This document shows, piece after piece, positions 1 through 32,260 of a stretch of DNA of 32,260 bases. A program made the position numbers and the translations under genes. This DNA is from a bacterium. GTDB taxonomy: Bacteria; Thermosulfidibacterota; Thermosulfidibacteria; Thermosulfidibacterales; Thermosulfidibacteraceae. Position 1 is the first letter of the stretch. Every line of letters begins with the position of its first letter. The stretch covers positions 1 through 32,260 of the forward strand of contig JALVKL010000135.1 in the NCBI GenBank assembly GCA_027033775.1. Reading direction: 5' to 3'. A model generated the notes under the pieces. That model searched no databases and had not been told where the DNA came from. It saw only the letters and a program-made list of their open reading frames with translations.

Positions 1-349
1 ACATAAGGCATCTTGCCATAACTTCAGCCCACTGTTCCACATCGGATCTTGTATAGAAATTTATTATAGGAGTTCCTGTAGTTCCCGATGACATGTGGAA
101 TCTGACAAAGGATTCTTTAGGTGCACACGTATATTTAAAAGGGTATCCTTCCCTCAAATGGTCTTTAGTAAGAAAGGGAAGCTCTTCTAAATCATCTAAA
201 CTCCTTATATCTTCGGGTTCTACTTTATTTATATGTTCCCAATAAAACGGATTGTTTTTCTTTATGTGCCTTATAGTATTTCTTAATCTCTCCAGTTGAA
301 TTTTTTCTATGTCTCTTCTGTCCATAGTTTCAATACGAGGTTGATACAT
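1..349 (-). CDS. paaK: Phenylacetate-CoA ligase (PaaK family), 5' part only, cut by window edge
   Basis: This gene is absent from the ORF track because it runs off the left edge; I read it from the reverse complement. The visible 116 residues start MYQPRIETMDRR and contain the AMP/ATP-binding motif SSGTTGTP, preceded by a typical PaaK N-terminal stretch (LPFLTKDHLREGYPF). PaaK-family enzymes activate aryl acetates to CoA thioesters with ATP in the cytoplasm. The ATG at 349 has a GGAGG ribosome site just upstream and overlaps the 3' end of the iorB-like gene by 20 nt, so the two are translationally coupled. In many anaerobes a PaaK-like ligase travels with indolepyruvate oxidoreductase genes and acts on aryl acetates. 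The exact acid cannot be told from this fragment. The family assignment is secure. Confidence 0.9.
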   Translation of the reverse strand, partial: MYQPRIETMDRRDIEKIQLERLRNTIRHIKKNNPFYWEHINKVEPEDIRSLDDLEELPFLTKDHLREGYPFKYTCAPKESFVRFHMSSGTTGTPIINFYTRSDVEQWAEVMARCLM

Positions 350-851
350 GGCTTTCCTCCCGCATATATCCTGCCATTAAGGCGTTTATATTTTCTGAGG
401 AGTCTTTTTTTATCCGTTTCAGTAAATCTAAAGCCCTTTTGGTATTTAAGTGAAAAATTTTTAGAAGTATTCCTAAGGCAACCATATTTGCTGATTTTAA
501 AGGGATATTCTCTTCTTTCATAATTTTTTCCAAGTTTATAATATGATAGTTTTCATAATTGTCTATTTTGTATCCCAAAATGGTTGCCTTATCCTTCATA
601 TAAAACAAAGCTTTTGGGAGTTCGTCTGGATGTAAGACCACTCCTATGTCTGCCTCTTTTCTTTTAATAAGGGGGGAGTAAAAATTGCCAATTTTCATAA
701 ATGAAATTACACTACCTCCTCTGGTGGCCATACCATGGGTTTCCGTGGAGATAACCTTGTGCCCTTCTTGTGTCAATAATTCTCCAAGTATCCTGGTGAG
801 GAGTACTATTCCCTGTCCTCCTGTGCCTGAGAACACCATCTTTTTATTCAT
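330..851 (-). CDS. iorB: Indolepyruvate/2-oxoacid:ferredoxin oxidoreductase, beta (gamma-domain) subunit
   Basis: The 173-residue protein opens with the nucleotide-binding type motif FSGTGGQGIVLLTRILGE and continues with THGMATRGGSV, both hallmarks of the gamma/IorB domain of 2-oxoacid:ferredoxin oxidoreductases. IorB works with the TPP- and Fe-S-containing IorA subunit to convert aryl pyruvates oxidatively to aryl-acetyl-CoA, reducing ferredoxin. No IorA is visible; it may lie left of the window. The length is slightly short for the family (about 190-200 aa), mainly at the C-terminus, but the frame is open throughout. ATG at 851 is the only sensible start, and no clear Shine-Dalgarno sequence precedes it. 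It is the first gene of a leftward unit with the PaaK-like ligase, and its promoter region is shared with the divergent thiolase gene. Confidence 0.85.
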   Translation of the reverse strand: MNKKMVFSGTGGQGIVLLTRILGELLTQEGHKVISTETHGMATRGGSVISFMKIGNFYSPLIKRKEADIGVVLHPDELPKALFYMKDKATILGYKIDNYENYHIINLEKIMKEENIPLKSANMVALGILLKIFHLNTKRALDLLKRIKKDSSENINALMAGYMREESHVSTSY

Positions 852-877
852 AACTGCAAGGATTAATACTGGAAATT

Positions 878-892
878 CAGCTTGTCAAGCTG
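878..892. promoter_or_regulatory. Perfect 7-1-7 palindrome in the iorB/thiolase divergent promoter
   Basis: CAGCTTG-T-CAAGCTG is a perfect inverted repeat. Its core TTGTCAA supplies a -35-like hexamer on both strands: TTGTCA rightwards and TTGACA leftwards. This is a plausible operator from which one regulator could block both divergent transcripts. The symmetry is seen directly; the regulator is not identified. Confidence 0.5.
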
Positions 893-909
893 GTGAAATA
901 GTGTAAAAT
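882..909 (+). promoter_or_regulatory. Candidate sigma70-type promoter for the thiolase gene
   Basis: TTGTCA at 882-887, a 16-nt spacer, and TAAAAT at 904-909. It lies about 30 nt ahead of the ATG at 939. The -35 element is inside the 15-bp palindrome. It is a sequence match only. Confidence 0.45.
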
Positions 910-938
910 ACTAAAAGTGTTATATTGTGAGGTGTGCA

Positions 939-2120
939 ATGAAGCTCAAGGACCTTAAGGAAAAATACGCCATTGTAGGCGTGGGATATACTCCTCAAGG
1001 GAAAGTTCCTGGAAGGAGTGCTCTCAGTTTTCATCTTGAAGCCTGTGCCAACGCCATAGCTGATGCTGGTTTAAAAAAGGATGACATAGACGGGTTGATA
1101 TGCTATCGCAGGTTCAATCCGTTGTGTAACGAACCAGAGGTAACCCCTTATCTTTTGGCTCAAATGTTGGGTATTACACCCAGATATATCACCCAGGAGG
1201 CAAATTGTGCACGAACACACCTTTTCCATGCTATAGCAGCGTTAGAACTTGGTCTTTGCAATTACGTGCTTATATCTTATGCAGACAACGGTGCAACAGG
1301 TGGCAGAACGTTTATAGAAGAGGATACTCATGGGGAGCCTCCGCAGGATCTTTTGTTATACGGACAGATGGGCTTTACGGCAGATTACGCAATGGCTGCA
1401 AGAAGGGCTATGCACCTTTATGGAACTGGGCCTGAGACTTGGAAGGAGATAGCGGTATCTCAGAGGAAATGGGCTTCTCTCAATCCTATAGCAACCTTGA
1501 AGGATAAGCCTTTAACTTATGAAGATTATTATAAATCTCCCATAATAGTCGAACCATTTAGACTGTGCGATGCGTGCTTAATATCCGATGGTGGAAGAGC
1601 CGTTGTGGTCACCTCTGTTGAAAGGGCTAAAGATCTTAGACACCCTGTGGTGGCTGTTATGGGACTTGGCATGGCAAATCCGTGTTATGATGTTCATCAA
1701 TCCCCCTATTTGGCTGGTCCAACAGGAGCAAAGGAGGCTGGTAAGCAGGCCTTTGAAATGGCTGGCATTACCCTTGAAGATATAGATGCTTGTGAAATAT
1801 ACGATTGCTTCACATACACTGTGGAGGTGACATTACAGGATTATGGATTCTTTGAACCAGGAGAGGGGAAGGAATGGTTTAAAGATGGTGCCACAGCTCC
1901 TGGTGGTAGAATGCCGGTAAACACTTCAGGGGGTCTTCTTGCTGAGGCGTATTTTATGGGGCTAACTCCACTGTCTGAAGCCGTTATGCAACTAATGGGA
2001 AGGTGTGGGGACAGACAGCTTGGTCCTAAAACTAATACAAAAGAGCCTGAAATTATTCTGGTCAGCGATAACGGAGGGGCTTTGCAGACTCATTGTTGTA
2101 TAATCCTTAGGAGGCTTTAA
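939..2120 (+). CDS. Thiolase-superfamily protein (SCP-x/BbsB-like acyl-CoA thiolase)
   Basis: The 393-aa protein belongs to the SCP-x/lipid-transfer branch of thiolases, which carry out CoA-dependent C-C cleavage or condensation in the cytoplasm. Visible marks are YAIVGVGYTPQG at the N-terminus, a Cys at residue 90 in QEANCARTHLFHA at the usual nucleophile position, the region CEIYDCFTYTVE, the loop GGRMPVNTSGGLLAEAYFMG, and a C-terminal DNGGALQTHCC. I prefer ATG 939 over the tracked GTG 927, because GTGAGG at 927-932 is then a ribosome site at proper spacing. One base separates it from the DUF35 gene, and this branch of thiolases commonly needs such a partner, as in benzoylsuccinyl-CoA thiolase BbsAB. 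Substrate unknown; an acetyl-CoA acetyltransferase-like role is the alternative. Confidence 0.85.
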   Translation: MKLKDLKEKYAIVGVGYTPQGKVPGRSALSFHLEACANAIADAGLKKDDIDGLICYRRFNPLCNEPEVTPYLLAQMLGITPRYITQEANCARTHLFHAIAALELGLCNYVLISYADNGATGGRTFIEEDTHGEPPQDLLLYGQMGFTADYAMAARRAMHLYGTGPETWKEIAVSQRKWASLNPIATLKDKPLTYEDYYKSPIIVEPFRLCDACLISDGGRAVVVTSVERAKDLRHPVVAVMGLGMANPCYDVHQSPYLAGPTGAKEAGKQAFEMAGITLEDIDACEIYDCFTYTVEVTLQDYGFFEPGEGKEWFKDGATAPGGRMPVNTSGGLLAEAYFMGLTPLSEAVMQLMGRCGDRQLGPKTNTKEPEIILVSDNGGALQTHCCIILRRL

Positions 2121-2121
2121 G

Positions 2122-2517
2122 ATGCAAAACTTAATTCCAATTCCTACCGCAGATACCAAAGAATTTTGGGAAGGGTGTAAGAGAAAGGTTTTAAGATTTC
2201 AAAAGTGCTTGAATTGTGGATATGTAAGGTGGCCTCCTTCTAATCTCTGCCCATCTTGTCACTCTTTTGATTATAAATGGATAGAGTCCTCTGGCAGAGG
2301 AAAAATATACACCTTTGCTGTATACAGAGTGGCTTTTCATCCTGCTTGGAAGGATAAAACGCCTTACATAACAGCAGTTATCGAATTGGAGGAGGGACCC
2401 AAAATACTCTCTAACATAGTGGAGGCTTCACCTGAAAGTGTCAGTTGCGATATGCCTGTGGAGGTTGTTTGGGAAAGAGCTGGCGAATATTACATACCGA
2501 GATTTAAGCCCCTTTAA
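2122..2517 (+). CDS. DUF35 Zn-ribbon/OB-fold thiolase partner (BbsA-like)
   Basis: The 131-aa protein has a rubredoxin-like zinc ribbon with Cys pairs at residues 29/32 and 43/46 (CLNCG and CPSC), followed by an OB-fold that begins near SGRGKIYTFAVYR. Proteins of this family bind CoA or acyl-CoA and form stable complexes with SCP-x-type thiolases; BbsA and the DUF35 member of archaeal HMG-CoA synthase complexes are examples. Its ATG comes one base after the thiolase stop, with AGGAGG inside the 3' end of that gene, so the two are surely co-translated. The 3' end overlaps by 14 nt, tail to tail, with the opposing TIGR01777-type gene, and I see no terminator there. Confidence 0.88.
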   Translation: MQNLIPIPTADTKEFWEGCKRKVLRFQKCLNCGYVRWPPSNLCPSCHSFDYKWIESSGRGKIYTFAVYRVAFHPAWKDKTPYITAVIELEEGPKILSNIVEASPESVSCDMPVEVVWERAGEYYIPRFKPL

Positions 2518-3361
2518 ATTTGAATCCGTAATCTAATAGCCTTTTAGGCATTACACGCTGGCTCCAGGTAAAGGTTTCTCCTTGCTCGCCAAAAAATTTT
2601 AAGATAGAACAGGGAATTCTGACTTCAAACCTTGTGCCAAGTATATTTCTATAAAAGGATTTCTGTTTTAAGGGATGGCTGGATGATATATTAAATGTGC
2701 CTTCCAGTTTTTTGTCTATTATGAATAACACAGCATCTACAAAATCCTCTATATCAATCCAAGATATCCATTGATCTGGGTTACACATTATAACGCCAGT
2801 TTTCAATTTTAGAAGAGGTTTGAGCAGTCTTTTAAATCCTCCACCTTCTCCTATAACCACTCCTATTCTCAGAATGGATACTCTGTGAAGGGAAGATGCC
2901 TTTAAAGCCTCCTTCTCCCATGCTTTACACAACCTTACAAGGAAAAATTTATCGTCTCCTAAAGGAGTATCTTCCGTTATTATAGAATTTCCTTTGTCTC
3001 CGTATATTCCAATAGCTGATGCGTTAATTAAAAATTTGCTTTTTGATCCTGAAAGAGCAAAGACTATATTCGAGGTAACATTTACTCTGGATTCCCATAT
3101 CTTCTTCTTCACACTGGGTGTCCAAGGCTTATAAATGGGGTATCCGACAAGATTTATTATTATGTCACTTTCCTCTATTTCCCTTTCCCATTCTCCCTTC
3201 TTGACAAGGTTTGCCTTTATATATCTTATCTTTTTGTCATGCTTTACTTTTAAAGGATTTTCTCTTCTTGTGGGAATCACAATTTCTGAAGATATTTTAA
3301 GCAATTTCTCCAGCAGATGGCTACCGAGAAAGCCTGTTCCCCCTGCAAGAAACACCTTCAT
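2504..3361 (-). CDS. TIGR01777-family NAD(P)-dependent epimerase-like protein (YfcH/SulA type)
   Basis: The protein begins MKVFLAGGTGFLGSHLLE, a Rossmann dinucleotide-binding motif (GGTGFLG, residues 7-13), and carries INASAIGIYGDKG, the equivalent of the SDR active-site segment. Length (285 aa) and the C-terminal region (KSFYRNILG, MPKRLLDYGFKFK) match the TIGR01777 group. The physiological substrate of this group is generally unknown. The tracked start at 3379 adds MVVNNS; I prefer ATG 3361 because family members begin at the Rossmann strand, although neither start has a strong ribosome site. It overlaps the DUF35 gene at the 3' end and is divergent from the small secreted protein. There is no evident link to the CoA genes. 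Confidence 0.85.
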   Translation of the reverse strand: MKVFLAGGTGFLGSHLLEKLLKISSEIVIPTRRENPLKVKHDKKIRYIKANLVKKGEWEREIEESDIIINLVGYPIYKPWTPSVKKKIWESRVNVTSNIVFALSGSKSKFLINASAIGIYGDKGNSIITEDTPLGDDKFFLVRLCKAWEKEALKASSLHRVSILRIGVVIGEGGGFKRLLKPLLKLKTGVIMCNPDQWISWIDIEDFVDAVLFIIDKKLEGTFNISSSHPLKQKSFYRNILGTRFEVRIPCSILKFFGEQGETFTWSQRVMPKRLLDYGFKFKGA

Positions 3362-3365
3362 GGAG

Positions 3366-3394
3366 TTGTTAACTACCATATTTGATGATAAATT
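3366..3394 (+). promoter_or_regulatory. Candidate promoter for the 129-aa secreted protein
   Basis: TTGTTA at 3366-3371, a 17-nt spacer and TAAATT at 3389-3394 precede a strong ribosome site (AAGGAGGAGA) and ATG 3425. This is a sequence match only, in an AT-rich stretch. Confidence 0.35.
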
Positions 3395-3424
3395 TAAAAC
3401 AAATTTATGTAAGGAGGAGAAAAA

Positions 3425-3814
3425 ATGAAAAGATTAACCATTATAGCCATAATCATATTCACATTATTTGCCGGTTCTGTTGTTTACGGTAGAGTTATTA
3501 GCAGGATAAAGGTGGATCTTTACTCTGTATATTTTTATACAAAATACAAGCTTTCACCAACCAGTATAGATTATGTAATTACAAATTTCGGTCCTGGAAA
3601 TATCAGATTTTTAAAGAGCGTGGATATTGTGCTTGATAATGAGGGTAGGGTAGCTGGGGTACAGTTCATATATCAGCTACCAGATGGCTTTAAGAGGAAG
3701 ACCTTTTTAACCAACATAATTGGGTGGACATTTAAAAAGGCGAAAAGGAGAGGCATCAGCAAAAAGATTGTTTTGAGATTGGTTACAACAGAAGAGCTTA
3801 ACATCCCTTGGTGA
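3425..3814 (+). CDS. Hypothetical small exported protein
   Basis: I do not recognise a family. The 129-aa protein starts MKRLTIIAIIIFTLFAGSVVYG, a clear signal peptide with likely cleavage after VYG, giving a mature periplasmic protein of about 107 aa. The mature part is basic and mixed alpha/beta in appearance (KVDLYSVYFYTKYKLSP, VDIVLDNEGRVAGVQFIYQLPDGF, KKAKRRGISKKIVLRLV), with no Cys and no repeats. The start is firm because AAGGAGGAGA precedes the ATG. It is transcribed alone, divergent from the TIGR01777-type gene and convergent with the CsgG-like lipoprotein gene 18 bp away. An outer-surface or periplasmic structural role is possible, but nothing in the sequence proves it. Confidence 0.75.
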   Translation: MKRLTIIAIIIFTLFAGSVVYGRVISRIKVDLYSVYFYTKYKLSPTSIDYVITNFGPGNIRFLKSVDIVLDNEGRVAGVQFIYQLPDGFKRKTFLTNIIGWTFKKAKRRGISKKIVLRLVTTEELNIPW

Positions 3815-3832
3815 TGCCTCTCCCATTAATTG

Positions 3833-4813
3833 CTATCTAACGAGGGTGTAATATACCCAGCCTATTTTTCCATTGGGAAGCTGTATCTGATACCAATTTC
3901 CCTGTTTTCCAATGGCTTTAACTGTTGTTCCTTGAGTTAAAGTGGTGATGATTCCGTAATTTGTGCCAGGCCCACTTCTTATATTCACCTTGCTGCCGGT
4001 TATGGTCATAGTTTTTGCACTTGTGAAAGGCACATAAGTTGAAGTACTTGTTGTTTTGGGTTTGTAAGCCTGTCCGTTTTCACCATATCTAAAATAGTTT
4101 TCAGGAACTAGTTTGGATATTTCCTGAACTGCTCTATCAAGCATAACAGCAATTGCCTTTTCCATAGGGGTATTCTTGTAAGCTCCCAAGGCTCCTCCAA
4201 GGGCAACAGTTCCTATTATTGTTCCACCAAGTCCTCCTAACTTCCAGCTTGTGGCTTTGCCTTCCACTCTGGTGGCGTTTATAACCCTTCCTGTTCTCAC
4301 ATCTACAAGTCTTATATCAGCTGCTATGTAAGCATCCTTTTTGGCACCCCCTATAGCACCTATAAATGGCACTCTGAAAGGAGCTACCCCTGCTCCCCCT
4401 TTTATACCCGATGCATTGGGTTCAAAGGCTGTGATGGCACCGATAACAAGAATATCTGCACCTTCCAAAAGGCCAATTTTAGGAGCTTTGTTTGCCTGTA
4501 CATATCCGGATTGTCCAAGATTTAGCTCTTCCTTTATAGCTTCTAAACCTTCTCCTCTTTCCAGCACTATAAATTTTCCGCTTTTGAATAAGGCTGTGGC
4601 CAGCATATCTGCCAATCCGCTTCCTATTTCACCGCTACACTTTGCTGCTTTGCATTTGAAGCTGGCAACAGCTATTCTTGCCTTTGGTCCTTGATATGTG
4701 AGGGTTTGCTGAACGCCAGGGCCTGAGCTTTCCACATTTGTGCTTATCTCTGTGCAACCTGTGGCAACAAATACAAGTATAATTAAGATGGTTATGAACT
4801 TAAAAAATTTCAT
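3833..4813 (-). CDS. CsgG-like lipoprotein with C-terminal SH3b domain
   Basis: The 326-aa protein has a lipoprotein signal ending LVFVATGC, so Cys20 would be lipidated. Residues about 45-235 resemble the CsgG/curli-assembly family: IAVASFKC, GLADMLATALFKSGKFIVLERGEGLEAIKEE, EGADILVIGAITAFEP and DIRLVDVRTGRVINATRVEGKA. After a Thr/Ser-rich linker, residues about 265-326 form a bacterial SH3 domain (KVNIRSGPGTNYGIITTLTQGTTVKAIGKQGNWYQIQL), which usually binds cell-wall material. CsgG itself is an outer-membrane secretion pore, but many CsgG-domain lipoproteins are not curli exporters, and no csgA/B/E/F genes are near. GGAGGGAGG precedes the ATG. It lies just downstream of the CoA-transferase operon terminator. 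Confidence 0.85.
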   Translation of the reverse strand: MKFFKFITILIILVFVATGCTEISTNVESSGPGVQQTLTYQGPKARIAVASFKCKAAKCSGEIGSGLADMLATALFKSGKFIVLERGEGLEAIKEELNLGQSGYVQANKAPKIGLLEGADILVIGAITAFEPNASGIKGGAGVAPFRVPFIGAIGGAKKDAYIAADIRLVDVRTGRVINATRVEGKATSWKLGGLGGTIIGTVALGGALGAYKNTPMEKAIAVMLDRAVQEISKLVPENYFRYGENGQAYKPKTTSTSTYVPFTSAKTMTITGSKVNIRSGPGTNYGIITTLTQGTTVKAIGKQGNWYQIQLPNGKIGWVYYTLVR

Positions 4814-4850
4814 GGGCCTCCCTCCATGTTAGCTTTTTAGTTTAGCTTCT

Positions 4851-4883
4851 AAAAAAAATAACGGGGGGTCAATAGACCCCCCG
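4851..4883 (-). terminator. Rho-independent terminator of the CoA-transferase operon
   Basis: Read on the minus strand, a perfect 9-bp stem (CGGGGGGTC / GACCCCCCG) with a 4-nt loop occupies 4862-4883 and is followed by TTATTTTTTTT. It lies 24 nt past the stop of the last CoA-transferase gene, which is ideal placement. It separates that operon from the CsgG-like gene. Confidence 0.92.
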
Positions 4884-4906
4884 ACAAAATCTAAAATTTA
4901 TAATTT

Positions 4907-6238
4907 TTAGATCACACCTTCTTCTTTAAGTTCGTGGAGTTCTTCTTTGCCATAGTTGAGCATGGTAAGATAAATGTATTCATTATCCCTTCCTACAGGC
5001 CTACAGACCCACTTGACTCTTGGAGGTGTTTCCGTCATCTTCCAGGGCTGATTGCATATAATAAGCTCACCGTATATTGGGTCGTTGAATTTCTCAAAGG
5101 TTCCCCTTATCCACCAGTTTTCTGTATGCATGGCTTCCCATGCAGAACAGACCTTACCAGGAACTACAACACCGCCTTTTCCACTCTCTTTAGCTTCTTT
5201 GTTGGCTTTCATAACCCTTTCGTATATTTCCTGATACTCCTTATCTATGGTCCACTTTTCTATCTCTTTGTAAGCAGCCTTCATATTCTCGAAGTTTAAT
5301 CTCTCAAATATAGTGGGATATTTTTCCCTTAAATCTGGCCTCTCAATCACTTCGGTGAGCAAAGCCCAATTCACATCTGAGAATCCAGAGAGGAAACAGA
5401 ACCCGTCTTTACACTTAAAGTAGGTATAACAGAAAACCCCTGCATCCAGATTGCCAACCCTTTCAACAGTTTCTCCCCTGCCGTAAAAATACGTCAAACT
5501 GTAATTTATCATTCTGCCAAAGGCCTCTGCGGGAGAAACATCTATCATCTGACCTTCGCCTGTGTTGTGCCTGTAATGAAGGGCAACGAGTATGGAGAAG
5601 GCTGCGTAAGCTCCCCCACAGTACCATCCCATCCAATTGCCCTGTTTTGTGGGGACTTCCCACTCTTTAGGGTTGTTGGGATCTTCCACGTATTCGCCAG
5701 AGACATAGGTTATACCGCTCATTGCCTGATCTATAACATCTACATCGGCCTTTCCACATCCCGCTTTAGGGCCAAATTGCCCATAAGTGTAAATGGCACA
5801 GTATATGAGCTTGGGGTTTTCCTCCTTAAGCTGTCTATAACCAATACCCCATTCATCCATGGTACCAGGCAAGAATGTCTCAATTATAACATCAACTTTC
5901 TTTGCCAGTTTTTTGAATATTTCCCTGCCTTTTTCTTTATTCAGATTTAAGGTTATATGATATTTGTTTCTTCCTTCGTTTAAATAACCAAGCCCTTCTT
6001 CTTTGTGGGTAACACCGAAGGGGGTGTAGGTCCTTGCAGGATCTCCGCCAGGTGGCTCTATCCTTATAACGTTAGCTCCCATCTCTGCAAGAATGGAAGA
6101 GGCAAAGCAGCCAGCCATATTGGCATAACTCACATCAATTACCCATATATCGTCAAGGGCTTCCGGTTTCTTCCTAGCATACTTGGGATCGTCGTGTTCT
6201 CTTATCCACTCATCCCAAGGTTTTGTCATCTCTGTCAT
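4907..6238 (-). CDS. Family III CoA-transferase, subunit lacking the catalytic Asp (pair 1)
   Basis: The 443-aa protein is a CaiB/BaiF (family III) CoA-transferase homologue: LDDIWVIDVSYANMAGCFASSILAEMGANVIRIEPPGGDPAR, MDEWGIGYRQLKEENPKLIYCAIYTYGQFGP and the GEGQMIDVSPAEAF segment are all family features. Where active members carry the Asp that forms the covalent acyl anhydride, this protein reads GNWMGWYCGG, with Trp205. It is therefore probably a structural or substrate-binding subunit of a heteromer with the gene just upstream, 27 nt away. I choose ATG 6238 over the tracked TTG 6256, because GGAGG at about 6247-6251 then serves as ribosome site. A strong terminator follows. It is closely related to the gene at 8251-9582. 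Confidence 0.88.
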   Translation of the reverse strand: MTEMTKPWDEWIREHDDPKYARKKPEALDDIWVIDVSYANMAGCFASSILAEMGANVIRIEPPGGDPARTYTPFGVTHKEEGLGYLNEGRNKYHITLNLNKEKGREIFKKLAKKVDVIIETFLPGTMDEWGIGYRQLKEENPKLIYCAIYTYGQFGPKAGCGKADVDVIDQAMSGITYVSGEYVEDPNNPKEWEVPTKQGNWMGWYCGGAYAAFSILVALHYRHNTGEGQMIDVSPAEAFGRMINYSLTYFYGRGETVERVGNLDAGVFCYTYFKCKDGFCFLSGFSDVNWALLTEVIERPDLREKYPTIFERLNFENMKAAYKEIEKWTIDKEYQEIYERVMKANKEAKESGKGGVVVPGKVCSAWEAMHTENWWIRGTFEKFNDPIYGELIICNQPWKMTETPPRVKWVCRPVGRDNEYIYLTMLNYGKEELHELKEEGVI

Positions 6239-6265
6239 GGTTCCTTCCTCCTTCAAGGTTTTCTT

Positions 6266-7606
6266 TTAGGGGTAAATAACGCCTGATTTGCCATCCCAAT
6301 CATCAGGCGGTGTCCTTCCAATCATATCGCTCCATTTACCTATAACACCTTTCTTTTCCAATTCCTGTATCTCTTCCCATTTCATACCTAAGAATTTGGT
6401 GAGCACAAAATAGGTGTCAAAACCTACAGGCCTTCCAGCCCACTTTATTCTTCCAGGTGTCTTGGAGAGCTTAGGAGCTATACCCTCTTCTACAAGCTCA
6501 CCTATAACAGGATCGTGAACTCTCCATTTAAATCCTCTTATCTCAAAGTGAGGATCTGTGAAGTGATCCCTTCCATTGTGTACTTTTTCTGCTCCAAATC
6601 CGTATTTTTGCGCAAGCCTGTCTATTTCAGGCCAAATATTCTGGGATACCCATTCTTTTATAATTGAAAGAAGCTCTGTAGCATTTTCCTCTTTTAATCT
6701 TTCTAAATGTGTGGCAAATCTTGGGTTTTCAGCAAGATCCATTCTCTTCATGGCTTTGCACAGTCCTACAAACTGTTCATCGGTGGCGCATGCAATGGCA
6801 ACAAACTCTCCATCTTTGCTCCTGAATATATCACTGGGGCAGATGGCAACATCTCTGTTGCCATATCTTTCTCGGGGTTTTCCTGTAAGATGCTGATACA
6901 GCCAGGTCCAATCCATGGCTCTCATAATGTTTTCTGCCTGGGAGAACTCTATATATTGCCCCTTTCCTGTTCTGTCTCTGTAGTGGAGAGCAGCCAAAAT
7001 GCCAACGGCAGCCTTAAGGGCTCCATAGTAATCGCAGAGCCATATACCAGATTTCATAGGCAATCTTCCAGGAAAACCTGATATCCAAGCTTCTCCAGAT
7101 TCGGATTGAGCTATGGCATCATAAGAAGGCCTTTCCACATAAGGTCCCCACTGTCCAAATCCGTTGTTGGCTATGTAAATCAGCTTCGGATTAACTTCCT
7201 TCATCTGCCTGTATCCCACACCCCATCTGTCCAGTGTTCCTGCCCTTAGGTTTTCCACAAATACATCGGCTCTTTTGATAAGCTCCATAAATATCTCTTT
7301 TCCTTCGGGATAATGAAGATCAATACCCACACTGTATTTGTTTCTGGCTTCCTTTAGCCATCCAAGGGCCTGTTTCTTGTAAAACCACCCCCAAGGGGTA
7401 AGTGATCTCATGGTGTCTCCCATACCAGGTAGCTCAACTTTAATTACTGTGGCTCCAAATTCTGCCAGATACGCTGGGGTTGCTGGTCCAAGAATTAGTG
7501 TGCAGAATTCAACTATTACAATATCGGAAAGGGCTTCTGGTTTTTCAAACACTTTTTCAAGTGAGAACTCCTGTTCAGCCCATTTTAGAAAGTCTTCCTT
7601 TGCCAT
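6266..7606 (-). CDS. Family III CoA-transferase, catalytic subunit (pair 1)
   Basis: The 446-aa protein has the N-terminal family signature ([39 protein letters not shown]), the [27 protein letters not shown] segment, and [15 protein letters not shown], whose Asp192 (codon 7031-7033) aligns with the catalytic Asp of formyl-CoA transferase. Family III enzymes move CoA between carboxylic acids through mixed-anhydride and Asp-CoA thioester intermediates. ATG 7606 follows AAGGAGG. It is the first gene of the pair-1 unit. The two-gene layout with one Asp-bearing and one Asp-less subunit is like that of heteromeric enzymes such as succinyl-CoA:benzylsuccinate CoA-transferase (BbsEF). Donor and acceptor acids are unknown. 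Confidence 0.9.
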
Positions 7607-7640
7607 TTTCGTGTCCTCCTTGAAAGGTTTCTGGTTTTAT

Positions 7641-7670
7641 TTAAAAGCAGAGTTTTTATGCGTGTGTCAA
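7641..7670 (-). promoter_or_regulatory. Candidate promoter for CoA-transferase pair 1
   Basis: On the minus strand TTGACA (7670-7665) is followed after 18 nt by TTTTAA (7646-7641). The -35 element is perfect, the -10 weak. Transcription would start about 30 nt ahead of ATG 7606. Confidence 0.35.
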
Positions 7671-7690
7671 GAGTTAATTAATTTTTTTTG

Positions 7691-7720
7691 TTGATGCTTA
7701 AACTCATTGTTCTGTATAAT
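7691..7720 (+). promoter_or_regulatory. Promoter of the hotdog thioesterase gene
   Basis: TTGATG at 7691-7696, an 18-nt spacer, and a perfect TATAAT at 7715-7720, followed by a good ribosome site and ATG 7761. Confidence 0.55.
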
Positions 7721-7730
7721 ATTAACAATG
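7705..7730. promoter_or_regulatory. Inverted repeat around the thioesterase -10 box (candidate operator)
   Basis: CATTGTT (7705-7711) and AACAATG (7724-7730) are a perfect 7-bp inverted repeat with a 12-nt gap that contains TATAAT. The placement would suit repression of the thioesterase promoter. The regulator is unknown. Confidence 0.4.
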
Positions 7731-7760
7731 TTTATTTTCATAAAAATTGAGGAGGAAAAA

Positions 7761-8219
7761 ATGGATAAAAACAGGTGGGTGAGGGAACTTGAAGAAATTT
7801 ACAGAAAAGCTCCTATCAGTAAAACCTTGAATAGTGAAATATGGTTTGACGAAGATTTTAGGGCTCATTTTAAGGTAAATTTTACCCCCTCTTTATGTCA
7901 CGCACTGTTGGATTATCATGGAGGAATAATTGCTGCCCTTATAGACAATGCTATATGGTTTACCGCTTCTGCTTGCTATCCCAGGATATGGATTACCACA
8001 TCCGAGTTCCATACTTATATAGTGGGTGCTCCTGAGGGAAAGAGTATTTTTTCAGAAGGGTGGATGATCCACAAAGGCAAGAGAACAGCTGTTGCTAAGG
8101 CAAAGGTTAAAACCGAAGATGGAAAGCTTGTAGCCTTTGGAACTGGAACATTGATTGTTCTTCCCCATATCGAATTCTCATTGGAAAAGGTGAAAGATAG
8201 GCTAAAGTCTTTAAAGTGA
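7761..8219 (+). CDS. PaaI-type hotdog-fold acyl-CoA thioesterase
   Basis: The 152-aa protein contains DYHGGIIAALIDNAIWFTA, the HGG...D signature of PaaI/YdiI-type hotdog thioesterases (His53, Asp62), followed by the typical strand pattern EFHTYIVGAPEGKSIFSEGWMIHKGKRTAVAKAKV. Such enzymes hydrolyse acyl- or aroyl-CoA to the free acid and CoA, often rescuing CoA from stalled aromatic intermediates. The tracked start at 7707 is an upstream extension; ATG 7761 has GAGGAGG at ideal spacing. It sits alone on the plus strand between two leftward CoA-transferase pairs, which suggests that it acts on the same CoA esters. A GC-rich hairpin follows it. Confidence 0.87.
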   Translation: MDKNRWVRELEEIYRKAPISKTLNSEIWFDEDFRAHFKVNFTPSLCHALLDYHGGIIAALIDNAIWFTASACYPRIWITTSEFHTYIVGAPEGKSIFSEGWMIHKGKRTAVAKAKVKTEDGKLVAFGTGTLIVLPHIEFSLEKVKDRLKSLK

Positions 8220-8220
8220 A

Positions 8221-8246
8221 GAGGGGGAGTGGTGTATCTCCCCCTT
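8221..8246. terminator. GC-rich hairpin between convergent thioesterase and CoA-transferase pair 2
   Basis: AGGGGGAG (8222-8229) pairs with CTCCCCCT (8238-8245) around an 8-nt loop, with a possible further G-T pair. It lies between the stop at 8219 and the stop at 8251, so it could end both transcripts. No long T-run follows on either strand, so efficiency is uncertain. Confidence 0.65.
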
Positions 8247-8250
8247 AATG

Positions 8251-9582
8251 TCAAATTATGCCTTTTTCTTTTAGCCGTTTAAGTTTCGCAGGCCCAAGTC
8301 CAAGAAGTTTCTTATAAACAAACACGTTATCAGCTCCAATGGGACGGGCACACCACTTTAGTCTCGCGGGAGTTTCTGTCATTTTGTTAGCTGCAGGTGC
8401 CTGAACCAGAAGCTCTCCATAATAGGGGTCTTTCACCTTCTGGAAGGTGCCCCTAATCCACCAGTGTTCTTCCTTTATAGTATCCGAAGGTTTGTTCACT
8501 TTAGCCGTTGCCACCACTCCCACAGCATCAGGAGCAAGATTGGCTTTCATCACTTTTTCTTCCAGCTCTTTAGAGGTGAGATGTTTTGACCACTCCTCTA
8601 TTGCTTGATGTATCTTAGGCTGATTCTCTGGATTGAGCCTATCAAATATAGTGGGAAACTTATCTTTAAGTTCAGGTTTTTCCATAATGTTGCATAAATG
8701 AGCCCAGTTCACATCAGAAAATCCCGATATGAAACAGACCCCATCCTTGGTCCTGACGAAGGTATAGGGAAATACAGCTGAGTCGTAGGCACCAACCCTT
8801 CCCCTCAATCTTCCAGATTGATGATACCACTGGATATGATAATCACAGTATTTAGCTTCTGCTTCTGGGGGAGCCACATCTATAAACTGACCTTTTCCAG
8901 ATTTCATTCTCCATATTAAAGCTGTTATTATACCAAAGGCTGCCCAACAGCCTCCAGCATACCAGCCCATCCAGTTTCCTTCCTTTGTGGGTACTTTTAC
9001 CTCTTCAGGAACATCTGGATCATCAGGCTCACCAGTAATGGCCATGATGCCAGATCTTGCTTGGTCTATGAGATCGTAATCTGGTTTTTTGTAATTTTTT
9101 TCCGCTTCAGGACCAAACTGACCATATGTGTGTATAGCACAGTATATAAGTTTGGGATTGATCTCCTTTAGCTGTCTGTAGCCTATTCCCATGGAATCAA
9201 ATTCGCCAGGTTTAGCCGTTTCTATGATAACATCTGCATATGTAGCCAGTTCCTTGAATATTTCCCTTCCTTCTTCAGTTTTTAGGTTAAGTGTTATGTG
9301 GTATTTGTTTCTTCCTTCCACAAGATACGCCAACCCAGCATCCTTTACCATCATCCCATAGGGCGTCATCTTTCTGGCTATATCACCTTCTGGAGGCTCT
9401 ATCTTAATGGTGAAGGCTCCGAATTCTGCAAGTATTGATGATGCAAACAATCCAGCGTAATTTCCATAACTTGCATCTATTACAACTATATCGTCTAAGG
9501 CTTCTGGTTTTCTCCATGCGTCTTGTGGATTATCTTTTTCCTTTATCCACTCTTCCCAGGGAATCTGTTTTTCATCTACCAT
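8251..9582 (-). CDS. Family III CoA-transferase, subunit lacking the catalytic Asp (pair 2)
   Basis: This 443-aa CaiB/BaiF-family protein is a close paralogue of the gene at 4907-6238: both share PEALDDI..IDASY/VSY, RNKYHITLNL, GIGYRQLKE.NPKLIYCAI.TYGQFGP and a similar C-terminal half with EEHWWIRGTF/TENWWIRGTF. It too has GNWMGWYAGG, so Trp207 (codon 8962-8964) replaces the catalytic Asp. It is the second gene of pair 2, 21 nt after its partner, with GGGGGTG as ribosome site. It is probably the non-catalytic subunit of a heteromeric CoA-transferase. Whether it fixes the acid substrate is inference. Confidence 0.88.
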   Translation of the reverse strand: MVDEKQIPWEEWIKEKDNPQDAWRKPEALDDIVVIDASYGNYAGLFASSILAEFGAFTIKIEPPEGDIARKMTPYGMMVKDAGLAYLVEGRNKYHITLNLKTEEGREIFKELATYADVIIETAKPGEFDSMGIGYRQLKEINPKLIYCAIHTYGQFGPEAEKNYKKPDYDLIDQARSGIMAITGEPDDPDVPEEVKVPTKEGNWMGWYAGGCWAAFGIITALIWRMKSGKGQFIDVAPPEAEAKYCDYHIQWYHQSGRLRGRVGAYDSAVFPYTFVRTKDGVCFISGFSDVNWAHLCNIMEKPELKDKFPTIFDRLNPENQPKIHQAIEEWSKHLTSKELEEKVMKANLAPDAVGVVATAKVNKPSDTIKEEHWWIRGTFQKVKDPYYGELLVQAPAANKMTETPARLKWCARPIGADNVFVYKKLLGLGPAKLKRLKEKGII

Positions 9583-9603
9583 TTTGTCACCCCCGCTTTT
9601 ATT

Positions 9604-10941
9604 TTAAGGATAAAATGTTCCTGTTTTGCCGTCCCAATCATCAGGCGGTTTAGCTCCAACTCTGTCTCCCCATTTTCCAATGGTGCCGTCTTCCTCCAAG
9701 GCCTTTAACTCTTCTTCTGTAAGCCCCAGTATCCTTATAAACACATGCTCGTTATCTATACCCACTGGTCTCGCACACCATTTCTGCCTTCCAGGGGTCT
9801 CACTCATCTTGGGAGCAGAACCCCATTCCACCATTTTTCCGTATATAGGATCATCAACCTCAACCACGGCTCCCCTTGCTCTCCAGTGTTCGCTGTAGTA
9901 TTGATCCCTTGCATCAAGAACAGGGGAAGCGGCAAATCCATACTCTGCTCCCAAATCATCTATCTCTTTTATGGTCTTGTCCTTAGCCCATTCTGCTATT
10001 ATGGATAGAAGTTCCTTAGCGTTTTCATCCTTTAGTCTTTCGAGGGGATCTTTGAATCTTGGATCATCGGCAAGCTCAGGCTTCTCCATGGCTTCACAAA
10101 GTCCCCTGAACTCCTCTTCTGTAAAGGCTGCTATTGCAATGAATCCATCTTTGCATTTGAACAAATCAGAAGGGCAAATGGCAAGGTCTCTGTTGCCTGT
10201 TTGAGGTCTATCCTTTCCTGTAAGATGTAAGTACACCCATGTCCAATCAAGCCATCTCATAAGGTTTTCTCCTTGTGAGAACTCTATATACTGCCCTTTT
10301 CCTGTCTTCTCTCTGTAATACAAGGCTGCTAAAACTGCCACTGTGGACATACATCCACCTGTGAAATCGCCTATCCAAACCCCTGCTTTCAGTGGCATTC
10401 TGCCCGGAAATCCTGATATGGTCATAAGTCCCGAAACCGATTGTGCTATAGCATCGTAGGAGGGTCTACCATGGGCGTAAGGTCCCCACTGTCCAAATCC
10501 ATTATTGGCAAGATAGATTATTTTGGGGTTAACCTCTTTAAGCTGTCTGTAGCCAATGCCCCATTTGTCCATGGTGCCTGCTCTCAGATTTTCCACCACC
10601 ACATCCGACTTTTTGGCAAGCTCTATAAAAAGCTCCTTTCCCTTAGGGGTTCTTACATCAAGCCCTATGTGGTATTTGTTATGATTTTGTTCTTGAAATG
10701 CGGGGGATATATTTTTCCAGAAGAATCCATAGGGGGTGACGTATCTCATAGTATCTCCCATACCAGGTAGCTCCACCTTTATCACTTCTGCTCCAAATTC
10801 TCCCAGCCAGTCAGGAACTACAGGACCAAATATTAAGGTACAAAGCTCAAGTACCCGAATGCCTTTTAAGGCTTCTGGTTTCAAAAAGACTTTTGAGGGG
10901 TCAAGCTCACACTTTGCCCATTCAAAAAACTCCCTGTTCAT
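9604..10941 (-). CDS. Family III CoA-transferase, catalytic subunit (pair 2)
   Basis: The 445-aa protein parallels the pair-1 catalytic subunit almost segment for segment ([83 protein letters not shown], and the C-terminal [21 protein letters not shown]). Asp192 in KAGVWIGDFTGGCMS (codon 10366-10368) is the expected nucleophile. ATG 10941 follows AGGAGG, and a near-consensus promoter lies upstream. It and the 443-aa gene at 8251 form one transcription unit ending in the hairpin near 8230. It transfers CoA between carboxylic acids; the partner acids are unknown. It is divergent from the MarR gene, which may control it. Confidence 0.9.
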   Translation of the reverse strand: MNREFFEWAKCELDPSKVFLKPEALKGIRVLELCTLIFGPVVPDWLGEFGAEVIKVELPGMGDTMRYVTPYGFFWKNISPAFQEQNHNKYHIGLDVRTPKGKELFIELAKKSDVVVENLRAGTMDKWGIGYRQLKEVNPKIIYLANNGFGQWGPYAHGRPSYDAIAQSVSGLMTISGFPGRMPLKAGVWIGDFTGGCMSTVAVLAALYYREKTGKGQYIEFSQGENLMRWLDWTWVYLHLTGKDRPQTGNRDLAICPSDLFKCKDGFIAIAAFTEEEFRGLCEAMEKPELADDPRFKDPLERLKDENAKELLSIIAEWAKDKTIKEIDDLGAEYGFAASPVLDARDQYYSEHWRARGAVVEVDDPIYGKMVEWGSAPKMSETPGRQKWCARPVGIDNEHVFIRILGLTEEELKALEEDGTIGKWGDRVGAKPPDDWDGKTGTFYP

Positions 10942-10984
10942 TTTGTACCTCCTGATGTTTTAGAAAAGACATTTTCAAACTGAA

Positions 10985-11013
10985 TTTATAAAAGACACGG
11001 TGGTGAAAGTCAA
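10985..11013 (-). promoter_or_regulatory. Promoter of CoA-transferase pair 2
   Basis: On the minus strand TTGACT (11013-11008) and TATAAA (10990-10985) are separated by exactly 17 nt, a near-consensus sigma70-type promoter about 45 nt ahead of ATG 10941. Confidence 0.7.
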
Positions 11014-11024
11014 GCAGAATTACG

Positions 11025-11047
11025 CTACAACGCCAAGGTTATTGTAG
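11025..11047. promoter_or_regulatory. Inverted repeat between divergent CoA-transferase and MarR promoters
   Basis: CTACAA (11025-11030) and TTGTAG (11042-11047) form a 6-11-6 inverted repeat lying between the two divergent -35 elements. It is a candidate operator for the neighbouring MarR protein. Confidence 0.35.
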
Positions 11048-11052
11048 TGATG

Positions 11053-11081
11053 TTGCTTTTGTTATAAAAGTGTTTTATTAA
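11053..11081 (+). promoter_or_regulatory. Candidate promoter of the MarR gene
   Basis: TTGCTT (11053-11058), a 17-nt spacer, and TATTAA (11076-11081). The spacer holds a small inverted repeat, CTTTT-GTTAT-AAAAG, at 11056-11070. Confidence 0.45.
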
Positions 11082-11110
11082 AGATTGAAAGACTGGATAA
11101 GGAGAAAGAT

Positions 11111-11539
11111 ATGAGCAATAACGTGAATGATATTGTTGAGGGAATGGGGAGAGTGAGGCCATATTTCAGAAAGCTGTTCTCCATTGCCACGGATTTATCA
11201 GACGCTGAAATACTTATTTTATCTCTTCTTAAAAGCAGGGATGGAAAAAAGATTTCCATGTCAGCCCTTTACCATGAACTCCATCCCATAAAACCCAGCA
11301 AGCTTACACAGATAACAAACAAGATGGAGGACAAAGGGTTTATTAAAAAGATAAGGAGCAAAAAGGACAGAAGGAAGGTTGAGATTCACCTAACAGATAA
11401 AGGGAGGAAGGCCTTAGAAAAGTATGAAAAATCCGTTTCGGATCTGTTAAAACCTCTGGTTGAAGATTTGGATGAAAGGGAAGCCCAGATACTGGATCGT
11501 TCCTTTGATATATGGATAAAGATTCTCTCCAAACTGTGA
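11111..11539 (+). CDS. MarR-family transcriptional regulator
   Basis: The 142-aa protein has the MarR winged-helix layout: an N-terminal dimerisation helix, the recognition helix region KISMSALYHELHPIKPSKLTQITNKMEDKGFI, the wing SKKDRRKVEIHLTDKGRKAL, and a C-terminal dimerisation helix. MarR proteins bind DNA as dimers and are usually released by small aromatic or lipophilic acids, which would fit both neighbours: CoA-transferases on one side and efflux genes on the other. AAGGAG precedes the ATG at suitable spacing. It is divergent from CoA-transferase pair 2 and ends just before the TetR promoter, so it may be transcribed separately from the efflux operon. Its targets are inferred from position only. 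Confidence 0.88.
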   Translation: MSNNVNDIVEGMGRVRPYFRKLFSIATDLSDAEILILSLLKSRDGKKISMSALYHELHPIKPSKLTQITNKMEDKGFIKKIRSKKDRRKVEIHLTDKGRKALEKYEKSVSDLLKPLVEDLDEREAQILDRSFDIWIKILSKL

Positions 11540-11543
11540 GAAT

Positions 11544-11572
11544 TTGACAAATTAGAATCTTACATTTAAATA
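11544..11572 (+). promoter_or_regulatory. Strong promoter of the TetR-efflux operon
   Basis: TTGACA (11544-11549), a 17-nt spacer and TAAATA (11567-11572). The expected transcription start is about 11579, only some 7-8 nt ahead of the TetR ATG. Confidence 0.7.
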
Positions 11573-11581
11573 ACCAGTTAT
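11570..11581. promoter_or_regulatory. Palindrome at the TetR transcription start (candidate auto-operator)
   Basis: ATAAC-CA-GTTAT is a 5-2-5 inverted repeat overlapping the -10 box and the predicted +1. This is a typical place for TetR autorepression, but the repeat is short and AT-rich. Confidence 0.35.
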
Positions 11582-11586
11582 ATAAA

Positions 11587-12183
11587 ATGAGAGTGTCAAA
11601 TACAAAAGAGAGAATTCTTAAAAAATCCTTTAAGATATTTGCTAAAAAGGGATACGAAGGCGCGCGGATAGATGATATAAGTCGGGCTGCTGGTATAAAT
11701 AAAGCCACAATCTACTATTACTTTGAAGGGAAAAGGGAGCTTTATCAGGAAGTTCTCTATTACGAATTGTCAAAGCTCATTCCCAATCTGATAGAAGCTT
11801 TAACGGGAAAGGAGGATCTGTCCGATAAAATAGAGAGGGTGATAGATGTTTATTTTGAATTTTTTAAATCCAACCCAGATGCTTTAAGGCTACTTTTGAG
11901 AGAGATAGCTTCAGGGGCCAGATATCTGAAGGACATTCTTAAAAGAATTGCCCAAGAGCAAGAGTTTATAAAGAAGGGGGGAGCTCCTGCATATTTTGAG
12001 AAGTGGATAAAAGATAAGGAGGTTGATCCTTTAAATGTGTGGTTAAATATTGTGGGTATGAGCATAATACATTTTATAGCCTATCCGTTTATAGAGGTGT
12101 TTTACAATATAGAGATGGACGAAGAATTTCTTGAAAATAGAAAAAAGAGCATCCTTGCCTTTGTAGAGAGGTTTTTTAAATGA
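11587..12183 (+). CDS. TetR/AcrR-family transcriptional regulator
   Basis: The 198-aa protein has the N-terminal TetR DNA-binding domain: TKERILKKSFKIFAKKGYEGARIDDISRAAGINKATIYYYFEGKRELY. The helical C-terminal ligand domain is typical in size. TetR proteins commonly repress an adjacent exporter and respond to its substrate. It is the first gene of the efflux operon, and its ATGA stop/start overlap with the TolC-type gene gives translational coupling. No Shine-Dalgarno sequence precedes ATG 11587, and the promoter -10 box ends only 14 nt upstream, so the transcript may be nearly leaderless. There is no in-frame alternative start with a better ribosome site before the HTH. Confidence 0.9.
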   Translation: MRVSNTKERILKKSFKIFAKKGYEGARIDDISRAAGINKATIYYYFEGKRELYQEVLYYELSKLIPNLIEALTGKEDLSDKIERVIDVYFEFFKSNPDALRLLLREIASGARYLKDILKRIAQEQEFIKKGGAPAYFEKWIKDKEVDPLNVWLNIVGMSIIHFIAYPFIEVFYNIEMDEEFLENRKKSILAFVERFFK

Positions 12184-13520
12184 GAAAAGCCTTTCTGGTT
12201 TTTCTCCTCATCTTTATTCCATTAACAGTATTGGCAAAGCGGCTGACTTTGCAAGATGCTGTGAAGTTGGCTTTAAAGAGAAATCCTACTTATAAAGCCG
12301 CTCATTATGTATACCTTGCCTCTAAAGAAAAAGAGAGAGAGGCTTGGAGTCAAAGGTTTTTCACCCTCTCTTTCAATTATAGGTATACAAGATTAAATGA
12401 AGAGCCACATGTTAGATTGAGGCCTGTGAAGATACCTCCTCTTTTTCCAGGGATGCAGCCTGTAACCATAAGACCTGGAAGCGTTGTTACATCTAGGCAG
12501 AATGTTTACCAATATAAATTCGTTTTCTTTCAACCTCTTTTTACCGGGGGGCAGTTGAGTACCTCATACGAAATAGCGAAATTGGGAGTTGATGTGGAGA
12601 GGCTAAAGGAGGAAGAGGCCCGTTTGGATCTCATATTTAAAGTTAAACAGGCTTATTTGAACGCTCTTAAAGCAGAAAAAATAAAGAAGGTGGCTGAGGA
12701 GACAGTTAAGAGTTTGGAATCCCATTATAGGGATGCTAAGAATTTTTATAAACAGGGTATAACCCCAAAGGTTGATCTTTTAAGGGCAGAAGTTGCTCTA
12801 TCTAAAGCAAAACAGGCCTTGGTTGATGCTGATTCGGTTTACAAGATAGCCCTTTCTTCTTTACTTATTTTGTTAAGGGAGAATGTTAATAGCGATGTTG
12901 AGTTAGAAGATGTGTTTAACTACAAACCTTTCGGACTCACCTTTGAGGAGTGTTTAGAAAAGGCTTTAAATAAAAGGCCTATTATTTCTGCCGTGAAAAG
13001 GCAGGTAGAGATCTACAGAAAAAATATAGCCTTAGCTAAAAGCGGTTATTTTCCTAAAATATATCTTACTGCAGAGTATAGAAAACAGGGAAACACCCCT
13101 GATTGCACCGGTGATGGACTGAGGGATGCGGAACAATGGTCTATAACAGGGATATTTGACTGGAAGTTTTTTGAGTGGGGAAGAACTATACATCAAGTTA
13201 AACAGGCAAAATACAACTATCTCAAGGCTTTAGAGTTTGAAAAGAGTGTTGTGGATAAGGTGACTTTGGAGGTGAGGGAGGCTTATCTTAAGCTCAAATC
13301 GGCGAAGGCAAAGATAGAGGTTGCCAGAAAAGAGGTAGCAGAAGCTGAGGAAAATCTGAGGGATACAAGGGAAAGGTACAAAGAGCAGATTGATACCTCC
13401 ACAGATGTTATAGATGCTCAGGCATTTTTTACTGGAGCAAGGATGAGGTATTATACGGCGCTTTACGATTATCTTGTAGCTTATGCTAGGCTTGTGAGAA
13501 CAATGGGAGAGGAGAATTGA
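12180..13520 (+). CDS. TolC-type outer-membrane efflux protein
   Basis: The 446-aa protein starts with a signal peptide ([19 protein letters not shown]) and continues [20 protein letters not shown], the usual start of a TolC/OEP protomer. Two OEP repeats follow, each with a beta strand segment ([24 protein letters not shown]) and long helices rich in Ala, Lys and Glu ([69 protein letters not shown]). Trimers form the outer-membrane channel and periplasmic tunnel for tripartite exporters. It overlaps TetR by 4 nt upstream and the EmrA-like gene by 4 nt downstream. It is the only TolC-like gene in the window and may serve both pumps encoded here. Confidence 0.92.
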
Positions 13521-14605
13521 AAAGCATTTCCACTAAAAGGTTTATTGTATTTTTCGCCATTGCAATAGTGGCCATTGTAGCCCTTATCAAATTCGGTTTC
13601 TGGCTCTATTACAGATATACCCACGCCATAACAGAGGATGCCTTTATTGAAGCCGATATAATAAATGTTTCTCCCTTAGTGGCTGGGCATATAAAAAAGA
13701 TATATGTTGATGAATCTCAAAAAGTTAAGAAAGGAGAATTGTTATTTGAGATAGACGATAAAGATTACAGAGCTTCTGTAGAGGTTAGAAGGGCTCAATA
13801 TAAGGCAGCTCAAGAGGAGCTTAAGGTTTTGAGGAGAAAGCTTTCTCAAGCTCTTAAAGATTATGAGCTTTCTGAGCTTGTGCTAACTAAAAAGGTGAAG
13901 ATAGCAGAGGCTGCCCTAAAGGAAGCTGAAGCTGCATATGAAAGGGCAAAGAAAGATTATTATAGGTTTCTTTCTTTATATAAGAAGAGGGTGATAGGAA
14001 AACGCAAATTTGATCTTGTAAAGGAGGAGTTTAAAAGAAAAAAAGCCCTATACTTAATAAGAAAAGTTGAGGTTGCTGTAGCCAAAGACAATTTAAAGCA
14101 GTTGGATATAAAACTGGAAAAGATAAAGGAGATTAAAAGAACCATAGAGGCTACAGTTAAAAAGGTTAAAGTTGCCAAAAAGGCTCTTAATGAGGCTTTG
14201 GTGAAGCTCTCTCACACCAAGGTGGTAAGTCCCATTGATGGCATTGTAACCAAAAAATATCTTTTTGAGGGAGACTTTGTTTCTCCTGGTATTCCTGTTC
14301 TTGCCCTTTATGATCCCCAAAAAATTTATGTTATCGCAAACTTGGAAGAGACAAGGTTTAAAGGAGTGGATATAGGCGATCCTGTGGATATAAAAGTGGA
14401 CGCTTATCCAGGGAAGGTTTTTAAAGGCAGAGTTTATAAGATAATAAAAGCAAGTGCTGCAAAATTCGCTTTAATACCAAGAGATGTCACAGCTGGTGAA
14501 TTTACCAAGGTGGTTCAAAGAATACCCATCAAGATAGAGATTGTGGACAAGGACAAAGACAAGCTTATTCCTGGAATGTCTGTTGAAATAGGCATCAAAA
14601 GATGA
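13517..14605 (+). CDS. EmrA-like HlyD-family membrane fusion protein
   Basis: The 362-aa protein has a short cytoplasmic tail, one transmembrane helix (about residues 9-30), then [47 protein letters not shown], the EmrA/HlyD lipoyl-domain pattern. A long Lys/Ala/Glu-rich coiled-coil hairpin (about 80-220), the second lipoyl half (THTKVVSP-like: [28 protein letters not shown]) and a beta-barrel follow. EmrA links an inner-membrane MFS pump of the EmrB type to TolC. Start is TTG 13517, with GGAGAGGAG just upstream and overlap with the TolC stop; there is no nearby ATG. Its likely partner is the MFS gene at 19583, with the ABC genes inserted between. Confidence 0.9.
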
Positions 14606-15699
14606 AAAGGCTTTTTCTCTTTGTCTTTCTCATTCTGGTCTCTGTGCTTGTAATAATATCTTTAAAGAGCAGATCAAAAATCCCTAACAATGTGGTTTTA
14701 GGAAGTGGAAGGATAGAGGGAGACGATGTGGAGCTTTCTCCAAAGATAGGAGGTAAGGTGGAAAGGATATTTGTCAAGGAGGGAGACACTGTAAAAAAGG
14801 GAGAAGTGGTTGCACTTATGGAGTTTTCAGAGATAGAGGCAAAGAGGCAACAGGCTGTTAGAGCACTTAGAGCGGCGTCTATAAGGGAAAAAGAGGCTCT
14901 GCTGGATTATCAGCTCACTAAAAAGAAGGTGGAGCTGGAAATATCTAAGGCAAGGGAAGCCTGTGCAGTAGCTCTTTCAGAAAGCAAAAAAGCACTGGCA
15001 AATTACGAAAAGGCAAAGAGGGATTACAAAAGACTTAAAGTCCTTTATGAAAGAAGGGTTATATCCAAGTCCAGATTTGAAGAAGCTGAAAGGGCTTTTG
15101 AGATAGCAAAAGCAGCTTATAAAGCCTCTTTAAGCAGACTGATGATAGCCAAGAGAGACCTTGCTTTAGCTAAATCCAATTTAAAACTGATAAAGATAAA
15201 AAGGAAACTGGTTGAAATAGCCCATGCGGAAAAGGAAAGGGCAAAATACTTCTTAAAAGAGATAGAATCTTTATTAAAAGACACTAAAGTGGTGTCGCCA
15301 ATAGATGGTGTTGTTATAGAAAAGTTGGTGCAAGAGGGGGAGGTAATATCCCGTGGAACTCCCATAGTGGTAGTGATAGATTTGAACTCCCTTTATTTAA
15401 AGATGTTTGTTAATGAAAAAGATATTGGGAAAATTTCAATAGGTATGCCAGCAAGAATTTACACAGATGCTTATCCTGAAAAACCCTTTAAAGCGAAAGT
15501 GTGTTATGTCTCTCAGAGGGCTGAATTCACCCCTAAAGAGGTGGAAACCTTTTCAGAAAGGGTGCATCATGTGTTTGCAGTAAAGCTATGTCCTGAAAGC
15601 AACAAAAATGGACTGCTTAAACCGGGCATGCCCGCCGATGGGGTAATCAAAATAGGAAAAGGTCCATGGTTTAATCCTATAAAAGGGAAAAGGGAATGA
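14602..15699 (+). CDS. YbhG-like HlyD-family membrane fusion protein
   Basis: The 365-aa protein has an N-terminal membrane anchor/signal ([21 protein letters not shown]), then [41 protein letters not shown], typical of the YbhG/HlyD_D23 group. A long coiled-coil hairpin spans about residues 80-215. The second lipoyl half is [35 protein letters not shown], followed by a beta-barrel region ([36 protein letters not shown]). It overlaps the first adaptor by ATGA and the ABC ATPase gene by ATGA. By order it serves the ABC exporter and links it to TolC. It is clearly different in sequence from the EmrA-like adaptor, so this is not a recent duplicate. Confidence 0.9.
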
Positions 15700-17366
15700 A
15701 TGTTATAGGAGTAAAAAATGTGAACAAAAGATTTAAGAGGGTTCAGGCACTATCTTCCATTAATCTTGATGTGAGAAAAGGAGAGATATTTGGCCTTATT
15801 GGACCAGATGGTTCTGGAAAGAGCACGCTGATGAAGATAATTGCGGGAGTCTTACTTCCTGACAGTGGCAGTGTGTATGTGCTGGGAGAGGATGTGGTAA
15901 ACAAGCCGGAATCTGTAAAAAAGAAATTGGCTTTTATGCCACAGGGAATTGGACAAAATCTCTATATGGACCTCACAGTGGAGGAGAACATAGATTTTTC
16001 TGCCACTATAAAGGGACTGAACATAGAGGAAAAACAGCAGTTAAAGGAAAGGCTTCTTCTTATAACAAAGCTTTTTCCTTTTAAAGATAGATTGGCGAGG
16101 CAGCTCTCAGGTGGTATGCAGCAAAAATTGGGATTGTGCTGCTCCATTATATCTTCACCAGAGGTTTTGGTATTGGATGAGCCCACTACAGGGGTGGATC
16201 CTGTATCCAGAAGGGAACTGTGGGATTTGATGTATGAGTTTGCTGAAGGGGGAATGACCATTTTAATTTCAACGGCCTATATGCTTGAGGCTGAAAGATG
16301 CCATAAAATCGCTATTATGCAGGATGGAAGGATAATAAAAACAGGGTCTGTGGATAAGATTTTAGCAGACTACGAAAGCATAGAAAATTTCTTCAAAACC
16401 CTAAATAAAAAAACAGAGGACGTTAAGGTTGTGCTTCCAGACATTCCACCTAAAGAGAACAATTCCATAAAAGTAAAGGGGCTAACCAAATATTTTGGTG
16501 ACTTCTGTGCAGTTGATAATGTGAGCTTTTATGTGAAGGAAGGGGAGATATTTGGCCTTTTAGGTCCCAACGGAGCAGGTAAAACCACCACCATAAAGAT
16601 GCTTGTAGGATTGCTCAAGCCTTCATCTGGCAGAATAGAAACCGTTTCAAAAAAAGATATAGGATATATGTCCCAGAAGTTCTCCCTTTATAAAGATCTC
16701 ACAGTGGAGGAGAATATAGATTTTTATATGGCCATTTATTCCATTCCTCATAGGGAGAGAAAGATAAGAAAGGCATGGATATTGGAGATTTCAGGTTTGG
16801 AAAAATACAGGGACGAATTGACTCATAGACTCCCTTGGGGAATGAAACAAAGGCTTGCACTTGGCTGTTCTTTTATTCATTTCCCATCGGTTCTTTTCCT
16901 TGATGAACCCACATCGGGGGTGGATCCTTGGGGCAGGGAGCAGTTCTGGAGGATAATCCACAAATTATCTCAAGAAAAGAATATCACAGTAATTGTGACG
17001 ACCCATCACCTTATAGAGGCTCATTACTGCCATAGGCTTGCCCTGATGAATAATGGCAGAATTGTAGCTCTTGGTACTCCTGATGAGCTTATAGAAAACG
17101 CCAAAAGACTCCAAGGAGATATGTTTGAGATTAGAACTGAGCAATTGAAAAGGGCAAAGGATCTACTTTTGGCAAGGGGAATTTATACATATTACTACGG
17201 AAAGGCTCTTAAAGTGTGGGATCACATAGATCTGGATACATTAAAAGAGATTCTTGTGTCGGCAAATATAACTGCTGATGTTAGACCCAAAGACATAAAT
17301 ATGGAAGATGCTTTTGTTTTATACTCTAAGGATGAAGCGATACCTTTTTATATCCATAGCCCTTAA
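15696..17366 (+). CDS. Tandem-NBD ABC transporter ATPase (YbhF-like)
   Basis: The 556-aa protein contains two complete nucleotide-binding domains. NBD1 has Walker A GPDGSGKS (36-43), signature LSGGMQQKL (138-146) and Walker B VLVLDEP (157-163), but its H-loop reads STAYM without His. NBD2 has Walker A GPNGAGKT (290-297), Walker B VLFLDEP (399-405) and H-loop TTHHL, but its signature is LPWGMKQRL. One composite ATP site thus looks degenerate and the other canonical. It energises the ABC-2 permeases that follow. E. coli YbhF has a similar two-NBD design. It starts with an ATGA overlap and its 3' end overlaps the next gene by about 35 nt. Confidence 0.93.
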   Translation: MNVIGVKNVNKRFKRVQALSSINLDVRKGEIFGLIGPDGSGKSTLMKIIAGVLLPDSGSVYVLGEDVVNKPESVKKKLAFMPQGIGQNLYMDLTVEENIDFSATIKGLNIEEKQQLKERLLLITKLFPFKDRLARQLSGGMQQKLGLCCSIISSPEVLVLDEPTTGVDPVSRRELWDLMYEFAEGGMTILISTAYMLEAERCHKIAIMQDGRIIKTGSVDKILADYESIENFFKTLNKKTEDVKVVLPDIPPKENNSIKVKGLTKYFGDFCAVDNVSFYVKEGEIFGLLGPNGAGKTTTIKMLVGLLKPSSGRIETVSKKDIGYMSQKFSLYKDLTVEENIDFYMAIYSIPHRERKIRKAWILEISGLEKYRDELTHRLPWGMKQRLALGCSFIHFPSVLFLDEPTSGVDPWGREQFWRIIHKLSQEKNITVIVTTHHLIEAHYCHRLALMNNGRIVALGTPDELIENAKRLQGDMFEIRTEQLKRAKDLLLARGIYTYYYGKALKVWDHIDLDTLKEILVSANITADVRPKDINMEDAFVLYSKDEAIPFYIHSP

Positions 17367-18462
17367 AGAGTTTAAAGAAATTTTTAGAAATCCTGTAATG
17401 TTAATGCTTTCCTTTGGTATTCCTGTTGTGTTCTTCTTTATACTAGGCTTTGGGATAAGCCTTGATGTAAGCAATATCCCATTGGCTATAGTGGATTACG
17501 ATGGCAAAAAGTTAAGTAGAGAATTCGCAGAATCCATTTATAACAACAGATACTTTACCCTTGTAGGGTACTTAAATTTAGAAGAGGCTGAAAGGCTACT
17601 GAAGATTAATAGATTAAGAGCTATAGTGGTTATCCCGGACAATTTCTCAAGAAGACTTTATATGGGTAGATCTTCTGAGATACAGGTTCTTATAGACGGC
17701 GGCTATCCTTTTAGAGCAGATGTCATAAGGGGGTATATATCAAGTGTGGTGGCTAAGTTTAACAAAAATCTCTTAAAAAGATGGCTAAATAAGAGGGGAG
17801 TGGATTATGAGATTGAGCCTGTGAAACTGGATATACGCTCTTTTTATAACCAAGCTATGAAGAGTGAATTTTCGTTGATTCCAGGCCTTTTTGTTATCAT
17901 ACTTCTGGTAAATCTCACCGTTTTAACATCTATATCTATAGTAAGAGAGAAGGATTACGGTACCATATTCAACATATACACAAGTGTAGTGGACAGATTC
18001 TCTTTTATAACTGGAAAAATCATAACCTACTGGGCTATTGGAATTGTTAATTTTCTAACACTTTTTCTGCTTTCCTTTATGATATTTAAGCTTCCCTTTA
18101 GAGGCGATTTTTTATCCTTTCTCTTTATAAGCAACATATACATCATGATTTCGTGCCTTTTGGGGGCTTTGATATCCTCTTTTACAAAAACCATGATAGC
18201 GGCTCAGTTTGTGGCTATGGTGGTGACCATAATTCCGTCCTTTTTATATTCTGGATACCTAATGCCAGTTTCATCTTTGGGAAGGGAAGGAAGAATTGAG
18301 GCCTATCTGTTTCCTGCCAAATATTATATGGATGCCTGTAGGGGAAGTTATTTAAAATACATGAGTATTTCCGATCTGAAAGGTCAAACTTTTATTTTAA
18401 TAGTTTTTTGCACGATTCTATTTTTACTTTCATCTTTGCTTTTTAAAAAGAGGGAAAGATGA
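17332..18462 (+). CDS. ABC-2 type permease (YbhS-like)
   Basis: The protein of about 376 aa has the ABC-2 exporter plan: KEFKEIFRNPVMLMLSFGIPVVFFFILGFGI with TM1, a large external domain (about residues 45-175) with IPLAIVDYDGKKLSREF, then five more TM helices and the conserved [17 protein letters not shown] segment after TM2. It pairs with the next gene to form the membrane part of the exporter. I prefer ATG 17332 (MKRYLF), which matches where homologues begin, over the tracked ATG 17308 (MLLFYTLR); both lie inside the 3' end of the ATPase gene and neither has an ideal ribosome site, so the start is uncertain by eight codons. Confidence 0.88.
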   Translation: MKRYLFISIALKEFKEIFRNPVMLMLSFGIPVVFFFILGFGISLDVSNIPLAIVDYDGKKLSREFAESIYNNRYFTLVGYLNLEEAERLLKINRLRAIVVIPDNFSRRLYMGRSSEIQVLIDGGYPFRADVIRGYISSVVAKFNKNLLKRWLNKRGVDYEIEPVKLDIRSFYNQAMKSEFSLIPGLFVIILLVNLTVLTSISIVREKDYGTIFNIYTSVVDRFSFITGKIITYWAIGIVNFLTLFLLSFMIFKLPFRGDFLSFLFISNIYIMISCLLGALISSFTKTMIAAQFVAMVVTIIPSFLYSGYLMPVSSLGREGRIEAYLFPAKYYMDACRGSYLKYMSISDLKGQTFILIVFCTILFLLSSLLFKKRER

Positions 18463-19586
18463 ATTTTCTTATCATGATAAAAAAGGAATATTTACAACTT
18501 TTGAGGGATTTGGTTGTTGTGGCTTTTATGTTTTATCTTTTCATACCAGATGTGATAATAGCGGGAAAAGGTCTTGGTATAAAACTGATAAACGCCAAGT
18601 TTTCCTTTATGGATATGTCAAAAACACCGGAAAGCAGGGAGCTTTTGTCAAAGATGGTTGAGCCCTACTTCAATATCAGCATGGAAGTAGAAAGCTGGAA
18701 GGCATTAAATTCGTGGATCAAAAGGGGAGATACCTCTGGTGCTTTTATTATACCCTCTGAGTTTTTAAAGGATATATCGAGGAAAAGACAGACCAAGATT
18801 CTTCTGATTCTGGATGGTTCTCTTATATCCACCGCTATGTTAGCTTATGCCTATTCTCAGTCTATAGTATCCGATTATAACCAATGGATATTAAAGAATA
18901 TTTATCATATCCCCTTTACAGCAAGCTATCCTTATGTAAGGGCAAAAACAAGGATTGAATTTAACCCCAATCTTGAAAGCCAGTATTTTGGTGGATTGAG
19001 TGAACTGTTCACTAATGTCACCATGATGACCATTATTCTTGCGGCTCTCTCCTTTGTTAGGGAGAAAGATTACGGGACTATAGAGCAGATTCTTATCTCT
19101 CCTGTAAAATTTTACAAGTTTGCCCTTGCAAAAATATGCTTTATATCCTCTTGCATGCTTATTTTAATAATTTTAAGCTTAACGGTTTCCGTAAAAGCTG
19201 TTCTTGGGACGCCTATCAGGGGCAGCATTCCCCTTTTTCTCTTTTTGTCCTTGCTTGTGGTATTGGCGGATACTGGGATTGGTCTTATAATAGGAGGATT
19301 GTCTGAAAAAATCAGTCAGGTGGGACTTCTAACCATACTATTTTTGGCCCCTATGCTTTTTCTTTCAGGAGGATGGGTTCCCCCTGAATCTATGCCCAAA
19401 TGGCTTTACCCTCTTACCAATTTCTCTCCTCTGAAATACTATCTGGAGCTGGGTTTAGGAATAATATTGAAGGGAACATCTCTTAAAGAGATATGGATGG
19501 ATATCACTAAATGCGCAATGTTATCTTTGGGTATGCTTGTTTTGGGATACGTTTTACTCAAAAAGAGGTTGTTTGAGGGAAGATGA
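18459..19586 (+). CDS. ABC-2 type permease (YbhR-like)
   Basis: The 375-aa protein repeats the ABC-2 plan: an N-terminal amphipathic segment [12 protein letters not shown]1, an external domain of about 130 residues with a possible soluble fold ([17 protein letters not shown]), then TM2-TM6. The conserved [19 protein letters not shown] and the C-terminal [31 protein letters not shown] are family marks. It begins with an ATGA overlap after the other permease and ends with an ATGA overlap into the MFS gene. With the preceding ATPase, permease and adaptor it completes an ABC tripartite exporter. Substrate unknown; drugs, toxic acids or lipidic compounds are possible. Confidence 0.9.
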
Positions 19587-21124
19587 AAAAAACCAATCCC
19601 TGGATAGTAGCTGCCATATGTGTTCCTGTGCTTCTTATGGTCATTCTGGATACCACCGTTGTGGATGTGGTGATACCCCATATGATGGCGGCTCTTTCGG
19701 TGGATTACTACGATATACAGTGGGTTATAATAGCTTATATGGTGGCTGCTGCTGTCACTATGCCTCTTTTTGACTGGCTGTCTTCAAGGTTCAGCTATAA
19801 ATCGCTTTTTATATTTGGCACTCTCACCTTTGTGTTTGCAAGCATTGCCTGTGGAAGAGCCGCTACCTTTTATGAGATGATAATCAGCAGAACCATACAG
19901 GGTATAGGAGAGGGGGTGGTGGTTCCCACAGTGACTTCATTGGTTTTTATGGCCTTTCCTCCGGAAAAGAGAGGACTGGCTATGGGACTTATAGGATTGG
20001 GAGCCACCATGGGTCCTGCTTTGGGTCCCACTCTTGGAGGATATGTGACTGAACATTTTTCATGGAGATGGGCATTCTACATAAATGTTCCCATAGGCTT
20101 TACCTTGGCTTTATGTGCTTATCTTTTTCTTGAGGAGTTTAGAATCCAAAAGGATAAATATCCCCTCGATATAGTAGGGGTTATTCTCTGTGCCATTTTT
20201 CTTTCAACCTTTCTCATAGCTATATCCAAAGGGCAGGAAAAACAGTGGCTTTCCTCCGATATGATTCTTTATTTCTTTATCATATCAGCTGTAACCTTTT
20301 CTCTGTTTGTGTGGAGGGAGTTTAAGGTTGACAATCCCTTTATCCAACTGAAGGTGTTTAAAAACAGATTTTTTACCATCACCATGCTGATAAGATTCAT
20401 ATTTGGAGGGAGTATTTACGGCTCCTTTTATCTTTTGCCCATATATTGCGAGAAGTTGAGGATGTATCCCACGCTTGTGACAGGTCTGATAATGCTACCA
20501 GGAGCCCTCACCAATGGTTTGGGAACCGTTATATCTGGCAGATTAACGGATAAGATAGGGGGAAGATGGATAATGCTGTTTGGCATTGTGATGATGGCTT
20601 TTGCCTTTTATAGACTTCACTTTTTTGATGAAGCAACTTCTAAATTCGCTATTTCTCACCATTTGGTATTTTACTTTCTCTTTGTGGGCATGGTTTTTAC
20701 CCCTTTGAACTACATGTCTTTAGCGGTTCTAAAAGAGGAAGAGGTTGATACAGGTTCTGCTCTAATTCATGTGGTGAGATTTATAGCAGGATCAGTGGGA
20801 ACTGCTGTTGCCACAAACAGGTTTGAATATATGATGGGTGCACACTTTACCCAAATAAGCTCAAAATTTACCTACTCCAACTTGGTGATTGTGCCTTCCA
20901 TGTTAAAGCTCAAACTGTTTTTTATGAGAAAGGCTGTTTTAGGAAGGGAGGCTTTGTTAAAGGGGCTTGCTGCTATAAGAGAATTGATAAAACTTAAATC
21001 TTATATTTACGCCTTTCAAGATGTTATGTTACTATTTGGTATGGGTTGCCTTGCAGCCAGTGTGCTGGTATTCTTCTTGCCCAATAAATTGAATTTAGGG
21101 AGGAGCCATGAAGGTAGAGGTTGA
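19583..21124 (+). CDS. EmrB/QacA-type (DHA2) MFS exporter
   Basis: The 513-aa protein is predicted to have 14 transmembrane helices. Visible marks are [17 protein letters not shown] in TM1, [27 protein letters not shown] (motif A region), [14 protein letters not shown] (motif B) and [35 protein letters not shown] (motif C and the EmrB region). Such proton-driven pumps work with an EmrA adaptor and TolC to expel hydrophobic compounds across both membranes. It overlaps the ABC permease by ATGA, and its own EmrA-like partner lies five genes upstream. Its last 17 nt overlap tig. The residues after the GGLAAI-like C-terminal helix look normal, so there is no truncation. Confidence 0.92.
21046..21074 (+). 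promoter_or_regulatory. Possible internal promoter for tig inside the MFS gene
   Basis: TTGCCT (21046-21051), a 17-nt spacer and TATTCT (21069-21074) preceded by TGG, an extended -10 pattern. It would start transcription about 25 nt ahead of the tig ATG. The match is moderate. Confidence 0.3.
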
Positions 21125-22418
21125 AAATCTTGGTCCCTGCAAAAGAGCTTTGAAAGTAGAAATACCCAAAGAGGTGGTGGACGCTGCCTTTTCTGAAGCT
21201 TATGATAAACTCAAAAGAGAGGTGAAAGTTCCTGGGTTCAGACCGGGAAAGGCTCCCATCTCCATTTTAAGAGCCAGATTTGGTGATTATGTGAAGGCTG
21301 AGGTTATGGAGAAGCTGTTCAAGGAGTATTATGAAAAGGCCTTGGAAGAAGCAGGGGTTACTCCTGCTTTAGATCCGGATTTTCAAGATGTGGAGTTTGA
21401 TGAGGGAAAGGCCTTTTCTTTCAAGGTTGTAATGGAAATTCACCCGGAATTTGAGCTTAAGGACTATGAAGGCATAGAAATAGAGAAAAAAAGGTATGTT
21501 ATAACAGATGAGGAGGTAGATAGATTCATAGATGAACTGAGGGAGCAGATGGCCACCTTTGAGGATAAAGAGGATGGTGTGGCTGAGATGGGGAATCTTG
21601 TGATTATAGATTATGAAGCCTTTGAAGGGGACAAGCCCATAGAGGGTGGCAAGGTGGAAGGGGCCACCTATGTCTTAGGATCTGGAGAGACAGTTGAAGG
21701 TTTTGATGAACAGGTAGTGGGCAAAAAAGTGGGAGAGGAATTTGAGGTTAAGGTTAGCTTTTCCAAAGAGCATTTCAATAAAGAGCTTGCTGGAAAGGAG
21801 GTCACATTTAAATGTAAACTTAAGGGGGTTAAGAAGAGGATTGTTCCTGAGCTGAATGAGGAATTTGCCAAAAAATTTGAAGTTGAGTCGGTGGAAGCCT
21901 TAAGGGAAAAGGTAAAAGCCCAATTAGAGGAGGAGTACGAGAGACGCTCTAAACTTGAGGCATTGGATCAGCTTGCTGAAAAGCTTGTTGAGGGATACGA
22001 TTTTCCTCTTCCTGAAACTCTGGTGGAAGATGAGCTTAAAAAGAGGATGGAGCGCTACGAGATGGATTTGAGAATAAAGGGAGTAGAGCCGAAGAAGGAG
22101 GAGCTGGAAAAGAAAAAGGAGGAGTTCAGGGAAGAGGTGGAGAAGAATCTCAGACTCGTTTATATTCTTAGGAAAATAGCCGAAAAGGAAGGGTTAGAGG
22201 TTACCCGAGGAGATGTTGAGGAGAGAATAGAAGAGATAGCAAAAAAATCGAATATTCCACTTGATAAAGTTGCGGGTATATTGCAGCAGACAGGAAGGCT
22301 TCAATCTATTATAGAGGACATACTGACCAAAAAGACCCTTGAGTTTTTATACGAAAAGGCAAAAGTTATTGAAAGGGAGGAGGTAGTTGGAAAAGAGAAA
22401 AAGGAAGGAGATGAATAA
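21108..22418 (+). CDS. tig: Trigger factor (ribosome-bound chaperone and prolyl isomerase)
   Basis: The 436-aa protein has all three trigger-factor domains. The N-terminal ribosome-binding domain carries GFRPGKAP (43-50). The FKBP-like PPIase domain (about 155-240) includes [14 protein letters not shown] and [27 protein letters not shown]. The long Glu/Lys-rich C-terminal helical domain ends in a charged tail. It binds nascent chains at the ribosome exit tunnel. GGGAGGAG precedes ATG 21108, which lies inside the end of the MFS gene, a 17-nt overlap. clpP follows after 2 nt. The tig-clpP-clpX-lon order is a common bacterial cluster; having an efflux operon fused to its front is unusual. Confidence 0.96.
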
Positions 22419-22420
22419 AG

Positions 22421-23032
22421 ATGCCGCTTATACCTATAGTTGTTGAGCAAACGGAAAGAGGTGAAAGGGCTTACGATATATATTCCAGATTACTTAAAGA
22501 CAGAATAATATTTATAGGAACACCTATCGACGATCACATTGCCAATCTTGTAGTGGCGCAACTGCTCTTTTTAGAGGCTGAGGATCCGGAAAAGGATATC
22601 TATATTTACATTAACTCCCCAGGAGGGCTGGTAACAGCAGGGCTAGCCATTTATGATACCATGCAGTACGTTAAGCCAGATGTCAGCACTATATGTATTG
22701 GCCAGGCTGCAAGTATGGCGGCAGTGATATTGGCTGCTGGCACTAAGGGGAAAAGATTTGCACTCCCTCATGCCAGGATCATGATTCACCAGCCTATGGG
22801 TGGTTTTCACGGCCAGGCTAAAGAGATAGAGATACACGCAAAAGAGATTTTAAGGCTTAAAGAGGCTTTGGAGAATATTCTTTCTAAACACACAGGACAG
22901 CCCATAGAGAGGATCAGGCAGGATACTGATAGAGACTATTTTATGAGTGCAGAAGAGGCTAGGGATTACGGTATTGTGGATCAGGTGATAGTTTCCAGAA
23001 CAAAGAAGATAAAAAAGAGAAGGAGTGATTGA
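22421..23032 (+). CDS. clpP: ATP-dependent Clp protease proteolytic subunit
   Basis: The 203-aa ClpP has the expected catalytic triad: Ser98 in IGQAASMAA, His123 in MIHQP and Asp172 in DTDRDYF. The oxyanion region INSPGG is present. The N-terminus [29 protein letters not shown] has the short processed-type propeptide of housekeeping ClpP. It forms a double heptamer that degrades proteins fed by ClpX. GGAAGGAG lies upstream inside the end of tig. The stop overlaps the clpX start by one base. Confidence 0.97.
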
Positions 23033-24252
23033 TGTTTAGAGAATCAGATGTGAGGTGTTCATTCTGTGGAAAGAGTCAAAAAGAGGTTAAAAGGCTTATA
23101 GCAGGCCCAGGGGTCTATATATGCGACAGGTGTGTGGCACTCTGCAGTAAGATAATAAAGGACAGCGAGAAAGAGCAGAAAAAAGACGCACCAAAGGAGC
23201 TTCCCACTCCTCAGGAGATAAAAAATTTTTTGGATCAATATGTTATAGGGCAAGAAAGGGCAAAAAAGATAATCTCTGTTGCTGTTTATAATCATTATAA
23301 AAGGGTATACAGTGGCTTTTCTGATAACGACGTGGAGCTTCAGAAAAGCAACATACTCCTTATAGGACCTACCGGTTCGGGAAAGACCCTCATTGCCCAA
23401 ACCTTGGCAAAGTTTCTCGATGTGCCCTTTGCCATAGCCGATGCCACCACATTAACGGAGGCTGGATATGTAGGGGAAGATGTGGAGAATGTGCTTTTAA
23501 GGCTCCTTCAGGCTGCGGATTTTGATATAGAGAGGGCGGAAAAGGGGATCATATACATAGACGAGATAGACAAAATTGCCAGAAAATCCGAAAATCCCTC
23601 TATAACCAGGGATGTTTCTGGAGAAGGGGTGCAACAGGCACTTCTTAAGATTCTTGAAGGAACAATAGCAAATGTCCCCCCTCAGGGAGGAAGAAAGCAT
23701 CCACACCAAGAGATGATACAGATAGATACCACCAATATCCTCTTTATATGCGGAGGGGCTTTTGTAGGGTTGGAGAAAATAGTGGAAAGAAGGATAGGAA
23801 AAAAGGTTATAGGATTTGGTCAGGAATCTGAGAAGGTAAAAAGGGAAGATATATTAAGTGAGGTTCAGCCAGATGATCTTATAAAATTCGGTATGATACC
23901 TGAATTTGTGGGAAGATTGCCCGTGATAGCTACTTTAAGCGAATTAACAGAGGAGGATCTTTTAAGAATTCTTGTTGAGCCCAAGAACGCCCTTGTTAAG
24001 CAGTATCAGAAGATGTTTGAGATGGAAGGGGTTAAATTAACCTTTACGGAAAATGCTCTGAAACTCATTGCCAAAGAGGCCATAAACAGGAAGTTAGGAG
24101 CCAGGGGTTTGAGGGCTATAATGGAAGAGATAATGATAGATGTAATGTTTGAGGTGCCTTCAAAGTCTTCAGAGATAAAGGAGTGTGTAATTAATGAAGA
24201 GGTTGTAAAAAAGAAAGCTAAGCCTATATTAGTTTATCAAAAGGCAGGTTAA
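23032..24252 (+). CDS. clpX: ATP-dependent Clp protease ATP-binding subunit ClpX
   Basis: The 406-aa ClpX has an N-terminal zinc-binding domain with CSFCG and CDRC, Walker A GPTGSGKT, Walker [11 protein letters not shown], pore loop GYVGED and the RKHPHQE loop, and the C-terminal small domain ([17 protein letters not shown]). It unfolds tagged substrates and threads them into ClpP. I place the start at ATG 23032, with AGGAG six bases upstream, rather than at the tracked TTG 23029. It overlaps clpP by one base (TGATG), and lon follows after 8 nt. Confidence 0.97.
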
Positions 24253-24260
24253 GGTGGAGG

Positions 24261-26660
24261 ATGTTTGGAAAAGATAAATTTGAGGAACTTTATCCCGTTA
24301 TTCCTCTAAGGGATCTTGTTGTATTCCCTTACTCTATAGTCCCCCTTTTTGTGGGCAGAGAAAAATCCATAAATGCTGCTGAATACTCTTTAAAGACCAA
24401 CAAAAAGATTTTCCTTGTCACTCAAGTTGACCCTGAAATTGAAAATCCCACAAAAAACGATGTCTTTTCCGTGGGGGTTATTGGAACCATTCTTCAAAGC
24501 GTAAAGCTCCCCGATGGCACCATAAAAATGCTGGTTGAAGGATTGGAGAGAGCCAGACTGATAGATTTTATAGATGATGTCAATTTTATAAAGGCAAGGG
24601 TTCTTCCTCTTATCAGCGTATGTGAGGAGAGAGAAGAGACTAAAGCTCTTAAAAGGCTTATATACGAGTCCTTTAAAGAGTATGCTGAACTCAGCCAAAA
24701 GGTTCCCCAGGAAATTCTTTCTGCCGTTGAACAGATAGAGGATCCCGAAAGATTTTGTGATACTGTTGCCTCTCATCTTTCCATAAAGACCGTTGAAAAA
24801 CAAAAGATACTCTCCACCCTTGATGTGAATGAGAGGCTTAAGAAGGTTTATGCCATTCTTCAGAGCGAAATAGAGATTCTAAGGGTTGAGAGGAAGATAA
24901 AGGAGGAGGTCAGAAAGCAAATAGAGAGAAACCAGAAAGAATATTATTTGAACGAGCAGCTTAAAGCTATCCAGAAGGAGCTGGGGAGAGGGGAGTTTGA
25001 TGAGATAGAAGAGCTCAGGGAGAAGATAAAAAAGGCTGGCATGCCTAAAGAGGTGAGAAAGAAGGCTGAAGCTGAGCTTAAGAAATTTGAACTTATGCCA
25101 CCAACATCTGCTGAAGCCACAGTGGTGAGAAATTATTTGGATTGGTTGGTAAATCTCCCATGGAGCAAGAGAACGAGGGACAGACTGAACATCAAAAGGG
25201 CAAGGGAGATACTTGACGAAGATCATTATGGTTTAAAAGAGGTGAAAGAGAGGATATTGGAATACTTAGCGGTAAGAAAAAGGACAAAGAGCAACAAAGG
25301 ACCTATACTCTGCTTGGTTGGTCCTCCTGGAGTGGGAAAGACCTCTTTAGGAAAGTCCATTGCAAGGGCTATGGGAAGAAAGTTTGTGAGGGTTTCTTTG
25401 GGAGGTGTAAGAGACGAGGCTGAAATAAGAGGGCATAGAAGAACCTATGTCGGCGCTCTTCCTGGAAGAATAATTCAGATGATGAGAAGGGCAGGCACCA
25501 AGAACCCTGTGATGGTGTTAGATGAAATAGATAAACTTGGTTCCGATTTCAGAGGAGATCCTTCTTCTGCCCTTCTTGAAGTTCTGGATCCGGAACAGAA
25601 CAGCCATTTCAGCGATCACTATCTTGGCGTTGACTTTGATCTGTCTGAAGTCTTTTTCATTGCCACTGCCAATGTGATACACACTATACCAAGGCCTCTT
25701 CTGGACAGGATGGAGGTTATAAGAATACCTGGATACACCGAGGTTGAAAAACTGCACATAGCCAGAGATTACTTGATACCCAAGCAATTTAAAGCTCACG
25801 GGATAAAGAAAGGGGAGATTGTTATTCCAGATGAGATTATTCTCAAAATAATAAGGGAGTATACTAAAGAAGCAGGTGTTAGGAACCTTGAAAGAGAGAT
25901 TGCAAAATTATGTAGGAGAGTGGTAAAGAGGATTTCCACTGAAGAGCTGAGTGTTCCTGTGGTTTTCAATGAAAAACTTCTTGAGGATATATTGGGTGTT
26001 CCCAAATTCAAACATCAAGAGAAGCTCTCCTCTCCTACCATAGGAGTTGTTCAGGGACTTGCATGGACAGAAAATGGTGGAGAACTCTTACTCACTGAGG
26101 TGATGATAGTTGAGGGCAAGGGAGAACTGATACTGACAGGCCAATTGGGTGAAGTTATGCAAGAATCGGCTAAAGCTGCTTTAACCTATGTCAGGTCAAG
26201 AAGGGAAGCTCTTGGTATCCCCAAGGATTTCCATAAGAAGTTTGATATTCATATCCATGTTCCTGAAGGCGCTATACCTAAGGATGGTCCTTCTGCGGGA
26301 ATAACCATTGCAACTGGTATAGCTTCTGCTTTGTCAGGGTATCCTGTAAGATGCGATATTGCCATGACTGGAGAGATAACTTTGAGGGGAAAGATCCTTC
26401 CCATTGGTGGTTTGAAAGAGAAACTTTTGGCAGCCAAGATGGCTGGAATATCCAAGGTTCTTATACCCAAGGATAACGAGAAGGATTTAAAAGAGGTGGA
26501 GGAGGAGATAAAGGAAGGTCTTGAAATCACTTTAGTAGAGGATATGGATCAGGTTTTAAGAATAGCCCTTATTGGATGGCATCCAGACGAAAAAATTATC
26601 TCAGTTCCCAAAATTTACAAAAGCGTTTCTCAAGATGAAAGAAGCTTTCCCTTAAGCTAG
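24261..26660 (+). CDS. lon: Lon protease (LonA)
   Basis: The 799-aa LonA has the N-terminal substrate domain ([28 protein letters not shown]), a coiled-coil segment (about 200-255), AAA+ Walker A GPPGVGKT (354-361) and Walker B VMVLDEID, sensor and hydrophobic loops, and the Ser-Lys protease domain with Ser678 in PKDGPSAG and Lys721 in [10 protein letters not shown]. It removes damaged and regulatory proteins in the cytoplasm. AAGGTGG is the ribosome site. It is the last gene of the rightward cluster and meets the K+ channel gene tail to tail with 3 bp between; no clear terminator is visible there. Confidence 0.97.
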
Positions 26661-26663
26661 ACT

Positions 26664-27713
26664 TCAGCTTTTGGGAGAGATCAGCTCGTTTACCTTTGTG
26701 ATTTCCTCTTTGCTGCCCAAAACAATCAGATTGTCTCCAGCCATAAGCTTTTCATCGGGATAGGGATTTCTGACAAGATTTCCCTCTCTGATAATGGCTA
26801 TGACTGTAACCCCAGTTTTTCTTCTTAAATCCAGCTCCGCCAATGATTTACCCACTACAGGAGAGTCTTCTCTTACTGTAATCTCTTCCAAATAAAGTTT
26901 AGTATCCCTTGTTGTTGCAAATTCCACAAAATCAACAACAAGAGGCCTGAGGGCAGCATAAGCCAGTCTCACAGCTCCAATGGTGTAGGGGGTAACCACC
27001 TTGTCAGCACCAGCTTTGTACAGTTTTTTCTCATTTTCTGGACTATTTGCCCTTGCAACAACCCTTATGTTTGGATTCAGCTCCTTGGCGGCAAGGATGA
27101 GGAAAAGATTGTCAGCATCCGAACCTAAAGCTGCTATGAGGGCACTTGCCCGTTCTATTCCTGCTTTTATTAAAGCTTCAGTTTCTGTTGTATCTTTAAA
27201 AACAAAAAGATACCCTTTAGATTCTGCGTGTTCTATCCTTTCGGGATCGGAATCTATAACCACAAAAGGCACATTCTCTTTAACAAGCTCTTCGCATATT
27301 CTTTCTCCAACTCTGCCAAAGCCACATACAATTATGTGATCTTTGAGTCGCTTCATCTTATCCTCCATTTTGCGCAGATAGAATAATTTTTTCACCTCTC
27401 CCTCTATTAAAAACCTAGAGAAGGAGCTGACTGCATAGGCAAAGGTTCCCACTCCTGCTATTATTAGCCCTGAGGTAAAGATTTTACCAACATTGCTTAA
27501 GGGCTTAACCTCTTTAAATCCAACAGTGGAGAGGGTGATTATAGTCATGTACAGGGCATCTATAAACTTCATCTTTTCTATAAGGATATACCCGGCAACT
27601 CCCAAAGTGGTCACACTTAATATGAGGGAAAATACTATTAGGAGTTGGTTTCTTAGTCGGACCTTAAACTTTTCTAAATAGTCAATTTCCCATCCTTCAT
27701 AAGCAGAACCCAT
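26664..27713 (-). CDS. Two-TM potassium channel with RCK (TrkA-N and TrkA-C) domains
   Basis: The 349-aa protein has TM1 (about residues 23-45), a pore loop with [15 protein letters not shown]2 (about 80-98), then an RCK domain beginning [18 protein letters not shown] with the Rossmann GFGRVG motif (131-136), and a C-terminal TrkA-C domain ([34 protein letters not shown]). This is the MthK/Kch type of ligand-gated K+ channel. The selectivity filter reads TVGF followed by KE instead of the usual GD. ATG 27713 has GAGGT nine bases upstream and lies inside the end of the aminopeptidase gene, a 40-nt overlap, so the two are probably co-transcribed. Confidence 0.92.
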
Positions 27714-28795
27714 CTATTATCAACCTCTATCTCTACTGTGGGACTGAATACAACATAATCCTGATGAAAGGAAGCTTTCACCTTACCCCCAAAGGTTGAA
27801 TTGTCACCAAAAGCGATATGAATAGTTCCCAATATCTTTTCTGCTTCAAGTATGTTGTCTGGCCTTTTGGCTTTAGGATTTGTGCCTATCCCTAACTCTG
27901 CCACATTTGATGCGTTTTCTATTTTAGAGAATACATCCTTTAAATACCCAGCATACTCGTCCTCTCCCTTCACCTCTTTTGCTTTTCCTTCATGAATTTC
28001 TATTTTAACAGAAGAGGAGAGCTTTTTTGTTGGAGCCCATTCTATAACTAAAATACCTTCAGTTTTGCCTTCCACAGGGGCAATGAAAGCCTCACCGGCG
28101 GGAAGGTTACTAAAGGAGCCAGGAAGGCTTAAGTCCCCAGTATCGGAAATGGCCTCTCTTTCATAAAGGGGAATTTCCATTTCGGTTCCATTTTTGGCGT
28201 ACACTTTAGCTTTGTCAGCAGCAGTTAGAAGATCCACCAATTTTTCTGTTAAAGGTTTCAATTCCTCAGGATCAACATCAAGGCATGTGTAAAGCATCAC
28301 CTCATCAAAAAGGGGCATACTGGCGTATCTGGCTCCGTTATCTGTTAACAATCTCCTAAAGACAGTATGGCTTGTGGAGAAATTGGAAAGGGCAACAACA
28401 ATATCAGGACGTGAGTCCTTATAATTTTTTGAGGTTTCAAGAAGTTTTTGGTAATTTATCCTTTGCTTATTCAGTATTTTCTCAAAGACGCCTCTATTCT
28501 TCAGTAATTCGATAAATTCCTCTTCCCATGCAGCTTTCCACACCTCTTCAGGGGGCTCTTCTCCGTGTCTCATGGTTGAAGGGTACACCACAAGGGTCGG
28601 TTTTAACTCCAAACTTTTTGCCGCATCAAAAAAGATTTTGGCTATATTTTTCAGATTTTCCCTTCTTTTTCTTTCTTCATCTGACAGGCTCTCTTTTTTA
28701 TTTATCTCGTCCACCAAAATTAAAGCCCTTTCTTTAGGTTTTGCTTTGAAGTTTCTTATAAAAACCTTTCTGGCTATCTCTAACTTTTTCCGCAT
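27674..28795 (-). CDS. M29-type (thermophilic-type) aminopeptidase
   Basis: The protein of about 373 aa shows features of the M29/AmpS metallo-aminopeptidase family: the [21 protein letters not shown] segment, [15 protein letters not shown], the metal-ligand region [21 protein letters not shown], and [18 protein letters not shown] near the C-terminus. These enzymes remove N-terminal residues from peptides in the cytoplasm using two divalent metals. The tracked TTG start at 28831 adds 12 basic residues; I prefer ATG 28795 ([12 protein letters not shown]), though its ribosome site is weak. It is divergent from feoA across a short intergenic region that contains the 16-bp palindrome. Its 3' end overlaps the K+ channel gene. 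Confidence 0.8.
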
Positions 28796-28813
28796 AATTT
28801 TATACTTTACCTT

Positions 28814-28842
28814 TTGAATAAGTTTTGACAATAGTGTATATT
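28814..28842 (+). promoter_or_regulatory. feoA: Candidate promoter of the feoA-feoA-feoB operon
   Basis: TTGAAT (28814-28819), a 17-nt spacer and TATATT (28837-28842). An overlapping alternative is TTGACA at 28825-28830 with TATAAG at 28846-28851, but its 15-nt spacer is short. Both would start transcription at or beside the 16-bp palindrome. Confidence 0.45.
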
Positions 28843-28850
28843 AATTATAA

Positions 28851-28866
28851 GTTAGTTTAAACTAAC
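28851..28866. promoter_or_regulatory. 16-bp palindrome before feoA, DtxR/IdeR-box-like operator
   Basis: GTTAGTTTAAACTAAC is a perfect palindrome. It keeps TTAG and CTAA half-sites six bases apart, as in the DtxR/IdeR-type box TTAGGTTAACCTAA. It sits just after the predicted feoA start point and ahead of the ribosome site AAGGAGG. A minus-strand TATAAT at 28849-28844 suggests that it could also affect the aminopeptidase gene. The symmetry is seen; the regulator is inferred. Confidence 0.6.
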
Positions 28867-28877
28867 AAGGAGGAAAT

Positions 28878-29123
28878 ATGAGACCCTTAACCTCGTATTC
28901 GGAAGGGGAAAAGGCTAAGGTGGTATTGATAGCTGGTGGAAGGGGAATAAAGAACAGGTTAGAAGCTATGGGTCTTGTTCCAGGTGCTGTTGTTGAGGTT
29001 ATAAAACCGGCTCCAGGGCCGGTTATAATAAAGGTAAATTCATCAAGGATTGTGCTTGGTTTTGGCGAGGCTATGAAAGTTTATTGTGAGGATGCTTCAG
29101 ATGCCTTTGGTAAAGCTGTCTGA
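28878..29123 (+). CDS. feoA: FeoA family protein (first copy)
   Basis: The 81-aa protein is a single FeoA SH3-like domain: EGEKAKVVLIAGGRGIKNRLEAMGLVPGAVVEVIKPAPGPVIIKVNSSRIVLGFGEAMKVYCE. The GLVPG turn and the strand spacing are typical. FeoA is a small cytoplasmic accessory of the FeoB ferrous iron transporter. AAGGAGGAAAT precedes ATG 28878. It overlaps the second feoA by 23 nt, so the genes are coupled. Confidence 0.92.
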   Translation: MRPLTSYSEGEKAKVVLIAGGRGIKNRLEAMGLVPGAVVEVIKPAPGPVIIKVNSSRIVLGFGEAMKVYCEDASDAFGKAV

Positions 29124-29334
29124 ACTTCCTGTAGGTTCAAGGGCGAAAATAGTAAAGATAGGAAACATAGGTGATCTTAAAAGAAGGTTAAGAGAGTTAG
29201 GGATAACAAAGGGTGAAGTGGTAGAGATTGAACATATAGCTCCTCTGGGAGATCCCATAGAGATAATTGTTAAAAACTCAAGGTTGTCTTTGAGAAAAGA
29301 GGAAGCTGAGCACATTGAGGTGGAGACACTGTGA
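29101..29334 (+). CDS. feoA: FeoA family protein (second copy)
   Basis: The 77-aa protein ([75 protein letters not shown]) is a FeoA domain whose end, [13 protein letters not shown], is the classic FeoA C-terminus. I prefer ATG 29101, with TGAGG nine bases upstream, over the tracked GTG 29086. It is quite different in sequence from the first FeoA, so the two may have distinct roles. It overlaps feoB by GTGA. Confidence 0.92.
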
Positions 29335-31469
29335 ACGGAAGAATAGTGATTGCCTTTGCTGGAAACCCCAATGTAGGTAAAACCGCTTTAATAAACGCCA
29401 TTTCAGGGGCAAAGCTTAAAATAGGCAACTGGCCAGGGGTCACTGTAGAAAAGAAAGAGGCGGAGTTTTCCTATAAGGGAAGGGATTTTCGTCTTGTGGA
29501 TTTGCCAGGGATATACAGCTTAACGCCCTATACCATTGAGGAGAGAATAGCCCAAGAATTTCTGTTAGAGGAAAGGCCAGATGTTATAGTTAATGTGGTG
29601 GATGTGACCAACTTGGAGAGGAATTTGTATCTTACCACTCAGCTAACCGAGCTTGAGATACCAATGGTTTTGGCCTTGAATATGTGGGACGATTTTAAAG
29701 CCAAGGGATACAGCTTGGATATCGTAATGCTTTCAAAGATCCTGAGGATTCCTTGTGTTCCAACGGCAGCTGTTAGAGGAAAGGGAATTGATGAGTTGTT
29801 GGATGCAGTTATAAAAGCTTACGAAGAAACAATCATTCCAGCGAAAATACGTTTTGAAAGAGTGATAGAAGACGGATTGAAAAGCATAGAAACAATGCTT
29901 CGGGAAAGAAGTATTCGGTATCCTTTGAGGTGGAGCTCTATAAAGGTCTTAGAGAGGGACGAATTCTTTTTAGAAAAGATATCGTCCCTGATATCCGATA
30001 TAGAGCCTGAAATAGAAAGTATTAGAAGAAAGATAGAGGAGCATTTTGGAGACGATATAGAAACTATTATAGCAGAGCAAAGATACGCTTTTATAAACGG
30101 ATTGGTCAAAGAGACGCTTAAAAAGCCCATAGAAAGAAAGATGGAATTAACAGATTTGATAGACAAGATTCTTCTTAACAGATTACTGGGCATGCCCATA
30201 TTTTTCTTTCTCATATACTTGGTCTTTAAGCTCACATTTGATGGAAGTGCACCCTTTATAGATTGGATTGACAGTTTTATAAATGGCTTTACAGCAAAGT
30301 GGCTCACCATAGGAATGCAACATATAGGAGTTCCTCAATGGCTTATTTCTCTTCTTATCGATGGAGTTTTGAGCGGAGTTGGGCTTGTTCTTTCCTTTGT
30401 TCCACTTATGTTCTTTCTCTATTTTTTCATGTCCCTCTTGGAGGAGAGTGGTTATATGGCAAGGGCCGCTTTTCTTATGGACAAAATCATGCATCTTGTA
30501 GGACTTCATGGGAAATCTTTCATACCTATGGTGATAGGTTTTGGGTGCAATGTTCCTGCCATTTTAGCCACCAGGATGTTGGAAAGCGAAAAGGATAGAA
30601 AGCTTACAGCCCTTTTGATACCTTTCATGTCTTGTGGAGCAAGACTGCCTATTTACGCCCTTTTTACGGGACTCTTTTTTAGAAGGCACCAAGCAGAAAT
30701 AGTCTTTTTACTTTATGTGATGGGGGTGGTAGTCTCACTTATTGTTGGTATAATACTGCAGAAAACGGTGTTCAAAGGTGAGTCTTATCCTTTTATAATG
30801 GAGTTGCCTCCGTACAGAATACCAACTGCCAAAATGCTCTGGAATTCTATATGGTTGAGGACAAGGGCCTTTATAAGAAAAGCAGGCACTGTAATAGCAT
30901 TTACAATGATAATTCTTTGGATGTTCATAAATATTCCTTACGGTGTTTCTCCGGAGAGCACAATCCTTGGAAGGACAGCAAGAACTCTATCCCCATTATT
31001 TTCCCCTTTGGGCTTTGGTAAAAATTGGAAGGCAGTGGCTGCAATTATACCTGGAACAGTAGCGAAAGAGATAATTGTAGGAGCTTTGGGACAGCTTTAC
31101 GGTATAAGTGAGGAAAAGAAAATTGAAAAAACCACTCTAAAAGAGGATATCGAAAATCAATTAACGGGACTAAAGGATGCTTTCATAGCTTCTATTAAGG
31201 GTTTGTTTAGCGGCTTTAAAACAAGTATATTTGAAATTAAGAAGCCTCAAACCACAGCATTTCAAAGGATCAAACAGGATTTTACACCCCTTTCAGCATT
31301 TTCGTATATGGTTTTCTGCCTTTTGTGGATGCCGTGTATAGCCACTTTAGGAGCGTTATATACTGAATTTGGTTTAAACACGCTTATTCTTTCTATTATA
31401 CTGACAACCTCAGTTCCTTACATTATATCCATGCTGGTTTACAATCTTGGAAAGCTATTATGCGGTTAG
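29331..31469 (+). CDS. feoB: Ferrous iron transport protein B
   Basis: The 712-aa FeoB has an N-terminal G domain with G1 GNPNVGKTA (11-19), G2 Thr38 in PGVTVE, G3 DLPG (57-60), and G4 NMWD (117-120), where most FeoB proteins have NMMD or NKID-like forms. A helical GDI-like spacer follows, then the membrane part with the gate-like segments [19 protein letters not shown] and [18 protein letters not shown], which include the conserved Cys residues. It imports Fe2+ across the inner membrane. It starts at GTG 29331, overlapping the feoA stop. There is no separate FeoC gene. Confidence 0.97.
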
Positions 31470-31478
31470 TATAAAAAC

Positions 31479-32258
31479 TTATGGAACAAACCCCAAACTT
31501 TTAGAAATCTCAAGGGCGGCTTCTTTCACCGCTTCTATAAGATGAGGGATTCTATCCTCTGTCATTCTAAATGATGGCGCCGTTATGGATAATCCTGCCA
31601 CCACATATTTGGTATAATCCTTTATGGGAGCTCCCACGCACTTAACATCTTCTTGAAATTCCTCATTGTCTATAGCATAACCCTGTTTTGCCACCTCTTC
31701 CAAATGCTTAAGCAGTTCCTCTTTATCGCATATGGTATTCGGTGTATAGGGCTTTAACCTCTCCTCTCTCAATATACTTTCAAGTTCATCCTTGGGGAGA
31801 TTGGCCAGCTGAACCTTCCCTATGGCTGTGGCATAAGCCGGTATTTGACTGCCAACCCTTGATACAACTCTAACTGTGTGGGTGGTCTCTATGTTGTCTA
31901 TATAAACAGCATATATGTTCCTTAACACCCCAAGATACACTGTTTCGTTGAATTTATCCTTCAGTTTCTTCATTACAGGCCTTGCATGTTTGATGAGCCC
32001 CATTTGATATTTAAATATCAGACTCAACTCAAAAACCTTAGGTCCTAATCTATAACATTCTGTTTTAGGATTCTGCTCTATATACCCTCTATACTCTAAA
32101 GTTGCCAATATTCTGAAAACGTTGTTTTTATGCAGGCCCAATTTCTGAGAAAGTTCAGTTACTCCCATTTCCTCTTTATCCGTATAACAGCATAAGAGCT
32201 GGAGTGCATGATCTACTGCTTTTACTAACGGTATTTCCTTTTTAGCTTTTTTCCTCAT
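31479..32258 (-). CDS. IclR-family transcriptional regulator
   Basis: The 259-aa protein has the N-terminal winged helix (VKAVDHALQLLCCYTDKEEMGVTELSQKLGLHKNNVFRILATLEYRGYIEQNPKTECYRLG) and the C-terminal IclR effector domain (VYLGVLRNIYAVYIDNIE, SQIPAYATAIGKVQLA, GYAIDNEEFQEDVKCVGAPI, AGLSITAPSFRM). IclR proteins often control catabolism of aromatic or short acids. The length is full for the family and the ATG at 32258 is plausible, but only 2 bases remain before the window edge, so a longer start cannot be excluded. It converges on feoB with a 9-bp gap. Its target is unknown; genes beyond the right edge are the likeliest. Confidence 0.9.
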   Translation of the reverse strand: MRKKAKKEIPLVKAVDHALQLLCCYTDKEEMGVTELSQKLGLHKNNVFRILATLEYRGYIEQNPKTECYRLGPKVFELSLIFKYQMGLIKHARPVMKKLKDKFNETVYLGVLRNIYAVYIDNIETTHTVRVVSRVGSQIPAYATAIGKVQLANLPKDELESILREERLKPYTPNTICDKEELLKHLEEVAKQGYAIDNEEFQEDVKCVGAPIKDYTKYVVAGLSITAPSFRMTEDRIPHLIEAVKEAALEISKSLGFVP

Positions 32259-32260
32259 AA

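Follow-up and report, generated by a model that had tools for sequence, protein, structure and literature searches.

Most solved family III CoA-transferases are homodimers, and catalysis in the family is described as passing from an acyl-aspartyl anhydride to an aspartyl-CoA intermediate. The homodimeric enzymes, among them formyl-CoA transferase/YfdW, CaiB and human SUGCT, share with the gene pairs described here a common fold, the PF02515 domain and the Asp motif of the Asp-bearing chains; unlike those pairs, they have the Asp in both chains and no non-catalytic partner gene. A two-subunit design with a single Asp is already established by the solved BbsEF enzyme of the toluene pathway (PDB 9fn0/9fol). 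In the BbsF sequence taken from PDB alignments the Asp is residue 178, in agreement with the title of PDB entry 9fol ('D178-CoA adduct'), and BbsE has Tyr at this column, both in PDB chain 9fn0_A and in the genuine BbsEF loci of our sampled genomes (BbsF 61–69% identical). A chain that lacks the nucleophile can still be needed, as indicated by mesaconyl-CoA transferase, a solved family III relative in which an Arg of the second subunit participates in the active site (PMC9196870). Our literature search found no paper on the BbsEF structure or on the lineage described below.

We analysed a stretch of DNA of 32,260 nucleotides (the window) for which the original prediction proposed two heteromeric family III enzymes, citing BbsEF as a two-chain relative and contrasting the pairs with enzymes that have Asp in both chains. 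The two-chain nature of BbsEF holds, but one of its subunits is already without the Asp, so the contrast is narrower than proposed. Like BbsEF, the window pairs are adjacent family III genes with the nucleophile in one chain only. They differ in gene order (Asp gene first, compared to the Asp-less gene first in BbsEF), in the replacement residue (Trp, compared to Tyr in BbsE) and in ancestry, with BbsE and BbsF both lying across a 100/100 branch. The window pairs form a new lineage of the design known from BbsEF, separate and diversified, with Trp in the non-catalytic part.

Two tandem Asp/Trp gene pairs in the window

The four family III CoA-transferase genes of the window form two tandem pairs, all on the minus strand (Table 1), and each matches PF02515 over its full length (305–394 bits, compared to a curated cut-off of 23.3 bits). 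Reading the codons directly, we found GAT for Asp192 of D1 (motif KSGIWLCD) and of D2 (motif KAGVWIGD), and TGG within GNWMGWY at the matching position of W1 and W2. The two columns are equivalent without a gap in all alignments made, which bears out the predicted placement of Asp in the first gene and Trp in the second gene of both pairs. D1 and D2 carry the catalytic Asp of the PF02515 family at the position of FRC Asp169 and BbsF Asp178; W1 and W2 lack it and have Trp there instead.

Table 1. Coordinates of the paired CoA-transferase genes and two nearby genes in the window.
Feature	Coordinates	Strand	Length (aa)	Domain	Residue and codon at the catalytic column
D2, Asp subunit of pair 2	9604..10941	-	445	PF02515, 394 bits	Asp192, 10366-10368
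W2, Trp subunit of pair 2	8251..9582	-	443	PF02515, 320 bits	Trp207, 8962-8964
D1, Asp subunit of pair 1	6266..7606	-	446	PF02515, 366 bits	Asp192, 7031-7033
W1, Trp subunit of pair 1	4907..6238	-	443	PF02515, 305 bits	Trp, 5624-5626
4HBT-fold thioesterase-like gene, between both pairs	7707..8219	+		PF03061	
MarR-type regulator, divergent from the pairs	11111..11539	+		PF01047	

The intergenic gaps are 21 bases (D2–W2) and 9 bases (D1–W1); the W1 frame is open from a TTG at 6256, and its start is most likely the ATG at 6238, which lies behind an AAGGAGG ribosome-binding site. The interval 4907–10941 also spans the thioesterase-like gene on the opposite strand (7707–8219, +). Identity is 59% between D1 and D2 and 55% between W1 and W2, compared to 37–40% between any D and any W chain, indicating that the Asp/Trp split predates duplication of the pair. 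At 443–446 aa the window chains are longer than most solved relatives (roughly 360–430 aa), as originally remarked, and part of the extra length in the Asp subunits is a conserved C-terminal W...PP extension that is missing from the Trp subunits. Single-chain AlphaFold2 models of modest confidence (mean pLDDT 70 for W2 and 66 for D2), served solely to confirm the fold. The W2 model aligns with family III enzymes over its length; human SUGCT is the top match, and the best ones also include a Brucella transferase and BbsEF.

Conservation, pairing and ancestry among relatives

We collected relatives from three sources: one scan of species genomes, which gave 12 loci; nine genomes from the small phylum to which the window belongs; and 395 genomes from the phylum that includes Desulfoferrobacter suflitae. 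All nine genomes of the window's phylum carry one or more Trp-type relatives, and 34 of the 395 sampled genomes carry a close one. In the aligned set, all 65 Asp-type partners have Asp, and 96% of the 69 Trp-type chains have Trp, the remainder having His or Ala; this residue pattern is far beyond chance. We found about 60 distinct adjacent pairs with the Asp gene first (58 Asp-Trp, 2 Asp-His, 1 Asp-Ala and 2 Asp-Gly), all from the window's phylum and Thermodesulfobacteriota, while adjacent pairs on the BbsEF side comprise 7 Tyr-Asp and 5 Gly-Asp. The other adjacencies, by gene order, are 5 Asp-Asp and 6 Trp-Asp, the latter mainly steps between tandem pairs.

Automatic pairing left a few chains without a partner, most of them explained by a contig edge or by an over-extended frame that runs into a distinct Asp gene. 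Five Trp genes appeared to be orphans, four of which have an adjacent Asp gene masked by an over-extended or overlapping frame, leaving only L078/L112. The sole clear orphan is the L112 Trp gene at 9262, just upstream of which (9006–9116) lies a 35–37 aa match to the C-terminus of an Asp gene; no close Asp-type relative was found elsewhere in that genome, suggesting that a Trp chain can survive without its partner for a short time at least. Apparent Asp-Trp fusions at L080, L082, L104, L106, L110 and L115 are over-extended frames of this kind too, each overlapping a distinct Asp gene. The only true fusion detected, L059, falls on the BbsEF-side branch; its first domain has Tyr and its second Asp.

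Distances among Asp chains track those among their Trp partners closely (r=0.947, with 0 of 2000 permutations as high), a correlation to which shared host ancestry contributes; both adjacency and correlated divergence can partly mirror such ancestry. The Trp chains retain many family columns and have many invariant columns of their own, which argues that they are under selection.

We then compared 47 representatives in a tree built with the catalytic column removed. A 100/100 branch separates BbsE-like and BbsF-like chains from the window-type Asp and Trp chains; on the window-type side the Trp chains cluster together (100/98), as do their Asp partners (99/96), placing a single, ancient Asp/Trp split before all subfamilies. 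The sampled bootstrap trees require two changes of the Asp/non-Asp label, and the AU test rejects a topology that unites every Asp-less chain in one clade (p=0.0003), so the one-Asp design probably arose at least twice. This evidence is good but not final, because one group is named by the trait itself and long branches are present. On the BbsEF side, the Asp-less chain of the L153 pair has Trp, indicating that Trp appeared there separately. Further adjacent, non-identical family III pairs are of Asp/Asp type: one at 8778–11671 of L019, in the same organism, and relatives at L126 and L146–L148. In the tree they sit on long branches, close to where the Trp clade begins. The L019 pair differs from the window pairs in having Asp in both chains and in its length (493 and 471 aa), so heteromery alone need not mean loss of the Asp.

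Proposed assembly and competing readings

From these comparisons we consider it likely that each tandem pair encodes a heteromeric family III CoA-transferase that activates carboxylic acids and has a single catalytic pocket for every Asp/Trp pair. The two chains would assemble into the interlocked dimer that family III enzymes typically form, and Asp192 of the Asp chain would attack the donor acyl-CoA, giving an acyl-aspartyl anhydride and then an aspartyl-CoA thioester from which CoA would pass to the acceptor acid. The Trp chain would complete the fold with its own half and probably lend residues to the one functional pocket. The pairs in the window are paralogous copies that probably serve different carboxylic acids. 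The heteromer with one catalytic subunit, as first predicted, is well supported by adjacency and gene order, the conserved Trp, correlated divergence, the Tyr/Asp fusion and the BbsEF example.

Alternatively, the Asp chains could function as homodimers in the usual way, and the Trp chains could be independent proteins, such as a regulator, chaperone or CoA-binding scaffold, whose genes are merely co-transcribed, which would agree with the homodimeric state of most solved family III enzymes and with the scores of the Asp chains, which lie near those of homodimeric enzymes. We regard this as unlikely, however, given the near-invariant 1:1 adjacency over many subfamilies, the matched divergence rates of the two chains (mean identity 0.51 and 0.50, r=0.95), the one Asp/Trp split older than every subfamily, and the precedent of BbsEF.

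The Trp chain might instead have a catalytic centre of its own, built on another acid, in a dimer with two different working sites. A check for such an acid, proposed with the original prediction, found no Asp or Glu in place of the nucleophile at the catalytic column of the Trp chains, but leaves one formal candidate for a pocket residue elsewhere: Glu89 (numbered in the gene at 8251–9582), the only acid invariant in the Trp chains (66 of 66, compared to 28% of Asp-type chains). It stands three residues after a Tyr that aligns near the Tyr59 region of formyl-CoA transferases, Tyr59 being, we assume, an active-site residue. Glu89 is nonetheless distant in sequence from the nucleophile position, and the Trp chains have mostly also lost an Asn that we take to be the CoA-contact Asn95/96 of YfdW/FRC: the column of Asn118 of D2 holds Asn in 100% of the Asp chains, compared to mostly Thr in the Trp chains. 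With both this Asn and the Asp replaced, the Trp-chain pocket looks degenerate, and a second working centre seems very improbable.

A third reading, to which we give scarcely any credence, takes the window pairs for BbsEF-type arylsuccinate CoA-transferases working with the thiolase and OB-fold genes at 927–2517. The one-Asp pair layout is that of BbsEF, and these genes, 2.4 kb from the pairs, resemble BbsB and BbsA, but the matches are weak (86.5 and 47.7 bits, compared to cut-offs of 750 and 250 bits) and the catalytic His motif is missing from the thiolase of the window. Forming an arylsuccinate requires a glycyl-radical enzyme; searches of the phylum's nine genomes gave neither such an enzyme (PF02901), whose absence argues against arylsuccinate chemistry, nor a BbsF match at 1e-50. 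Neither benzylsuccinate synthase nor BbsA/BbsB was identified as a partner of the window pairs, and orthology to BbsE/BbsF is ruled out by these absent partners together with the separate clades (100/100) and the reversed gene order. Finally, despite the loss of the catalytic Asp, the chance that the Trp genes are decaying duplicates is practically nil, since conservation rules it out: their frames are intact across the window's phylum (46–78% identity), many invariant columns are specific to them and, as the original prediction held against random decay, Trp is kept in about 96%.

Neighbouring genes and significance of the lineage

Genes beside related pairs suggest that carboxylic acids are taken up and activated. 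The window's thioesterase-like gene falls in one cluster (c43) with a gene at 5628–6092 of L123 that precedes the L123 Asp/Trp pair, and the MarR-type regulator falls in another (c44) with an L123 relative that likewise lies beside an Asp/Trp pair. Elsewhere, a sodium:solute symporter neighbours the pair at L129, TRAP transporters lie near the pair at L105, and methylmalonyl-CoA mutase is encoded near pairs at L101, L102, L112 and L129. An acyl-CoA dehydrogenase adjoins a third pair type at G002 and G003, and a thiolase and an OB-fold protein neighbour the pair at L124. Neighbours at L121 include an AMP-forming ligase, an iron alcohol dehydrogenase, an acyl-CoA dehydrogenase and a member of the HpaB family; this protein and its HpaB-family counterpart at L123 have a C-x3-C and H-x6-C pattern, as expected for 4-hydroxybutyryl-CoA dehydratase. 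These contexts differ among subfamilies, and we therefore claim no single substrate for the pairs.

An asymmetric heteromer with one nucleophile has apparently emerged from a homodimeric family on two or more occasions. The cases differ in the residue that replaces Asp and have their genes in opposite order, and having two independent cases makes the purpose of the dead pocket testable by comparison. A bolder reading, to which we give less than even odds, is that the window pairs represent a second lineage of one-Asp CoA-transferases that evolved independently in anaerobic bacteria, diversified widely and acquired a selected function for its degenerate Trp pocket. If so, this pocket may, for example, bind or discriminate the acid substrate or gate the active pocket, and the specific choice of Trp, departed from mainly by His, would then be explained. 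Trp genes that are automatically annotated as active CoA-transferases are probably misannotated, and window-type pairs mark a group of putative paired acid-activating enzymes. Their interest lies mainly in the apparent second origin of the design and in the fixation of Trp.

Variation at the catalytic column

Beyond the Asp/Trp pairs, in which the catalytic Asp of one chain is matched by Trp in its partner, family III CoA-transferase loci in other contigs and genomes carry several further residue combinations (coordinates are collected in the table below). On the branch containing BbsE-like and BbsF-like chains, the two-domain fusion at L059 has Tyr in the catalytic column of domain 1 and Asp in that of domain 2, and five pairs (L056, L057, L058, L060 and L061) have Gly replacing Asp in gene 1 and Asp in gene 2. 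Two genomes related to that of the window (L017 and L036) encode Trp-type chains with the motif MAHYAGG, His standing in place of Trp. Asp/Asp pairs, whose chains are unusually long (493 and 471 aa at L019), occur at L126, L146, L147 and L148 as well as at L019. At L112, the catalytic partner has been lost naturally, and the Trp gene was left behind.

Coordinates of the loci and genes discussed
Locus	Positions	Strand	Feature
Window	1-851	-	Partial phenylacetate-CoA-ligase-like gene and indolepyruvate oxidoreductase beta-like gene
Window	927-2517	+	Thiolase-like gene, then ChsH2-type OB-fold/Zn-ribbon protein gene
L017	3167-4392		Trp-type chain, His replacing Trp
L019 (the window's own genome, contig C148)	8778-11671		Adjoining family III pair, Asp in both chains
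L036	1420-2808		Trp-type chain, His replacing Trp
L059	1462-3912	-	Natural two-domain family III fusion, single 816-aa frame
L112	9006-9116		Remnant of Asp gene's C-terminus, ahead of orphan Trp gene
L112	9262-10620		Orphan Trp gene
L121	3878-5338	-	HpaB-family protein near Asp/Trp pair
L123	4158-5585	+	HpaB-family protein near Asp/Trp pair

Genes neighboring the pairs

The HpaB-family proteins of L123 and L121 contain CxxxC and Hx6C, the pattern expected of 4-hydroxybutyryl-CoA dehydratase, and HpaB-family genes are present in all nine genomes of the window's phylum. In the window's thiolase-like protein, the C-terminal thiolase domain is the sole part of a thiolase matched; the Cys (NCAR) is retained, and inspection of the sequence found the GHPxG His motif to be absent. 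The product of this locus may be an Ltp/ChsH2-like aldolase instead of a thiolase. The ligase-like and oxidoreductase-like genes that lie leftmost in the window suggest arylpyruvate metabolism.
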